From NCBI RefSeq assembly GCF_900460955.1, contig NZ_UFUW01000001.1, positions 2,279,001 through 2,343,000 on the forward strand: DNA of 64,000 nucleotides. The letters are read 5' to 3'. The DNA comes from Cardiobacterium valvarum. Lineage in GTDB: Bacteria > Pseudomonadota > Gammaproteobacteria > Cardiobacteriales > Cardiobacteriaceae. Below, piece after piece: positions 1 to 64,000 of the stretch. The notes below the pieces were generated by a model. The model was not told the DNA's origin. It searched no databases and saw only the letters and a program-made list of their open reading frames with translations. The position numbers and the translations under genes were made by a program. How positions within the stretch are numbered: the stretch's first letter is position 1; each line of letters begins with the position of its first letter.

Positions 1-1
1 A

Positions 2-583
2 ATTGCCAATCTGGTCAAGGAAACGGCCGGATTTTCTTACGAATTTATCCGACACCCGAAAGGAATGGGCAGCATCATTCCTTCTTCCCGTGCCCTCGCC
101 CGTGCCATGCGCCGCACCGCTCAGGATTATGGGCATCCGGAAAGCGTCGTTATCGAAGCAGGAGCCGGTAGCGGCGCAATCACCCGTGAGCTGGTCGCGC
201 ATTTTCCCCGCGAGCGCCTGATTATCAATGAACTCAATCCCCGCCTTGCCCGCCGTCTGCGCGATCGCTTCAAGGGTAACACCATCCGTCGTGGCGGCGT
301 TGAGCAACTTGACGTCTGGACGCATTCGCAGCCGAAAACCATCGTCTCCTCGCTGCCCTTCCGCTCGCTGCCGCAGGAAATCGCGCACAGCATCGAATCC
401 CTATTTTTTACCGCCCTGCGCGAAAACCCTGCCAACGTGCTGGTACAGTTTACTTACGGTCAGCGTTCGCCGCTACATCTGCCGCCGGAAGCGGATATTC
501 AGGCAGAAAAAGTCAACTATGCTTGGCTGAACTTTCCGCCTGCGCATGTTTGGTTGTATCGCTGCAAGCGGCAAGAATCTTAG
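2..583 (+). CDS. Class I SAM-dependent methyltransferase (phospholipid N-methyltransferase-like), 5' partial
   Basis: The reading frame is open from the first bases of the window, so the N-terminus lies outside; an ATG at 65 falls inside conserved sequence and is not the start. The visible part begins with FIRHPKGMGSIIPSSRALA, an N-terminal signature I associate with PmtA/Ksg-like methyltransferases. The SAM-binding motif VVIEAGAGSGAITREL follows, and then an LPF.SLP segment in the motif IV area. The family transfers methyl groups from S-adenosylmethionine to phosphatidylethanolamine or similar amines. The exact substrate cannot be read from sequence, and an rRNA-dimethylase-like role is the alternative. 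zur follows 45 bp downstream on the same strand. Confidence 0.75.
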   Translation: MANLVKETAGFSYEFIRHPKGMGSIIPSSRALARAMRRTAQDYGHPESVVIEAGAGSGAITRELVAHFPRERLIINELNPRLARRLRDRFKGNTIRRGGVEQLDVWTHSQPKTIVSSLPFRSLPQEIAHSIESLFFTALRENPANVLVQFTYGQRSPLHLPPEADIQAEKVNYAWLNFPPAHVWLYRCKRQES

Positions 584-628
584 CATCCCCAAATCCGCCG
601 TTCTGCCACCAAATCCCACGCACCCCGT

Positions 629-1102
629 ATGAACAGCAAGCAGAAAAACACCCTCCTCCATCAGGTCGAACAATACTGTGTCAAACGCGGCGCCCGCCTT
701 ACCCCCATCCGCAAACAAATCCTCTCCCTTGTTCTCACCTATCCCAACGTGGTCAAGGCTTATGAAATTCTTGCTGACCTACGGAAAATCAAAAGCAACG
801 CAGCTCCGCCGACCGTCTATCGCGCTCTGGATTTCCTAGTGCATATCGGCGTGCTACACCGTGCTGATTCGTTGAATGGCTATGTACTGTGCAGCCACTT
901 CGGTGAAGAGCACACCAGCGTCATCCTGAACTGCACCACCTGCGGTGCCACCGAAGAGCTTGCAGCGGAAGAACCGGTGGACATCCTGCTCGCCTTCTGC
1001 CGTGAACGGGGCTTTACCGTGCAGGACGGTCCGCTGGTGCTATCCGGTGAATGCGTACGTTGCCATGCCGGGCACGCGCTAGCGAAAACCTCCAACCCAT
1101 AG
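629..1102 (+). CDS. zur: Fur-family transcriptional repressor, Zur type
   Basis: This 157-aa protein has the Fur-family layout: an N-terminal winged helix, with the recognition-helix region APPTVYRALDFL at about residues 59-70, then a metal-binding dimerisation domain. The structural zinc cysteine pairs are C102/C105 and C142/C145; C88, H90 and H95 are candidate regulatory-site ligands. The APPTVYRAL form, instead of the Fur STVYR..., and the paired C-terminal cysteines favour Zur over Fur or PerR. Zur represses zinc-uptake genes when zinc is abundant. No zinc transporter lies beside it here. The next gene starts 7 bp downstream and is probably co-transcribed. Confidence 0.85.
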   Translation: MNSKQKNTLLHQVEQYCVKRGARLTPIRKQILSLVLTYPNVVKAYEILADLRKIKSNAAPPTVYRALDFLVHIGVLHRADSLNGYVLCSHFGEEHTSVILNCTTCGATEELAAEEPVDILLAFCRERGFTVQDGPLVLSGECVRCHAGHALAKTSNP

Positions 1103-1109
1103 GATCTCC

Positions 1110-1712
1110 ATGCAACACATCAGCGTTATCCTCGCCCATCCCTACACCCACAGCCTGAACGCCGCCATCGCCGCGACCGTGGTTTCGACACTGGAAAAAA
1201 ATGGCTACGGTGTGCACTTTCACGCCCTTTATCAGGAAGGCTTCAACCCGCTCATCAGCGGGGAGGAACTGGCCGCAGGTAAGAGCGACGACCTCCTCTT
1301 ACGTCAGCATCAAGAAGAGATTATCCGTGCGCACGGCATCATCATCGTCCACCCCAACTGGTGGGGGCAGCCGCCTGCTATCCTCAAAGGCTGGATGGAG
1401 CGTGTTCTGCGGGAAAACATCGCCTACACCCCTCCCACCGATGGCAGCGGCGGCGGTCTGTACTCCGGCCAATTGCCAGCCAAAGCGGCGCTGGTTTTCA
1501 ACACCTCAAACACCCCCGCCCAGCGCGAACACGAGGTCTTCGGTGATCCGCTCGAGCGCATCTGGAAAGACTGCGTCTTCGCCTTCTGCGGCGTTCACAC
1601 CTTCGAACGCCTTACGTTCGGGGTCGTCGCCGACAGCGACAAAGCAACACGGCAGCACTGGCTGCAACAAGCGGCGGAAATGGTCAACAAACACTTCCCT
1701 GCCACCGCATAA
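1110..1712 (+). CDS. NAD(P)H-dependent oxidoreductase, flavodoxin fold (KefF/NQO family)
   Basis: This 200-aa protein starts with MQHISVILAHPYTHSLN, the phosphate-binding first strand and loop of the flavodoxin-like NAD(P)H:quinone reductase family. At about residues 81-99 it has the family signature HPNWWGQPPAILKGWMERV. Such enzymes carry out two-electron reduction of quinones or azo compounds with FMN or FAD; some (KefF) regulate potassium efflux. No kefC lies beside it. It starts 7 bp after zur, so it may share the zur transcript, and it ends just before a terminator hairpin. The physiological substrate is unknown. Confidence 0.8.
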   Translation: MQHISVILAHPYTHSLNAAIAATVVSTLEKNGYGVHFHALYQEGFNPLISGEELAAGKSDDLLLRQHQEEIIRAHGIIIVHPNWWGQPPAILKGWMERVLRENIAYTPPTDGSGGGLYSGQLPAKAALVFNTSNTPAQREHEVFGDPLERIWKDCVFAFCGVHTFERLTFGVVADSDKATRQHWLQQAAEMVNKHFPATA

Positions 1713-1714
1713 AA

Positions 1715-1748
1715 CCCCGCCGCATCCCTTATAATGCGGCGTTTTTTA
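1715..1748 (+). terminator. Rho-independent terminator after the oxidoreductase
   Basis: The 7-bp stem GCCGCAT (1719-1725) pairs with ATGCGGC (1734-1740) and is followed by G and six T residues. It separates the zur/oxidoreductase unit from prfB. Confidence 0.75.
1730..1735 (+). promoter_or_regulatory. Candidate -10 box for prfB inside the terminator loop
   Basis: A perfect TATAAT lies in the loop and 3' arm of the upstream terminator, 34 bp before the prfB ATG. No convincing -35 hexamer is seen 16-18 bp upstream, so this is a weak call based on the -10 alone. Confidence 0.35.
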
Positions 1749-1768
1749 CAGTACAGGCAGACCACACT

Positions 1769-2870
1769 ATGGAACTCAACCTCACCTACGAACGTATCAA
1801 AGACCTGCAAGCGCGCGAGGCGGCGCTCAGGGGGTATCTTTGACTACGCCGTAAAAGCCGAACGCCTCGAAGAAGTCGAGCGCGAACTCGAACGCCCCAG
1901 CATCTGGGATAACCCCGAAGAAGCCACTAAACTCGGTCAAGAACGCGCCGCCCTCATCAGCGTCGTCCAGGGACTGGATGCCATCAAACAAGGGCTGCAA
2001 GACGCCTTCGACCTCATCGAACTCGCCGAAGCCGAAGACGACGAAGCTACCGTCAACGCCGCCATCGCCGACATCGATACCCACGAAAAACATATCGAAG
2101 ACCTCGAATTCCGCCGCATGTTCGCTGGCGAACTCGACGCCAATAACGCCTTCCTCGACATCCAGGCCGGCTCGGGCGGCACCGAAGCGCAAGATTGGGC
2201 GTCCATGCTGCTGCGCATGTACCTGCGCTGGGGCGAAGCACGCGGCTACAAAACCGAACTCATCGAAGAATCCCCCGGCGACGTTGCCGGCATCAAATCC
2301 GCCACCATCCAGTTCAGCGGCGAATACGCCTATGGCTGGCTACGCACCGAAATCGGTGTGCACCGCCTGGTGCGCAAATCCCCCTTTGATTCCGGCAACC
2401 GCCGCCACACCTCATTTGCCGCCGTCTTCGTGTCGCCGGAAATTGACGACAACATCGAAGTGGATATCAACCCTGCCGACCTGCGTACCGACGTGTACCG
2501 CGCTTCCGGTGCCGGTGGCCAGCACGTCAACCGTACCGAATCCGCCGTGCGCATCACCCACATCCCAAGCGGTATCGTCGTGCAGTCACAACAAGACCGC
2601 AGCCAGCACGTCAACCGCGACATCTGCATGAAGCAACTGCGCGCCAAACTCTACGATCTCGAACTGCAAAAACGCAGAGCCAGTGCGCAAGCCATTGAAG
2701 ACAACAAATCCGACATCGGCTGGGGCAACCAGATCCGATCCTACGTCCTCGACCAGTCGCGCATCAAAGACCTGCGCACCGGATACGAAACCAGCAACAC
2801 TCAGGCCGTCCTCGACGGCGCCCTTGACCCATTCCTGCAAGCCAGCCTGAAACAGGGAGTAGAAGCATGA
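1769..2870 (+). CDS. prfB: Peptide chain release factor 2, with programmed +1 frameshift
   Basis: RF2 terminates translation at UGA and UAA. The ATG at 1769 opens a 24-codon zero frame ending in TGA at 1841-1843; the body continues in the +1 frame from GAC at 1842. The product is about 367 aa, close to the usual RF2 length of about 365. The body carries the anticodon-like tripeptide SPF in [14 protein letters not shown] and the peptidyl-tRNA hydrolysis motif GGQ in [15 protein letters not shown]. The frame used by the body has another ATG at 1734, but it precedes the true N-terminal sequence [14 protein letters not shown] and is not the start. The stop overlaps the lysS start as ATGA, so prfB and lysS are translationally coupled, as in many gammaproteobacteria. 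Confidence 0.96.
1829..1844 (+). promoter_or_regulatory. RF2 autoregulatory +1 frameshift site
   Basis: An internal Shine-Dalgarno-like AGGGGG (1829-1834) is followed by TAT, then CTT TGA C at 1838-1844. When RF2 is scarce the ribosome slips from CTT into the +1 frame instead of stopping at TGA. Spacing and sequence match the well-studied E. coli prfB site. Confidence 0.95.
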
Positions 2871-4369
2871 CCACCCCGAATACAGCCCCCGCCGACGAAA
2901 ACAAACTCATCGCCGAGCGCCGGCAAAAACTCGCTGCCATCCGCGCACGCGGCATCGCCTTCCCGAACGATGCCCGCCCAACCCACAACGCCGCCGCCCT
3001 GCACACCGCCTATGACGGCGTCGAAGATGCCGAAGCGCTGCATAACGCGGGCGAAATCGTGGTTGCTGGACGCATGATGAGCAAACGCATCATGGGCAAA
3101 GCCAGCTTCTGCGAAATCCAGGACGGCAGCGGCGCGCGTATCCAGCTTTACCTCAGCCGCGACGAACTGCCAGAAGGCCGCTACGCCGACTTCAAAACCT
3201 GGGACGTAGGCGACACTATCACCGCCAGCGGTCACCTCTTCCGCACCAAAACTGGCGAACTGAGCCTCCACCTCAAAAACATCCGCCTCCTGACCAAATC
3301 GCTGCGCCCGCTGCCGGAAAAATACCACGGCCTCACCGACCAGGAGACCCGCTACCGTCAGCGCTACGTTGACCTCATCATGAACGGGGACAGCCGCGCC
3401 ATCTTCCTCACCCGCAACAAAATCGTGCGCTACATCCGCCGCTTCTTCGAAGAACACGACTTCCTCGAAGTTGAAACCCCGATGATGCACCCCATCCCCG
3501 GCGGCGCCACCGCCCGCCCCTTCATCACGCACCACAACGCGCTCGACATGCCGCTCTACCTGCGCATCGCGCCAGAGCTCTACCTCAAACGTCTCGTCGT
3601 CGGCGGCTTTGAACGCGTCTTCGAAATCAACCGCAGCTTCCGTAACGAAGGCCTGTCCACGCGGCACAACCCCGAATTCACCATGCTCGAATTCTACTGG
3701 GCCTACGCCGACTATCGTGACCTGATGAACCTCACCGAAACCCTCTTCCGAGGCATCAAGCGCGACGTGCTGGATAACCGGAACATCACCGCTGGCGGAG
3801 AAACCATCGACCTTGATCAGCCCTACGAACGCCTGACCATGCTTGATGCCATCCGCCGCCACGCCCCGGCATACAGCGACAAACTGCACGACGCCGCTGC
3901 TCTTGCGGCCATCCTGCGTGACAAATACAAACAAAAAGTGGACGACAACACCCCGCTCGGCCACCTGCACACCCTGCTCTTCGAAGAAACCGCCGAGACC
4001 AAACTCATCCAGCCGACCTTCATCACCGAATACCCGGCGGTGGATTCCCCGCTGTCGCGACGCAACGATGAAAACCCCGACATCTGTGACCGCTTCGAGC
4101 TCTACATTGGTGGCCGCGAAATCGCCAACGGCTTTTCCGAGCTTAACGACGCCGAAGACCAGGCCGAACGCTTCCGCGCACAGGCTGCTGCCAAAGACGC
4201 CGGCGACGACGAAGCCATGCACTACGACGCCGACTATGTCCGCGCCCTCGAATACGGCATGCCGCCTACCGCCGGCGAAGGCATCGGTATTGACCGCCTC
4301 GTCATGCTGCTGACCGGCGCGCCTTCCATCCGCGACGTGATCCTCTTCCCGCATATGCGTCCGGAATGA
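2867..4369 (+). CDS. lysS: Lysyl-tRNA synthetase, class II
   Basis: This 500-aa protein has the class II LysRS plan: an N-terminal OB-fold anticodon-binding domain (about residues 55-150, including [20 protein letters not shown]) and a C-terminal catalytic core. Motif 2 is seen as [20 protein letters not shown] and motif 3 as [20 protein letters not shown] near the end. It charges tRNA-Lys with lysine using ATP. The length matches E. coli LysS (505 aa). The start codon overlaps the prfB stop by 4 bp, and a strong terminator follows 18 bp after the stop. Confidence 0.97.
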
Positions 4370-4386
4370 GCCGCTGATACGCGCTA

Positions 4387-4416
4387 TAAAAAACCGCCCG
4401 AAAGGGCGGTTTTTTA
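4387..4416 (+). terminator. Rho-independent terminator of prfB-lysS
   Basis: ACCGCCC / GGGCGGT stem with a GAAA-type loop, A residues before and TTTTTT after. The flanking A/T runs could let it also serve the convergent DUF4198 gene. Confidence 0.9.
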
Positions 4417-4437
4417 TGCAATAGAAGGACAGACACC

Positions 4438-5259
4438 TTACTTATAAAGGTTTTCGGCACGTTGGCTACCAATCGGGACTAGCAAGGTGGCAGTATTGCT
4501 GTATTCGAGACAGGTCTTCTGATCCTCAAACGGCGCTTTGTGGGCAACTTTGATTTTCCACAGACCTTCCAGCTGCGGGATGACATTGACCTTGCCATCT
4601 TTGTCGGTCTTGCCGGAGAAGGCTTGCGGCGGGCGTTCATCGCGGGTGGCATCCAGGTCTTTCGCCATGAAGGTATCGGAGGTGGCAATGACGGTCGCGC
4701 CTGCCAGCGGTTTGCCTTGGTAGTAAATTTGCACTGGGAAGCGCTCATCAACTTTGATTTGCGTCGGGTCGGCCAGCGGTACGATTTCCAGATTCTGCCC
4801 GATCGGCTTGCTGATAGCGGCGACATCCACCGCGCCACCGCCCACGCTCAGCAGCTTCTTGCCGAACATCTGCGCTTGCTGGCAAGTGGTAGCGTCCGTC
4901 ATTTCCGTCAGGTTCTGCTGTTTCCAGCCGTCCTTGTTCTTTGACCAGAAGGTCGGCTGATACACGGCACTCAGCCAGTAGCTACCTGCGGCCAGTTTAT
5001 CCTTGGCTTCGTACTGGTAATTTTCGCCTTTCTGGTTCATCTCCTGAGTCTTGCCGTCGGTGGCGTGGATGGCGAGCGGCTTGAAAATCTGCACGCGGTC
5101 ACCGGCGATAGCTTCTAGGGTAGGGAAGTAGTCGCTGTAACCGAGATCGGCTTTGAGTACGTCGTCAGCAGCGATTTTATCGGGCGCGCTGACCCAGAGT
5201 TCGTGTGCGGATACGAGGGAAGAAACGGCAACGAGTGCTGCCAGCAGGGTCTTGTGCAT
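4438..5259 (-). CDS. DUF4198 (NikM-like) periplasmic protein
   Basis: This 273-aa protein has an N-terminal signal peptide (MHKTLLAALVAVSSLVSA, with cleavage before HELW). The mature region begins HELWVSAPDK, typical of DUF4198 proteins, where a His near the mature N-terminus is thought to bind metal. The C-terminal half resembles an Ig-like/carboxypeptidase-regulatory fold (GKPLAGATVIATS...TDKDGKVNVIPQLEGLWKIKVAH). Members are often linked to nickel or cobalt uptake, but no ECF or ABC transporter lies beside this one. It is transcribed alone and converges on lysS. Metal handling is inference. Confidence 0.8.
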   Translation of the reverse strand: MHKTLLAALVAVSSLVSAHELWVSAPDKIAADDVLKADLGYSDYFPTLEAIAGDRVQIFKPLAIHATDGKTQEMNQKGENYQYEAKDKLAAGSYWLSAVYQPTFWSKNKDGWKQQNLTEMTDATTCQQAQMFGKKLLSVGGGAVDVAAISKPIGQNLEIVPLADPTQIKVDERFPVQIYYQGKPLAGATVIATSDTFMAKDLDATRDERPPQAFSGKTDKDGKVNVIPQLEGLWKIKVAHKAPFEDQKTCLEYSNTATLLVPIGSQRAENLYK

Positions 5260-5303
5260 GGATGCTCCAGTTTATTAAGGGATGTGGTATGAAACCGGTG
5301 CGG

Positions 5304-5333
5304 ATTGTACTCATGTTGTCAGGCAAGAAGCAA
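5304..5333 (-). promoter_or_regulatory. Candidate sigma-70 promoter of the DUF4198 gene
   Basis: On the minus strand TTGCTT (5328-5333) and TACAAT (5304-5309) are separated by 18 bp, 45 bp upstream of the ATG. A GGAG ribosome binding site precedes the start codon. Confidence 0.5.
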
Positions 5334-5431
5334 ATGCGAAAAGGTCGTATTCGTAGTTTTTCTGTAACGGCATCTTGTCCTTTTCCCCACTTACTGGCAC
5401 TATACAACTCCTACATCAATTGGAGCCCGTC

Positions 5432-6025
5432 ATGCGTGCCTTCCTGCTTATCGACCTTCAGAACGACTTTATGCCCGGCGGCGCCCTGCCGGTCACAGAC
5501 GGCTATGCCGTCATTACCCCCGTCAATGCCCGCATGGGCGATTATCCGCTCATTGTCGCCACCCAGGACTGGCACCCCGAGGGGCACGAAAGTTTTGCCA
5601 GCGCCCATCCAGGACAAACACCCTTTGCCACGATCGACCTGCATGGCCTACCGCAGACGCTCTGGCCGGATCACTGCATCGCCGGTAGTGCCGGCGCCGC
5701 CCTGCATTCTGCGCTGGATACCCGCCGTGTGGCCGCTATTTTTCGCAAGGGGATGGATAAGCGTATTGACAGTTACAGCGCGTTTTTTGACAACGGCCAC
5801 CGCCATGACACCGGCCTTGCCGCTTATCTGCGTGCCTGCGGGGTGACGGATATTGATGTCGCCGGACTCGCCGCCGATTTTTGTGTGTATTTCAGTATTT
5901 TGGATGCGCTCGCCGCTGGTTTTCGGGTGCGCCTGCTGGCAGAGGCCACCCGCGCCATTGATCCGCAAGGCTACGCGCAGAAGCAAGCGGAATTGTTGCA
6001 ACATGCGGCGTTCTCGCTGGGGTAA
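5432..6025 (+). CDS. pncA: Nicotinamidase
   Basis: The enzyme hydrolyses nicotinamide to nicotinate and ammonia for NAD salvage. The start at 5432 (MRAFLLIDLQNDFMPGGAL) gives 197 aa; the longer upstream frame lacks family similarity. The isochorismatase-fold catalytic triad is visible as D8 (LIDLQNDF), K106 (FRKGMD) and C151 (GLAADFCVYFS). Metal-ligand candidates are D46 and H48 in DWHPEGHESF and H81 in WPDHC. It is slightly shorter than E. coli PncA (213 aa). It is transcribed alone and converges on ridA across a shared terminator. Confidence 0.93.
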   Translation: MRAFLLIDLQNDFMPGGALPVTDGYAVITPVNARMGDYPLIVATQDWHPEGHESFASAHPGQTPFATIDLHGLPQTLWPDHCIAGSAGAALHSALDTRRVAAIFRKGMDKRIDSYSAFFDNGHRHDTGLAAYLRACGVTDIDVAGLAADFCVYFSILDALAAGFRVRLLAEATRAIDPQGYAQKQAELLQHAAFSLG

Positions 6026-6053
6026 TCGGCAAATCCGTATCCATCGCTGCCCA

Positions 6054-6094
6054 TAAAAAAACCGGCGGGTTTCATAAGCCCGCCGGTTTTTTTA
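6054..6094. terminator. Bidirectional terminator between pncA and ridA
   Basis: A 9-bp stem ACCGGCGGG (6061-6069) / CCCGCCGGT (6079-6087) is flanked by seven A residues upstream and seven T residues downstream, so it can act on both strands. Confidence 0.9.
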
Positions 6095-6105
6095 TGTGCT
6101 TCGTC

Positions 6106-6483
6106 TCAAAGCGCCATCACGGCTTCGAGTTCGATCTGCGCATCCCAGGGCAGCGCGTGCACGGCAATGGCAATACGCGCCGGGTAGGGTTCGTGGAAGT
6201 AGGTTTTCATGATTTTATTAACTTCGGCGAAGTGCTCCATGTCAAGCAGGTAGATGTTTAGCTTGATGATGTCATTGAGGCCGCCGCCCGCCGCTTCACA
6301 TACGGCTTGCAGGTTGGTAAAGACACGGTGTACCTGATCGGTGAAAGCGTGTTCGAGTTCCATGGTGGCCGGATTGATCGGGATTTGCCCGGCGAGGTAA
6401 ACAAGGTTGCCGGTACGCACGGCTTGCGAATAGGGGCCGATGGCTGCCGGGGCTTTGTTGGTGTGGATAACTTGTTTGCTCAT
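6106..6483 (-). CDS. ridA: RidA family reactive-intermediate deaminase
   Basis: This 125-aa protein covers the whole RidA/YjgF family. It begins with the characteristic [22 protein letters not shown] and contains [14 protein letters not shown]. The active-site arginine is in the [11 protein letters not shown] segment near residue 105. RidA hydrolyses 2-aminoacrylate and related enamines made by PLP enzymes such as threonine/serine dehydratase, protecting other PLP enzymes. The start codon overlaps the spoT stop by 4 bp, giving an rpoZ-spoT-ridA operon like that of many gammaproteobacteria. Confidence 0.93.
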
Positions 6484-8495
6484 GATGTGGGTTCCTTGTG
6501 GGTGATGCGGCGGATGCCGATGGTTTCTTCGAGTTGGCGCAGGCGGTGCATGACTTGCGTCAGATGTTCAAGGTCGCGGACTTCAAGCCAGACAGTGAGG
6601 CAACGCCGCTGTTCGTCGCTGTCCGCGTGGTTGATCTGGAAGTCGGTGATGTTGGCTTCGCTGTCGGCTATCGCACCGCTGACCCGCGCGAGCAGGCGCG
6701 GATGGGCGTAGGCCTTGATGGCGAGTTCGCTGGGGAAGAGGCCTTTGCGTTCGTCCGCCCAGTCGGCGGCGATGGTGTGCGCGGCGGTTTCAAGCAGCGG
6801 GCAGTCACTGCCATGAATAAGAATGCCGCTACCAGCGACGCTGTGACCAGTGATGGCTTCAAGCGGTAACGGGTGACAGCAGGGGGCAAGGGTGATGCCG
6901 CTTTCAAAGGCGCTGTGCACAAGGATTTTCTGCTCACTGTCAGTGACTTGTTTGCTCGATGTGGCAAGGCCGGCATTTTGCCGCGCGAGGCGGTTCAGGT
7001 AGCGGTTGATGCCGATGTGGGCTTTACCGCCGGGAATGGTGAATTGCAACCAGCTGTTGTGCGGGTGTGCGTCCGGGTCGGTGAGGATTTCTACGGTCTG
7101 CGCCATTTTCAGCGGTTTGTAGATGGGGTAAGGCTGGCCGTTCACTTTAGCGCCGACGATATGGTTACCGATTTCGGTATGGATGGTGTAAGCAAGATCC
7201 ACCGGTGTTGCCCCGTGCGGCAGGGCAATGATGTCGCCTTTCGGGGTGTAGATTTGCATTTCCCCGGTGACGAGTTCTTTTTTGATGGCGTCGTAGAATT
7301 GCAGTGGGTCATCGGTGATGTTCTGCACTTCTTTGAGGCGCGACAGCCATTCGCGCATGGTCTTTTCGGCTTCAATGCTGTGCGCTTCGATTTTCACCGC
7401 GCGCTGTTTGGCGTATTGGTGCCAGACGGAAATGATGCCCGCTTCAGCCAGGGTGTGCATGTCGCGGGTGCGGATTTGTACGTTCAGCGCGGTGCCATCG
7501 CCCATGATGACACTGCTGTGCAGTGAGCGGTAGCCGTTACTTTTCGGGGCAGCGATGTAGTCTTCGAATTTGCCGTGCACCGGGCGGTAAAGACTGTGCA
7601 GGGCCCCGAGGATACGGTAGCAGTTGTCTTCGCTGTCGGTAATGATGCGGATGGGAACAGTGCGGATGGCTTCCTTGAAGCTCTCTTTGCGCTTCATCCG
7701 CTGATACACGCCCCAGAGGTGGCGCTGGCGCGGGTTGATGGAGGCTTTGATGCCAAGGATTTGCAGACGCGCTTGCAGCTCGCTCCTCACAGTGCGCAGA
7801 GTTTGTTCGTGGGTATTGTCTTCGTTGTAGTGTTTGCGCAAAACGGCATGACGCCACGGGTAGAGATACGAGAAGGCGAGGTCTTCGAGCTGGATGCGGA
7901 AATAAAAGAGACCGAGACGACCAGCGATAGCGGCATAGACATCCAGCGTTTCGTGAGCGATACGTTGCTGTTTGTCGCGACGCAGGGCACCGAGAGTCTG
8001 CATATTGTGCAGGCGGTCGGCAAGTTTGATGATAAGGACGCGCGGGTCGTCAGCAGTCGCCAGGAACATTTTGCGGAAACTGTCGGCGACAGCGGCCTGC
8101 GGCGCGGTTTTTTTCAGACGATCGAGTTTGCTGACACCATCGACAAGACGGGTGACATCTTCGCCAAATTCGGTCGCCATGTCCTTTTTATTAAGGATGG
8201 TGTCTTCGAGGACGTCATGCAGGAGCCCCGCTTGCAGTACCGGCAGGTCGAAACGCTGGCGGGCGAGAATACGGCAGACGGCAATGGGGTGGACGAAGTA
8301 GGGTTCGCCGGACTGGCGACGCTGCCCTTCGTGAGCGGCGGCGCCATAGATAGCGCATCGCAAGACTTTATCGATGTCTTCGGGATCGAGGTATTTTTTC
8401 AGCTCAACCGCGAGGTCGTCGTAAGCCGCTTGCAGGGTTGCCGCGTCGGTAAAGACACCGAAGGGCTGGTATTCGAGGGCAAGCGGCGCGTTCAT
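6480..8495 (-). CDS. spoT: RelA/SpoT homologue; ppGpp hydrolase with apparently inactive synthetase domain
   Basis: This 671-aa protein has the full RSH layout: HD hydrolase (about 40-200), synthetase-like domain (about 240-360), TGS (about 405-465) and C-terminal ACT (about 590-665). The hydrolase looks intact: [18 protein letters not shown] and [12 protein letters not shown]. The synthetase domain looks degenerate. Aligned by eye with E. coli SpoT, the catalytic Asp (MDIYAFR) is R278 (IRTVPIR) and the catalytic Glu (VEVQIRT) is N338 (LNVQIRT). The SpoT RVKD motif is GKFEDY here. Position after rpoZ supports spoT over relA. Degradation of (p)ppGpp is likely; synthesis by this protein is doubtful. 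Confidence 0.9.
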
Positions 8496-8497
8496 GA

Positions 8498-8818
8498 TCA
8501 GTCGCCCCGGCTTGCGCCGTTGCCTGCGATGCAGTCTTCGTCACCATCGTTTTCATCATCAGCAGCAATGATGATTCTTTCGGCGACAACGGGGGGAGGC
8601 GCCGGAGTGACGGGTTTGTTGTCACTGAGCAGGCCGTCAATGGTGGTTTTCCCTTCTTGAATTTCGCGCAGAGCAATGACGGTCACTTTGTCATGCTCCG
8701 GTTGAACCAGCGGCAGATGGCCGTTGGCGATTTGCCGCGCACGTCGGGAAGCGGCGAGTACGAGGCGGAAGCGGTTGTTTTGGTCTTTCAGGCAGTCTTC
8801 TACGGTTACGCGTGCCAT
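8498..8818 (-). CDS. rpoZ: RNA polymerase omega subunit
   Basis: This 106-aa protein begins [20 protein letters not shown], the conserved omega N-terminus. It has the [12 protein letters not shown] helix and [11 protein letters not shown], which contact the beta' subunit. The acidic C-terminal tail ([10 protein letters not shown]) is variable in the family. Omega helps assemble beta' and forms part of one ppGpp-binding site in E. coli polymerase, a functional link with spoT, which starts 2 bp downstream. Confidence 0.95.
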
Positions 8819-8891
8819 GGGTTCCTCTGAATTAAATACGGATTAAGGGTTGGACATTCTAGCAAGTTACGCTGTATTCGGGGCAAAGGTT

Positions 8892-8974
8892 GCGGCGTAA
8901 ATGCTGGTGCCGTCAAGCGGCTTAGTTACCGGGTTCTCGCCAAGGGATACTGGCTTTGCCAAGCGGCGTGCGAC
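8892..8974 (-). repeat. Intergenic run of the 25-bp CCGCTTGGCGG-type repeat
   Basis: Read on the minus strand this stretch holds diverged copies of the 25-bp unit that forms the array at 32659-33588, including GTAACTAAGCCGCTTGACGG followed by GCATTTACGCCGC. It lies between rpoZ and rhlB. Confidence 0.75.
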
Positions 8975-8981
8975 AGAATGT

Positions 8982-9007
8982 TTCAGGCGGACTTACGCCC
9001 GCCTGAA
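8982..9007 (-). terminator. Inverted repeat downstream of rhlB, possible terminator
   Basis: A perfect 9-bp inverted repeat TTCAGGCGG (8982-8990) / CCGCCTGAA (8999-9007) lies 7 bp beyond the rhlB stop. Only a short A/T tract follows on the minus strand, so termination is uncertain. Confidence 0.45.
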
Positions 9008-9013
9008 GTGAAG

Positions 9014-10360
9014 TCAGCGATTGCCGTTCGGTTCGTCGCCGCCGGAATTATGGTGCGGGTTGCGACGGCGACGGTGGTTTTCCGGTCTGCCGCGCGGCTG
9101 GCGATCGCTCCTGCGGTTACCGTTACGAGCGAGGCGTTCCGCTTTTTGTTCGTTCAACGCCTGCAAGGCTTCTTCGCTGGGCGGCACAACGTCGGCCAAG
9201 AGGTCTTCGTCCAGCGGCAAGGTCGGAATTTTGCCGTGGATGTAGTGCTCAATTTCCGGCAGGGAGTACACGTATTCTTCACAGGCAAAGCTGATGGCGG
9301 TGCCGGAAGCACCAGCGCGTGCGGTACGACCGATGCGGTGCACGTAGTCTTCGGCGACTTGCGGCAGGTCGTAGTTAAAGACGTGCGTAATGTCCGGGAT
9401 GTGCAGGCCGCGCGCGGCAACGTCGGTAGCGACAACGATGTTGATGGCACCGCTTTGAAAGTCTTTGATGATTTTTTCGCGTTTTTTCTGCGGGATGTCG
9501 CCGGAGAGGGCAGCATTCGGATAACCGTTTGCTTCCAGCACGATGGAGAGGCGTTCGAGGTCGCGCTTGGTGTTGAGGAAGATCATGCTGCGTGCCGGTT
9601 TTTCTTTGTTGAGCAGGCCAATGAGCAGTGGTGTTTTTTCGTGCCTGGCGGTGTGGTAGAGGCTTTGCGTGATGTTGTCGGCGGTGCCGTGCTCGCTTTC
9701 TATGCTGACGGTTTCCGGCGCATTGAAGTATTCGTAGGCGAGTTCGCGCACTTTTTCCGCCATCGTCGCCGAGAAAAGCAGATTGAGGCGTTCGTGTGCA
9801 GGCGGCATTTGCCGCAGCAGGTAGCGCACGTCGTCAATAAAGCCGAGGTCAAACATGCGGTCAGCTTCGTCTAACACACAGACTTCGATGTTTTTCAGGC
9901 GGATGCTTTTTTGCTTGTAGAGGTCGATGATGCGCCCCGGCGTGCCGATGATGATGTCGATGGGGGCGTTATCAAGCAGGTTTTTCTGGTGCTCAATGTT
10001 GACCCCGCCATAGATGGCGAGGCTGTTCAGACCAGTGTAGATGCCAATCTGGTCGGCATCTTTTTTGATTTGCACGGCGAGTTCGCGCGTCGGTGCCAGC
10101 ACGATTGCCCACGGTCCTTTGGCTTTGGGGTGGGCGGGATTGGTGAGCAGGTAGTGATACAGCGAGATGAGGAAGGCAGCCGTCTTGCCGGTACCGGTTT
10201 GCGCCAGGCCCATCACGTCATGCCCGCTGAGGGTCAGCGGCAGGGTTTTTTCTTGTATCGGCGTGGTATGGGTCAGGCGGTGGTCTTCCAGCGCTTCCTG
10301 GATGGCCTCATGGATAGGCAGGCTGCTGAAAGTGGTATCGGTTGTATGGTTTTCTGCCAT
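9014..10360 (-). CDS. rhlB: DEAD-box ATP-dependent RNA helicase, RhlB type
   Basis: This 448-aa protein contains all core DEAD-box motifs: Q motif (TTPIQEKTLP, about 32-41), AQTGTGKT (53-60), APTREL (89-94), TPGR (140-143), DEAD (164-167), FSAT, then RGLHIPDITHV and HRIGRTARAG in the second RecA domain. A basic Arg/Asn-rich tail (about residues 415-448) likely binds RNA. Closeness to RhlB is judged from the N-terminus and MFDLGFIDDVRYLLRQMP. RhlB unwinds structured RNA in the RNase E degradosome; the RNase E gene is also in this window, at 45453-49289. Confidence 0.88.
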   Translation of the reverse strand: MAENHTTDTTFSSLPIHEAIQEALEDHRLTHTTPIQEKTLPLTLSGHDVMGLAQTGTGKTAAFLISLYHYLLTNPAHPKAKGPWAIVLAPTRELAVQIKKDADQIGIYTGLNSLAIYGGVNIEHQKNLLDNAPIDIIIGTPGRIIDLYKQKSIRLKNIEVCVLDEADRMFDLGFIDDVRYLLRQMPPAHERLNLLFSATMAEKVRELAYEYFNAPETVSIESEHGTADNITQSLYHTARHEKTPLLIGLLNKEKPARSMIFLNTKRDLERLSIVLEANGYPNAALSGDIPQKKREKIIKDFQSGAINIVVATDVAARGLHIPDITHVFNYDLPQVAEDYVHRIGRTARAGASGTAISFACEEYVYSLPEIEHYIHGKIPTLPLDEDLLADVVPPSEEALQALNEQKAERLARNGNRRSDRQPRGRPENHRRRRNPHHNSGGDEPNGNR

Positions 10361-10473
10361 GTGGTGTCCTTGTTTTTGGAAGGATTTTCATCGCGCAAAT
10401 TATACTGTTTTTTCATGTACCGGTCATTCGCCCCGCCCCGTCTGGCTTTTTGCGCGCAGGGTTTTATGCCTCT

Positions 10474-10481
10474 GCTATACT
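10474..10481 (+). promoter_or_regulatory. Extended -10 promoter of the small lipoprotein gene
   Basis: TGCTATACT (from 10473) matches an extended -10 element (TGn plus TATACT at 10476-10481), 43 bp before the ATG. The -35 region is poor, as is usual for extended -10 promoters. Confidence 0.5.
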
Positions 10482-10524
10482 GCGCTTTTCTTCCTTTTTC
10501 TTTATTTCAGCCGGGACTGCATTC

Positions 10525-10758
10525 ATGAAAAAGTTGGTATTTTTCGTTATGTTGCCTCTGCTTGTGCAGGCATGCGCCTTGCGCAGCGAGCAGGGGATGT
10601 ATGAGGTCAAAATGATGGCGGGCGATGTGCTGTACGCCAAGAATTCGCCCAAGCTGGACGGTAAGGGTTTTTATCGTTTCCGCGATGTGAACGGGCGTGA
10701 TTATAAGGTGAAGAGCAATCTGGTGCTTTATATCAAGCCGGCCCGTTTTAAGCGTTAG
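10525..10758 (+). CDS. Small YgdI/YgdR-like lipoprotein
   Basis: The ATG at 10525 gives a 77-aa protein with a lipoprotein signal peptide (MKKLVFFVMLPLLVQAC) whose lipobox LVQAC places the lipidated Cys at residue 17. The short mature domain (YEVKMMAGDVLYAKNSPKLD followed by FYRFRDVNGRDYKVK) resembles the SH3-like YgdI/YgdR (DUF903) family of unknown function. An earlier in-frame ATG at 10342 would put the signal peptide inside the protein and is rejected. It lies 15 bp upstream of metF and may be co-transcribed. Function unknown. Confidence 0.72.
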   Translation: MKKLVFFVMLPLLVQACALRSEQGMYEVKMMAGDVLYAKNSPKLDGKGFYRFRDVNGRDYKVKSNLVLYIKPARFKR

Positions 10759-10773
10759 TTTAAGGAGTGTTCT

Positions 10774-11616
10774 GTGTCGGTTACCAGGGTTCCCCTCAGT
10801 TGTGAGTTTTTCCCGACGGCGACGCCGGAAGGGGCAGAGAAGCTGGCAGCAGTGCGCCGAGATTTGGCGGTGTTTCAGTTTGAGTATTTTTCGGTAACGT
10901 ATGGGGCGGGCGGCAGTACGCGTGACCGCACCATGAATCTGGTAGCCAGGATGTGTGCTGAAAATGGCCCGCCGGTGATGCCGCATTTGACCTGCGTCGC
11001 CTCAACCGAGGCGGAAATCCGTACCCTGCTTGATGATTACCGCGCACTGGGGGTCAACCGCCTGATGGCCCTGCGCGGCGATATGCCTTCCGGCGCGTTT
11101 GAAAATGCCGGTTTTACGACGGCTACCCAGCTGGTGTCGTATGTCCGCCAGCTGTGGGGCGAGGATGCGCGTATTTGCGTTGCCGCCTACCCTGAGGTGC
11201 ATCCGCGCGCGCGTACGCCCGCTGAGGATTTGCACGCTTTCCGCGAAAAGGTGATGGCAGGCGCGACCGATGCCGTCACCCAGTATTTTTATAACGCCGA
11301 CGCCTACTTGCATTTCCGCGACGATGCGCAGGCACTGGGCGTCGAGATTGCGCTGGTGCCAGGTATCATGCCGATCAGCAATTTTGTGCAACTGAGCCGC
11401 TTCTCCGACGCCTGCGGAGCGGAAATCCCGCGCTGGCTGCGCAAACGCCTGGAAGCCTTGCAGGATGACATTCCCGCCTTGTGTGATTTTGGCGCAGACA
11501 TAGTCGCGCAGATGTGCGAGCGGCTGATTGCTGAAGGCGTGCCGGCGCTGCATTTTTACAGCATGAACCGCGCCGACCTCATCCGCGAAATCTGTAAACG
11601 CCTGGGCTGGTGCTGA
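10774..11616 (+). CDS. metF: 5,10-methylenetetrahydrofolate reductase
   Basis: MetF reduces methylenetetrahydrofolate to 5-methyltetrahydrofolate with FAD, supplying methyl groups for methionine synthesis. This 280-aa protein starts at GTG (10774) after a clear AAGGAG (10762-10767). It carries the catalytic Glu in SCEFFPTATPEG, then FSVTYGAGGSTRDRT, PHLTCV, LRGD and a QYFYNADAYLHF segment typical of the TIM-barrel family. The length fits the bacterial type (about 290 aa). Its stop overlaps the murJ start (TGATG). Confidence 0.95.
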   Translation: MSVTRVPLSCEFFPTATPEGAEKLAAVRRDLAVFQFEYFSVTYGAGGSTRDRTMNLVARMCAENGPPVMPHLTCVASTEAEIRTLLDDYRALGVNRLMALRGDMPSGAFENAGFTTATQLVSYVRQLWGEDARICVAAYPEVHPRARTPAEDLHAFREKVMAGATDAVTQYFYNADAYLHFRDDAQALGVEIALVPGIMPISNFVQLSRFSDACGAEIPRWLRKRLEALQDDIPALCDFGADIVAQMCERLIAEGVPALHFYSMNRADLIREICKRLGWC

Positions 11617-13154
11617 TGGCCGCATCGCTCGGCAGATCGTCTGCCGTCTTTGCCGTGATGACGCTCGCCTCGCGCGTCCTCGGCCTGCTGCGCGATATGC
11701 TGGTGGCGCGTTACTTCGACGCCGTGGTCACGGATGCCTTCTACGCCGCGCTGCGCATCCCCAACACCCTGCGCCGCTTCTTTGCCGAAGGCAGCTTTGC
11801 CAACGCCTTTGTCCCCGTCTTCTCGGCGACGCGCACCGAGCATCCCGAAGAGTTGAAAGACCTGCTGCGCCACACCAGCGGCACCCTGCTTGGCATCCTG
11901 CTGGCGGTAACGGCGCTCGGCGTCCTCTTCTCCTCGACCGTCATTGCCCTGGTCGCCAGCGGCCTGGGTGAACGGCCCGACCAATACCTGCTGGCAAGCG
12001 ACATGCTGCGCCTGATGTTCCCCTACATCCTGCTCATCTCGCTCACTGCGATGGCGGGCGGCGTCCTCAACACCTTTGGCCAGTTCGGCATACCGGCGCT
12101 GACCCCCGTCCTCCTGAACATCACCCTCATCACCGCCTGCCTGTGGCGGCATTACCACGGCACCCCGACGCACGGCCTCTACGGCATGGAGCTCGCCTGG
12201 GCAGTGCTTATCGGCGGCATCGCCCAGCTCGCCCTGCAACTGCCCTTCCTGTGGAAATGCGGCATGCTGCTGCGTCCGCGCTGGGGCTGGCGGCACAGCG
12301 GTGTACGCCGCATCCTCAAACTGATGCTGCCGACCCTCTTCGGCTCATCCGTCGGCCAGCTCACCGTGCTGATCAACACCTACCTTGCCTCCTGGCTCGT
12401 CACCGGCAGCATATCGTGGCTGTACTATTCCGACCGTCTTGTCGAACTGCCCGTCGGCCTCATCGGTGTTGCCCTCGGTACCGTTATCCTGCCGCGTCTC
12501 AGCGCCCTGCGCGCCGCCTCTAACGACGCCCAATTCGCCCTCACCCTCGACTGGGCCCTGCGCTGGGGCTTCCTCGTCGGCAGCGCCGCCGCCGTCGGCC
12601 TCATCACCCTCGCCCCCGCCATCATCGCCAGCCTGCTCTACGGCGGCCGCTTCGACGCCCACTACGTCGAAATGACCACCCTCAGCCTGCGCGCCTACGG
12701 CATCGGCGCCCTATTCCACATCATGGTAAAAGTCCTCGCCCCCGCCTTCTACGCCCGCCACGACACCAGAACCCCGGTCAAGGCAGGCATTAGCGCCATG
12801 ATGCTGAACATCCTCTGCGCCCTCATTCTCAGCGGCCCCTACCAGCACATCGGCCTGGCAGCAGCCAGCAGCATCGCCGCGCTGGCCAACATGACCCTGC
12901 TCGCCTGGTACCTCTACCGCGCGGGCGTCAGCCTGAAAAGCGGCGCCTGGGGCTTTATCATCCGCATCCTCATGGCTAATGCCGCGCTGGCCTCCATCCT
13001 CTACACCCTGCAAGGCGACCCCGCCGCCTGGCTGGATAAAACCGCCCTGCTGCGCCTGCGCGACCTCATCCTGCTCATTGCCATCGGCCTCTTCAGCTAC
13101 ACTGCCGCCCTGCTGGCGCTGGGCCTGCGCTGGCGACAACTCAAACTGGGCTGA
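11616..13154 (+). CDS. murJ: Lipid II flippase MurJ (MviN)
   Basis: MurJ moves lipid-linked peptidoglycan precursor across the inner membrane. ATG at 11616 gives 512 aa, the usual family length; an in-frame GTG six bases upstream is possible but overlaps metF. The N-terminal signature SRVLGLLRDMLVARYFDA and RRFFAEGSFANAFVPVF are diagnostic; the latter contains conserved residues of the MOP-superfamily central cavity. About 13-14 hydrophobic segments are present. It follows metF and precedes tamA by 21 bp, so the three genes probably form one unit. Confidence 0.95.
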   Translation: MAASLGRSSAVFAVMTLASRVLGLLRDMLVARYFDAVVTDAFYAALRIPNTLRRFFAEGSFANAFVPVFSATRTEHPEELKDLLRHTSGTLLGILLAVTALGVLFSSTVIALVASGLGERPDQYLLASDMLRLMFPYILLISLTAMAGGVLNTFGQFGIPALTPVLLNITLITACLWRHYHGTPTHGLYGMELAWAVLIGGIAQLALQLPFLWKCGMLLRPRWGWRHSGVRRILKLMLPTLFGSSVGQLTVLINTYLASWLVTGSISWLYYSDRLVELPVGLIGVALGTVILPRLSALRAASNDAQFALTLDWALRWGFLVGSAAAVGLITLAPAIIASLLYGGRFDAHYVEMTTLSLRAYGIGALFHIMVKVLAPAFYARHDTRTPVKAGISAMMLNILCALILSGPYQHIGLAAASSIAALANMTLLAWYLYRAGVSLKSGAWGFIIRILMANAALASILYTLQGDPAAWLDKTALLRLRDLILLIAIGLFSYTAALLALGLRWRQLKLG

Positions 13155-13175
13155 CCCAACCCAAGGAACGACACC

Positions 13176-14990
13176 ATGCAACACACACTGCTTACCGCCT
13201 TCCTCACCGCCCTGCTCGCCCTGCCCCTGCACGCCAAACCGGCCAAACCCGCCATCAAAGCGAAAACAGCAGCCACTGCCGCGCCCGCACAACCCGATGC
13301 CGCCAACCTCATGGGCAAAACCATCCTTGACATTGACATCCGCGGCATTGACAACATCCAGCAACACGACAACGCCAAAACCTACCTGACCCTCGAAAAA
13401 TCCGTCGGTGAAAAAATCGAACAACCCGACTACATCCAGTACCTCATCGAAAACGGACGCGAAGAAATCCGCCGTTCCCAACAACCCTTCGGCTACTACA
13501 ACAGCGAAGTGGATGCGCACGTCCAGGACGAAGGCGACGGCCTGCGCATCACCTACACCGTGCACCAGAACCAAATAACCAAACTGAACAAAGTCAACGT
13601 ACAAATCACCGGCGAAGCGGCGCAGGACGAAGCCTTCCAGGAAGCACTCGCCGAAAACCCGCTCAAACAGGGCGGTGTCCTCAACCACGAAACCTACGAA
13701 AACTACAAAGCGCGCCTTGCCGCACTCGCCAGCGCGCGCGGCTACTTCGACGCCGAATTCCGCGAACACAACGTCCAGGTCAACCCGGCGAACAACACCG
13801 CCGAAGTCAACCTCGTCCTTGACAGCGGCATGCGCTACACCTTCGAAGCGGTTGACTTCAACGACACCCCGCTTGACCCCGACCTGCTGCAACGCTTCGT
13901 CCAGTTCAAACCCGGCCAGCCCTACCTGTCTTCCGACGTTGCCACCCTGCAACAAGACCTGCAAGGCAGCGGCTACTTCGCCGAAGCCCTCGTGGGCGAC
14001 GAACCCAACCGCACCACCAAAACCGTGCCCGTCAACGCCCAACTCACCATGGACGAAAACAAACACTACGTCCTCGGCGTCGGCTACTCCACCGATGGCG
14101 GCGTACGCGGCAAAGTCGAATTTGACCGCCGCTGGATCAACAGCCGTGGCCACCAGTTCAGCAGCAAACTCTACGCCTCGAAGAAAAACAGCAGCCTCGA
14201 CACCCTCTACCGCATCCCTGCCGCGAACCCAACCAGCGACTATTACTACTTCCGCCTGGGCGGCCACATCAAAACCGACAACTACGACAGCCGCAAACTC
14301 TTCGGCGAAGGCGGCTACAACTTCCGCCTCGGCGACTGGGAACACCGCTACGGCCTTGTCGCTGCCTGGGAAAAATACAACATCGGCCTGACCAAAGACA
14401 AAACCCTGCTCGTTTATCCCCAGGGCCAGTGGACCTACACCTCGACCAAAAACCGCCTGAACCCCAAAGACGGTTACCAGTTCCGCTTCGGCCTGCTTGC
14501 CGCCGGTAAAACCCTGCTCTCGGACGCCAACCTCGTGCAAGGCAACATTGATGCGCGCTACCTGCAAAGCATCGGCGAAAAACAGCGCCTCATTGCCCGC
14601 GCCAGCCTCGGCGCCAGCTGGACAGACAACTTCGACCGCATCCCGCCCAGCCTGCGCTACTTCGCGGGCGGTGACCGCAGCATACGCGGCTACGCCTTCG
14701 AAAACATCGGCAGCCGCGACAGCGAAGGCAACAACATCGGTGGGCGCTACCTTGGTGTCGGCGGCCTCGAATACGAATACTACTTCAAGCCAGGCTGGGC
14801 CCTGGCGGCCTTCGTGGATGGCGGCGACGCCTTCGTGGACGACTTCAAAATGCGCATCGGCGCGGGCGCAGGCGTGCACTGGCAATCGCCGGTCGGCCCC
14901 ATCAAAGTGGATGTCGGCCACGGCTTTGACAAACAATACGGCGACAAAGTCCGCCTGCACATCAGCATCGGCGCCGAACTTGACCTCTGA
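13176..14990 (+). CDS. tamA: Outer-membrane translocation and assembly module protein TamA
   Basis: This 604-aa protein has a signal peptide (MQHTLLTAFLTALLALPLHA), an Ala/Lys/Pro linker, about three POTRA-like domains (about 45-270) and a C-terminal 16-strand Omp85 barrel. The lid-lock motif is seen as RYFAGGDRSIRGYAFE and the final strand as VRLHISIGAELDL. Size and three POTRAs indicate TamA, not BamA, which has five POTRAs and about 800 aa. TamA works with TamB in outer-membrane protein insertion and lipid transport. tamB usually follows tamA but is absent here; the next gene is an antitoxin-like ORF. Confidence 0.9.
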   Translation: MQHTLLTAFLTALLALPLHAKPAKPAIKAKTAATAAPAQPDAANLMGKTILDIDIRGIDNIQQHDNAKTYLTLEKSVGEKIEQPDYIQYLIENGREEIRRSQQPFGYYNSEVDAHVQDEGDGLRITYTVHQNQITKLNKVNVQITGEAAQDEAFQEALAENPLKQGGVLNHETYENYKARLAALASARGYFDAEFREHNVQVNPANNTAEVNLVLDSGMRYTFEAVDFNDTPLDPDLLQRFVQFKPGQPYLSSDVATLQQDLQGSGYFAEALVGDEPNRTTKTVPVNAQLTMDENKHYVLGVGYSTDGGVRGKVEFDRRWINSRGHQFSSKLYASKKNSSLDTLYRIPAANPTSDYYYFRLGGHIKTDNYDSRKLFGEGGYNFRLGDWEHRYGLVAAWEKYNIGLTKDKTLLVYPQGQWTYTSTKNRLNPKDGYQFRFGLLAAGKTLLSDANLVQGNIDARYLQSIGEKQRLIARASLGASWTDNFDRIPPSLRYFAGGDRSIRGYAFENIGSRDSEGNNIGGRYLGVGGLEYEYYFKPGWALAAFVDGGDAFVDDFKMRIGAGAGVHWQSPVGPIKVDVGHGFDKQYGDKVRLHISIGAELDL

Positions 14991-15022
14991 CTACCCCAGC
15001 ACAGTGGCATGAACAGCTACCA

Positions 15023-15100
15023 GGCGGGATAAACATAGGCTTCCCGCTTGCACAGTCTTCAATCCCGCCAGGCGGCACAACCGTGCACCTACCCGCCACA
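15023..15100. repeat. Intergenic CCGC/GCGG repeat fragments upstream of vapB
   Basis: Three diverged cores (ACCAGGCGGGATAAACA, TTCCCGCTTGCACAG, ATCCCGCCAGGCGGCACA) occur within 80 bp. They share the PyCCGCnnGgCGG logic of the window-wide dispersed repeat but not the full 25-bp unit. Confidence 0.5.
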
Positions 15101-15117
15101 ACCAGGAGGAGCCTGCC

Positions 15118-15372
15118 ATGACTACCGCCCAACTCATCGAAAGCGAAGACGGCCAGACCGTGCGCCTGCCCGAAGAATACCGCTTCACCGGACACGAAGT
15201 CTGCATTCGCCGCGAAGGTAACCAAGTCATCCTCGAACCCCTCAACGACGGCTGGGAATGGCTGGACGAACTGACCCCGTTTGATGACGACTTCATTGCC
15301 GCCGTCGAGGCGCTGCAACAAGAGCAGCGGGCATATCCGCAAGAACGCGAATTCAGAGACATCTGCCGATAA
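15118..15372 (+). CDS. Orphan VapB-type (AbrB/SpoVT-fold) antitoxin
   Basis: This 84-aa acidic protein has an N-terminal swapped-hairpin AbrB motif (MTTAQLIESEDGQTVRLPEE, then HEVCIRREGNQVILEP) as in VapB antitoxins. Its C-terminal tail (WLDELTPFDDDFIAAVEALQ) is the kind that occupies the active site of a VapC PIN nuclease. It has a good ribosome binding site (AGGAGG at about 15105-15110). No VapC follows: the next 137 bp hold repeats and then a membrane protein gene. It may be a remnant of a toxin-antitoxin pair, a stand-alone regulator, or an antitoxin for a toxin elsewhere. Confidence 0.75.
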   Translation: MTTAQLIESEDGQTVRLPEEYRFTGHEVCIRREGNQVILEPLNDGWEWLDELTPFDDDFIAAVEALQQEQRAYPQEREFRDICR

Positions 15373-15392
15373 AACAGACACAGACGACCGCT

Positions 15393-15475
15393 AAAATTCC
15401 CGCTTGCACCGCATATCCCTTCCCCCGCTTGCGAAACCCGGAAAGGGGAAACAAACCCCGCCAAGCGGGACAGCC
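15393..15475. repeat. Dispersed repeat fragments between vapB and the membrane protein gene
   Basis: Contains TTCCCGCTTGCACCG, CCCTTCCCCCGCTTGCG and CCCCGCCAAGCGGGACAG. The second matches the start of the hairpin insert seen in every unit of the array at 32659-33588. Confidence 0.55.
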
Positions 15476-15509
15476 GCGCGGATTTTCCACCCATCCACCC
15501 CACCTCCTC

Positions 15510-15905
15510 ATGCTGAAAGCCCTCACCACCTTTGCCCTTACCTACGCCCTCCTCAGCGGCCTGTTGCTGCTGCCTACCCCGCTGGCCCTCCATGCCCCGT
15601 GGTGCTATCCGCCGTTTGCCTTTGCCGCTGCCATGCTTGCCGCGCCACAGCGTCTGTTACCGTTTGTCCTCTTCGCCCTGCCGCTGGTTTACCTGCTCAA
15701 TTTTGCCCGCTTCGCCGGCGAGACCGTGTGGTACCTCGGTGTTGACACCCTCCGCCAGATGCACGACATCATGCTGCCAATGATGCTCGCCCAGCTGCGC
15801 GATAATCTCGATGCACGCGAGATTGCCACGATCGCACTTAATATCGCCCTTGTCCTTGCCGCCATCGCCCTCGGCGGCAAGCTCACCCCTGCCCGGAGCC
15901 GCTGA
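15510..15905 (+). CDS. Small integral membrane protein, unknown function
   Basis: ATG at 15510 gives 131 aa. An upstream in-frame ATG at 15429 would run through intergenic repeat sequence and is rejected. Four hydrophobic segments are visible (about 5-25, 30-45, 48-65 and a C-terminal one around 105-122). A polar amphipathic stretch (DTLRQMHDIMLPMMLAQLRD) lies before the last. I do not recognise the family. Its stop lies one base before the start of the large DUF2339 membrane protein, so the two are surely co-expressed and may work together. Confidence 0.65.
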   Translation: MLKALTTFALTYALLSGLLLLPTPLALHAPWCYPPFAFAAAMLAAPQRLLPFVLFALPLVYLLNFARFAGETVWYLGVDTLRQMHDIMLPMMLAQLRDNLDAREIATIALNIALVLAAIALGGKLTPARSR

Positions 15906-15906
15906 T

Positions 15907-18900
15907 ATGAACGGTTGTGCCGCTGCCCTCCTCTATTTCGTCATTATCCTGCCGGCGAGTATTGCCCTGGATTTCGCCTTCGGCACCGAAGGGATGCTGA
16001 CCGTCCTCGGCCTGATTTTTGGCTTCTGCTGGCTGGTTGCGCGCGGCAATAAGGCACAGCAGGACGACAGCGCCGGTGCACCCGACCAGCCCCGCTCGTA
16101 CTACGGTTATGGCAACGACCACGACGCCCGGCACAGCGCCGATGAAACCGCCCTGCGTAGCGAACTCACCACGCTGCAACAGCAAATCGCCACCCTGCAA
16201 AACGACGTGCGCGCGATAGAAACACGCCTCGCCCATCTCGCCGCGCAACCGGCCACAGCACGCGCCATGCCGCTGAACGACATCCGCCGTTACATCCACA
16301 CACCACTGCCTGCACCGGAACCCGCCCCGCTACCGCCCACACCCGACAAAGAAACAGATGGCGTCTGGGCATACGACCTGCCTGACGTAACCACCACCCC
16401 GGCCACGACACCGCCCAAAGCGCAGGACAAACCCGCTGCCGCACGCACTGTGGCCCCAGAAACTGCCGTTCACTACCGCCCCGCACAACCCGCCATCAAC
16501 CACAGCGAACCTGCTCCCCGTCCTGCCGCCCCCGCTGATAACAACGCTGCCGACGCCAAACCCAACCCCCTCACCGCCTGGCTCAGTGAAAACCTGCTGC
16601 TGAAAACCGGCATCGCCATCCTCTTCCTCGGCCTCGCCTTCCTCCTGCGCTACGCCTCGGCGCGCATCCACATCTCCATCCCGCTGCGCTACTGCGTCGT
16701 CGCTACGACCGCCATCGTCCTCGGCTTTGCCGGCTGGCGCCTGCGCCACAAACGCCGCTACTACGCCCTCGCCGTACAAGGCGCGTCGCTCGCAATCCTC
16801 TACCTCACCACCCTTGCCGCCCTCAAACTGCACGACCTCATCCCGCCGGCCCCTGCCTTCATCCTCATGGTGGCGGCCACCGGCCTGCTCGTCGCCCTCG
16901 CCGTGGTGCAAGACGCCCTCATCCTCGCGCAAATCGCCTTGATCGGCGGCCTCGCCGCGCCCATCCTCACCTCCAGCGGCAGCAACAACTACATCGGCCT
17001 TTTCAGCTACCTTGCCCTGCTCAACAGCGGCGTCGCCCTCATCGCCCGCTACAAAGCCTGGCGCTCGCTCAACCTCACCGGCTTCATCGGTACCACCTTC
17101 ATCGCCGGCGCCTGGGGCAGCCGCTACTACCAACATAGCGACTACCTCGCGGTGCAGCCCTTCCTCATCTACCACCTCGTCCTCTACACCCTCATCGTCT
17201 GGCTCTACGCCCGCCACCGCACCGACGATGCCGACCCGCCGACCCTCGACAACAACGCCAGCCTGCACACCATGTTCAGCTACTACCTGAGCGGTATGCA
17301 GCGCATCGGCGTCCTTGACAGCGCCCTGCTCATCGCCTCGGCACTCGGCTTCTACACCCTGCAATACCACCTCGCGACCTGGGCGCAATACGGCGCCGCC
17401 CTCTCGGCACTGGCCTTCGCCGCGTGGTACACCCTTTGCGCCCTCTACGTGCGCGGCAGCGACGCCCGCCTGCACACCCTCGCCATCCTCGCTGCCCTCT
17501 TCGCGACCACGGCTATCCCGCTTGCGCTCGACCCACACTGGACCGTCAGCAGCTGGGCCATCCAGGCCGCGCTGGTATACACCCTCGCGCACAGTACCCG
17601 TAGCCCCATCACCCGCCTGGGCGCCCTCCTCCTCTACCTCCTCGCCGCCATCACCCTCTGCAGCCAGTACCGCCTGAGCGGTGGCGATCCGGCACTTACC
17701 GGCCCGCTCGCCGCAACCGTCCTCGCCCTGCTCGGCGGCATCACCATCCAGCTTGCCTGGTGGCGCAGCCGCAGCGAAGACAGCGCCTGCTGGGAAAAAA
17801 ACCTCACCGCCGCTTGCACCATCCTCACCCTCGGCACCGCGCTCGACCTGCCGCTCCTCCTCCTGCCCACCAGCTGGGCGCTGACCGCATGGCTCATCGA
17901 AGCCGCCATCGCCTACCATATCGGCCTGCGCAGCGGTATCCGCACCCTCAGTCACACCGCATCCGCAACCCATATCGGCGCCATCGCCCTGCTGCTGGGC
18001 GAATACCGCATCACCCCTTACGCCGAGACCCTCATCAGCGGCCCCATCCACACCACCCTCATCATCATCGTGAGCGGCGCCGCCAACATCCTCAGCTGGC
18101 GGAAGGACTCCGGCGACGCCAACGGCCCGGCTGATACCGCCGCCCAGCGCCTCTTCGCCATCCTCACCTATGCCGCCACCCTCGCCCTGCCACTCGGCAT
18201 CCTGCCGCCGGCCCGGGCCGCCGTCCCCATCGCCATGACCGCCACCCTGCTCGCCCTCATCCAGCAGCGCTACAGCAAAAAAGGGTACGGCGACAGCCAT
18301 CCGGCGGGACGCGTCTATGGCAAACTCGCCACCCTCATGGTGACGTGCGGCGCCCTTCTCGCCCTGACACTTGCCGCTGGAGAAAGCGCGCCGCTCACCC
18401 TCACCGCGCTCATCGCCCTCGCCACCGCCTGGCTGCAACAACGCCGCGACACCGCCGACACCCTGCGCAACCAGAGCGGCTGGCTGCTGCTCACCGCCAG
18501 CAGCGGCGCCCTCGTCTGGGTAGCCTGTACCGCCCCATCGCTTGCCGCCCTTGCGCCTGCCCGCGCCACTTGGGCGATCAACCTCACCATTGCCGTCCTC
18601 ACCGCCGCCGGATACCTGCGCTGGCGCCAGGCGGCACAAAGCACGCTGGCCTACCTGCCGCTGCTCTTCCTCGCCCTGCTGCTTGACCAATATCCGATGA
18701 CGCTGACAGAGCCCGGCAGCTGGTTTACCGCCATCGCCGCCGCAGCCGTGCTGCACCTCATCCTGCTCGCGCGCTACGAAGCGGGCAGCGACCCCGTCAT
18801 CCAGCGCCACCGCGCTGCGGCCCACCTCGCCGGCACCAGCCTCTTCACCCTGGCGGGCCTCCGCCTCGGCCACCTTCTCGGCGTCACCAACCTCGCGCCG

Positions 18901-19608
18901 GACAGCATCTGGCAACTGCCGCTGCTGCTCGCCACGCCGCTTGCCATCCTCTGGCTCGCCACCCTGCCCGCCGTGCAAGAAAAAACGCGCCGCTACCCCG
19001 CCACCTACCACCATCCGGCGAATCCCGCCTGCGGCCTCACCCTGCTCATCCTTGCCTGGTACAACCTCAGTCACGACGGCAACGCCGCGCCCTTCCCCTA
19101 CCTGCCCGTGATCAACCCGCTCGAACTCGTCAGCCTCGTCGCGCTCTACATCCTGTGGCGCTGGTGGCAGACCTGCATACCGCCGGGAGAAGCCGCCCAT
19201 AGTGCCGCCGTGGCGTCAGGTTGGGAAAAACAAAAAAACCTGCTCCTCGGCTTTACCCTGTGGCTCATCATCAGCCTCGACATCCTGCGCATCTGGCACC
19301 ACTACCTCGGCGTGCCGTGGGAAGCGCGCGCCCTGCTCGCCTCCTTCGGCGTGCAGGCGACCCTGTCGCTGGTATGGAGCATATGCGCCATCGCCCTGAT
19401 GCTGCGCGGCCACAGCCACCGCCGCCGCAGCCTGTGGCTCGCGGGCGCAACCCTCATCGGCATCGTCGTCGTCAAACTTTTCCTCGTCGAACTGGCGGAC
19501 ACCGGCGGCATCGCCCGCATCGTCAGCTTCATCGGCGTCGGCATCCTGCTGCTCATCGTCAGCTACATCGCCCCGGCGCCTGGCAAAGACGCAGAAAAAG
19601 ACACCTGA
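15907..19608 (+). CDS. Large DUF2339 multi-pass membrane protein
   Basis: The ATG at 15907 gives 1233 aa. Residues about 1-45 hold two hydrophobic segments, followed by a coiled-coil stretch (about 75-115, ALRSELTTLQQQIATLQNDV) and a Pro/Ala-rich linker (to about 215). After this comes a very long hydrophobic region beginning NPLTAWLSENLLLKTGIAIL. This order of coiled coil, Pro linker and more than 20 membrane helices is typical of DUF2339. FLGLAFLLRYA and GAFFIPLLL-like turns are family hallmarks; the function is unknown. It is translated immediately after the 131-aa membrane protein and followed by a strong hairpin. Confidence 0.85.
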   Translation: MNGCAAALLYFVIILPASIALDFAFGTEGMLTVLGLIFGFCWLVARGNKAQQDDSAGAPDQPRSYYGYGNDHDARHSADETALRSELTTLQQQIATLQNDVRAIETRLAHLAAQPATARAMPLNDIRRYIHTPLPAPEPAPLPPTPDKETDGVWAYDLPDVTTTPATTPPKAQDKPAAARTVAPETAVHYRPAQPAINHSEPAPRPAAPADNNAADAKPNPLTAWLSENLLLKTGIAILFLGLAFLLRYASARIHISIPLRYCVVATTAIVLGFAGWRLRHKRRYYALAVQGASLAILYLTTLAALKLHDLIPPAPAFILMVAATGLLVALAVVQDALILAQIALIGGLAAPILTSSGSNNYIGLFSYLALLNSGVALIARYKAWRSLNLTGFIGTTFIAGAWGSRYYQHSDYLAVQPFLIYHLVLYTLIVWLYARHRTDDADPPTLDNNASLHTMFSYYLSGMQRIGVLDSALLIASALGFYTLQYHLATWAQYGAALSALAFAAWYTLCALYVRGSDARLHTLAILAALFATTAIPLALDPHWTVSSWAIQAALVYTLAHSTRSPITRLGALLLYLLAAITLCSQYRLSGGDPALTGPLAATVLALLGGITIQLAWWRSRSEDSACWEKNLTAACTILTLGTALDLPLLLLPTSWALTAWLIEAAIAYHIGLRSGIRTLSHTASATHIGAIALLLGEYRITPYAETLISGPIHTTLIIIVSGAANILSWRKDSGDANGPADTAAQRLFAILTYAATLALPLGILPPARAAVPIAMTATLLALIQQRYSKKGYGDSHPAGRVYGKLATLMVTCGALLALTLAAGESAPLTLTALIALATAWLQQRRDTADTLRNQSGWLLLTASSGALVWVACTAPSLAALAPARATWAINLTIAVLTAAGYLRWRQAAQSTLAYLPLLFLALLLDQYPMTLTEPGSWFTAIAAAAVLHLILLARYEAGSDPVIQRHRAAAHLAGTSLFTLAGLRLGHLLGVTNLAPDSIWQLPLLLATPLAILWLATLPAVQEKTRRYPATYHHPANPACGLTLLILAWYNLSHDGNAAPFPYLPVINPLELVSLVALYILWRWWQTCIPPGEAAHSAAVASGWEKQKNLLLGFTLWLIISLDILRIWHHYLGVPWEARALLASFGVQATLSLVWSICAIALMLRGHSHRRRSLWLAGATLIGIVVVKLFLVELADTGGIARIVSFIGVGILLLIVSYIAPAPGKDAEKDT

Positions 19609-19619
19609 CGATAGGCCGC

Positions 19620-19655
19620 CCATCCCGCCTGGCAGCAGGCGGGATGGCCCGTTTA
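19620..19655 (+). terminator. Hairpin terminator after the DUF2339 gene, built from a repeat core
   Basis: A perfect 12-bp stem CCATCCCGCCTG (19620-19631) / CAGGCGGGATGG (19636-19647) with loop GCAG. Only TTT follows, so it may stop transcription weakly or protect the mRNA end. The arms resemble the dispersed repeat core. Confidence 0.55.
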
Positions 19656-19683
19656 ACCTGCCATTTTTCCACCGGATTTTCAG

Positions 19684-20235
19684 ATGACTCCTAGCCCACA
19701 CGACGCCGCCCTCAGCAAATTCCTCAGCTTCATCCTGCGCCATCACCCCGAAACCATCGGCCTCCACCTGGATGCGCAAGGCTGGGCGGACGTCGAAACC
19801 CTCCTGCGCCTCATGAACGCGCATGACAGGACGATTGACCGCGCTCTGCTGGAACATATCGTCGCTACCAACAACAAAAAACGCTTTGCTTTCAATGCCG
19901 ACGGCACGAAGATCCGCGCCAGTCAGGGGCATTCCATCGCCATTGATCTCGCCTACACACCGCAGGAACCGCCGGAAATGCTGTATCACGGCACCGCCGC
20001 CGCCACGGTTGCCGCCATTTTTGCCAGCGGCGGACTGGAAAAGCGCGCACGGCAGCACGTGCACCTCAGCGCCGACCCCGATACCGCCGTCAAGGTCGGG
20101 CAACGAAACGGCAAGCCCGTCGTGCTGCGCGTCCTCGCCGGACAGATGCAGCGCGACGGCTTTCTCTTCTACCGCTCGGACAACGGCGTCTGGCTCACCG
20201 ATCATGTGCCTGCCGCCTATCTGCAGCGGTCGTGA
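19684..20235 (+). CDS. kptA: RNA 2'-phosphotransferase (Tpt1/KptA family)
   Basis: This 183-aa protein matches KptA. The N-terminal winged domain begins LSKFLSFILRHHPETIGL, followed by GWADVETLL and KKRFAF.ADGTKIRASQGHS. The C-terminal ADP-ribosyltransferase-like domain has LYHGTAAATVAAI, ARQHVHLS and LRVLAGQMQRDGFLFYRSDNGVWLT. The yeast enzyme removes the 2'-phosphate left by tRNA splicing using NAD+; in bacteria, which lack that splicing route, the natural substrate is unknown. It stands alone with the terminator at 20284-20323 behind it. It could repair RNA 2'-phosphates or reverse NAD-dependent marks; both are inference. Confidence 0.93.
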   Translation: MTPSPHDAALSKFLSFILRHHPETIGLHLDAQGWADVETLLRLMNAHDRTIDRALLEHIVATNNKKRFAFNADGTKIRASQGHSIAIDLAYTPQEPPEMLYHGTAAATVAAIFASGGLEKRARQHVHLSADPDTAVKVGQRNGKPVVLRVLAGQMQRDGFLFYRSDNGVWLTDHVPAAYLQRS

Positions 20236-20239
20236 ACCA

Positions 20240-20283
20240 CCCGTCCCGCCAAGCGGCGTCAATACTGAGCCCGCCGACGGCGG
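20240..20283 (+). repeat. Dispersed repeat fragments after kptA
   Basis: CGTCCCGCCAAGCGGCG and GAGCCCGCCGACGGCGG are diverged copies of the CCGCnnGGCGG core lying just before the kptA/fabI terminator. Confidence 0.45.
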
Positions 20284-20323
20284 CCTACAAAAAAACCACC
20301 GCTTGCGGTGGTTTTTTTGTAGG
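20284..20323. terminator. Bidirectional terminator between kptA and fabI
   Basis: A perfect 19-bp stem (CCTACAAAAAAACCACCGC pairs with its complement) with a two-base loop. A7 and T7 runs flank the GC part, so it can work for both converging genes. Confidence 0.92.
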
Positions 20324-20333
20324 CGTGTGCGAC

Positions 20334-21128
20334 TCAGTCATCGTCGCTCATTTGCACAGAGGAGAAGATGTTGTAACCGCCGTCCACGTAGGTGATTTCA
20401 CCGGTGATGCCGGAGGCGAGGTCGGAGCAGAGGAAGGCGGCGGTGTTGCCGACTTCTTCGATGGTGACGCAGCGTTTCAGCGGTGCGGTTTTCTCAAAGC
20501 CTTTCAGCATTTTGCGGAAATCTTTGATGCCGGAGGCGGCAAGCGTGCGGATGGGGCCGGCGCTGATGCCGTTGACGCGGATGCCGTCTTGTCCCAAATC
20601 GGCGGCGAGGTAGCGGATGGCCGCTTCCAGCGAAGCTTTGGCAAGCCCCATGGTGTTGTAGTTGGGGATGGCTTTGACGGCGCCGAGGTAGGTGAGCGCG
20701 AGGGCTGCGGCGTTGCGTCCTTTCATCAGCGGGGCGGCACCGCGCATCAGGGCGACGAAGCTGTAGGCGCTGATGTCGTGCGCAAGGGCGAAGTTTTCGC
20801 GGGTGCAGCCGTCCAGGAAGCGGCCTTCGATGGCGTCTCTGGGGGCGAAGGCGATGGCGTGGATAAGGCCGTCCAGTCCGCCCCAAATTTCGGCGAGGGT
20901 GGTAAAAACGGCGTCGATTTCCGCATCACTCGCCACGTCGCAGGGCAGGAAGATGCTGCTGCCAAATTCGGCGCCCATTTTTTCGACGCGCGGTTTTAAT
21001 TTGTCGTTCTGGTAGGTGAAGGCGAGTTCGGCGCCTTCGCGGTGCATGGCCTGGGCGATGCCGTAGGCAATGGAGAGGTTGCTGGCGAGTCCCGTGATGA
21101 GGATTTTTTTGCCGTTCATGAAGCCCAT
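20334..21128 (-). CDS. fabI: Enoyl-[acyl-carrier-protein] reductase (NADH)
   Basis: FabI reduces trans-2-enoyl-ACP in the last step of fatty acid elongation. This 264-aa SDR-fold protein has the FabI-type cofactor loop [14 protein letters not shown], the active-site pattern YNTMGLAK (the Y.M..AK signature of FabI), and [16 protein letters not shown], the substrate-loop region targeted by triclosan-type inhibitors. The length matches E. coli FabI (262 aa). It lies 15 bp after dnaJ on the same strand, making it a passenger of the heat-shock operon unless it has its own promoter. Confidence 0.96.
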
Positions 21129-21143
21129 AGTGCGTTCCTTGGG

Positions 21144-22280
21144 TTAGAGGTTATCGAAAAATTTTTTGACTTTGTCGAGGAAGGATTTTTCTTGCGGCGC
21201 GTGGGTTTTGCCGCCCTCACTCAGGGTGTTGCCGAATTCGGCGAGCAGGTCTTTCTGTTTTTTGGAGAGGTTGACCGGGGTTTCGAGGTTGACGGTGCAG
21301 TAGAGGTCGCCTGCCGCGCGGCTGCGTACGGATTTGACGCCTTTGCCCTTCAGGCGGAAACGTTTGCCGGTCTGGGTTTCCGGCGGCACGTTGAGGACGA
21401 CCCTGCCGCCGAGGGTCGGCACTTCGAGGTCGCCGCCGAGTGCGGCGGTGACGAAGCTGATCGGCATTTCGCAGTGCAGGTCATCGCCGGTGCGGGTGAA
21501 GATGGGGTGTTTGCGTACGCGGATGTCAACGTAGAGGTCGCCCGCTGCCGCACCGCGTTCACCCGCTTCACCTTCGCCGGCAAGGCGGATGCGGTCGCCG
21601 GTGTCAACGCCGGCAGGGATGTTGACGTTGAGGGTTTTTTGTTGCTTGACGCGGCCATCACCGTGGCAGTCGGTGCAGGGGCTTTCGATGATTTGCCCTT
21701 TGCCGCCGCATTGCGGGCAGGGCTGGGCGATGGAGAAGAAGCCTTGCTGGATGCGGATTTGGCCGGATCCGTTGCAGCTGGGGCAGGTGCGTTTGACGGA
21801 TTTGGCGGTGGCGCCGCTGCCGTCGCAGCTTTTGCAGCGGATGTAGGTGGGGATGCGGATGCGTTTTTCGATGCCGTTGACGGCTTCTTCGAGGGAGAGG
21901 TCGAGTTCGTAGGCCAGGTCGTGGCCGCGTGTTTCGGGACGTGCCTGACGCTGGCGGCCACCGCCGAAGATGTCGCCGAAGATGTCGCCAAAAACGTCGG
22001 CATTGAAGCCGCCGAAGCCGCCCCCGCCAAAGCCGCCGCCTGCGCCGTTGCCGCTTGCGGCTTCAAAACCGTAGCGGTCGTAGGTGGCGCGTTTTTGTTC
22101 GTCCGAGAGGATGTCGTAGGCCGCTTTCATTTCTTTGAATTTGCGCTCGGCTTCTTCGCGGTTGTCGGGGTTGCGGTCGGGGTGCAACTCCATGGTGAGC
22201 TTGCGGTAGGCGCGTTTGAGTTCTTCTTGGGTTGCGTTCTTGTTGACGCCGAGGATTTTGTAGAGGTCTTTGTCTGCCAT
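21144..22280 (-). CDS. dnaJ: Chaperone DnaJ (Hsp40)
   Basis: This 378-aa protein has the full type I DnaJ architecture. The J domain carries HPD at residues 33-35; a Gly/Phe region follows (about 75-110, [17 protein letters not shown]). Four zinc-finger repeats [24 protein letters not shown] and CTDCHGDG come next (about 145-205), then the C-terminal substrate-binding domains. It delivers substrates to DnaK and stimulates its ATPase. It is separated from dnaK by 94 bp holding two overlapping hairpins. Confidence 0.97.
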
Positions 22281-22308
22281 GAAGGTTGCTTTGTGATGTG
22301 GATAGGGC

Positions 22309-22364
22309 GGGTTCCTGATGCCGCCTGCGCGGTGGTATCAGGAACCCGTCCTGGTGGACGGGTT
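22309..22364 (-). promoter_or_regulatory. Two mutually exclusive hairpins between dnaK and dnaJ
   Basis: Hairpin A spans 22309-22347: GGGTTCCTGAT pairs with ATCAGGAACCC, extended inward by GCCGCC / GGTGGT including G-T pairs, loop of 5. Hairpin B spans 22343-22364: AACCCGTCC / GGACGGGTT, loop TGGT. They share bases 22343-22347, so only one can be fully formed. Neither is followed by a U-tract on the minus strand, so they are unlikely to be simple terminators. Confidence 0.7.
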
Positions 22365-22374
22365 GGGTTGGGGT

Positions 22375-24306
22375 TTATTTGTTGTCGTCGTCTTTGACTT
22401 CCTGGAAGTCAGCGTCAACAACGTTGTCGTCTTTCGGCGCGCTGTTGCTGCTGCCCGCGCTGCTGCCGCCTGCGGCCTGGTCGCCGCTCATTTTGTTGTA
22501 GGCTTTTTGCAGGACGGGTTCGGCGGCTTTGGTCAGCGCTTCGGTCTTGCTGTTGATGTCATCAACGCTGCCTTTGTCCATCACTTCTTTCAGCGCCTTG
22601 ATCGCATCTTCCACCGCGCTTTTTTCGGATGCGGAGACTTCGTCGCCAAGATCGCTCATGCTTTTCTCGATGGTGTGGATCATCGATTCGGCGTTGTTCT
22701 TCGCGCTCACTTTTTCCTGGAAGGCTTTGTCTTCTTCGGCGTGCGCTTCGGCGTCTTTGATCATCCGCTCGACTTCGTCATCGGAGAGGCCGGAATTGCC
22801 CTTGATGATGATGGACTGTTCTTTGCCGGTCTTCTTGTCTTTGGCGGTGACGTTGAGGATGCCGTTGGCGTCAATGTCGAAGCTGACTTCGATTTGCGGC
22901 ATACCGCGCGGCGCAGGTTCGATGCCGGAGAGGTCAAAGCGGCCCAGCGATTTGTTGCCGCTGGCCTGCTGGCGTTCGCCTTGCAGGACGTGGATGGTCA
23001 CGGCGGACTGGTTGTCTTCGGCGGTCGAGAACACTTGCGACGCTTTGGTCGGGATGGTGGTGTTTTTCTCGATCAGCTTGGTCATCACGCCGCCCATCGT
23101 TTCGATACCGAGCGACAGCGGGGTAACGTCAAGCAGCAGCACGTCTTTGACGTCACCGCCGATAACCCCGCCCTGGATGGCGGCACCAAGGGCGACCGCT
23201 TCGTCCGGGTTCACGTCTTTGCGCGGCTCTTTACCGAAGAAGTTTTTCACGGTCTCCTGCACTTTCGGCATCCGGGTCTGGCCGCCGACGAGAATCACGT
23301 CGTGGATGTCTTTGGCGGAGAGGCCGGCATCTTTCAGCGCCTGACGGCAGGGTTCCAGCGTTTTCTCGATCAGATCGGCAACCAGCGATTCCAGTTTGGC
23401 ACGGGTCATCTTGATGTTGAGGTGTTTCGGTCCGGAGGCGTCGGCGGTGATATAGGGCAGGTTGATTTCGGTCTGCTCGCTGGATGACAGCTCGATTTTC
23501 GCTTTTTCTGCCGCTTCTTTCAGGCGTTGCAGGGCAAGCGAGTCTTTCGAGAGGTCGATGCCGCTGTCCTTTTTGAACTCGGCGACGAGGTAATCGATGA
23601 TGCGGGCGTCGAAGTCTTCACCGCCGAGGAAGGTGTCACCGTTGGTGGACAGCACTTCAAACTGCTGCTCGCCGTCGAGATCCACCGTTTCGATGATGGA
23701 AATATCGAAAGTACCGCCGCCCAGGTCATAAACCGCAATCTTCGCGTCGCGCGCGCCACGGTCCATACCGTAAGCCAGCGCTGCGGCAGTCGGCTCGTTG
23801 ATGATGCGCTGCACGTTCAAACCCGCGATGCGGCCGGCGTCTTTGGTTGCCTTGCGCTGGTCGTCGTTGAAATAAGCGGGCACGGTAATGACGGCGTCAG
23901 TGATTTTCTCGCCGAGGAAATCTTCCACCGTTTTCTTCATCTTCATCAGCACGCGCGCGGAGACTTCCGGCGGCGCCATTTTCTTGTTCACCGCTTCCAC
24001 CCAAGCATCGCCGTTGTCAGCCTTGATGATTTTGTAGGGGACGAGGTTGATGTCTTTCTGTACCTCTTTTTCGTCAAAACGGCGGCCAATGAGACGCTTG
24101 ATAGCGTACAGGGTGTTTTTCGGGTTGGTCACCGCCTGACGTTTCGCCGGCTGGCCGACCAGCACTTCGCCGTCATCGGTGAAAGCGACGATAGACGGCG
24201 TGGTGCGCGCGCCTTCGGCATTTTCAATCACACGCGGCTTGTCGCCGTCCATGATGGATACACAGGAGTTGGTGGTGCCAAGGTCAATACCGATAATTTT
24301 GCTCAT
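22375..24306 (-). CDS. dnaK: Chaperone DnaK (Hsp70)
   Basis: This 643-aa protein begins [20 protein letters not shown]. It carries [24 protein letters not shown] and [13 protein letters not shown] of the nucleotide-binding domain, the interdomain linker [13 protein letters not shown], a substrate-binding beta domain, and a C-terminal lid ending with a Gly/Ser-rich stretch and [15 protein letters not shown]. All features are those of a housekeeping DnaK. It refolds proteins with DnaJ and GrpE, both encoded beside it. A second, divergent Hsp70 (HscC type) lies at 59212-60912. Confidence 0.98.
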
Positions 24307-24371
24307 AAATCACTCTCTTCAAATAAAACAAAAACAGGTTAACCGCCTAAGTGGGGCGGGCTGCCGCAAAA

Positions 24372-24965
24372 TCAAGCCTGCGGCGGATTTTTCTGCGCAC
24401 CGTCGGCGACGATGACCTGCGCGGCGCGGATAACGCGGCCGTTGAGCAGATACCCCTTCTGCGCGACGTGCAGGATGGTGTTTGGCTCCGCATCGGGGCT
24501 GGGAATGACCGACAGCGCCTGATGCAATTCGGGGTCGAGCTTCTCGCCGACCGGATCCAGCTCGATCACGCCGTTCTTCTGCAACACATCCAGCAGCAGC
24601 TTCAGCGTCATTGACGAGCCCTCAATAAAATGATCCAGCGCCTGCCGGCCTTCCGCCTCATGCGCCTTCGCCGCTTCAAGACCCAGGGTAAGCGAATCGA
24701 TGACCGGCAAAAGCTCCTTAATCAGCTTCTCGCTGCCGAATTTCAAGGCTGATTCCTTCTCGCGCTCGAAACGCTTGCGCAGGTTGTCACTATCGGCGCG
24801 CTCACGCAGCACCGCGTTCTTTAACTCGGCAACCTGCGCCTGCAAGGCCTCAATTTCCGCGCCGCGCGCATCAAGAAACGCCTCTTCAGCGGCAAGTTCG
24901 GGGGACGACTCGGCGCCCTCTTCCGGTTCCGGCGGCACATTCGTGGTCATCTCTTCATCCTGCAT
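24372..24965 (-). CDS. grpE: Nucleotide exchange factor GrpE
   Basis: ATG at 24965 (MQDEEMTTNVPPEP) is preceded at proper spacing by GAGAGG and gives 197 aa, the E. coli length. An upstream in-frame start seven codons earlier would overlap that ribosome binding site. A long coiled coil (about 40-95, LDARGAEIEALQAQVAELKN) is followed by the GrpE head with SLTLGLEAAKAHEAEGRQAL and GVIELDPVGEKLDPELHQAL, the family signature. GrpE drives ADP release from DnaK. It is the first gene of grpE-dnaK-dnaJ-fabI. Confidence 0.95.
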   Translation of the reverse strand: MQDEEMTTNVPPEPEEGAESSPELAAEEAFLDARGAEIEALQAQVAELKNAVLRERADSDNLRKRFEREKESALKFGSEKLIKELLPVIDSLTLGLEAAKAHEAEGRQALDHFIEGSSMTLKLLLDVLQKNGVIELDPVGEKLDPELHQALSVIPSPDAEPNTILHVAQKGYLLNGRVIRAAQVIVADGAQKNPPQA

Positions 24966-25002
24966 AAAGCACCTCTCAAAAAACAAAAAAAGCAGTCCTT
25001 CC

Positions 25003-25032
25003 TAACTGGGAGCAGGGGATAAAAAATTCAAG
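25003..25032 (-). promoter_or_regulatory. Candidate sigma-32 heat-shock promoter of grpE-dnaK-dnaJ-fabI
   Basis: On the minus strand CTTGAA (25027-25032) and TCCCAGTTA (25003-25011) are spaced by 15 bp. The sigma-32 consensus is CTTGAA, 13-16 bp, CCCCATnTA; the -35 is perfect and the -10 is close. It ends 37 bp upstream of the grpE ATG. Confidence 0.6.
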
Positions 25033-25175
25033 GGCAGGCATTCAGAAATAAAAACGCATGACCGCCAGGCGGATTCACGACGGAGCTCTATTGCGGCCGG
25101 AAGCTGTTTCAGTACACTAGGCCGCCTGCCGCCTGACGGCGCAGCACCTGCAACATCCACAACGAGGAACATCCC

Positions 25176-25265
25176 ATGTCCACACCCCGCCGCACCGCCC
25201 TCCTTGCCACCCTGCTCGCCGGCCTGCTTGCCGCCTGTGGCAGCGCACCGCCGCCCTCGCGCTGA
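25176..25265 (+). CDS. 29-residue putative lipoprotein
   Basis: ATG at 25176 opens a 29-aa ORF: a basic start (MSTPRRTA), a hydrophobic core (LLATLLAGLLAAC) with lipobox LLAAC, Cys at residue 21, and a tiny tail GSAPPPSR. ACGAGG about 8 bp upstream could be its ribosome binding site. It resembles entericidin/LptM-type minimal lipoproteins in form only; I see no signature assigning it. A terminator follows about 50 bp downstream. Real expression is plausible but unproven. Confidence 0.5.
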   Translation: MSTPRRTALLATLLAGLLAACGSAPPPSR

Positions 25266-25313
25266 GCGGAAAAACAGCCGCCGGGCGGGACAAATACCTT
25301 TCGCCCTGGCGAA

Positions 25314-25349
25314 AACAAAAAAATCCGCCGTCCTACGGCGGATTTTTTT
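25314..25349. terminator. Terminator after the mini-lipoprotein
   Basis: TCCGCCGT / ACGGCGGA stem (25324-25331 with 25335-25342), loop CCT, flanked by seven A and seven T residues; symmetric, so usable on either strand. Confidence 0.88.
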
Positions 25350-25383
25350 ACGCGACCCCGGTAAGAACGCCGCTTGGCGGGCT

Positions 25384-25416
25384 CAGCCTGCTCGGTGGGC
25401 TGAAGCCCACCCTACG
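25384..25416 (+). repeat. Hairpin repeat with GTGGGCTGAAGCCCAC core, copy 1
   Basis: Contains GGTGGGCTGAAGCCCACC followed by CTACG. A matching element in the opposite orientation lies at 54993-55035. It is a second dispersed repeat family, distinct from the CCGCTTGGCGG family. Confidence 0.65.
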
Positions 25417-25429
25417 CGAACCCAGGTTT

Positions 25430-25500
25430 GACACCGCTTGCCGTCCCGCTTTTGACGTTTTTGACAAGAACCGCCGCCAAGCGGGATAAAACCTGAATCC
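25430..25500. repeat. CCGCTTG-type repeat fragments downstream of srlR
   Basis: ACACCGCTTGCCGTCCCGC and ACCGCCGCCAAGCGGGATAA form an inverted pair of repeat cores between the terminator region and the srlR stop. Confidence 0.5.
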
Positions 25501-25512
25501 TTGTCGAACAGG

Positions 25513-26280
25513 TCAGGCATCCGGCGGGGTCAGGATGGTGAAGCCGGGCGGGAAGCGGGATTGTTCGGCGGCATCGGGTAGGCGTTCGCTGATGAGCAGG
25601 TCGATGTCGCGGAAGGTGGCGAAGCAGTACAGGCCTTCGGCGCCAAATTTGCTGCTGTCGGCGAGGAGGATGCGTTTGTCCGCCTGCGCCAGCGCGCATT
25701 CTTTCACGGCGAGTTCGGAGTAGGCACGAATGGCCGGGCCCTGGGTATGAAAGCCGTCGCAGCCGAAGAAGGCGATGTCGAAGCGCACCTGGCGCACCGC
25801 GCGTTCCGCCCACTGGCCGATGTAGCCGTAGCTTTTGTGGCGCAGTTCGCCGCCGGTCACCATCACCTGGTTGTCGCTGCCGGCGAGTGCCTGCGCGCTG
25901 CTCATCGAATTGGTGATGACGGTGAGGTTGCGCTGCCCCGCCAGCAGGCCGGCGAGGCAGGCGATGGTGCTGCTGGCGTCAAGATAGACCACCGCCTCAC
26001 TGGGAATGAGGCTGACGGCGAAGGCGGCGATGCGGTGTTTGGCTTCCTGGTGCCGCTCGGCTTTGCGCGCATAGACGTTTTCCAGGTAGGCGCTGGCGGG
26101 CAGGACGATGCCGTGCCCTTTGTGCAGGATGTTGCGGCTGTGCAGTTCGTTCAGGTCTTTGCGGATGGTTTCGCCCGATACCTGGAACATTTCCGCCAGT
26201 TCGCCCACCCGCGCTTTGCCGTGGCGTATGACGTATTGCACGATTTTGTCACGGCGTTCGCCGTCAACGGGTTTGGCCAT
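25513..26280 (-). CDS. srlR: DeoR-family sugar-operon repressor (SrlR/GutR-like)
   Basis: This 255-aa protein has the DeoR N-terminal winged helix (RRDKIVQYVIRHGKARVGEL, then VSGETIRKDLNELH, residues about 9-60). A C-terminal sugar-phosphate sensor domain has VYLDASSTI, LTVITNSMS and FFGCDGF. Its position at the distal end of the sorbitol operon after gutM matches E. coli srlR. It most likely represses the operon until a sorbitol-derived phosphate binds. A strong palindrome at 32418-32445 in front of srlA is a candidate operator. gutQ, which follows srlR in E. coli, is absent. Confidence 0.85.
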   Translation of the reverse strand: MAKPVDGERRDKIVQYVIRHGKARVGELAEMFQVSGETIRKDLNELHSRNILHKGHGIVLPASAYLENVYARKAERHQEAKHRIAAFAVSLIPSEAVVYLDASSTIACLAGLLAGQRNLTVITNSMSSAQALAGSDNQVMVTGGELRHKSYGYIGQWAERAVRQVRFDIAFFGCDGFHTQGPAIRAYSELAVKECALAQADKRILLADSSKFGAEGLYCFATFRDIDLLISERLPDAAEQSRFPPGFTILTPPDA

Positions 26281-26283
26281 GCT

Positions 26284-26649
26284 TCAGTCCTTGTGCTGCA
26301 AGGCACTGGCGAGTGCCTGCTGGTGGCGCGGTTTGTCGGGGAAGATGGCGGCAGGGTCGATGTCGCGGTAGTCCATGCCGTGCAACTGCGTGAGTTTTTG
26401 CGGTGCGGCAAAGATGGTCAGCCCCTGCATGAGGATGCTGTCGCTGACGCGTTTGTCGCCGTCAAGGGCAAGGATGATGAGGATTTTGGGGGTGAAACGG
26501 CCATTGGAATGGCCGACGCCGAGGTAGGTGCTATGGCGGGCGAGTTCGGCGTAGGCGTTGTTGAAGCGGCTGATCTGCCAGTAGCCGAGGATGATTTGCG
26601 CCGTCCAGGCGACGGCGGCGGCAGTAAGCAGGGCGGTGGTGAGGGTCAT
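26284..26649 (-). CDS. gutM: Glucitol operon activator GutM
   Basis: This 121-aa protein with one N-terminal hydrophobic segment (about 3-22) matches the GutM/SrlM family: WTAQIILGYWQISRFNNAYA, YLGVGHSNGRFTPKI and VSDSILMQGLTIFA. In E. coli GutM activates the glucitol operon, counteracting SrlR. It starts 235 bp after adhE and ends 3 bp before srlR, so the two regulators are paired at the end of the operon. Confidence 0.88.
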   Translation of the reverse strand: MTLTTALLTAAAVAWTAQIILGYWQISRFNNAYAELARHSTYLGVGHSNGRFTPKILIILALDGDKRVSDSILMQGLTIFAAPQKLTQLHGMDYRDIDPAAIFPDKPRHQQALASALQHKD

Positions 26650-26821
26650 GGGGTATTCCTGTGTGTGGGCGGTGGCGTGTTGTACGCGTTCTCTGCGCGG
26701 GGCGCAATGGTTTTTGTGGCGAAGCCCCGGCGGGGCGGGGCTGTTGATGGGGCTATCGTGTGTGCTGATGTTGCGTCAGGCAGTGTGTTTGCGGGATTCG
26801 TCACTGACGCGCGCTTTTCTA

Positions 26822-26871
26822 CCCCCACCCCAAACCCCTCCCCCAGTGGAAGAGGGGCTTTGGGGCGGGGT
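26822..26871 (-). repeat. Long GC-rich hairpin just downstream of adhE
   Basis: CCCCACCCCAAACCCCTC pairs, with two mismatches, with GAGGGGCTTTGGGGCGGGG across the loop CCCCAGTGGAA. It lies 14 bp beyond the adhE stop inside the operon. It may attenuate transcription or protect the srl-adhE mRNA 3' end. The rest of the 235-bp adhE-gutM gap holds GC-rich inverted repeats (for example GAAGCCCCGGCGGGGCGG) and no ORF I can support. Confidence 0.6.
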
Positions 26872-26884
26872 TCTGTCGCCGGGT

Positions 26885-29524
26885 TTATTTCAGCCGTCCC
26901 GGTCGCTCCTTGTAGCCGTAGTAGGCGTCTTCGAGGATTTCTTTGAGGTCGCTGACCACCGCCAGTCGCGGGTTCGCCGGGGTGCATTGGTCTTCGTAGG
27001 CGAGGTAGGCGATTTCTTCGGTTTTCTGCATGTAGTCCTGTTCTTTGATGCCCTGGTCGCGGAAGTTCATCTTGATGCCCACGCGCTCGCCGAGGTCGTA
27101 CACCGCCTGGGCGAGGCTCTGCACGCCTTCTTCCGGGGTAGCGGCGGGCAGGCCGAGCAAGCGGGCAATGTCCTGGTATTTTTCGTCAGCGCGGTAGTAG
27201 TTGTATTTCGGCCAGGTTGCGGTTTTGCCCGGACGGGTGCCGTTGTAGCGGATGACGTAGGGCAGGAGGATGGCGTTGGTGCGGCCATGCACGGTGTGGA
27301 AGTAGCCGCCCAGTTTGTGCGCCAGCGAATGCGAGATACCGAGGAAGGCGTTGGCGAAGGCCATGCCCGCCATGGTCGAAGCGTTGTGCATTTTTTCGCG
27401 TGATTCGAAGTCGGCATTTTTCACCGAGCTTTCGAGGTGGGCGAAGACGAGTTTGATGGCTTGCAAGGCGAGTCCGTCGGTGTAGTCGTTGGCCAGTGTT
27501 GAGACGTAGGCTTCGATGGCGTGGGTGAGCACGTCCATGCCGGTGTCGGCAGCAACGAAGGCCGGCACGGTCAGCACCAGCGCCGGATCGATGATGGCGA
27601 TGCTCGGGGTGAGCGAGTAGTCGGCCAGCGGGTATTTGCGGTTGTGTTTTTTGTCGGAGATGACGGCAAACGGCGTGACTTCCGAGCCGGTACCGGAGGT
27701 GGTCGGGATACCGACGTATCTGGCTTTTTCACCAAGTTCGGGGAATTTGAAGGCGCGTTTGCGGATGTCCATGAATTTTTGCACGAGGTCGCGGAAGTCG
27801 ATATGCGGCTGTTCGTAGAAGAGCCACATGACTTTCGCCGCGTCCATGACGGAGCCGCCGCCAAGGGCGATGATGGTGTCCGGCGCAAAGGTTTTCATGA
27901 TTTCCGCGCCGCGTGTGACGGTGGTGATGTCCGGATCGGGCTCGACATCGGAAAAGACGGTGTAGGTGACGTGGTTGCGGCGCAGGTGCAGTTGTTCGAT
28001 GACGCGTTGCAGGAAGCCGTGTTCGACCATGGTTTCGTCGGTGACGATCATGGCTTTGGACACGTTTTTCATTTTTTGCAGGTATTGCACTGCGTCACGC
28101 TCGAAATAGATTTTGGACGGGACTTTGAACCATTGCATATTGTTTCTCCGGCGGCCGACTTTTTTGATGTTCAGCAGGTTGACGGCGCTGACGTTGTCGC
28201 CGACCGAATTGCGCCCGTAGGAACCGCAGCCGAGGGTGAGCGACGGCAGGAAGGCGTTGTACATGTCGCCAATGCCGCCGAAGGTGGAGGGTGAGTTCCA
28301 GATGATGCGGATGGCGCGGATCTGCCGCCCGAATTCTTTGGCAAGCGCCGCGTCTTTGGTGTGGATGGCGGCGGAGTGGCCGAGGCCGTGGAATTCGACC
28401 ATTTGCCGCGCCTTGTCGATGCCGTCCTGCGTGCTGTCGGCTTTGGCGACAGCGATGATGGGCGAGAGCTTTTCGCGGGTCAGCGGTTCTTTTTCGCCGA
28501 TTTCCCCGACTTCGGCGGCGAGGATGTTGGTACCGGGCGGCACACTGAAGCCGGCCTGTTCGGCAATCCATGCTGCCGGGCGGCCAACGATATCGGCGTT
28601 GAGTTTGCCCAGCGCGCAGTCTTTGCTGTGCGCTTTCACGCCGAAGCAGTGTTCTTCCAGGAGCGCTTTTTCTTTTTTGTTGATGAAATGGACGTGGTAG
28701 CTTTTCAGCTCGTTCACGAATTCGTCGTAGATTTCCTTGTCGATGATCACCGCCTGTTCGGAGGCACAGACCATGCCGTTGTCAAAGGATTTGCTCATCA
28801 CGATGTCGTGTGCGGCCTGGCGCAGGTCAGCCGTTTTTTCGACGTAGGCAGGAACGTTGCCCGCGCCAACGCCGAGCGCCGGTTTGCCGCAGGAATAGGC
28901 GGCGCGCACCATGGCGTTACCGCCGGTGGCGAGGATGGTGGCAATGCCGTCGTGCTTCATCAGGGCGTTGGTCGCTTCTATCGAAGGCAGGGTAATCCAC
29001 TGGATGCAGTGTTCGGGGGCACCGGCGGCAACGGCGGCGTCATAGACAACTTGCGCGGCATGCGCCGAGCTTTCCTGGGCAGAGGGGTGGAAGGCGAAGA
29101 CGATAGGGTTGCGCGTTTTCAGGGCAATCAGCGATTTGAAGATGGCGGTGGAGGTCGGGTTGGTGGTGGGAGTGATGCCGCAGATGACGCCGACCGGTTC
29201 GGCAATCAGGGTCAGGCCGCTCACCTCGTCTTCGCTGATGATGCCGACGGTTTTGGTGTGGCGCATGTTGTTGACGACGTGCTCGCAAGCGAAGAGGTTT
29301 TTCGTTGCTTTGTCTTCAAAGACGCCGCGCTTCGTTTCATCCAGTGCGTGTTTGGCGAGAACGCCGTGCTGATCCAGCGCGGCCACCGAGGCTTTGGCGA
29401 CGATGTAGTCCACCTGTTCCTGATTGAGCTCGCGGAATTGTTCCAGCGCTTTCAATCCGCGACGCACCAGTATGTCAACGTGGGCTTCGGCTTCGATCTG
29501 TTTGTCGGTTTTGGGGTCGGCCAT
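26885..29524 (-). CDS. adhE: Bifunctional acetaldehyde-CoA/alcohol dehydrogenase
   Basis: AdhE converts acetyl-CoA to ethanol via acetaldehyde, oxidising two NADH. This 879-aa protein has the N-terminal ALDH half with active-site C253 in DNGMVCASEQ and GGNAMVRAAYSCGKPALGVG. The C-terminal iron-dependent ADH half has GGGSVMDAAKVMW, PTTSGTGSEVTPFAVI and ISHSLAHKLGGYFHTVHGR, which holds the iron-binding histidines. The length is close to E. coli AdhE (891 aa). Unusually it lies inside the sorbitol operon, between srlD and gutM. AGGAGA precedes the ATG, and a hairpin separates it from srlD. Confidence 0.96.
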   Translation of the reverse strand: MADPKTDKQIEAEAHVDILVRRGLKALEQFRELNQEQVDYIVAKASVAALDQHGVLAKHALDETKRGVFEDKATKNLFACEHVVNNMRHTKTVGIISEDEVSGLTLIAEPVGVICGITPTTNPTSTAIFKSLIALKTRNPIVFAFHPSAQESSAHAAQVVYDAAVAAGAPEHCIQWITLPSIEATNALMKHDGIATILATGGNAMVRAAYSCGKPALGVGAGNVPAYVEKTADLRQAAHDIVMSKSFDNGMVCASEQAVIIDKEIYDEFVNELKSYHVHFINKKEKALLEEHCFGVKAHSKDCALGKLNADIVGRPAAWIAEQAGFSVPPGTNILAAEVGEIGEKEPLTREKLSPIIAVAKADSTQDGIDKARQMVEFHGLGHSAAIHTKDAALAKEFGRQIRAIRIIWNSPSTFGGIGDMYNAFLPSLTLGCGSYGRNSVGDNVSAVNLLNIKKVGRRRNNMQWFKVPSKIYFERDAVQYLQKMKNVSKAMIVTDETMVEHGFLQRVIEQLHLRRNHVTYTVFSDVEPDPDITTVTRGAEIMKTFAPDTIIALGGGSVMDAAKVMWLFYEQPHIDFRDLVQKFMDIRKRAFKFPELGEKARYVGIPTTSGTGSEVTPFAVISDKKHNRKYPLADYSLTPSIAIIDPALVLTVPAFVAADTGMDVLTHAIEAYVSTLANDYTDGLALQAIKLVFAHLESSVKNADFESREKMHNASTMAGMAFANAFLGISHSLAHKLGGYFHTVHGRTNAILLPYVIRYNGTRPGKTATWPKYNYYRADEKYQDIARLLGLPAATPEEGVQSLAQAVYDLGERVGIKMNFRDQGIKEQDYMQKTEEIAYLAYEDQCTPANPRLAVVSDLKEILEDAYYGYKERPGRLK

Positions 29525-29554
29525 GGGTATCTCCTGTGTTCTCTTGATGGTTTT

Positions 29555-29580
29555 CGGGCGGGAATGAATCCCCCCGCCCG
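29555..29580 (-). promoter_or_regulatory. Intra-operon hairpin between srlD and adhE
   Basis: CGGGCGGG (29555-29562) pairs with CCCGCCCG (29573-29580) over a 10-base loop. No U-tract follows, so RNA processing or stability is likelier than termination. Confidence 0.5.
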
Positions 29581-29592
29581 CTAGTAGTTTAT

Positions 29593-30378
29593 TTAGAACA
29601 TCACCTGTCCGCCGGTGATGTTGATCGACTGCCCCGTGCAGTAAGAGGCTTTGTCGCTGGCGTAGAAAAGCAGCACGTTCAGCACGTCCTGATAGTCGCA
29701 GCCGCGTTTCAGCGGGACTTTGTCGATGTAGGTCTGCTCAACCTGGTCTTCGGGGATGCCGAGTTTTTTCGCGTATTCAGGGATCAGCGACTGGAACATC
29801 GGCGATTTCAGCAGGTTGCCCAGCATCAGCGCATTCACGGTGATGCCTTTGTCGGCAAGGTCAAGGGCGAGTGACTGGGTGAGGCCGACCGCGCCGAATT
29901 TGGCGGCGCTGTAGCCGGCGTTGTATTTGCTGCCGACTTTGCCCGATTTGGAATTGATTTCGATGATGCGGCCGTGGATGCCGTCGCGGATCATCAGGCG
30001 GGCGAAGGCGCGGGCACAGAGGAAGTAGCCGGTGAGGTTGACATCCAGTGAGCGCTGGAAGTCTTTGAGCGGGAAGTCCCAGATGGGTGAGGCTTTGGCG
30101 ACGCCGGCGCTGTACAGCAAAAGGTCGCTGCGGCCAAAGGTGCGGTCCACGGCGGCAGCAAGTTCGTCCACTGCCGCTTCATTGGTGGCATCCGCCGCAA
30201 ATCCGGCGGCACTGCCCGCACCGTGGGCGGCGTTGATTTCGGCAGCGACGCGTTCGGCGTTATCGCCGTTCAGGTCGGCGACGGCGACGCGGTAGCCGGC
30301 ATCTGCCAGGCCTTTGCTGAGGAAGGCGCCGAGGGTTTGTCCGCCGCCGATGACGATGGCTGTGGGTTTGTTATTCAT
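29593..30378 (-). CDS. srlD: Sorbitol-6-phosphate 2-dehydrogenase
   Basis: This enzyme oxidises sorbitol 6-phosphate to fructose 6-phosphate with NAD+. The 261-aa SDR-fold protein has the cofactor loop VIGGGQTLGAFLSKGL, LLYSAGVAKA, and the catalytic Ser/Tyr/Lys region (INSKSGKVGSKYNAGYSAAK). The CDYQDVLNVLLFYASDKASY segment and length match E. coli SrlD (259 aa). It follows srlB by 13 bp in the PTS operon. Confidence 0.95.
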   Translation of the reverse strand: MNNKPTAIVIGGGQTLGAFLSKGLADAGYRVAVADLNGDNAERVAAEINAAHGAGSAAGFAADATNEAAVDELAAAVDRTFGRSDLLLYSAGVAKASPIWDFPLKDFQRSLDVNLTGYFLCARAFARLMIRDGIHGRIIEINSKSGKVGSKYNAGYSAAKFGAVGLTQSLALDLADKGITVNALMLGNLLKSPMFQSLIPEYAKKLGIPEDQVEQTYIDKVPLKRGCDYQDVLNVLLFYASDKASYCTGQSINITGGQVMF

Positions 30379-30391
30379 GGTTGTTCTCCTC

Positions 30392-30763
30392 TTAGCAGGT
30401 TTCGATGATGAAGTCGCTGTCTTCTGTCAGCGTGTCGGCGGGCAGGTGGCCGAGCAGGTGCACGGTGCCGGGCAGTTTGGCTTCTTCTGCGCCGTCGAAG
30501 TAAATGGTGATATGGCCGAGTGAGCGGAAGTTGTCGAGGGCGTTACTGCCGACGGCGGTCAGCGGGAAGCGCTTGCCGCCGAGGATAAAGAGGTCGCCGG
30601 GGGCGAAGTCCTGTTTCAGCTCGCCGTGGCTGTGCAGAAAGCAGTATTCCGCCATGTCCGCCGTCGCTTCCGTTTCCGCGAAGGTGATAAACATGCCGTC
30701 CGGAAAACCTTCCCGCGCGGCACTGCCGGCGCGGGTGAATTGAGCCTGATAGATGACGCGCAT
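30392..30763 (-). CDS. srlB: PTS glucitol/sorbitol-specific EIIA component
   Basis: The 123-aa protein is the cytoplasmic EIIA that passes phosphate from HPr to EIIB. It shows MRVIYQAQFTRAGSAAREGF, MFITFAETE and YCFLHSHGELK; the last holds the likely phospho-accepting His. GDLFILGGKRFPLTAVGSNA follows. The length matches E. coli SrlB (123 aa). Its start lies 3 bp after the srlE stop. Confidence 0.94.
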   Translation of the reverse strand: MRVIYQAQFTRAGSAAREGFPDGMFITFAETEATADMAEYCFLHSHGELKQDFAPGDLFILGGKRFPLTAVGSNALDNFRSLGHITIYFDGAEEAKLPGTVHLLGHLPADTLTEDSDFIIETC

Positions 30764-30766
30764 GAT

Positions 30767-31756
30767 TTAGCCCTGATAGATGAAGCCGGAGACGAACCAA
30801 GCGAGCAGCACGGTCGGCGCACCGGTGAGGAAACGGCCAAGCAGTACCGAGGGCACACCGACCCGCACCGTGTCCTGCTTCGCTTCCGCGAGCGAGAGGC
30901 CGACCGGGATGAAGTCGCAGGCGGCTTGCGCGTTGATGGCGAAAAGGGCGGGCAGCGCCAGATGCGGTGGGACAACGCCCTGCCCGATCATGGTGCCGAC
31001 CAGCACGCCGATGACTTGCGCGATAACGGCGCCTGGGCCAAGGAAGGGCGAGAGGAAGGGGAAGGAACAAATCAGCGACAACGCAATCAGGCCAATGGGG
31101 CTTTTTGCCAGCGGCTCAAGGCCGTGCGCAATCCAGTCACCGAGGCCGGAAGCGATGATGATACCGATCAGCGCCGAAACGAAGGCCATAAAGGGCAGGA
31201 TGGTTTTCAGCACCGTATCGATGGTGTCGCGCCCCGCCTGGAAGAAAACGGCGATAACCGAACCCATGCCGATACCAATGCGCGCCAAAAGGCCGTCTGA
31301 TTGCTCGGTGATCTTCTTGCTGGCGTCATAATCGCGCGGCGCGTTGCCCGCTTGTGCAGCGGGCGCAGGCGTCGCGGCAGGCGCTTCACCATCAGCGAGA
31401 TGGATGTCATGCGGACGCACGGCGGAAACATAAATATCTTCGACAATGAACTCCGCCAGCGGGCCGGATTTACCGGTGGCGTGAATATTGATGGTCGGAA
31501 TACGCCGCTTCGGATAAAGGCCGCAGCGCAGCGTGCCGCCGCAGTCGATAATCGCGACGCCGATTTCCTCCGCCGGCGGTTCGCCTTCCTTGAAACCGTC
31601 CACCGCTTCCCAGCCGGTCAGCTCAACCAGGCGGTCAACGATGTCCGGACGGGTACCGGCGGTCATATAAAGAATCTTCTTGCCTTCCTCGACATTCAGC
31701 AGCAACGGGCCGCCCCAGCCGCCATTACCTTTGACAATGCGGATAACCTTGCTCAT
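30767..31756 (-). CDS. srlE: PTS glucitol/sorbitol-specific EIIB/EIIC2 component
   Basis: This 329-aa protein starts with a EIIB domain ([18 protein letters not shown]; probable phospho-Cys in [18 protein letters not shown], about residue 71). A Pro/Ala linker follows (about 135-150), then the EIIC2 membrane domain ([39 protein letters not shown]). Sorbitol is phosphorylated during import. It is slightly longer than E. coli SrlE (319 aa). It lies 11 bp after srlA. Confidence 0.94.
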
Positions 31757-31767
31757 GACGTGCTCCT

Positions 31768-32325
31768 TTAATTATTGCTGCTGAGGTTGACGGTGCGGTC
31801 AAGACGGATGCCCATGCGCTTCTCGAACAGCGCCGTCGTCCAGTCATTCACCCAGCCCCGGAAGAAATTGGTCACCATGCCGACCAGCAAATAGCAAACG
31901 GCAAGCGGTGCCAAATCCAGCCCCAGCGTTTTCAGGCCGTTGGCGATGCCGAGATAAACGAACAACTCGCCCGGATTGATGTGCGGGAACATACCGTTCA
32001 TCGAGTGACAGCTATATGACGCTGCCGCGTAATAACTGGGCTTGTAGCACTCCGGCATGAAACGGCCCAGGCTGAGTGTCATCGGATTACAGAACACAAA
32101 CGTACCGATGACCGGCAACACCAGATAACGGGAAACCGGATTGCCCGCACACTTCTGCGCCAGCCGCTCGATGCGCTGCTGACCGACAAAGGCAATCACC
32201 GCATTCATCACCACCAGCAAGGCAATCAGCAATGGCAGAATCCCCGTCACCATGCCGACGAACACCTCGCCGCCCTTTTGAAACAGGCCGATAAACCACT
32301 CGGCCCCATGCGTTATCGCATTCAT
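31768..32325 (-). CDS. srlA: PTS glucitol/sorbitol-specific EIIC component
   Basis: ATG at 32325 ([18 protein letters not shown]) has AAGAGG at good spacing; the GTG two codons earlier overlaps that site. The 185-aa product equals E. coli SrlA in size (187 aa). About four membrane segments and the family signatures [19 protein letters not shown] and [18 protein letters not shown] are present. It forms the first part of the sorbitol permease and is the first gene of srlA-srlE-srlB-srlD-adhE-gutM-srlR. Confidence 0.95.
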
Positions 32326-32397
32326 AAACACCTCTTGAAAGAAAGAAGAAACCCCGCCGTACTACCACTCGCGTGACTTAGTTCGACGTTAACTTGG

Positions 32398-32445
32398 ATT
32401 ATATAGATAAAAACGGGTTAATAACAAGTTTTAGCTTGTGATTAA
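32398..32445 (-). promoter_or_regulatory. Promoter and palindromic operator of the srl-adhE operon
   Basis: On the minus strand TTGTTA (32422-32427) and a perfect TATAAT (32398-32403) are spaced by 18 bp, 73 bp before the srlA ATG. An 11-bp inverted repeat with one mismatch, TTAATAACAAG (32418-32428) / CTTGTGATTAA (32435-32445), covers the -35 box. This is where a repressor such as SrlR would block RNA polymerase. Confidence 0.7.
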
Positions 32446-32658
32446 TAGCAATTACTCCTGATTTATCTTGGAATTCTATTGAAGAAAAATGTGGTAAGCG
32501 GTGTGAAGTTTACGTTGAGTTTCTATACCACAATGAAATATATGATATAAATTTGGATAATCGACAGATTGGGAAAAGCAGACAATCGCACCTGAGTGAT
32601 TGGAAAACCGCTTGCGTTTGCCAACACGCCGGACAAATCGCGATGGCGACAAGCCCCG
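32446..32658. other. AT-rich intergenic stretch, no gene recognised
   Basis: This 213-bp stretch between the srl operator and the repeat array is clearly more AT-rich than its surroundings. It holds a 7-bp inverted repeat TGTGGTA...TACCACA (about 32491-32530). No ORF with a start, ribosome binding site and recognisable product is seen. Confidence 0.5.
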
Positions 32659-33588
32659 TCAACAACGCCGCTTTGGCGGAACCAGTGTTTGCGCCGCTTA
32701 GAGGAACCAGTAACGATGCCGCTTGACGGGCCCAGTGTTTACGCCGCCTGGCGAGCCCGGTAACGATGCCGCTTAACGGCCCCAGCATTTACGCCGCTTG
32801 GCACAAAATAATCCCTTCCCCCACTTGCAGGGGAAGGTGTCGCGAAGCGACGGAAGGGGGATAAGAAACCAGCATTTGCGCCGCTTGACAGGCTCAGTAA
32901 CCACGCCGCTTGGCGGGCCCAGTGTTTACGCCGCCTGGCGAGCCCGGTAACGATGCCGCTTGACGGCCCTAGCATTTACGCCGCTTGGCACAAAATAATC
33001 CCTTCCCCCGCTTGCGGGGGGAAGGTGTCGCGAAGCGACGGAAGGGGGAGATAAGAAATCAGCATTTGCGCCGCTTGACAGGCTCAGTAACCACGCCGCT
33101 TGGCGGGCCCAGTGTTTACGCCGCCTGGCGAGCCCGGTAACGATGCCGCTTGGCGGCCCCAGCATTTACGCCGCTTGACACAAAATAATCCCTTCCCCCG
33201 CTTGCGGGGGAAGGTGTCGCGAAGCGACGGAAGGGGGAGATAAGAAATCAGCATTTGCGCCGCTTGACAGGCTCAGTAACCACGCCGCTTGGCGGGCCCA
33301 GTGTTTACGCCGCCTGGCGAGCCCGGTAACGATGCCGCTTGGCGGCCCCAGCATTTACGCCGCTTGACACAAAATAATCCCTTCCCCCGCTTGCGGGGGA
33401 AGGTGTCGCGAAGCGACGGAAGGGGGAGATAAGAAACCAGCATTTGCGCCGCTTGACAGGCTCAGTAACCACGCCGCTTGGCGGGCCCAGTGTTTACGCC
33501 GCCTGGCGAGCCCGGTAACGATGCCGCTTGACGGCCCCAGCATTTACGCCGCTTGGCGAGCCTAGTAACGACACCGCTTGGCGGCTGC
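32659..33588 (+). repeat. Tandem array of ~189-bp higher-order units made of 25-bp repeats
   Basis: Corresponding points of successive units begin at 32735, 32922, 33112, 33301 and 33490, giving unit lengths of 187, 190, 189 and 189 bp and a partial last copy. Each unit holds four whole 25-bp repeats (two subtypes, starting GTAAC.ACGCC and GnnTTTACGCC; core CCGCTTGGCGG) and a fifth interrupted by a ~64-bp insert. The insert carries two hairpins: CTTCCCCCGC/GCGGGGGAAG and GTCGCGAAGCGAC. Further single 25-bp copies flank both ends. The array abuts the parE stop codon. Repeated 62-codon minus-strand ORFs arise only because the unit is 63 codons long. Confidence 0.95.
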
Positions 33589-33589
33589 G

Positions 33590-35512
33590 TCAGAGGCCGG
33601 GCAGGGCTGCCGTGTCGAAGGCGTCGAGGTTTTCGGCGTGGTCGCCGTTGGTTTCTATCCACTGGCGGCGGTCGGCGGCGCGTTTGTCCGCGAGCAGCAT
33701 GTCAAGCAGGGCTTCGGCGCTTGCCGCGTCGTGGTAGGTGAGGCGGACGAGGCGGCGTGTGTCCGGGTTCATCGTGGTTTCGCGCAGTTGCGGCGGGTTC
33801 ATTTCGCCGAGGCCCTTGAAGCGGGTGACGTTGATTTTGCCGTGGTAACCGTCGCGGCGGATGGCGGTGATGGTCGCGTCACGTTCGGCTTCGTCCAGCG
33901 CGTATTCGATGCGTTTGCCGGCGTCAATGCGGTAGAGCGGCGGCATGGCGACATAGAGGTGTCCCGCTTGGACCAGTGCCGGGAAGTGCCGCACCATCAA
34001 GGCGCAGATGAGGGTGGCGATGTGCAGGCCGTCCGAGTCGGCGTCGGCGAGGATGCAGATTTTGCCGTAGCGCAGGCCGCTCAGGTCGTCGCTGGCCGGG
34101 TCGATGCCGACGGCGACGGCGATGTCGTGGATTTCCTGTGAGCTCATGACGACGGCGGAGTCGTCTTCCCAGGTGTTTTTGATTTTGCCGCGCAGGGGCA
34201 TGATGGCCTGGTATTGGCGGTCGCGCGCCTGTTTGGCCGAGCCGCCCGCCGAGTCGCCTTCGACGAGGAAGAGTTCGGTCAGGCGGTTGTCCTGGCTGAT
34301 GCAGTCGGCGAGTTTGCCGGGCAGCGCCGGGCCGCCGGCAGTGCGTTTGCGGGTGATTTGTTTGTTGCTGTTGAGGCGTTTTTGCGCGTGACCGATAGCA
34401 AGCGCGGCGAGGGCCTCGCCGATGTCGGCGTGTTTGTTGAGGTAGAGGCCAAAGTGGTCTTTGACGGTGTTACCGACCCAGGCGGCGCATTGGCGCGAGG
34501 TGAGGCGTTCTTTGGTCTGGCTGGAGAATTGGGGTTCGGGGATTTTTACGGAGAGGACGTATTGGCAGCCTTCCCAGATGTCTTCCGGCGCGAGTTTGAT
34601 GCCGCGCGGCAGCAGTTGGCGGAATTCGCAGAATTCGCGCAGGGCGTCAACGAGGCCGCTGCGCAGACCGTTGACGTGGGTGCCGCCGCCGATGGTGGGG
34701 ATGAGGTTGGCGTAGCTTTCATAGGTGCCGTTTACGCCGCTGCCTTCTTGCCAGGTGAGGGCGAGGTCGATTTGGCCGTCGCTGTCGCTGTGGTTCAGGG
34801 TGTAGGGTTCGGCAGGCAGGGTGCCGTCGCCGGTCTGTTCGCTGAGGTAGGCGCTGAGGCCGTCCTGGTAGCACCATTCGTCTTCTTCGCCGCCCACTTC
34901 GTTGGTAAAGCGGATGTTGAGGCCGGCACAGAGGACGGCTTTGGCTTTGAGGGTTTGTTTGAGGCGGGGGATGGAGTAGTTGGGGCTGTCGAAGTAGACG
35001 GGATCGGCCCAGAAGCGGACGGTGGTGCCGTGGCGGCGTTTGCCGATGTCTTCAACGGCAGTCAGCGGTTCGACCACTTCGCCGTGCGCGCAGGCAAGGC
35101 GGTAGCGCCGGCCGTCGCGTTCGATATCCACTTCAAGGCGGGTGGAGAGGGCGTTGACGACGGAGACGCCGACGCCGTGCAGACCGCCGGAGTAGTTGTA
35201 GTTTTTGCGGCTGAATTTACCGCCCGCATGCAGGCGGGTAAGGATGAGTTCGACGCCGCTTACGCCTTCTTCGGGGTGGATGTCCACCGGCATGCCGCGT
35301 CCGTCATCCTGCACACTGAGGGAGCCGTCGCGGTGCAGGGTAACGTGGATATTTTTGGCGTAGCCGGCCAGGGCTTCGTCCACGCTGTTGTCAATGACTT
35401 CTTGCGCAAGGTGGTTCGGGCGGGTGGTGTCGGTGTACATGCCCGGGCGGCGGCGGACGGGGTCAAGTCCTTTGAGGACGTCAATGTCGGCGGCGCGGTA
35501 GTGGTCTGTCAT
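33590..35512 (-). CDS. parE: DNA topoisomerase IV subunit B
   Basis: ParE supplies the ATPase of topoisomerase IV, which decatenates daughter chromosomes. The start at 35512 (MTDHYRAADIDVLKGLDPVR) gives 640 aa, the usual ParE size; a longer in-frame extension to 35689 lacks similarity. GHKL ATPase motifs (EVIDNSVDEALAGY, DDGRGMPVDIHPEEGVSG, GGLHGVGVSVVNALS) are followed by the Toprim domain (ELFLVEGDSAGGSAKQARDR, DADSDGLHI). Lack of the long GyrB insertion and the short C-terminus support ParE over GyrB. The stop directly borders the repeat array; parC is not adjacent. Confidence 0.94.
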   Translation of the reverse strand: MTDHYRAADIDVLKGLDPVRRRPGMYTDTTRPNHLAQEVIDNSVDEALAGYAKNIHVTLHRDGSLSVQDDGRGMPVDIHPEEGVSGVELILTRLHAGGKFSRKNYNYSGGLHGVGVSVVNALSTRLEVDIERDGRRYRLACAHGEVVEPLTAVEDIGKRRHGTTVRFWADPVYFDSPNYSIPRLKQTLKAKAVLCAGLNIRFTNEVGGEEDEWCYQDGLSAYLSEQTGDGTLPAEPYTLNHSDSDGQIDLALTWQEGSGVNGTYESYANLIPTIGGGTHVNGLRSGLVDALREFCEFRQLLPRGIKLAPEDIWEGCQYVLSVKIPEPQFSSQTKERLTSRQCAAWVGNTVKDHFGLYLNKHADIGEALAALAIGHAQKRLNSNKQITRKRTAGGPALPGKLADCISQDNRLTELFLVEGDSAGGSAKQARDRQYQAIMPLRGKIKNTWEDDSAVVMSSQEIHDIAVAVGIDPASDDLSGLRYGKICILADADSDGLHIATLICALMVRHFPALVQAGHLYVAMPPLYRIDAGKRIEYALDEAERDATITAIRRDGYHGKINVTRFKGLGEMNPPQLRETTMNPDTRRLVRLTYHDAASAEALLDMLLADKRAADRRQWIETNGDHAENLDAFDTAALPGL

Positions 35513-35579
35513 GGTTTTTGGCCTGTGTGGTGAGTGATGAATTCCGTATTTATCCCGCTTGGGGCAGTTTTTGTCTTGG

Positions 35580-36362
35580 TTATGCTTCAATGGGGCGTGT
35601 GCCGTGGCAGCGCGGGTATTTACTGCATCCGTAGAAGGCTTTGCCTGCATGGGGACCATTTTTGGCAATGCGCTTTTCCATTTTTCCACCGCAACGCGGG
35701 CAACGTGGTTCGTTGCGGATTTGTTCGATGTAAGCGATGTGGCGGGTGCAATTTTCTGCGCTATTTTCGAGGCGCAGTTTTTGGATGGCGGCGATGAGGC
35801 GCGGCAGTTCTGGCAACGGGATACGGGCTTCGCGCGGTTGTTTGATGTAGTTCAGATAGGCAGTACCGCCGTTGCAGACATTCGAGGGTAGTGGGGTCTT
35901 GATTTCGCTATCGCCAATAAAGACGATGACGGAGTGAACCAGGCTGTTGTCAAGATTCAGCGCGCTGGCGATAACCTGGCAATGTTTGTAGTTCTGGCGC
36001 AGCGGGTTTTGGAAGGTATATTTTTGTTTGTACAGGACTTGTGTCCATTGCTTGTCATATTCGTTGCCATAGATCCAGCCGCCCATGTTTTTAGTTTCGA
36101 TGATGTATAGGCCGTAGGGCGAGACAACAATGTGATCAATTTGGGTCGTGCCGCCATCCGGTAGGGGGATAAGGATGTTGTCCAGGCCGATGTGGTTTTC
36201 GTCCAATCCGATTTCGTTCAGGATGCTGATGCGACTTTCACCGATATTGCCCTTGTTTTTACGGCGGTGGGCAGGTTTGGTTTTGCCCGCCCCCGCAAGC
36301 AGGCCAAAGGCGGCACTGATGGCAAGTATCAGGGCGATGGCGATGATGGTCAGGGTATTCAT
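35580..36362 (-). CDS. Membrane-anchored NERD-domain protein with topoisomerase-type zinc ribbon
   Basis: ATG at 36362 gives 260 aa. An N-terminal membrane helix (about 3-25, TIIAIALILAISAAFGLLA) is followed by a NERD nuclease-related domain (about 38-150) with GNIGESRI, GGTTQIDHIVVSPYGLYIIE and TKNMGGWIYG. The D and E..K residues match the PD-(D/E)XK-like core. A C-terminal C4 zinc ribbon (CPRCGGKMEKRIAKNG, then FYGCSKYPRCHGT) resembles that of topoisomerase I. Function is unknown; DNA or RNA processing at the membrane is inference. It lies between parE and pilU on the same strand. Confidence 0.82.
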   Translation of the reverse strand: MNTLTIIAIALILAISAAFGLLAGAGKTKPAHRRKNKGNIGESRISILNEIGLDENHIGLDNILIPLPDGGTTQIDHIVVSPYGLYIIETKNMGGWIYGNEYDKQWTQVLYKQKYTFQNPLRQNYKHCQVIASALNLDNSLVHSVIVFIGDSEIKTPLPSNVCNGGTAYLNYIKQPREARIPLPELPRLIAAIQKLRLENSAENCTRHIAYIEQIRNEPRCPRCGGKMEKRIAKNGPHAGKAFYGCSKYPRCHGTRPIEA

Positions 36363-36483
36363 GTGGGGTGGCTGGATGGTGTGGTTGCGATGCTGTTCTT
36401 CCCCGCTGGCGGGGCGGGGATTATAAACGGCAAAGGCAGGCGCTGCCGCCTGCCTTGTCTGTATTCGCGATGTGATTTGTCGC

Positions 36484-37782
36484 TTAGAGTTTGCCTTCGC
36501 GTTTGAGACGTTCGCGTTCTTCGCGGTCTTTGCGCATGAGTTCGCGAGAGAGCGCATCGTCGCTCTTGACCGAGAAGATTTCGCCGCGTGATTGCATTTC
36601 CGGCGGCAGGCGGCGGTTCGATTGGGCGCGCAGGCGGATACGGAAGTTGTTTTCGGATTCGACGTAGTTGATGGCGTCCTGGAAGGAGATAACGCCGGAT
36701 TCGTACAATTCGAAGATGCTGTGGTCGAAGGTGAAAACACCTTCTGCCGGGTTGCCGCGTTCCATCGCCTCAGGGATGGATCCAAGATCGCCTTCGGAGA
36801 TAAGGTGGCTGATGTACGGGGTGTTCATCATCATTTCCATCGCCACAATCCGTCCCGGGCGGTCAGAGCGGGGCAGGAGACGCTGCGAGATGAGGCAGTG
36901 CAGGTTCTCCGCAAGTTCTGGCTGGATTTGGTGCCGCTGTTCGCGCGGGAAAAAGTTGTAGATACGTTCCAAGCCTTGCACAGAGTTGGTGGCGTGCAGG
37001 GTGGCGAGGCACAAGTGACCGGTTTCGGCGAAGTGCATCGCGTATTGCATGGTGTCAATATCGCGGATTTCCCCGATGAGGATGACGTCTGGCGCCTGAC
37101 GCAACGAGTTTTTCAGGGCCATACCGTAGGAAGCGGTGTCAATGCCGACTTCGCGCTGGATAACCACGGATTTTTTCGGCTTGTGCACGAATTCGATCGG
37201 GTCTTCGACGGTGATGATGTGGTTCTGCGAGTTTTCGTTACGGTGGTCAATCATTGAGGCGAGGGTGGTAGATTTACCGTTACCGGTTGCCCCGATAACG
37301 ATAACGAGACCACGCTTGACCATCGAGATTTTTTTCAGGATATCCGGCACCGGCAGTTCGAGGTCATCCAGTTTCGGGATGTTCGCCGGGATCAGACGTA
37401 GCACCAGGCCGGGCATGTTTTTTTGCAGATAGACGTTAACCCGCAGGTAGGTGACATTCGGCACTTCCACCATCATGTTGAGTTCGTGCGTGCGCAGGAA
37501 TTCGTTATAGGCTTCAGGGCGCGCAATCACTTCAATGAGATTATAGACGTCGCCTTCTTCCATGAATTTTTTAGTGTAGTTCAGCTGGCCGTCGGTCTTG
37601 ATGCTGATGTAGTTCTCGGTGTTGATGAAGATATCCGAGGCGTTTTTTTCGGCGGCGTGTGCCACCAGTTTGTCAAACATCGGCCGCAGGTCTTCGCGCG
37701 GCATGCTGGTTTTTTTCTGCGCGATGTCAGCGCGGCTGATCGGCGTGAGGATAGTGGGGGAATCGAGGGATACGGCTTCCAT
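36484..37782 (-). CDS. pilU: Type IV pilus retraction ATPase PilU
   Basis: This 432-aa protein has the PilT/PilU plan: an N-terminal PAS-like domain with KNASDIFINTENYISIKTDG, Walker A in GATGNGKSTTLASMIDH, the Asp box (IITVEDPIEFVH), the Walker B region (DVILIGEIRDIDTMQYA) and the His box (FAETGHLCLATLHATNS). The charged, extended C-terminus (MRKDREERERLKREGKL) and variant Walker A fit PilU rather than PilT. PilU assists PilT in pilus retraction and twitching. It follows pilT by 17 bp. Confidence 0.92.
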   Translation of the reverse strand: MEAVSLDSPTILTPISRADIAQKKTSMPREDLRPMFDKLVAHAAEKNASDIFINTENYISIKTDGQLNYTKKFMEEGDVYNLIEVIARPEAYNEFLRTHELNMMVEVPNVTYLRVNVYLQKNMPGLVLRLIPANIPKLDDLELPVPDILKKISMVKRGLVIVIGATGNGKSTTLASMIDHRNENSQNHIITVEDPIEFVHKPKKSVVIQREVGIDTASYGMALKNSLRQAPDVILIGEIRDIDTMQYAMHFAETGHLCLATLHATNSVQGLERIYNFFPREQRHQIQPELAENLHCLISQRLLPRSDRPGRIVAMEMMMNTPYISHLISEGDLGSIPEAMERGNPAEGVFTFDHSIFELYESGVISFQDAINYVESENNFRIRLRAQSNRRLPPEMQSRGEIFSVKSDDALSRELMRKDREERERLKREGKL

Positions 37783-37799
37783 GGGGCAACTCCGTCGGT

Positions 37800-38870
37800 T
37801 TATCCGTGGGTAAAGAGGGTTTTGTCGTGCGCTTTGGCGGCAGCGGTCTGTCTGTCGATAAGGCCCTGGGCAACGAGGCGTTGCAGGGACTGGTCAAGGG
37901 TCTGCATACCGTACTGCGCACCGGTCTGGATAGCGGAATAAATCTGGGCGATTTTGTCTTCGCGAATGAGGTTTTTTACCGCCGAAGTGGCAACGAGGAT
38001 TTCGTGTGCCGCGACCCGGCCACCGGCGATTTTTTTCAGAAGCGTCTGGGCAATGACCGCTCGCAGTGATTCAGACAGCATTGAGCGCACCAGTTGTTTT
38101 TCTTCGCCGGGGAAGACGTCGATAATCCGGTCGATGGTTTTTGCAGCGGAGGAGGTGTGCAGGGTGCCGAACACCAAGTGCCCGGTTTCTGATGCAGTCA
38201 GCGCGAGGCGGATGGTTTCCAAGTCACGCAACTCACCGACGAGGATGATGTCCGGGTCTTCCCGCAGTGCCGCGCGCAGGGCGTTGTTGAAGCTCTTGGT
38301 ATCACGGTGCACTTCCCGCTGGTTAACCAGGCATTTCTTCGATTCGTGCACGAATTCGATCGGGTCTTCGATGGTAAGAATGTGTTCGTGGCGATGGTTA
38401 TTGATGTGATCCAGCATCGCGGCAAGCGTGGTGGATTTACCGGAACCGGTCGGCCCTGTCACCAGCACCAAACCACGCGGCACATCAATGATGTCCACGA
38501 ATTTTTCCGGCGCTTTCAGATCTTCCAGCGACAGCACACGGCTGGGGATAACCCGGAACACCACAGCGAGACCACGGTTCTGGTTGAAGACGTTCACCCG
38601 GAAACGAGCGATCCCTTTGACTTCCGTGGAAAAGTCCGCTTCCCAGTGTTCTTCAAAGTCCTTGACCTGGGTATCGGTCATGATCGAATAAATCATGTCG
38701 CGCAACTGCTGGCGGTCAAGCGGCGGCAGGTTAAGACGCTTGATATCGCCATCCACCCGGATCATCGGCGGCAGTTCGGAGCTGAGGTGCAAGTCAGACG
38801 CTTTCTGTTTGTCGGTAAAACGCAACAGGTCATCCAGCTTGGCTTCATTCTTTTCTTTTTCAATATTCAT
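37800..38870 (-). CDS. pilT: Type IV pilus retraction ATPase PilT
   Basis: ATG at 38870 (MNIEKEKNEAKLDDLLRF) is preceded by AAAAGGA; a TTG six codons upstream is less likely. The 356-aa product has KASDLHLSSELPPMIRVDGD, Walker A GPTGSGKSTT, ILTIEDPIEFVHESKK, Walker B DIILVGELRDLETIRLAL, ETGHLVFGTLHTSSA and the C-terminal AVKNLIREDKIAQIYSAIQT, which matches the AIRNLIRE retraction motif of PilT. It powers pilus retraction for twitching and DNA uptake. It forms a pilT-pilU operon. Confidence 0.95.
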   Translation of the reverse strand: MNIEKEKNEAKLDDLLRFTDKQKASDLHLSSELPPMIRVDGDIKRLNLPPLDRQQLRDMIYSIMTDTQVKDFEEHWEADFSTEVKGIARFRVNVFNQNRGLAVVFRVIPSRVLSLEDLKAPEKFVDIIDVPRGLVLVTGPTGSGKSTTLAAMLDHINNHRHEHILTIEDPIEFVHESKKCLVNQREVHRDTKSFNNALRAALREDPDIILVGELRDLETIRLALTASETGHLVFGTLHTSSAAKTIDRIIDVFPGEEKQLVRSMLSESLRAVIAQTLLKKIAGGRVAAHEILVATSAVKNLIREDKIAQIYSAIQTGAQYGMQTLDQSLQRLVAQGLIDRQTAAAKAHDKTLFTHG

Positions 38871-38969
38871 GACAACATCCTTTTCCAATTCTTAAAAAAT
38901 ATCAAGGTGCATATATTACCGCAAAACGCCGTAAAACAAAGCCAAACTTCCGCTCACACAGGGCAAACA

Positions 38970-38978
38970 TGGTAAGAT
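38970..38978 (+). promoter_or_regulatory. Extended -10 promoter candidate for proC
   Basis: TGGTAAGAT matches an extended -10 (TGn plus TAAGAT), 50 bp before the proC ATG in the pilT-proC divergent region; no clear -35. Confidence 0.35.
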
Positions 38979-39028
38979 TCGCGCCGTTACGCCTCTCCCG
39001 ACCAGAACAAACATTACAGGATATACAC

Positions 39029-39871
39029 ATGGCCACAACCATCGGATTCCTCGGTGCCGGCCACCTCGGTTCCGCAATCATCAGCGGTATGCTTGCCGAC
39101 GGTGCTAACGGCTTCTCGGCCAAACACATTCATGCCACCTGCAAAAGCGCCGCAAGTGCTGCTTACCTCAAACAGGCACATGGCATCAACGCCCATACTG
39201 ACAACCGTAAGCTCGTCGCCGATAGTGATTACATCATCCTTGGCGTCAAACCCGTGCAGATGAAAGCAGTGCTGGACGAACTTGCTGACTGCAATCTCGA
39301 CGACAAAATCATCATCACCCTCGCTGCCGGCATCCGCATTGAGCACTACCGTCGCATCCTCGGCGACGATGCCATCATCATCCGCGCCATGCCGAACGTC
39401 GCCGCCTCACGCCAGGCCTCGCTTACCGGTATATATAGTGATGACGACCTTGACCCCAGCGAAGAAGACCTCATTAACGCCGTCTTCACCGCCATTGGCG
39501 AAACCGCCTGGCTGGACGACGAAACCCAAATTGACGGCATCACGGCACTTTCCGGCAGCGGCATCGCCTACTTCTTCCGCCTGATGCAGGCGATGCTGGA
39601 CGCAGGCGAACGCTACGGCTTCGAGCGTGACGAACTCTACGACATCATCACCTGGACAGCCGTCGGCGCGGGTACCCTCGCCCTGGATAACGACCATACC
39701 CCGCCCGAATTTGCCGACTACTGCCAAAAAATTGCCGTCCCGGGCGGTACCACCGAAGCAGCGCTTGCCGTTTTCGACCGTGCCAAACTCGATACCATTG
39801 TGGACGATGCCATGACCGCCGTTGCCGCCCGCAGCCGCGCCATTGCCGACGAACTCACCAAAGACTGGTAA
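39029..39871 (+). CDS. proC: Pyrroline-5-carboxylate reductase
   Basis: ProC makes proline from pyrroline-5-carboxylate with NAD(P)H. The start at 39029 (MATTIGFLGAGHLGSAIISG) places the Rossmann motif at the N-terminus and gives 280 aa; an earlier start at 38969 lies over the promoter. Family signatures are ILGVKPVQMKAVL, RAMPNVAASRQASLTGIY and ALSGSGIAYFFRLMQAMLDA. C-terminal VPGGTTEAALAVFD is the P5CR signature. It starts the proC-yggT-yggU-mnmG series. Confidence 0.95.
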   Translation: MATTIGFLGAGHLGSAIISGMLADGANGFSAKHIHATCKSAASAAYLKQAHGINAHTDNRKLVADSDYIILGVKPVQMKAVLDELADCNLDDKIIITLAAGIRIEHYRRILGDDAIIIRAMPNVAASRQASLTGIYSDDDLDPSEEDLINAVFTAIGETAWLDDETQIDGITALSGSGIAYFFRLMQAMLDAGERYGFERDELYDIITWTAVGAGTLALDNDHTPPEFADYCQKIAVPGGTTEAALAVFDRAKLDTIVDDAMTAVAARSRAIADELTKDW

Positions 39872-39875
39872 ACCC

Positions 39876-40406
39876 ATGCAAAACATCCTTCTCTTCATCA
39901 GCAAACTCCTCATCGCCCTCTTCCTTATCCGCTTCCACGCCAACCTCTACCGCCTCGGCTTTAACCCGTTGGCGCAGCAGTTAAACCGCCACACCGACCC
40001 GCTGGTGCTGCCCTTCCGCAAACTTCTGCCGCCTTCGCGTTACGACTTTGGCGCACTTGCTGTCGCCGGCATCATCGCCCTGGCTATCTCCCTCGTCTTC
40101 ACCGCTGCGATACACGCCTCCTTCGGTGTCTTCATCGCCCTGTTCCTCACCCTCATCATCAACACCTGGCTGAACACCATCTTCTACGCCATCCTCATCA
40201 TCGTCATCGGTTCCTGGCTGCAAACCGACCCACGCCAGCCGGTGATGCAAATCGCCCTCGCCTGCGCTGACTGGCTCATGGCACCACTGCGCCGCATCAT
40301 CCCCCCCGTTGGCATGATTGACTTCACCCCGATGGCGGCGCTTTTCATCCTCTATCTCGCGCAAAACGGCATCAACCGCCTCCTCCTCGGCGGACTTATC
40401 GGCTAA
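39876..40406 (+). CDS. yggT: YggT family membrane protein
   Basis: ATG at 39876, 4 bp after proC, gives 176 aa with two YggT repeats, each a pair of membrane helices followed by a polar loop (RLGFNPLAQQLNRHTDPLVL.FRKLLPP and MAPLRRIIPPVGMIDFTPM). The family is linked to osmotic tolerance and, in some bacteria, cell division, but its biochemical role is unclear. proC-yggT-yggU is a conserved order in gammaproteobacteria. Confidence 0.9.
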   Translation: MQNILLFISKLLIALFLIRFHANLYRLGFNPLAQQLNRHTDPLVLPFRKLLPPSRYDFGALAVAGIIALAISLVFTAAIHASFGVFIALFLTLIINTWLNTIFYAILIIVIGSWLQTDPRQPVMQIALACADWLMAPLRRIIPPVGMIDFTPMAALFILYLAQNGINRLLLGGLIG

Positions 40407-40699
40407 TGGCTGCCGCACACTGGCAGGCGGATACCCTCATCCTTGCTGTGAAAATCACCGCTCGCGCCAGCCGCGACCAATACCAGGGCATCCATGACGA
40501 CCGCCACAAAATCGCCATTACTACCGCCCCCGAAGACGGTAAAGCCAACGCCTACCTCTGCCGCTGGCTAGCCGAACAATTCGGCGTGAGCAAACGCGCC
40601 GTGAACGTGCAAAGCGGCGAACGCAGCCCGTTAAAAATCCTTGCCATCACCGCGCCGCAAAAACTCCCTGCCGACTGGCAACTACCCGCCCAACCCTGA
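40406..40699 (+). CDS. yggU: DUF167 family protein YggU
   Basis: The start overlaps the yggT stop (TAATG). The 97-aa product shows the DUF167 fold: LAVKITARASRDQYQGIHDD, APEDGKANAYLCRWLAEQFG and VNVQSGERSPLKIL. The structure is known for the family but no function is established. It ends 3 bp before mnmG. Confidence 0.9.
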   Translation: MAAAHWQADTLILAVKITARASRDQYQGIHDDRHKIAITTAPEDGKANAYLCRWLAEQFGVSKRAVNVQSGERSPLKILAITAPQKLPADWQLPAQP

Positions 40700-40702
40700 C
40701 AT

Positions 40703-42556
40703 ATGCAATCCCCCTACACCTACCAAGTCCTCGTTATCGGTGGCGGACACGCCGGCGTCGAAGCCGCCTGCGCTGCCGCCCGCATGGGCGTCCGCACCCT
40801 GCTCCTCACCCACAACATCGAAACCATCGGGCAAATGAGCTGCAACCCTGCCATCGGCGGCATAGGCAAAGGCCACCTCGTCAAAGAAATTGACGCCTTA
40901 GGCGGCATCATGGCACGCGCTGCCGATCGCGCCGGCATCCAGTGGCGCATCCTCAACCGCCGCAAAGGCCCCGCCGTGCGCGCCACCCGCGCCCAGGCCG
41001 ACCGTAACCTCTACAAAAGCGCCGTGCGCGAAATGGTTGAAAACCAGCCCAACCTCGACATCTTTCAGGCAGCCGTTACCGACCTCATCATCGAAAACGG
41101 GCGCATACGCGGTGTGCGCACCCAACAACACATCAACTACCGCGCCGAAACTGTAATCCTCACCACCGGCACCTTCCTCGGCGGCAAAATCCATATCGGC
41201 CTGAACAGTTTCCCCGGTGGCCGTGCCGGCGATCCACCTGCGAACGAACTCGCCACCCGTCTGCATGACCTGCCGTTCAACCTCGCACGCATGAAAACCG
41301 GCACCCCGCCGCGTCTTGACGCGCGCACCGTCGATTACAGCCGCATGGAAGCCCAGCCTGGCGATACCCCAGTACCCGTCTTCTCCTACCTTGGCAGTGC
41401 CAGCGAACACCCGCGTCAAGTCAACTGCCACATTACCCGCACCAACGAACGCACCCACGACATCATCCGCGCCTACATCGACCAGGCTCCCATGTATGCC
41501 GGTGTCATCAAAGACGCCTACGGCCCGCGCTACTGCCCGTCCATCGAAGACAAAATCATGCGCTTCGCCGACAAAACCAGCCACCAAATCTTCATCGAAC
41601 CCGAAAGCCTGACTACCGGCGAACTTTACCCGAACGGCGTCTCCACCAGCCTGCCCTTTGAGGCGCAAATTGCCTACATCAACAGCATCGCCGGCCTCGA
41701 ACACGCGCGCATCACCCGCCCCGGCTACGCCATCGAATACGACTTCTTCGACCCGCAAGACCTCGAGCACACTCTGGAAAGCCGCCACATCCAGAACCTC
41801 TACCTCGCCGGACAAGTCAATGGCACCACCGGCTACGAAGAAGCGGGTGCCCAGGGCCTGCTTGCCGGTATCAACGCCGCCCTGCGCGTGCAGAACCACG
41901 AACCCTGGTACCCCGAACGCGAAGAAGCCTACCTCGGCGTCCTCATTGACGACCTCATCACCCAGGGCACACGCGAACCCTACCGCATGTTCACCAGCCG
42001 TGCCGAACACCGCCTGCTCCTGCGCGAAGACAACGCCGACGCCCGCCTCACCCCCACTGGCTACCGGCTTGGCTGCGTGGACGAACACCGTTACAGCCAC
42101 TACCGCCGCAAAGAAGAAGCCGTTGCCCGCGAACAAGAGCGCCTGCGCCACACCCACATCAGCCCGGCGCACCTCGCGGGCATCAGCCAGAAAACCAGCG
42201 CCGCCGAACTGCTGAAACGACCTGAATACGACTACGCCCAACTCGCCGCCCTGCCCAGCTTTGATGCCCCGCCGCTGGATGATGCCGTCATCGAACAAAT
42301 CGACATCGCCGCCAAATACGCGGGCTATATTGAGCGTCAACAACACGAAGTTGAAAAACTCAAAAACAACCGTGCGCACAAACTGCCACGCCCCTGTGAT
42401 TACCGCGCCATCCACGGCCTCTCGGCGGAAGTCGCGGAAAAACTGGATAAAATCCAGCCGGAAAACCTCGACCAGGCCGCGCGCATCCCCGGCGTTACTC
42501 CGGCGGCACTGTCCATCCTCCTCATCCACCTCAAAAAACACCCGCAGCCCAAATAA
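40703..42556 (+). CDS. mnmG: tRNA uridine-5-carboxymethylaminomethyl modification enzyme MnmG (GidA)
   Basis: MnmG with MnmE installs the 5-carboxymethylaminomethyl group at wobble U34 of several tRNAs. This 617-aa protein has the FAD-binding [17 protein letters not shown], the family signature [20 protein letters not shown] and [17 protein letters not shown]. It also has the second GidA signature region ([21 protein letters not shown]) and a C-terminal helical domain ending [16 protein letters not shown]. The length is near E. coli MnmG (629 aa). rsmG (gidB), often next, is absent. Confidence 0.97.
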
Positions 42557-42565
42557 GGAACCTTC

Positions 42566-42817
42566 ATGGCCATCAACGCAATCAAAGACCTCATCTTCGG
42601 CAACAGCGCGCCTGTACTCAACTGGCAAAAACTGAAAAGCCGCAACAACAAACACACCCCGGAACTCTACCGCACCCCCGTCCCCGGCGGCTGGCTAATC
42701 AGCCAAAGCGAAACCGGCGGCCTGGTGTACATCCCCGACCCCGACCACGAATGGGACGGCCACTCGCTGAAAACCAACAGCTACCTTGACGAAGAAGGAG
42801 ACAGTACCGATAACTAA
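42566..42817 (+). CDS. Small hypothetical protein co-transcribed with mnmG
   Basis: This 83-aa ORF starts 9 bp after mnmG with AAGGAACC upstream of the ATG, and ends just before a terminator. The protein (MAINAIKDLIFGNSAPVLNW, then PVPGGWLISQSETGGLVYIP, with an acidic tail) has no signal peptide, membrane segment or Cys. Codon use resembles its neighbours. I do not recognise the family. Tight spacing suggests it is really translated. Confidence 0.65.
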   Translation: MAINAIKDLIFGNSAPVLNWQKLKSRNNKHTPELYRTPVPGGWLISQSETGGLVYIPDPDHEWDGHSLKTNSYLDEEGDSTDN

Positions 42818-42837
42818 ATTCACCAACAACCACGCAT

Positions 42838-42867
42838 AAAAAAAGCCGCCGCCTGCGGTGGCTTTTG
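42838..42867 (+). terminator. Terminator of the proC-mnmG series
   Basis: AAAAGCCGCCGC / GCGGTGGCTTTT stem (one G-T pair), two-base loop, with a short T run; 20 bp after the small ORF. Confidence 0.8.
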
Positions 42868-42989
42868 CATCAAAGATGCCTATGACAAGCATCATCCAGG
42901 ATATTCACAAATAAAGAACAGAAGCTAAAAGAGTAGCGGCAAAAGCAAGGCAAAAGAAAATATTTTGATAAGTGACGTTTTTTTACAGG

Positions 42990-43015
42990 TAAAAAGAAAG
43001 CGCCTGATAGGCGCT
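42990..43015 (-). terminator. Terminator of the tRNA-Gly gene
   Basis: On the minus strand AGCGCCT / AGGCGCT (43015-43009 with 43005-42999), loop of 3, is followed by TTCTTTTT; it begins 12 bp after the tRNA 3' end. Confidence 0.8.
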
Positions 43016-43027
43016 GATAAGTGGGTG

Positions 43028-43101
43028 TGGAGCGGGTGAAGGGAATCGAACCCTCGTCGTAAGCTTGGGAAGCTTCTGCTCTACCATTGAGCTACACCCG
43101 C
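43028..43101 (-). tRNA. tRNA-Gly (anticodon CCC)
   Basis: A 74-nt cloverleaf with encoded CCA (43028-43030). The acceptor stem is GCGGGTG (43101-43095) / CACCCGC (43038-43032), with D stem GCTC/GAGC and T arm GGGTTCGATTCCC. The anticodon loop TTCCCAA has anticodon CCC at 43067-43069. It resembles E. coli glyU. The outermost pair of the anticodon stem is a G-A mismatch as I fold it. It reads GGG glycine codons. Confidence 0.95.
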
Positions 43102-43116
43102 CCGTGATGGGCGCGG

Positions 43117-43122
43117 ATTATA
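43117..43122 (-). promoter_or_regulatory. -10 box and GC-rich discriminator of the tRNA-Gly promoter
   Basis: On the minus strand TATAAT is followed by CCGCGCCC, a GC-rich discriminator typical of stringently controlled stable-RNA promoters, 15 bp before the mature 5' end. The -35 is not clear. Confidence 0.6.
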
Positions 43123-43229
43123 TAGTGGCCATTTTATGAAATCCATACGGGAAACCCGCTGCGCTGTATCTTTCTAGCGGTATGGATCTGCGTCTGGTAT
43201 TTGCGGATGGCAATCCTATGGCGGCATGA

Positions 43230-43247
43230 TTCGCCGGGCCCGGCGAA
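43230..43247. other. Perfect 18-bp palindrome downstream of ispA
   Basis: TTCGCCGGGCCCGGCGAA is an uninterrupted dyad with no loop, 38 bp beyond the ispA stop. With no spacer it suits protein binding or a cruciform better than a terminator. Confidence 0.6.
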
Positions 43248-43284
43248 GTGAAGCGATACAGCTCTGGGTTGTCAGTGCGACTAC

Positions 43285-44157
43285 TCAATTTTTTCGCCCG
43301 TCAATTATCGCCAACAGTGCCCGTAGATGTGGGGCGCCATCGGGTAGCCGTGTCGCCGCTGCGCGTGTCTGTTCGCTATATGTCATAAAAGCGGCGCGGG
43401 CGGTACCAAGGCCGAGCAGGGCGGGATAGGTATTTTTCCCTTGGACGGAGTCTTTACCAGCTGTTTTGCCGAGAGTAACACTATCGGCGGTCGCATCCAG
43501 GATGTCATCGGCGATTTGGTAGGCAATCCCGAGGGCGGTGCCTAGCGCGTCAAGAGCTGGGCGGTTCTCGTCGTAGTTAGCGGCCGGAATGGCGCCGCAG
43601 TGCAATGCGGCACGAATTAAGGCTCCGGTTTTGCCGGCGTGCACCGCTTGCAGTTCGTCCAGAGTCAAGCGGCTACCGGTTGCGATGATGTCGCGCATTT
43701 GTCCACCTACCATACCGCGCCAGCCGGCAGCGTTCGCCAGGATGCGAACTTGGGCTATTTGGGCGGCTGGCAGCAGCGGACTGGTCGCTAGGAGTTGAAA
43801 AGCAAGGGTGTTCAGGGCATCGCCGGCGAGGATAGCGGTCGCTTCGTCGAAGGCTTTGTGCGTGCTGGGACGGCCGCGTCGCAGGTCGTCGTCGTCCATC
43901 GCGGGCAGGTCGTCATGGATGAGTGAGTAGGCATGCAACGCTTCCAGAGCACAGGCGGCGGCATCCACTGCGTCCAGCGGCACGGCAAAGTCGTCCGCCG
44001 TCGCGTACACCAGCGCGGCACGCAGCCGCTTGCCGCCGCCAAGGGTGGCATAACGCATCGCGTCGGCAAGGCGTTCTCCGGCGGGCGGCAGGCAGGCGGC
44101 AAGGGCGATTTCGAGGCGGTTTTGGTAGGCGGCAAGCAGGTCGGACATGGTAGTCAT
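43285..44157 (-). CDS. ispA: Farnesyl diphosphate synthase (geranyltranstransferase)
   Basis: IspA condenses isopentenyl diphosphate with DMAPP/GPP to make farnesyl diphosphate for quinones and undecaprenyl carriers. The 290-aa protein has GGGKRLRAALVYA, the first Asp-rich motif in LIHDDLPAMDDDDLRRGRPS, and the second in YQIADDILDATAD. The chain-length region (ALEALHAYSLIHDD) fits a short-chain synthase. A second ATG three codons in (44148) is an equally possible start. The usual neighbours xseB and dxs are absent. It is divergent from the DAHP synthase gene. Confidence 0.93.
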   Translation of the reverse strand: MTTMSDLLAAYQNRLEIALAACLPPAGERLADAMRYATLGGGKRLRAALVYATADDFAVPLDAVDAAACALEALHAYSLIHDDLPAMDDDDLRRGRPSTHKAFDEATAILAGDALNTLAFQLLATSPLLPAAQIAQVRILANAAGWRGMVGGQMRDIIATGSRLTLDELQAVHAGKTGALIRAALHCGAIPAANYDENRPALDALGTALGIAYQIADDILDATADSVTLGKTAGKDSVQGKNTYPALLGLGTARAAFMTYSEQTRAAATRLPDGAPHLRALLAIIDGRKN

Positions 44158-44263
44158 GCGGTTGGGGAAAGCGGTGGATTGTACTGGAAATGCGTCGCCG
44201 CCCCTACCGTTGCCTACTTTTTTACGTTATCTTGCCAAACCCGATTTTTTTATGGAATGCACC

Positions 44264-45328
44264 ATGCAACCTTTAGATGATTTACGCATTGCCAGCATTG
44301 ATGAATTAATACCGCCCGTTACCCTGCTGGAACGCCACCCTCTGACGACATCCGCCGCCGCCACGATCAATACTGCACGTGAAGGTATTCATGCCATTTT
44401 GCACGGCACAGATGACCGCCTGCTGGTTGTGGTTGGGCCCTGTTCGATTCATGACGTGGATGCTGCTCGCGAATATGCGACCCGCCTGCGCCCGCTGACC
44501 GAACGCTACCGTAAGCAGCTGCTGATCGTGATGCGCGTCTATTTTGAGAAACCGCGCACTACGGTTGGCTGGAAAGGCTTGCTCAACGATCCTTTCCTGG
44601 ACGGTTCGTTTGCCATCAATGAAGGTCTCAGCATCGGGCGCAAACTGTTGCTGGATTTGGCGGAATTGGGCATTCCGACCGCCGTTGAGTATCTTGATGT
44701 CATCAGCCCGCAATATATCGCTGATCTGGTCAGTTGGGGGGCCATCGGCGCCCGCACCACGGAAAGCCAGATTCACCGTCAGCTTACGTCAGGACTTTCC
44801 TGTCCGATCGGTTTCAAGAACGCGACCAATGGTGATGTGCAGATTGCGGTTGATGCCATTGTTTCGGCGCGTTGTGCGCACAGTTTTCTCGGTGCCACCA
44901 AAAGCGGGCATGCCGCGATTGTCAACACACGCGGCAATGAGGACTGCCATCTCATCCTGCGCGGTGGTAACAATGGGCCGAATTACGATGCTGCGCACGT
45001 CAGAGCCGCCGTTGCCACGTTAGCAGCGGCCCATGTGCCGCAAAATGTCATGATCGATTGCAGCCACGCCAACAGCAACAAACAGTACCTGCAACAAATG
45101 ACGGTTGCCACCAGCGTTGCTGCACAGATCGCTGCCGGTGATCGCCATATCATCGGTCTGATGGCGGAAAGTAATCTGGTCGAAGGCGCGCAAAAGCTTG
45201 AGACGGGCAAACCGCTCACTTATGGACAAAGCATCACCGACCCTTGTATCGGCTGGGAAGATACGGAAAAAATGCTGGCGCTCCTTTCCGATGCTGTAGC
45301 GGAACGGCAGAAAAAAATGCCGCTGTAA
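44264..45328 (+). CDS. aroG: 3-deoxy-7-phosphoheptulonate (DAHP) synthase, class I
   Basis: The enzyme joins phosphoenolpyruvate and erythrose 4-phosphate, the entry to aromatic amino acid synthesis. ATG at 44264 (MQPLDDLRIASIDELIPPVT) gives 354 aa and has GGA at suitable spacing; ATG at 44252 is four codons upstream. Signatures are VVVGPCSIHDVDAA, RVYFEKPRTTVGWKGLLNDP, IGARTTESQIHR, GFKNATNGD and IDCSHANSNK. Which feedback type (AroF/G/H) cannot be decided from sequence. Its substrate erythrose 4-phosphate is a transaldolase product, and the transaldolase domain is encoded convergently next door. Confidence 0.93.
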   Translation: MQPLDDLRIASIDELIPPVTLLERHPLTTSAAATINTAREGIHAILHGTDDRLLVVVGPCSIHDVDAAREYATRLRPLTERYRKQLLIVMRVYFEKPRTTVGWKGLLNDPFLDGSFAINEGLSIGRKLLLDLAELGIPTAVEYLDVISPQYIADLVSWGAIGARTTESQIHRQLTSGLSCPIGFKNATNGDVQIAVDAIVSARCAHSFLGATKSGHAAIVNTRGNEDCHLILRGGNNGPNYDAAHVRAAVATLAAAHVPQNVMIDCSHANSNKQYLQQMTVATSVAAQIAAGDRHIIGLMAESNLVEGAQKLETGKPLTYGQSITDPCIGWEDTEKMLALLSDAVAERQKKMPL

Positions 45329-45347
45329 CCGCGTGAACATGGCAATA

Positions 45348-45376
45348 AGAAAGGCGCTGTTAGACAGCGCCTTTTT
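45348..45376 (+). terminator. Terminator of the DAHP synthase gene
   Basis: AAGGCGCTG / CAGCGCCTT stem with loop TTAGA, ending in TTTTT, 20 bp after the stop. Confidence 0.88.
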
Positions 45377-45452
45377 AGTGCTGGTTGATGTCAGCGGTAA
45401 ATGCGCTTCCCCCGCAAGCGGTGGAAGGCTTGATACACGGTGAATAGATGTC

Positions 45453-48400
45453 TCAGTGCTCGTCGTCGCCTTCGGTATTTTCACCATCTTGTGTCGCTTC
45501 GGACTCATTCGGGGGTAGGGTTTCTCCTGCCTGATCCGCTTCGACGACAGTCATGTCACTGTCGCCATTCGCAGTGGCTTCGTTATTGACTGAGGGGGCA
45601 ACTTCTGTCGCTTCGGTTGTCGCTGGCGTGGCAACATCGTCAACTACTGATTCAACCGGAGTATTTGCCTCTGGCATTTCTCCAGTCTCTGGTGCAGCGG
45701 TAGCATGTTCCTCTACCGCTTCTTCGACGCTATCACCCTCATGCATCGCTGTTTCCGCAGCAGGTGCAGCGCTTTGTTCTGCCGCTTGGCGCAGGGTTTT
45801 GATTTTGCCTGCGAGGGTAGCTAACAGTTCGCTGAAGGCTTTTTCAAAGCCCGCCAGGCCTTCTGCTTCGAGTTCAACGTAGAGCTGTGCCCAGTCAATG
45901 CCTGCATCAGTGATTTGTTGCAGCAATTGCGGGGCCTGGTCGATGTTGCGCAGCAGGGTTTCTTCGGCACAGCCGTGGTCTTTGTAAGCGGCGTAGGTTG
46001 CAGGCGGAATGGTATTGACGGTATCACGGCCAATCAGCAGTTCGACGTAGCGCACATCCGAGTAAGCGGGGTTTTTGGTGCCGGTACTTGCCCACAGCAG
46101 GCGCTGTACGGCGGCGCCTTTTTTGGCGAGTTCGAGCCAGTCATCGTGGCTGATGCGCTCAAGGTAGTAACTGTATGCCGCCTGAGCATTGGCAATAGCC
46201 GCACGACCACGCAAGTCGGCGTGTTCGTCGGCAAGCTGGGCATCAATTTTGCTGTCCACACGGCTGACGAAGAAGCTTGCCACAGAACGCAGCAGGTCAA
46301 TGGATTGTCCACTGGCAACGCGTTCTTTCAGGCCGTCAATGTAGGCTTCGAGGGTCTGGCGGTAACGTTCCGGCGAGAAGAGCAGGGTGGCGTTGATGTT
46401 GATGCCTTCGGCAGTGAGGCGGCGGATGGCGTCAATGCCGGCCAGGGTCGCCGGTACTTTGATCATCAGGTTTTCGCGCGCCACGCGGCGATAAAGGTCC
46501 AGCGCTTCGGCTACGGTTTTGTTGCTGTCGTGAGCGATATCGGGTGAGACTTCCAGTGAAACCATGCCGTCGGTGCCGCCAGTTTTTTCGTACACGGGCT
46601 GCATCAGGTCGCAGGCGCGGCGGATGTCTTCTATGGCAAGGGCATAGAATGCGTCACGTACGCCGCCAGTGTTGTCTTCCAGCCAGTGTTGCAGGGCGCT
46701 GTCGTAAGCATCGCCAGCGAAGGCTTTCTGGAAGATGGCGGGGTTTGAGGTGATGCCACGCAGGTCGTCTTCGGCAATGAGGCGTGCCAGTTCGCCGCTG
46801 TCGAGCAGGGTGCGATCAATGTTGTCGTACCAGACGCTTTGTCCCAGTGCCATCAGTTGGTGCAGCGGGTTTTGTGCGGCGCTTTTGGCAGCGGGGACGT
46901 GTAGCGGGTAGTGGGCATCTTCGCGCAGTTTATCGCCGGGCAGCAGGGCAGGGACAGCAGGTTTGGGCAGGGTGTCATCCAGCAGGGCGACGAGTCCCGG
47001 CGCTTCGGCATCCGACGGCGGCAGTGGCTTGATTTTGGCGAAGGACGGCGCTTTTTTGACTGGTGGCGCAGTTTCGGTTTCGGCCTCTGTTTTCAGTGCG
47101 AGGTCTTCGATTAGGCCGGGAGCGGCGTCATTATCTGTTGGTGCCTGCGGGATGTAGTCTGCCTTGCCCTGGCCGCGTACGGCGTGGATGTCGCGCGGAC
47201 GGCCTTTACGCACGGTGCGGCCATTGATTTCTTCCGGCGGGTTGAGCAGGGTTTCCAGGCTCGGGTTGATGTCGTCTTTCGGTACGGCGCTGCGCGCGGG
47301 TTTTTCGCATTCGCGGCGCGGTGCTGCAGTTTCTTCGCGCGGGACGTTTTGCTGCAAGGCTTCTTCGTAGCGACGTGCGGCTTCTTCCTGGCGGCTGTCG
47401 CCACGCAGGCGGCGGGTTTCTTGTGATGGCGCTTCGACAGGTTTTTTTTCCGGCTGTTTGCACGGCGCTGTGGTTTGTTGCGGCCGTTCTTGTTCGTGCC
47501 GTTCGCGGCGGTTACGTGCCGGTGCGGTACGCTCGCGACGTTTGTCTGCGACAGGTTTGACGGTTTCCTGCAATTGCGCTGATCGGCTGTTGTCTTTGAA
47601 CAGGGCAACAACTTTGGAGAAAAGCGCCGCCAGGCCGCGCTTGTACTCGCTGCTGTTACTGACTTGCGGGGCAGGCGCGCGCGGTACGACACCCTGCACG
47701 GCGGCCTGCTCGGTTGTGATGTCGCCCGGATGGACGACAGAGTCGTTTTCTTCGCGGCTTTCGTGGCGGGTGCGCAAGCGGTAGCTTGGCATCGGCGCGG
47801 TATCGTCGTCAATTTCGTCGTCGCGCTGGCGCGAAATGTAGTAGTCCGGCGTGTGCAAGTCAGCATTCGGCACGAGTACGACTTCAACCCTGTTGCGCTG
47901 TTCGATTTGCCGGATGACGGCACGTTTTTCGTTGAGCAGGTAGGTGGCTATGCTCACCGGCAGTTCGCCTGTGATGCGCTGGGTACGGTCTTTCATCGCT
48001 TCTTCTTCGATAAGGCGCAGGAGCGAGAGTGCCATGGACTGGATGCCACGGATTGAACCCTGCCCTTTGCAGCGAGGGCAGACGCGGTGGCTGGATTCGT
48101 CCATGGACGGGCGCAGGCGTTGCCGCGACAGTTCGAGCAGGCCGAAACGCGAGATGCGTCCGATTTGTACACGGGCACGGTCAATTTTGGTCGCATCATA
48201 GAGGCGGGTTTCCACGTCTTTGCGGTTGCGGCTGACGCCCATGTCAATGAAGTCGATGACGATGAGGCCGCCAAGGTCGCGCAGGCGCATTTGGCGCGCA
48301 ATTTCGTCTGCTGCTTCGAGGTTGGTCTGGTAAGCGGTTTCTTCAATGTCGCCGCCTTTGGTCGCTTTCGAGGAGTTGATGTCGATGGAAACGAGCGCTT

Positions 48401-49289
48401 CGGTGTAGTCAATGACCAGCTCACCGCCGGAGGGCAGTTGTACGTTGCGCTGGTAGGCAGTCTCAATCTGTCCTTCGATTTGGTAGCGGGTGAAGAGCGG
48501 GATGTTGTCCTGGTAGAGTTTGAGTTTGTTGAGGTTGTTCGGCATGACCAGGGTCATGAAGTCACTGGCCTGCTGATAAACGCGTTCGTCATCAATGAGG
48601 ATTTGCCCGATGTCAGGACGCAGATAGTCGCGCAGGGCGCGGACGATGATGTTGCTTTCCTGATAGATGAGGCGTTGCGGCGGGGCCTTGCGGTATTCTT
48701 CGGTGATGGCATCCCACAGTTGCAGCAGGAAATCAAGATCCCATTGCAGTTCTTCCTGGGCGCGGCCAACCCCGGCAGTGCGCACGATGATGCCCATGTT
48801 GTCCGGCACGTCAAGCAGGTCAAGGGTTTCGCGCAGTTCTTTGCGGTCATCACCCTGGATGCGGCGTGAGACGCCACCAGCGCGCGGATTGTTCGGCATC
48901 AGGACGAGGAAACGTCCGGCAAGGCTGATATAAGTAGTCAGTGCTGCGCCCTTGTTGCCGCGCTCTTCTTTGTCGATTTGCACCAGCACTTCCTGCCCGA
49001 CTTCTATCATGTCCTTGAAACTGGGGTGGTCGTCGTGAGTGGTGGTCGATCCGGTCAGATATTCTTTGGCGATTTCCTTGAAGGGCAGGAATCCGTGCCG
49101 CTGGGCACCGTAATCTACGAAAGCCGCTTCCAGCGAGGGTTCGATACGGGTGATTTTACCTTTGTAAATATTGGCTTTTTTCTGTGCGGAATAAAGAGTT
49201 TCAATATCAAGGTCGTAGAGTTGCTGGCCATCAACCAGCGCGACACGCAGTTCTTCCTGCTGGGTCGCGTTTATAAGCATTCTTTTCAT
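45453..49289 (-). CDS. rne: Ribonuclease E-transaldolase fusion protein
   Basis: One uninterrupted frame encodes 1278 aa. Residues 1-~530 are a complete RNase E catalytic half: MKRMLINATQQEELRVALVD, S1 domain (about 36-125), metal-binding D303 (VSIDINSSK) and D346 (IVIDFIDM), and Zn-link C404/C407 (CPRCKGQG), all at E. coli positions. GLAALFSKVVALFK (~550-565) is a candidate membrane helix; Arg-rich stretches follow (~580-660). Residues ~805-1165 are a full transaldolase: LMALGQSVWYDNIDR, RGITSNPAIFQKAF, Schiff-base K944 in LMIKVPATLAG, and ATLLFSPERYRQTLEAYIDG. An Ala/Glu/Thr-rich acidic tail (~1166-1278) ends it. No ribosome binding site precedes M813, so separate initiation is unlikely. 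RNA decay plus pentose-phosphate activity in one chain is inferred. Confidence 0.93.
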   Translation of the reverse strand: MKRMLINATQQEELRVALVDGQQLYDLDIETLYSAQKKANIYKGKITRIEPSLEAAFVDYGAQRHGFLPFKEIAKEYLTGSTTTHDDHPSFKDMIEVGQEVLVQIDKEERGNKGAALTTYISLAGRFLVLMPNNPRAGGVSRRIQGDDRKELRETLDLLDVPDNMGIIVRTAGVGRAQEELQWDLDFLLQLWDAITEEYRKAPPQRLIYQESNIIVRALRDYLRPDIGQILIDDERVYQQASDFMTLVMPNNLNKLKLYQDNIPLFTRYQIEGQIETAYQRNVQLPSGGELVIDYTEALVSIDINSSKATKGGDIEETAYQTNLEAADEIARQMRLRDLGGLIVIDFIDMGVSRNRKDVETRLYDATKIDRARVQIGRISRFGLLELSRQRLRPSMDESSHRVCPRCKGQGSIRGIQSMALSLLRLIEEEAMKDRTQRITGELPVSIATYLLNEKRAVIRQIEQRNRVEVVLVPNADLHTPDYYISRQRDDEIDDDTAPMPSYRLRTRHESREENDSVVHPGDITTEQAAVQGVVPRAPAPQVSNSSEYKRGLAALFSKVVALFKDNSRSAQLQETVKPVADKRRERTAPARNRRERHEQERPQQTTAPCKQPEKKPVEAPSQETRRLRGDSRQEEAARRYEEALQQNVPREETAAPRRECEKPARSAVPKDDINPSLETLLNPPEEINGRTVRKGRPRDIHAVRGQGKADYIPQAPTDNDAAPGLIEDLALKTEAETETAPPVKKAPSFAKIKPLPPSDAEAPGLVALLDDTLPKPAVPALLPGDKLREDAHYPLHVPAAKSAAQNPLHQLMALGQSVWYDNIDRTLLDSGELARLIAEDDLRGITSNPAIFQKAFAGDAYDSALQHWLEDNTGGVRDAFYALAIEDIRRACDLMQPVYEKTGGTDGMVSLEVSPDIAHDSNKTVAEALDLYRRVARENLMIKVPATLAGIDAIRRLTAEGININATLLFSPERYRQTLEAYIDGLKERVASGQSIDLLRSVASFFVSRVDSKIDAQLADEHADLRGRAAIANAQAAYSYYLERISHDDWLELAKKGAAVQRLLWASTGTKNPAYSDVRYVELLIGRDTVNTIPPATYAAYKDHGCAEETLLRNIDQAPQLLQQITDAGIDWAQLYVELEAEGLAGFEKAFSELLATLAGKIKTLRQAAEQSAAPAAETAMHEGDSVEEAVEEHATAAPETGEMPEANTPVESVVDDVATPATTEATEVAPSVNNEATANGDSDMTVVEADQAGETLPPNESEATQDGENTEGDDEH

Positions 49290-49379
49290 TATCCGGGCTC
49301 CGCAACCGCATGCCGAGACACACGGCTGTCATTAAGTAAAAAACAATGCCCGATCAAGCATCGTGCTTTTGTCGGACTT

Positions 49380-49385
49380 TATAAT
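49380..49385 (+). promoter_or_regulatory. Candidate -10 box in the rne-zapD divergent region
   Basis: TATAAT occurs in a near-symmetric AT patch (TTTATAATAAG) in the 261-bp region between divergent rne and zapD, so it could serve either direction. No good -35 was seen. A small hairpin AAGCAtcgTGCTT lies at about 49356-49368 in the rne leader. Confidence 0.3.
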
Positions 49386-49550
49386 AAGCGTATGAAATCT
49401 AAGGTGTCGGACGGCTTCCGTAGCCGTGAATCCGGCACGAAACTATACCAAATCAGCCCTCTTACGCGCAACGCGGCGGGCAGGGCTTGCGCCTTGCGGC
49501 GCGCTTGTGCCACGATATGCGCCCTCTTCGCACCGTTAGCGCTCCACGTC

Positions 49551-50342
49551 ATGCCGATCAGCCCAGAAACCCAATGCCAATTAAGTACTTACGAACAGCC
49601 GCTCAATGAACGCATCCGCCTGTTCATGCGTCTGGAATCCATGTTTTTCCAAATGAAAAACTTCCACCGTGCCGACGAATATTATTCCATCCAGCTCTTC
49701 CTTGATGCCCTTTTTGACGTATTGGATTTTTTGCACCGTTACGAAATTCGCTCAGAAATCATCAAAGAATTGCAAGGCTACAAAACGGGTATTGACCGCG
49801 AACATTTCGCCCTGTCGTGGACACTGGACGAGCGGGTGGCGACACTGGAAAGCATTGATATGTCGCTGCAAGAGGCCTATGCGCTAAACTTCAATCCCAT
49901 CAGCGCCTTACGGGAAAACGAACTCTTCACCAGCCTGCGTCAGCGCAACTTCAATCAAAGCGGCAACTGCCTCTTTGAAGTCCCCGCTTACCAATACTGG
50001 TTGCTGCAAAACGAAAATCACGAAAACCCCTTCCTGCGACAATGCTATGAAATGTTCCTGCCCATCGCGCGTGCTGTAGCGCTAGTACTGCGGTTGGTGC
50101 GTGCCGGAGCGGAACTGACCAACGAATACACCGATGACGGCATCTTCCTGAAAACCCTCGACAGCAACCGCCGTAACCAGATGATCCGCATCCATCTCGA
50201 CGACGAGCACCGCGTCTTCCCGCGCATCAGTGGCGACAAACACCGCTTCTCGGTACGGTTCATGACCCAGGAAAACCCGGAAGAACGCGCCAAACAAGTC
50301 GAAACCCCGGTGCGCTTCGCCCTGCAAACCTGCGTCCTCTGA
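49551..50342 (+). CDS. zapD: Cell division protein ZapD (FtsZ-associated)
   Basis: ATG at 49551 gives 263 aa; the far longer upstream frame runs antisense to rne and is a shadow. The N-terminus has the ZapD signature YEQPLNERIRLFMRLE and a helical alpha domain (to about 110). The beta domain holds CLFEVPAYQYWL, YTDDGIFLKTLD and a C-terminus with HRFSVRFM. ZapD cross-links FtsZ filaments at the division ring. It lies 2 bp upstream of pgpA. Confidence 0.92.
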   Translation: MPISPETQCQLSTYEQPLNERIRLFMRLESMFFQMKNFHRADEYYSIQLFLDALFDVLDFLHRYEIRSEIIKELQGYKTGIDREHFALSWTLDERVATLESIDMSLQEAYALNFNPISALRENELFTSLRQRNFNQSGNCLFEVPAYQYWLLQNENHENPFLRQCYEMFLPIARAVALVLRLVRAGAELTNEYTDDGIFLKTLDSNRRNQMIRIHLDDEHRVFPRISGDKHRFSVRFMTQENPEERAKQVETPVRFALQTCVL

Positions 50343-50344
50343 CC

Positions 50345-50872
50345 ATGAATGCCAAGAACCCCAAAGGCTTCCGCCCGCATACCTTCGCCAGCCTTGTCAA
50401 AAAACCCGTCCACTTCTTCGCCTTCGGTCTTGGTAGCGGCCTGATACACCCCGCTCCCGGTACTTGGGGTACCCTCGCCGCCACCATCCTCTACTACCCG
50501 CTCTCATTCCTGCTGACAGGGTTCATCACTACCACCATTTTCCTGCTTGCCACCTTTGCCATTGGCTGCTGGCTTTGCGATAAGACCTCGCACGACCTCG
50601 GCGTACATGACTTCGGCGAAATCGTCTGGGACGAATTTGTTGGCGTGTGGATCGTGCTCGCCTACCTGCCCCCCGCCCTATGGCAACGCTGGGGAATACT
50701 GCCCTGCTGCCTTGCCGCCTTCCTGCTCTTCCGCGTTTTTGATATCGCCAAACCGCCGCCCATCCGGCAAATCGACCGCCGCACCCCGGGCGGTTTCGGC
50801 ATCATGCTGGACGACGTCCTTGCCGCCATCTACGCCCTTATCCCCTTGTGGCTTATCGCCGCCATTATCTAA
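50345..50872 (+). CDS. pgpA: Phosphatidylglycerophosphatase A
   Basis: PgpA dephosphorylates phosphatidylglycerol phosphate in the inner membrane. The 175-aa protein has the family motifs FGLGSGLIHPAPGTWGTLAA, GEIVWDEFVGVWIVLAYLPP (catalytic acidic residues) and FRVFDIAKPPPIRQIDR, with four hydrophobic segments. The length matches E. coli PgpA (172 aa). Confidence 0.94.
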   Translation: MNAKNPKGFRPHTFASLVKKPVHFFAFGLGSGLIHPAPGTWGTLAATILYYPLSFLLTGFITTTIFLLATFAIGCWLCDKTSHDLGVHDFGEIVWDEFVGVWIVLAYLPPALWQRWGILPCCLAAFLLFRVFDIAKPPPIRQIDRRTPGGFGIMLDDVLAAIYALIPLWLIAAII

Positions 50873-50891
50873 CCCAACCCAAGGATTTCCC

Positions 50892-51374
50892 ATGCCTATC
50901 CAAAAAAACAGCGTCGTCGAACTCGCCTACGAACTCTATGACGACCAGGGACAACAAATCGTCCACGACGGTGCCCCGCTTACCTACCTGCACGGCGGCT
51001 ACCACGGCACCTTCCCCAAAGTCGAAGCGGCACTGGAAGGCAAGAACACCGGCGATGAAATCGACCTCACCCTCGCCCCTGCCGACCACTTCGGCGACCT
51101 GCAACAAGAACACATCCGCCGTGAACCACGCGATATCCTGCCGCCGGAAATCAAAGTGGACGACATCCTGGAAGGCGAAGACGGTCACGGCCACATCCGC
51201 TACTTCCGCGTGACCGACATGGACGACACCCACGCCACCCTGAACGGTAATCACCCGCTTGCCGGCCTCACCCTGCGCTTCAAGGCAAAAGTGCAGAGCC
51301 TACGCGAAGCGACCGCTGAGGAAATCGCGCATGGCCACGTGCACGGTCCGCACGGACACCATCACCACCATTAA
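50892..51374 (+). CDS. slyD: FKBP-type peptidyl-prolyl isomerase SlyD
   Basis: ATG at 50892, behind AAGGAT, gives 160 aa. FKBP segments (VVELAYELYDDQGQQIVHDG, PLTYLHGGYHGTFPKVEAAL) flank the IF insert domain that gives SlyD its chaperone activity (FGDLQQEHIRREPRDILPPE). The C-terminus is His-rich (HGHVHGPHGHHHHH), a likely nickel or zinc site but shorter than in E. coli SlyD. SlyD folds proteins and, in other species, delivers nickel to hydrogenase. Confidence 0.94.
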   Translation: MPIQKNSVVELAYELYDDQGQQIVHDGAPLTYLHGGYHGTFPKVEAALEGKNTGDEIDLTLAPADHFGDLQQEHIRREPRDILPPEIKVDDILEGEDGHGHIRYFRVTDMDDTHATLNGNHPLAGLTLRFKAKVQSLREATAEEIAHGHVHGPHGHHHHH

Positions 51375-51386
51375 AGCCAACACAAA

Positions 51387-51413
51387 CCCAGGCAGCGCAA
51401 GCTGCCTTTTTTG
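51387..51413 (+). terminator. Terminator after slyD
   Basis: GGCAGC / GCTGCC stem (51391-51396 with 51401-51406), GCAA loop, six T residues. It ends 3 bp before the next ATG. Confidence 0.88.
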
Positions 51414-51415
51414 CC

Positions 51416-52114
51416 ATGAATGCCTACGCCGATGACACCCTCTACGAATACAGCGCTCTACACGGACTAGAATGCTGGCTGCGTCGCTTCATCCGCGCCT
51501 ACCAATATACGACCGCAGCGGCCATTCTCACCCTGCTAACCATCGGCTACCTCGCTTGGCGCGGCAACCAGACTGCTGCCGACTACTTCCGCTACCTGCC
51601 CTATCTGCGCCATGCTGACACCACCTACCAAATCCTCACCGTCTTTACCGCCCTCTTCTTTATCATCAGCGGCCTCATGACCTTCGCTTGGCTCTTTTGC
51701 GCCAACGAAAACCTGCATGCTCTCAGCCCCAAGCACGCAAAAATCCGTTACACCCCGGGACGGACTATCCTCTGGTGGTTCATCCCGATACTGAACCTCT
51801 ACTATCCATACAGCATCATGGCGGAACTATGGCGCGGCAGCCTTGCCCTCGCACACGACCCTGAATACGACAACGAAAACCTCATCTTCCGCTGGTGGAT
51901 AACCTTCCTGGCTATAGGCTGCAGCAGCATGATTGCTGGCCATACCGCCAACGCCGTTATTACGGGTATCTTCTTTCTGCTTACCATGCACACCTTTGCC
52001 CTGATTTCAGCGCAGACCCTAAATATCCTCATCCACCGTATCAACCAGGCACAAGCCGCCGTTTACCAGCAGCAGCAAAGCATCGTCCGCCAGGAACAGT
52101 CCCCAAAGCCATAG
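51416..52114 (+). CDS. DUF4328 membrane protein, first paralog
   Basis: This 232-aa protein has about six hydrophobic segments and the DUF4328 signature YTPGRTILWWFIPILNLYYP followed by YSIMAELWRGS. The function of the family is unknown. The N-terminal 30 residues are cytoplasmic and charged. It starts 3 bp after the slyD terminator, so it presumably depends on read-through or a promoter inside slyD. A second DUF4328 gene follows 10 bp downstream. Confidence 0.8.
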   Translation: MNAYADDTLYEYSALHGLECWLRRFIRAYQYTTAAAILTLLTIGYLAWRGNQTAADYFRYLPYLRHADTTYQILTVFTALFFIISGLMTFAWLFCANENLHALSPKHAKIRYTPGRTILWWFIPILNLYYPYSIMAELWRGSLALAHDPEYDNENLIFRWWITFLAIGCSSMIAGHTANAVITGIFFLLTMHTFALISAQTLNILIHRINQAQAAVYQQQQSIVRQEQSPKP

Positions 52115-52124
52115 AGGAATCCCC

Positions 52125-52799
52125 ATGAAAGACTATAAATACAATAAATTACAATCGCTCACCCGCTATCTGCATTACATCCTGTATCTACTCACGCTTT
52201 GCAGCTGCTTTAGAATATTGTTCCTTGCTTTTACCTATTTTTTAGCTACAAATAATAACGCATTCAATAAAAACCTCTTCCCAAAAGAATTTCTAGAAAA
52301 CTTAGGCCATATTTACTTAATAATTTGTTATATTGAAATAATCAGCTTCATAATTTGCGCAATATTGTCATTAAAATGGATTTACCGCAGTATTGCCAAT
52401 CTTCATTCGTTCAACATACCGAATGTACATTACCAACCATATCAAGCCGCATGGTGCTGCATTCTCCCCATTATCAGCCTTATTGCTCCTTACCAAATCA
52501 TCTCTGAATTATGGTTCAAGAGCTTTGCCGTTTTAGATGATAAAACCTGCTATAAACGAAATATCATTTCTGTTTGGTGGATATGCTTCCTGTTCAATAC
52601 TCCAACTTATGGAATGTCTTACACATGGATACAAAAAGATCCGTTTAGCCCATCAGGCTATATAACAGGAATTATCAATTGCTTATTGGTTACTATAGCA
52701 GCCCTGTTATTTATCAAAATCACCTGCGCCATCAGCCAAGCACAACAAACCTACGCCACCATGCGACCCGCACCAGGCGAAACCACGGAAACCCCATGA
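52125..52799 (+). CDS. DUF4328-like membrane protein, AT-rich second paralog
   Basis: This 224-aa membrane protein shares the DUF4328 pattern in weaker form (YQPYQAAWCCILPIISLIAP, YQIISELWFKSF). It is strikingly AT-rich, with many AAT, ATA and TTA codons (about 35% GC by eye) in a GC-rich neighbourhood, while its last ~25 codons return to normal composition. This suggests recent acquisition or relaxed selection after duplication. Its stop overlaps the next start (ATGA). Function unknown. Confidence 0.7.
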   Translation: MKDYKYNKLQSLTRYLHYILYLLTLCSCFRILFLAFTYFLATNNNAFNKNLFPKEFLENLGHIYLIICYIEIISFIICAILSLKWIYRSIANLHSFNIPNVHYQPYQAAWCCILPIISLIAPYQIISELWFKSFAVLDDKTCYKRNIISVWWICFLFNTPTYGMSYTWIQKDPFSPSGYITGIINCLLVTIAALLFIKITCAISQAQQTYATMRPAPGETTETP

Positions 52800-53416
52800 C
52801 CCCCAACCTCAGCCCCGCCAGTTGCGACCTGTTCGACCTGCCCTGCTACCAGTTCGCACAACTGAAAAAATACGCCCCCGAAGCCATCCCGCAAATCAAG
52901 GCCGACTACAAAACCGCTTGGGAAAACTGGCGCGCCGTTATCAATCGCGTGAGCGAACGCCTCGGCGAACCCTTTGCCGCGCCGCATATCGAGCGCTGGT
53001 GCAACGGCTGGCAAGTGCGCGCCCACTTCTTCGCCTACTACAAATACCGCGACTGGCAGGACACCGCCGCCATCCTCTCCGTCCTGCTCAACCAGCGCCG
53101 CCTCACCGTCAGCCTTGACTGGCACTGCTACAAAGCCGGCATCTCCACCACCACCCTGGCTCACTACAACCACTGGCTGGACGCGCTTGACCGCGAACAC
53201 TACGCCGCTTACGACCTCTGGCACGGCGACGAAGACGAATACGCCGACTACCCGACCGTCGCTCAAACAGCGAACATCCGCCTGCGCAACGCCGACGACT
53301 ATTACAACATCGGCAAACACATCGAGCGCGACCAGCTCGGACGCGAAGACAGCGCGACCTGGATAGCGGCAACCATCCGCGACCTGCAACCGCTCTACGA
53401 AGCCTGCCATCCCTAG
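52796..53416 (+). CDS. HI_0552-like protein of unknown function
   Basis: ATG at 52796 overlaps the preceding stop and gives 206 aa. The soluble protein contains SPASCDLFDLPCYQFAQLKK, IERWCNGWQVRAHFFAYYKY and LSVLLNQRRLTVSLDWHCYK. This resembles the HI_0552 family, sometimes mislabelled as glucose-6-phosphate dehydrogenase, but I am only moderately sure of the match and would not assign a reaction. Tight coupling to the DUF4328 gene suggests a shared transcript. Confidence 0.55.
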   Translation: MTPNLSPASCDLFDLPCYQFAQLKKYAPEAIPQIKADYKTAWENWRAVINRVSERLGEPFAAPHIERWCNGWQVRAHFFAYYKYRDWQDTAAILSVLLNQRRLTVSLDWHCYKAGISTTTLAHYNHWLDALDREHYAAYDLWHGDEDEYADYPTVAQTANIRLRNADDYYNIGKHIERDQLGREDSATWIAATIRDLQPLYEACHP

Positions 53417-54856
<1,440 letters not shown>

Positions 54857-54897
54857 ACTACACCGCCCCATCCGTTAGGGTGTTTTCTTACAAATGT

Positions 54898-54988
54898 GCC
54901 AAGCGGAAACCCAGCGTTTAACCCGCTTGACGGGCCCAGTATTTATGCCGCTTGGAGAACCCAGTAACTACGCCGCTTGGCGGGCCCA
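54898..54988 (+). repeat. Three consecutive 25-bp CCGCTTGGCGG repeats downstream of purB
   Basis: Exact 25-bp units at 54914-54938, 54939-54963 and 54964-54988, preceded by a partial copy. They are the same two subtypes as in the array 22 kb away, ending in GGGCCCA or AGAACCCA. Confidence 0.85.
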
Positions 54989-54992
54989 GAAC

Positions 54993-55035
54993 CGTAGGGC
55001 AGGCTTCAGCCCACTGAGCAGGTACAGCCTGCTTG
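54993..55035 (-). repeat. Hairpin repeat with TGGGCTGAAGCC core, copy 2
   Basis: Read on the minus strand it contains CTGCTCAGTGGGCTGAAGCC then TGCCCTACG, closely matching the element at 25384-25416 in opposite orientation. Outer arms GCAGGCT/AGCCTGC can pair. Confidence 0.65.
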
Positions 55036-55053
55036 TTGCGTTCTGGGCAAATG

Positions 55054-55188
55054 CGGCTGCCAGGCGGAGTAGCTACGCGGTTTTTGTATTGAGACGTTGC
55101 AGGCGACGTCTCTACAAAACCCTGTATTTACGCCGCTTGACGAAATCTTGTCGCGTCCGAAAGAAACGACCATAAACCCCACACACCC
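55054..55188. repeat. Remaining repeat region upstream of ccoI
   Basis: This part of the 332-bp purB-ccoI gap has no gene. It holds a diverged core (TGCCAGGCGG), an inverted repeat GAGACGTTGC / GGCGACGTCTC at 55091-55112, and one more 25-bp unit (GTATTTACGCCGCTTGACG) at 55124-55148. No clear promoter is seen. Confidence 0.65.
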
Positions 55189-57582
55189 ATGACCTGCTAC
55201 CACTGCCACCAGCCCATCCTTGCCGGCACCGGCATCCATGACGACGCCGGCCACGCTTACTGCTGCACCGCCTGCCGCGCCGTCGCCGCCATCATCAGCG
55301 CGCACCACCTCGACCAGTACTACACCGTGCGCGACCGCCCCGCGCCGCGGCCTGAAACCGCTTACGACCACAGCCACTGGCAGGCCTACGACCTGCCCGA
55401 CATCGCCGCCCAGTACACCTATCGCGACGGCGAAGATAACGAAATCCACCTCTACATTGACGGCCTGCACTGCGCCGCCTGCACCTGGCTTATCAGCCGC
55501 GCCCTTGAGCGCGCGCACGGCATCACGCACACCCGCATCAACCTGACGACAGGCCGCGCCGAAGTCCGCTGGCGTGAAATCCCGCTCTCGGCCATCCTTG
55601 CCACCATCGCCGATCTCGGCTACACCCCGAACCTCACCACGCCCGACCAGGAAGAACGCCGCGACCACCGCCGCCGCAACCACGACCTGCTGCGCCTCAT
55701 CGTTGCCGGACTCGGCATGATGCAGGTGATGATGTTCGCGACCGGCCTCTACACTGGCGCCTGGCTCGGCATCGAGCGCGAATACGAACAACTGCTGCGC
55801 TGGATCAGTGCCATCCTGAGCGCCCCGGTCATGCTCTACGCCGGCTACCCCTTCCTGAAAAACACCTGGCTCGCCCTCAAACAGCGCCGCCTCAACATGG
55901 ACGTACCCATCGCCATCGCCTGCGCAGGCGCATGGCTTGCCAGCCTCTACCACACCATCCTCGGCTACGGCGAAATCTACTACGACGGCGTCACCATGTT
56001 CATCTTCTTCATCACCATCAGCCGCACCCTCGAAGCGCACACCCGCCGCCGCGCCCGCCACAACCAGCACCACTTTGCCCGCCTCCTGCCTGACGCCGTG
56101 TACCAACGCGCAACCGACGGCGAATACCGCCTCGTGCCACTACCCGCCATCCGCGTGGATGACCACATCCGCGTCCTGCCGACGCACACCATCCCCGTGG
56201 ACGGGCAGATAGAGACGGGGACCAGCCGCGTGGACGAAAGCATGCTCAGCGGCGAAAGCACCCCGCAGTACAAACAGGCGGGCGACGCTGTCCTTGCCGG
56301 CAGCACCAACCTGGAAAGCCCGCTCGACATCCGCGTCACCCAAACCGGACAACAGACCACCCTCGCCGCCATCCGCCGCATCAGTGCCCGCGCCGAACAG
56401 CACCGCTCGCCGCAGATTGACCGCAACGAAACACTCGCCCGCCACACCATCCTCGCCGTACTCATCCTCGCCGCCGCCGGTTACCTCATCTGGCAGTGGA
56501 TAGCGCCCGCGCGCGCCTTCGACATCGCCCTCGCCGTACTCGTCGCCACCTGCCCCTGTGCGCTGTCGCTGGCGACGCCGACCGTGCTCACCGCCGCGCT
56601 CAACCACGCGCACAAACACGCCATCCTCATCAAAAACAGCGACACCCTTGACCGCCTCACCCGCATCAAGCGCATCCTCTTCGACAAAACCGGCACCCTG
56701 ACCGCCGGCAAATACCAACTGCGCGCAGGCGAAACCTATAGCGACGCCGACCCGCACACCCTGCTCGCCATCGCCAAAACCCTCGAAACCAACAGCACCC
56801 ACCCCGTCGCTTGGTACTTCAGCCGCCAGGAAACCGCTACCCTGCCTATGACGAACATCACCCAGCACAGTGGCAAAGGCGTCAGCGGCGACTGGCAGGG
56901 CAGCCGCTGGCATATCGGCAGCGCCGCCTGCATGCACGACAACGGCGTCGCCCTGCCCGACGACAACACCGGCACAGACGACGCCAACACCACCCACGTT
57001 TACCTCGCCGAAAACACCACCCTGCGCGCGCACTACCGCCTGAGCGACCCTGAACGCCCCGGCCTCGCCGCAACCCTGACCGCACTCGCCGCCCGCTACC
57101 ACCTCGCTATCGCCAGTGGCGATCGCAGTGCCAACGTCGCCCGCCTCGCCGCGCGCTATCACATTGCCGACCACCACGGCGACCTGCTTCCTGCCGACAA
57201 ACTCGCCCTGCTCGAAGCCCACAACCCTGCGCACACCCTGATGATCGGCGACGGCATCAACGACGCGCCCGTCCTCGCCCGCGCCGCCGTCTCCGTCGCC
57301 GTTGGCCGCGCCAACCCGCTTTCGCAGACCCATGCCGACATCGTCCTCATGAAAGACGGCCCCGATGCCCTGCCCTACCTGTTCGACCTTGCCGCGCGCA
57401 CCCAACGCATCATCCGCCAGAACCTTGCCTGGGCAGCCGCCTACAATCTGCTCATCCTGCCGCTCGCACTCTGCGGCTACCTCACCCCGTGGATCGCCGC
57501 GCTCGGCATGAGCACCAGCTCACTGCTGGTAACCACCAACGCCCTGCGTATCCAGCGTACCCCCCCACCGCCCGGTGAGTAA
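55189..57582 (+). CDS. ccoI: Copper-translocating P-type ATPase, CcoI/FixI type
   Basis: CcoI exports Cu(I) across the inner membrane for assembly of cbb3 cytochrome oxidase. This 797-aa protein starts with a Cys-rich region (MTCYHCHQPI..., YCCTACRAVAAI) followed by a heavy-metal domain with GLHCAACTWLI. P1B ATPase elements follow: the SGESTP phosphatase loop, the CPC transport motif in ATCPCALSLATPTV, phosphorylation site DKTGTLT, and GDGINDAPVLARAAVS. The N-terminal zinc-ribbon-like extension separates CcoI from CopA. ccoNOQP, ccoG and ccoS are not next to it, and repeats lie upstream. Confidence 0.88.
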   Translation: MTCYHCHQPILAGTGIHDDAGHAYCCTACRAVAAIISAHHLDQYYTVRDRPAPRPETAYDHSHWQAYDLPDIAAQYTYRDGEDNEIHLYIDGLHCAACTWLISRALERAHGITHTRINLTTGRAEVRWREIPLSAILATIADLGYTPNLTTPDQEERRDHRRRNHDLLRLIVAGLGMMQVMMFATGLYTGAWLGIEREYEQLLRWISAILSAPVMLYAGYPFLKNTWLALKQRRLNMDVPIAIACAGAWLASLYHTILGYGEIYYDGVTMFIFFITISRTLEAHTRRRARHNQHHFARLLPDAVYQRATDGEYRLVPLPAIRVDDHIRVLPTHTIPVDGQIETGTSRVDESMLSGESTPQYKQAGDAVLAGSTNLESPLDIRVTQTGQQTTLAAIRRISARAEQHRSPQIDRNETLARHTILAVLILAAAGYLIWQWIAPARAFDIALAVLVATCPCALSLATPTVLTAALNHAHKHAILIKNSDTLDRLTRIKRILFDKTGTLTAGKYQLRAGETYSDADPHTLLAIAKTLETNSTHPVAWYFSRQETATLPMTNITQHSGKGVSGDWQGSRWHIGSAACMHDNGVALPDDNTGTDDANTTHVYLAENTTLRAHYRLSDPERPGLAATLTALAARYHLAIASGDRSANVARLAARYHIADHHGDLLPADKLALLEAHNPAHTLMIGDGINDAPVLARAAVSVAVGRANPLSQTHADIVLMKDGPDALPYLFDLAARTQRIIRQNLAWAAAYNLLILPLALCGYLTPWIAALGMSTSSLLVTTNALRIQRTPPPPGE

Positions 57583-57620
57583 AAAAGCAAAGAGCGGGAT
57601 ACTTCCCGTCCTTTGCTTCT
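57583..57620. terminator. Terminator between ccoI and the sulfatase-fold gene
   Basis: GCAAAG..CGGG / CCCG..CTTTGC stem with a small internal mismatch, and AAAAAA on the ccoI side. On the minus strand it is followed by TTTTTT, so it mainly serves the minus-strand gene. Confidence 0.8.
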
Positions 57621-57621
57621 G

Positions 57622-59055
57622 CTACTCCTTCACCTTGAAATGCACCCAGGCGACTTCGCCCTGTTCCGTCAAATACTTGAACGCCTCGCCCAAATCAATC
57701 ACCGGCGGCGAGTGATCGCCGACCACAATCACCTCAACACCGCGCATTTCCGGCTGCCGGACCAGTTCCGCCAGCTGATCAAAGAACTGCGCCTGCAAGC
57801 TGAAATTGCGGCACAGCATCGTGTCCGCCGGCAGACCGTAGGCCGCACAGTCCAAGCGGTGGTTGAACAAATCTTCAGTGGGGTAGTCGGTGTGCGAGGT
57901 CAGCGTCATCCAATAAAAGAACAGTTGCGGATGGCTGGCGAAAGCATCCTTGACCACGGCAAACAGGGCACTGTCACAGACGCCGTTAAATGCCTGGCAG
58001 GTTGGCTTACCCATCATCTGCTCTGCCGCCATGACCTGAGCGAAACCCGCTTTCGGATACCAGTCGGAGCGGTCATAGAGCAAACTGCTGGCGCCATGTT
58101 GGGCAATCGTCATATAGCCCTGCTGCTGCAAGCGGTTGGGCAGGCAGTCTGCCAGCTGGCTTGCCGGAGTGTAGCGTAATGCCAGCCCTTGTACCTGCAA
58201 AGCACACAATTCGCGGATTTCGCCTTGCACCGTGGCACCGATAAAGGGGAAATGCCCCACCTGCCACTCGTCGAAACGGTCACGTTCTGCCGCCAGTTTC
58301 TCCAACACCGCCGCCTGCAAGGCGGGATTTTTGGGCTGCCCCCAAGACTCATTGACAATAAGCAGGATTTTCGCCGATGGCGGTTGCGCCAATAATCTTG
58401 AAGCGTGATCGAATTGCAGCGGGGAAAATACCGGTTTGACGTCGTTGGCGGTAATCCGGGCGAACTCTTTACTTCTGTCGTATAAATCGAACTGGCTCTT
58501 GCCGTAGAAGAAATTGTTGCGCCCGAACAGGTTGGTTTGCAGGCCGCGTTCATGGTATTGCAGGTGGCCGGTGAAATAGCAAGCTACTGCCAGCGGGATA
58601 CAGAGCCACAACGCGTGGTAGAGATTGGTCTTTTTTCCCAAACGCCACAGGCAGAACGGCATGACGACGACATACGCCAACGCCAGGACGCAGAGCAGCC
58701 GGTATGACCACGGCGCTTTTAGCACAAACGGCAGCAAATACAGCGCCCCCTGCAAATTCAGGAAGGGAAAGAGCTGCATGACAAACATCAGCACATCAAA
58801 CAAGACCGCCAGCCAGAATGCCGCTATGCCCAAGCAACGCAGCCAGCGACACGGCACCGCCAGCAACAGCACCGCGATGAAATAATCCAGATTCAGCAGC
58901 GGCCGCGCCGTATGGGTCAGCCACGCCAGTAACAGGAAAACCACATTGGGGGCGATAACCAAAGCCAGGGCATAACCTAGCGCGCGGGATGAAAAAGCCG
59001 GCAGCACAATTTGCCGGTTCCAGGAAAGATTCACACATACTCCTTTTGTAATCAT
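57622..59055 (-). CDS. Inner-membrane sulfatase-fold enzyme (phosphoethanolamine/phosphoglycerol transferase-like)
   Basis: This 477-aa protein has five N-terminal membrane helices (about 20-165) and a periplasmic alkaline-phosphatase-superfamily domain. Metal-site motifs are LIVNESWGQPKNP, GATVQGEIREL (probable Thr nucleophile), WMTLTSHTDYP and VIVVGDHSPP. This layout is shared by phosphoethanolamine transferases (EptA), OpgB and LTA synthases; the substrate cannot be decided. It is shorter than EptA (about 550 aa). It is transcribed alone, divergent from the HscC gene. Envelope lipid or glycan decoration is the likely role. Confidence 0.8.
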   Translation of the reverse strand: MITKGVCVNLSWNRQIVLPAFSSRALGYALALVIAPNVVFLLLAWLTHTARPLLNLDYFIAVLLLAVPCRWLRCLGIAAFWLAVLFDVLMFVMQLFPFLNLQGALYLLPFVLKAPWSYRLLCVLALAYVVVMPFCLWRLGKKTNLYHALWLCIPLAVACYFTGHLQYHERGLQTNLFGRNNFFYGKSQFDLYDRSKEFARITANDVKPVFSPLQFDHASRLLAQPPSAKILLIVNESWGQPKNPALQAAVLEKLAAERDRFDEWQVGHFPFIGATVQGEIRELCALQVQGLALRYTPASQLADCLPNRLQQQGYMTIAQHGASSLLYDRSDWYPKAGFAQVMAAEQMMGKPTCQAFNGVCDSALFAVVKDAFASHPQLFFYWMTLTSHTDYPTEDLFNHRLDCAAYGLPADTMLCRNFSLQAQFFDQLAELVRQPEMRGVEVIVVGDHSPPVIDLGEAFKYLTEQGEVAWVHFKVKE

Positions 59056-59172
59056 GAACAGCCGGTCAACACCTCATGCGCGGCGTAAACCAGCCGCGTA
59101 TGTTACTCCGCCGCAACGGTAGCGGAAAACCGCCGCCTCTTCCCGCCGGCCATGCCGGCGCCCCTGCCGCTG

Positions 59173-59178
59173 TATAAT
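59173..59178 (+). promoter_or_regulatory. Candidate -10 box for the hscC-like gene
   Basis: Perfect TATAAT 33 bp before the ATG; the GC-rich upstream sequence offers no clear -35. Confidence 0.4.
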
Positions 59179-59211
59179 CCGCGCCATTTTCCCCGCCTGG
59201 AGCACACAAAC

Positions 59212-60912
59212 ATGGATACCCCCATCCTCGGCATTGACCTCGGCACCACCAACAGCCTTGTCGCCTGCTGGCAAGACGGCAAGGCGCAACTCGTCAAAAA
59301 CGCCCTCGGTAGCGTCCTCACACCGTCCGTGGTCAGCGTTGATGATGACGGCAGCATCCTCGTCGGCGCCGCCGCACGCGAGCGCCTCATCTCGCACCCG
59401 CAGGCGACTGCCGCCACCTTCAAGCGCTACATGGGCAGCAGCAAGCGTTACCGCCTTGGCCGCCGCCACGAGTTCTCGCCAGAAGAACTCTCGGCACTCG
59501 TCCTCGGTTCACTCAAGGCCGATGCCGAAGCCGCCTTCGGCACACGCGCCACGGACGCCGTCATCACCGTCCCCGCCTACTTCAACGACACCCAGCGCAA
59601 AGCCACCCGCCATGCCGCCGAACTGGCCGGACTGAACGTGCGCCGCCTCCTGAACGAACCTACCGCCGCCGCAATGGCCTACGGCCTGCACCAGGGCGAA
59701 GACGCGCGCAAATTCCTCGTTCTTGACCTCGGCGGCGGCACCTTCGACGTCACCCTGCTTGATATGTTCAGCGGCATCATGGAAGTGCGGGCGAGTGCGG
59801 GCGACAACATGCTCGGCGGCGAAGACTTCACCGAGCTGCTCATCCTGGGCTTTAGCGGCGCACATCCCAAAGCCGACCTTGCCAGCGTGCAGGGACAGCT
59901 CTACGCTGCCGCCGAACGCGCCAAACAGGCGCTGAACAGCGGTGACGCCGACATGCAGCTCACCGTGGGCGGTGAGACACTCAACTGGCACATCACGGGC
60001 GCCGACTGGGAACAACGCTGCGCACCGCTGCTCGAACGCTGCCGCGCCCCCATCGAACAGACCCTGCGCGACGCCGGCATACGCGCCGCCAGTCTGGATG
60101 ACATCATCCTCGTCGGCGGGGCGACGCGGATGGGCATCCTGCGCAAAACGATGGCGCGCCTCTTCGGCCGCTTCCCGACCACCGGCCTCAACCCGGATGA
60201 AACCATCGCCATCGGCGCCGCCATCCAGGCGGGACTCGTCGCGAAAGACCAGGCACTGGAAGAAGTCGTCATGACCGACGTTGCCCCCTACTCGCTCGGT
60301 GTCGAAACCAGCATCCAGACCAGCGAGCAGCACTACGAAGGCGGCATATTCAGTCCCATCATCGAGCGCAACACCGTCATCCCCGTCAGCCGCATGGAAA
60401 CCTACTATCCCATCCAGAACAACCAGGAAGCGCTGCTCTTCAAAATCTACCAGGGCGAAGCGCGGCTCGTGCGCGACAACATCTACCTTGGTGAAATCAG
60501 CATCCCGCTGCCGGATTACCGCGACCCCGAACAAATGCCCGCCGAAGTGCGCTTCACCTACGACGTGAGCGGCCTGCTCGAAGTGGACGTACACCTGCCC
60601 GCCGACGGCAGCACCCACCAACTCACTATCCACAACAGCGGCGTCAGCCTTGATGCAGCAGCCTTGCAGGCAGCACACGAAAAACTGGCGAAACTGAAAA
60701 TCCACCCGCGCGACCAGGCGGAAAACCGCACCCTGCTGGCGCGCGCCGAACGCCTCTACACCCAGCGCCTCGGTGAAGACCGCCAATACATCGGCCAGCG
60801 CATCGCCATCTTCACTGCCGCCCTCAACAGTCAGGACGAACGCCTCATCCGCGAAGCTGCGAAAGAAATGCAGGAATTCTTGCAGCATATGGATGACGAC
60901 CCCTGGCAATAA
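59212..60912 (+). CDS. hscC: HscC-type Hsp70 chaperone
   Basis: ATG at 59212 ([20 protein letters not shown]) with GGAG upstream gives 566 aa; E. coli HscC has 556 and DnaK 638. Hsp70 ATPase motifs are present ([48 protein letters not shown]), followed by a beta substrate domain. The helical lid is much shorter than in DnaK and lacks the EEVD-like acidic tail. Phe/Thr variation in the linker (MTDVAPYSLGVE) is typical of HscC. No J-protein partner (djlC) is adjacent. Its clients are unknown. Confidence 0.88.
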   Translation: MDTPILGIDLGTTNSLVACWQDGKAQLVKNALGSVLTPSVVSVDDDGSILVGAAARERLISHPQATAATFKRYMGSSKRYRLGRRHEFSPEELSALVLGSLKADAEAAFGTRATDAVITVPAYFNDTQRKATRHAAELAGLNVRRLLNEPTAAAMAYGLHQGEDARKFLVLDLGGGTFDVTLLDMFSGIMEVRASAGDNMLGGEDFTELLILGFSGAHPKADLASVQGQLYAAAERAKQALNSGDADMQLTVGGETLNWHITGADWEQRCAPLLERCRAPIEQTLRDAGIRAASLDDIILVGGATRMGILRKTMARLFGRFPTTGLNPDETIAIGAAIQAGLVAKDQALEEVVMTDVAPYSLGVETSIQTSEQHYEGGIFSPIIERNTVIPVSRMETYYPIQNNQEALLFKIYQGEARLVRDNIYLGEISIPLPDYRDPEQMPAEVRFTYDVSGLLEVDVHLPADGSTHQLTIHNSGVSLDAAALQAAHEKLAKLKIHPRDQAENRTLLARAERLYTQRLGEDRQYIGQRIAIFTAALNSQDERLIREAAKEMQEFLQHMDDDPWQ

Positions 60913-60914
60913 CT

Positions 60915-60980
60915 GCTGCCCGCCAAGCGGGATAAACACTGGGTTTGCGATCCTGCCCTACCCTGCCCGCCTGACGGCAG
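60915..60980. repeat. Dispersed repeat fragments downstream of hscC
   Basis: CCCGCCAAGCGGGATAAACA and CTGCCCGCCTGACGGCAG are diverged cores of the window-wide repeat, directly before the terminator. Confidence 0.5.
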
Positions 60981-61018
60981 CCACAAAAAACCACCGCAGC
61001 GGCGGTGGTTTTTTGTGG
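60981..61018. terminator. Bidirectional terminator between hscC and gltS
   Basis: A perfect 17-bp stem (CCACAAAAAACCACCGC and its complement) with loop AGCG. The A6/T6 runs make it work on both strands. It closely resembles the kptA/fabI terminator at 20284-20323. Confidence 0.92.
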
Positions 61019-61029
61019 TCTCGTTGGTG

Positions 61030-62280
61030 TTACAGATACTTGACGAAGGTTTGCAACACGGTGCTGTTGATAAGGTCAACGAAGAAGGCGCCCACCATCG
61101 GCACGATGAGGAAGGCTTTGTGCGATGGACCGAAGTGCTCGGTCACGGACTGCATGTTGGCGACCGCCGTTGGTGTTGCGCCGAGGCCGAAGCCGCAGTG
61201 CCCGGCGGCAAGAACCGCCGCATCATAGTCACGTCCCATGAAGGCATAGGTAACATAAGTGGCATAGAGGAACATCACCACCGTTTGCGTCAGCAGGATG
61301 ACAGTAACAGGCAGCGCCAACGCGGTCAGCTCCCACAGTTTCAGGTCAAGCAGGGCAATGGCGAGGAAAATGGAGAGCGAGGCATTGCCGAAGACATCAA
61401 TGGCGCGGTCAAACATATCGAACTTGAAGGCACCGGTAAGGATATTGCGCAGGATGACGCCACAAGCCAGACCCCAGACGAATTGCGGCAGGTCAAGGAT
61501 GGCGAGGATGTCTTTCAGGTAACGGGCATCCACATAGTTCATGATTTCAGAAACGACCAGACAGACGGCAAACATCGCCAGCGTATCCACTGCCGAAGAG
61601 GCGGTGATGAGGCGCATCCGCTGCGGCTGTTCGAAGATGTCGCCGGGTTTGTCGAGGTCGTCACTGGTGACCCTATCCGCCACTTCCTCCGGCTTGCGCC
61701 CCATTTTGTTGATGAGACGGCGTGCCGTCGGGCCGCCGATAAGGCCGCCGACAACCAGACCGTAAGTGGCGCAGGCCAGGCCGAGACCAGTTGCCCCGGC
61801 CAGGCCGAGTTTCTCCAGCTCCGGCCCCCAGCCACCGGCCGTACCGTGACCGCCGGTCATGGTGATGGAACCAGCCACCAAGCCGATGAGCGGTTCTTGT
61901 CCCAGCTTTATCGCCAGCAGCACGCCGACGGCATCCTGCACGATGATGAACACGCCGACGATAATCGTGAAATAAACCAGCGGTTTGCCGCCCGCTTTCA
62001 GGCGGGAGAAATCGGCACTGAGCCCGATGGAGGTGAAGAAAATGAGCATGAAGGCATTTTTCAGCCCGGTATCAAACTTGAAGATGTAGCTGCCGAACCC
62101 GTAGAGGAAGTAGATGATAGCCGCCGCGACCAGACCGCCCGCGACAGGTTCGGGGATATTGAAGTCACGCAGGAAACGGATGCGTTTTACTAACTGCCGC
62201 CCGAAAAGCAGCACGATACAGGCGATAAGCAGGGTGTAATAACCGTTGACGGTTACCGTAGTAAAGACAGGTTGTTCCAT
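61030..62280 (-). CDS. gltS: Sodium/glutamate symporter GltS
   Basis: ATG at 62280 (MEQPVFTTVTVNGYYTLL) has GAGAGG upstream; a TTG five codons earlier overlaps it. The 416-aa protein has about ten membrane segments in two repeats. Signature reentrant-loop motifs are ITMTGGHGTAGGWGPELEKL and AGHCGFGLGATPTAVANMQS, as in the ESS family. It imports glutamate with sodium. It lies downstream of the Dcu transporter gene on the same strand but is separated by a terminator. Confidence 0.94.
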   Translation of the reverse strand: MEQPVFTTVTVNGYYTLLIACIVLLFGRQLVKRIRFLRDFNIPEPVAGGLVAAAIIYFLYGFGSYIFKFDTGLKNAFMLIFFTSIGLSADFSRLKAGGKPLVYFTIIVGVFIIVQDAVGVLLAIKLGQEPLIGLVAGSITMTGGHGTAGGWGPELEKLGLAGATGLGLACATYGLVVGGLIGGPTARRLINKMGRKPEEVADRVTSDDLDKPGDIFEQPQRMRLITASSAVDTLAMFAVCLVVSEIMNYVDARYLKDILAILDLPQFVWGLACGVILRNILTGAFKFDMFDRAIDVFGNASLSIFLAIALLDLKLWELTALALPVTVILLTQTVVMFLYATYVTYAFMGRDYDAAVLAAGHCGFGLGATPTAVANMQSVTEHFGPSHKAFLIVPMVGAFFVDLINSTVLQTFVKYL

Positions 62281-62425
62281 GAAGGCCTCTCTCAAAGTTG
62301 CGGGAAGAAATCAGGCAGCATGCGGTACGCCCGAAGGTCAAATACTAAGTCCAGAAGTTAATCTTTGTCAAAGAGCAGTTCATCTTGCGGTTAGCCCCCT
62401 CATGTTTTGAGGATTGCCGTGGTTC

Positions 62426-62453
62426 AAAGAAAAGGGCAGCCGTTTGGCCGCCC
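62426..62453 (-). terminator. Terminator of the Dcu gene
   Basis: On the minus strand GGGCGGCC / GGCTGCCC (62453-62446 with 62441-62434; loop AAAC) is followed by TTTTCTTT. Confidence 0.8.
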
Positions 62454-62479
62454 TGATGCCATAACACTGACAAACGGGA

Positions 62480-63865
62480 TCAGGTCAAGAGCAGTTTGGC
62501 GAGCGTAAGGCTGAACACGAGGCTGAACGCCATACTGAGCAGACCGGGCAGCATAAAGCTGTGGTTGAGGATATAACGGCCAATGCGGGTCGTGCCGGTG
62601 GTATCGAAGTCAATGGAGGCAATGATCGGGCCATAGTTCGGGATGAAGAAGTAGCCGTTCACCGCGACGAAAGTACCTACCATAATTTCTGGCGGAATAC
62701 CGAGGCCAACACCAAGCGGGAAGAGGGTGGCAACCGTCGCCCCCTGGCTGTTGACCAATACTGACAAGGCAAAGAGCAGGACGGCAAAGAGCCACGGCGC
62801 CTGTTTAACCAAAAATTCGACTTCATTTTTCAGATCGGACATATGGGCGTGCATCAGCGTGTCACCGAGCCAGGCGATACCGAAAATAGCGATAACCGCG
62901 CGCATCCCGGCATGGAAGACGGAGCCACGGGTAATAGCGGTGCCGTCCGGCTTGCAGAGCAGGATGATGAGCGCGCCAGCAGTAAGCATGACGATTTCGA
63001 TGACGTGCGGCATATTAAGCAGCTTCATATTGCCTTCGGCATCAGGAAAAGACGGACGCAGGTGCGCCATCAGTTCTGCTGGTAGATATTTTGCCAGCTT
63101 ATCCAACGAGCCAAGGATAACGACCAGGATGGCGGCGCTGATAAAAATCTTGAGCGATGTTCTAGCGCTTTTTTCGTTGATGACGGTTTCTGTGCCAGAA
63201 GAGGATTCCTGCGCGGCATAGATTTCCTGATAAACAGGGTCTTGCAAGCGGCGCTGATATTCCGGATCGTCTTTGAGTTCTTTACCCATCTTGTTGACGA
63301 AGACACAGGCGATGGCGATGCCTAACGTGGTGGAAGGAATCGTCACCATCAGGATTTGCGGCATGCTGATGTGATACGGCGTGAGGTAGGAAACTGCAGA
63401 CGTGACCGCTGCCGCAATCGGGCTGGCGACGATGGAGAACTGCGAGGCGATGACTGCCATGGAAAGCGGGCGTTCCGGGCGGACACCGCTGCGGCGTGAG
63501 ACTTCGGCGATGACCGGCAGTACGGAATAAGCGACGTGGCCGGTGCCGGCGAAAATGGTGAAGATATACGTCACAGCAGGTGCCATGAAGGTGATGTACT
63601 TCGGATTCTTGCGCAGAATGCGGGTGGCAACGCGAATCATCAGGTCGAGACCGCCAGAGGCCTCCATTGCCGCCGCCGCAGAAACGACCGCCATGATCAT
63701 CAGCATGACGTCAATCGGCGGGCTGGTCGGTTGCAAGCCAAAACCAAAGGTCAGGATGGCGAGACCCAGGCCACCGAAGACACCGAGACCGATACCACCG
63801 ACGCGGGCACCCAACAAAATACACAGCAGCACAATGGCAAACTGCACATAAAACATTATGGACAT
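62480..63865 (-). CDS. Anaerobic C4-dicarboxylate transporter, DcuA/DcuB family
   Basis: Dcu carriers exchange fumarate, malate, aspartate and succinate during anaerobic growth. This 461-aa protein has about ten to twelve membrane segments. Family motifs are [76 protein letters not shown] and [20 protein letters not shown]. Features of both DcuA and DcuB occur, so I leave the subtype open. A polar central loop (about 200-235) is longer than in E. coli, making the protein about 15-28 aa longer. GGAGCG precedes the ATG at 63865. Confidence 0.9.
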
Positions 63866-64000
63866 GATGCGCTCCGATAAAAGCTAAAAGAACAACCATG
63901 CGGCGGAGAACACGCGGCAAAACGCACAGATGATGCGCTTTGGGGCGGATTCTTGCCGCACGGTGCTGAAGCCAGCGGGATTCTCGCCTTGCGGGAAGAT
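63866..64000. other. Window end, upstream region of the Dcu gene
   Basis: No gene is seen in these 135 bp. The last bases (AGCCAGCGGGATTCTCGCC, then TTGCGGGA) look like another dispersed repeat fragment cut by the window edge. Confidence 0.4.

Follow-up and report, generated by a model that had tools for sequence, protein, structure and literature searches.

A mosaic array of 25-bp repeats and hairpin cassettes between parE and the sorbitol operon of Cardiobacterium valvarum

The array between parE and srlA

The window analysed here is a 64,000-nt stretch of NZ_UFUW01000001.1, and coordinates given without a locus label are counted from its first letter. Within it, a mosaic array of short repeats and hairpins lies between parE, which is transcribed into the array, and a sorbitol PTS operon headed by srlA. 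The first-pass annotation had placed the array between the srl promoter region and the parE stop codon, and both flanks were found as it described them: the parE stop is 2 bp past the last 25-bp repeat (25-mer), and the opposite side holds srlA together with a promoter-like site. The features are the following.

29593–32331, minus strand: operon srlA-srlE-srlB-srlD, with srlA, srlE and srlD above the NCBIfam cut-offs and srlB model matches below the cut-off
31768–32331, minus strand: srlA, which opens the sorbitol PTS operon on the downstream side of the array (NCBIfam matches for the operon: TIGR00821, TIGR00825, NF009050 and others)
32398–32427, minus strand: promoter-like site upstream of srlA, a consensus match only, ~230 bp from the array end
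32657–33587, plus strand: whole mosaic array of 25-mers and four hairpin cassettes, ending 2 bp short of the parE stop codon
32683–32869, plus strand: unit 1, 187 bp, the most divergent (~0.91 identity to units 2–4), its first two 25-mers differing
32803–32869, plus strand: hairpin cassette 1; on the minus strand its first hairpin (32837–32814) is followed by GATTATTTTG
32870–33059, plus strand: unit 2, 190 bp, 25-mers A–E and cassette
32990–33059, plus strand: hairpin cassette 2, terminator-like on the minus strand, stem 33025–33001
33060–33248, plus strand: unit 3, 189 bp, one mismatch against unit 4
33180–33248, plus strand: hairpin cassette 3, minus-strand stem 33214–33191
33249–33437, plus strand: unit 4, 189 bp
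33369–33437, plus strand: hairpin cassette 4, minus-strand stem 33403–33380
33438–33587, plus strand: terminal block of six 25-mers without a cassette, with the cassette-free junction between ...CGCTTGGC and GAGCCTAGTAACG
33590–35512, minus strand: parE (DNA topoisomerase IV subunit B), upstream neighbour of the array (NCBIfam TIGR01055, 907 bits)
54912–55146, plus strand: second mosaic array of the 25-mer family in the window, with three 25-mers, a GTAG-type REP, a GAGACGTT hairpin and one 25-mer

Tandem Repeats Finder reports a tandem array at 32680–33555 with a period of 189, 4.6 copies, 96% matches and a score of 1587. An ungapped repeat search returned five 189-nt copies spaced by 187, 190, 189 and 189, the same spacings that had been read from the letters alone. 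The earlier description of each unit as four 25-bp repeats plus one interrupted copy kept its layout but needed one correction: a full unit holds five 25-mers (A–E), and a 64-bp double-hairpin insert replaces the tail of E. The insert itself is present, and its stems covary among relatives elsewhere in the genome. The terminal block consists of 25-mers and lacks the cassette. The 25-mers follow each other contiguously and without spacers, and do not show the direct repeats with unique spacers of a CRISPR array.

Aligned pairwise, units 2–4 are 98–99.5% identical to each other and unit 1 is ~91% identical to them. Units 3 and 4 differ at only 1 of 189 bases, which bears out the proposal of a recent local amplification or homogenisation. 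Judged from the assembled sequence, the substitutions specific to single units argue against a trivial assembly duplication as the probable source of the units.

The closest named match to parE, in a Cardiobacteriaceae MAG, is 76% identical. In the well-assembled congener G001 the ParE protein is 88% identical, and downstream of the gene lie a HipA-like gene and valS, with neither an srl operon nor 25-mers in the neighbourhood. Given these different neighbours, the array site is a point at which gene order differs between the two species, and we reject the idea of an array conserved as a site at parE. In G001 (L193 5092-6426) the HipA-like gene and a small putative DNA-binding partner occupy the position that the array and the srl operon hold here.

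A dispersed extragenic 25-mer

The 25-bp unit, CAGTATTTAYSCCGCTTGGCGG, is abundant throughout the genome (2.755 Mb in two contigs, 59% G+C). A 21-base pattern allowing at most 2 mismatches finds 614 strict copies, against 1 for a reversed-pattern control. Further statistics come from the window plus 39 evenly spaced 20-kb stretches, some containing runs of N, which together cover 844 kb or 31% of the genome. In this sample an iterated profile finds 493 copies (8 in shuffled sequence), from which we extrapolate to ~1,600 genome-wide, and the family makes up ~8% of the sampled intergenic DNA. With ~200 clusters of 25-mers in this 31%, the locus singled out by the first-pass annotation is one among many. 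The genome-wide count and replication orientation suggested there as a check gave copies on either strand and no bias relative to local GC skew (p = 0.2), a skew that is itself weak, in a genome where origin and terminus were not located.

Single copies are sharp-edged, with the consensus RAAnCCCAGTRTTTAYSCCGCTTGGCGG. Neighbouring copies form head-to-tail arrays with a spacing of 25 (147 cases) or 35 (29 cases), and 69 of 82 multi-copy clusters are confined to one strand. A second subtype (ATCCCGCTTGGCGGC...) builds 35-bp-period arrays in which the 10-bp spacer is partly conserved (L144 ~424618, L147 ~840055, L145 ~560993).

Beyond the source genome and one well-assembled congener the repeat is essentially absent. 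A scan of 40 relatives found 37 copies in G001, one 2-mismatch match in the fragmented assembly of a second congener, and 0–2 copies in others of the family. The exact core 16-mer, present 62 times in its own genome, occurs once each in 3 others in a scan of 398 genomes of the phylum; records of very near genomes may be missing from the scan. On these counts, the family is confined to the genus, and it has been strongly amplified in the source species. We found no account of this 25-mer in the open literature searched. Two observations on the assemblies belong here. Close to each end of the single G001 contig (L202, L203) is a 25-mer-like array with a 28-bp period and identical scores, possibly an end overlap. 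Contig C1 of the genome under study (G000; L180, 1-4700) is a 4.7-kb inverted self-repeat with matches mirrored about its centre and looks like a fold-back assembly artefact; its ORFs read as CRISPR-Cas type I-C-like genes, with 25-mers between two of them.

The 25-mer is strongly depleted in genes. The exact core CCGCTTGGCGG occurs 136 times in intergenic and 7 times in coding sequence, in DNA that is 85% coding, and 69 of the 493 profile copies fall inside genes as called by a simple, non-standard hexamer caller that we built for this analysis. Among gaps of at least 60 bp, 25-mers are found in 42 of 80 convergent (53%), 75 of 241 co-directional (31%) and 9 of 79 divergent ones (11%). Clusters show no preferred strand relative to transcription (41 same, 38 opposite). 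This placement resembles that of REPs, which likewise lie at the 3' side of genes and avoid promoters (PMC3733652).

The 25-mer also has the size, copy number and location of a REP (20–40 bp, more than 100 copies, extragenic) with its 25 bp, 614 copies and 136 to 7 distribution. It lacks a palindromic stem kept by complementary changes, and its single-copy consensus carries neither a GTAG nor a CGTC tag at one end. Indeed, a short stem tested in two registers over 369 distinct copies showed covariation in neither, and even for the better stem all four pairs form in only 172 of the 369. What is conserved in the 25-mer is sequence, not structure, and we therefore reject a hairpin function for it. 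Rfam gave no match, which also removes a known structured RNA from the candidates. Since the stem does not covary, the orientation is even and Rfam is silent, the suggestion of a structured RNA array finds no support for the 25-mer. Other identities were also discarded. An IS110 target site does not fit a genome without any IS110 family element. Carriage by phages was rejected because no phage matched: the lone match to a viral contig (L214) is due to chance and lies inside phage coding sequence. Plasmid carriage was likewise rejected, as the lone match, to a Planctomyces plasmid (E 7e-4), is short and covers 13% of the query.

Hairpin families lodged between the 25-mers

At least three hairpin families are lodged among the 25-mers: (a) a CCCTTCCCCC double hairpin, (b) GTAG-tagged GTAGGGYGGGCTTYAGCCCRCC palindromes and (c) GAGACGTTGC..GCAACGTCTC hairpins. 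The cassette of the array, CCCTTCCCCC...GGAAGGGGG, belongs to family a. A 25-mer is found no more than 100 bp away at 14 of 17, 23 of 26 and 12 of 12 intergenic loci of the three families, respectively (82–100%), against 24% of random intergenic positions. The insert junctions are found between the GGCG of one 25-mer and the ACCCAG of the next. Cassette orientation relative to the 25-mers is uneven (16 to 6), at borderline significance (p = 0.05). The cassette stems do covary: 97% of cells are paired over nine distinct variants, a value that none of 500 shuffles reached.

The phylum scan also turned up cassette-like sequence in three further genomes (16, 7 and 1 copies), so the cassette type is older than the 25-mer and more widely spread. 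Unlinked loci share similar spacer sequence, which suggests that composites of 25-mer and hairpin have also spread as wholes. One such composite of 25-mer and cassette stands at one other site in both species, orthologous-looking in G001. A further interspersed module (GGCATGGTTCGTCCTGCGGACGAATGCCCC..., ~85 bp) is repeated within a few kb and at a distance, and is also joined to 25-mers (L148 ~978314, 979811, 982307; L166 768956).

The genome encodes two REP-associated tyrosine transposases (RAYTs; NF047646, 180 and 176 bits). Both genes (L181, L182) are flanked on each side by family-b GTAGGGYGGGCTTYAGCCCRCC, as is typical of RAYT-linked GTAG REPs, and the same GTAG REP type is given for H. 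influenzae (PMC2817692). The RAYTs presumably mobilise these GTAG REPs. Neither RAYT locus holds a 25-mer array or adjoins family a, and the cassette of the array has no GTAG end and is absent beside either RAYT. In the case of L182 1130-2660 (G000 C2, ~1.215 Mb), the RAYT lies within tandem arrays of its own GTAG REP, whose orientation is flipped in the outer portion of one array. A gene resembling type I restriction specificity subunits (L181 2402-3253) neighbours the second RAYT; it opens with a long tandem repeat (TDRQ repeats, 8-bp spacing), a tract that is likely phase-variable.

Origin, possible roles and relation to known repeats

Given that the 25-mer is genome-wide, extragenic and nests hairpins, we read it as an intergenic mosaic repeat of the BIME or NIME kind. 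The array next to parE is probably a locally expanded patch of this dispersed, extragenic repeat, which would be selfish or near-neutral and of weak selective value; nothing shows a special function at the site. Its building block would be the genus-restricted 25-mer with its estimated ~1,600 copies, and its second component the cassette, one of at least three REP-like palindrome families lodging at 25-mer junctions. One cassette would have come to lie between two near-identical C-D-E blocks (three 25-mers, ~70 bp). Unequal homologous exchange or replication slippage between these blocks could then duplicate the 189-bp segment cassette-A-B-C-D-E several times, the last exchange being recent. 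The C-D-E blocks of unit 1 and of the terminal block match over ~70 bp with 1 mismatch. The identity gradient, with unit 1 as the oldest and units 3 and 4 as the newest, and the cassette-free last block fit exchange or slippage, and in our view the array most likely grew through unequal exchange involving the two 70-bp blocks on either side of one cassette. The repeats would survive behind stop codons and in convergent gaps, places in which they are nearly harmless, and be purged from promoters and coding sequence.

Alternatively, the 189-bp units could stem from RAYT-driven amplification of the rolling-circle type, as has been proposed for BIMEs (PMC2817692), rather than from recombination. 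The genome does have two intact RAYT genes; however, the amplified cassette differs from the GTAG REP that flanks them, and the unit ends fall in a stretch of ~70 bp of direct homology, as would be expected from unequal exchange; on these grounds the rolling-circle route is improbable. Some features also sit uneasily with our preferred reading of the array as an expanded patch of a selfish or near-neutral repeat. The 25-mer is a poor palindrome whose stem does not covary, and hence not a standard REP. No mobilising enzyme is tied to it, given RAYT loci without 25-mer arrays and the absence of IS110. That its copies are so well conserved, in their hundreds, could just as well reflect binding by a protein, and the composite kept at one orthologous-looking site of the congener leaves room for some constraint. 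The 25-mer might indeed bind a nucleoid or architectural protein, with the arrays as high-occupancy sites in a role of the BIME-2/gyrase type. Its core CCGCTTGGCG is strongly conserved across the estimated copies in the manner of a sequence motif and not of a stem, and the arrays hold fixed 25- or 35-bp periods. Against this, the repeat is largely limited to a single species, with far fewer copies in the congener, it has no strand or replication bias, and avoidance of 5' gaps is also shown by selfish repeats that have been purged; we regard such a binding role as quite unlikely. A link to topoisomerase or chromosome architecture at this locus, as raised by the first-pass annotation, is not supported, because the repeat is spread genome-wide on both strands without GC-skew bias and parE of the congener has no 25-mers beside it.

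Termination is another role to consider. On the parE strand each cassette forms a G+C-rich hairpin followed by GATTATTTTG, so that four terminator-like sites stand in a row; the array begins 2 bp after the parE stop, and terminator-like sites number 10 in 1.4 kb against 2.6 in shuffles. The array could thus act as four intrinsic terminators that halt parE transcripts before the srl promoter, and it might have expanded as useful insulation. Yet the tail at the array (GATTATTTT) is interrupted, many cassette variants have no T tract, and T-tail orientation across the genome is, where it can be judged, unbiased toward ending the upstream gene: most loci lie in convergent gaps, where either orientation fits, and 2 of 3 unambiguous co-directional loci face the opposite way. 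Selection for a terminator role on the genome scale is therefore rejected, and the transcription barrier that the same annotation had listed is kept as a local possibility, an unlikely one as an explanation of the array. Finally, the 25-mer could be a DNA uptake sequence. Its copy number is high, its reverse strand has CCAAGCGG followed by an A/T run, loosely resembling the Actinobacillus uptake signal ACAAGCGGT, and transformability has been reported for C. hominis (a paper on the genetic transformation of this species appears in the reference list of PMC3630211). Uptake sequences, however, are abundant within genes, from which the 25-mer core is depleted, and no 9-mer or 12-mer acts like an uptake signal in coding DNA. 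We reject this reading as extremely improbable.

The layout has counterparts among known repeats. Neisserial NIMEs (dRS3 and RS repeats) likewise have a repeat of ~20–25 bp in hundreds of copies that flanks larger modules in intergenic mosaic arrays, which there measure 0.2–2.7 kb (PMC3898611). In that system dRS3 ends in 6-bp inverted repeats (ATTCCC-N8-GGGAAT) and serves as a target for phage integrase (PMC3898611), whereas the 25-mer has no dRS3 ends flanking RS modules, forms contiguous direct arrays with a 25- or 35-bp period and showed no link to an integrase; the likeness is thus one of layout only. The BIME/REP and RAYT systems of E. coli and Stenotrophomonas (PMC2817692; PMC3733652) are likewise extragenic, mostly in convergent and co-directional gaps, clustered and mosaic, and the RAYTs here are flanked by a GTAG REP type also given for H. 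influenzae. As in the BIME mosaic, where several REP types and linkers cluster extragenically, three hairpin families lie within 25-mer clusters. But the REPs of BIMEs are palindromic and alternate in orientation, whereas the 25-mers run head to tail in mostly single-strand clusters with a stem that does not covary, and the cassette of the array is not the RAYTs' own REP. A parallel to the nesting is given by REPs inside small target palindromes (T. roseum GTAG-23, H. neapolitanus CGTC-1; PMC3733652), where a hairpin also sits regularly inside a dispersed short repeat, with hundreds of copies of the target in the case of T. roseum GTAG-23 (PMC3733652). Those cases differ from ours, in which a single nest serves three or more unrelated hairpin families and is itself a repeat that builds long arrays. 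Lacking the REP palindrome and tag, the BIME alternation and the NIME dRS3 ends, the 25-mer cannot be filed under any of the three names, and by analogy it would best be called a new family of extragenic mosaic repeat, akin to BIMEs or to neisserial NIME arrays. The wider kind, extragenic interspersed mosaic repeats, is already known; what stands out is the use of one short repeat as a nest by several unrelated hairpins.

Food for thought is whether the 25-mer could be a dedicated landing platform, tolerated by the host and specific to the genus, with junctions favoured as insertion sites by three or more unrelated hairpin families, one of which is served by RAYTs. We hold this to be rather unlikely; if true, the genome would channel mobile palindromes to harmless sites behind genes. 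What the analysis does identify is an abundant repeat family, with ~1,600 estimated copies, in what is probably a human oral genus; the array next to parE is a product of this family and not a special locus. The strong nesting of unrelated hairpins offers a testable case for REP-like site choice and array growth, and the array itself is likely a variable-number marker for strain typing.
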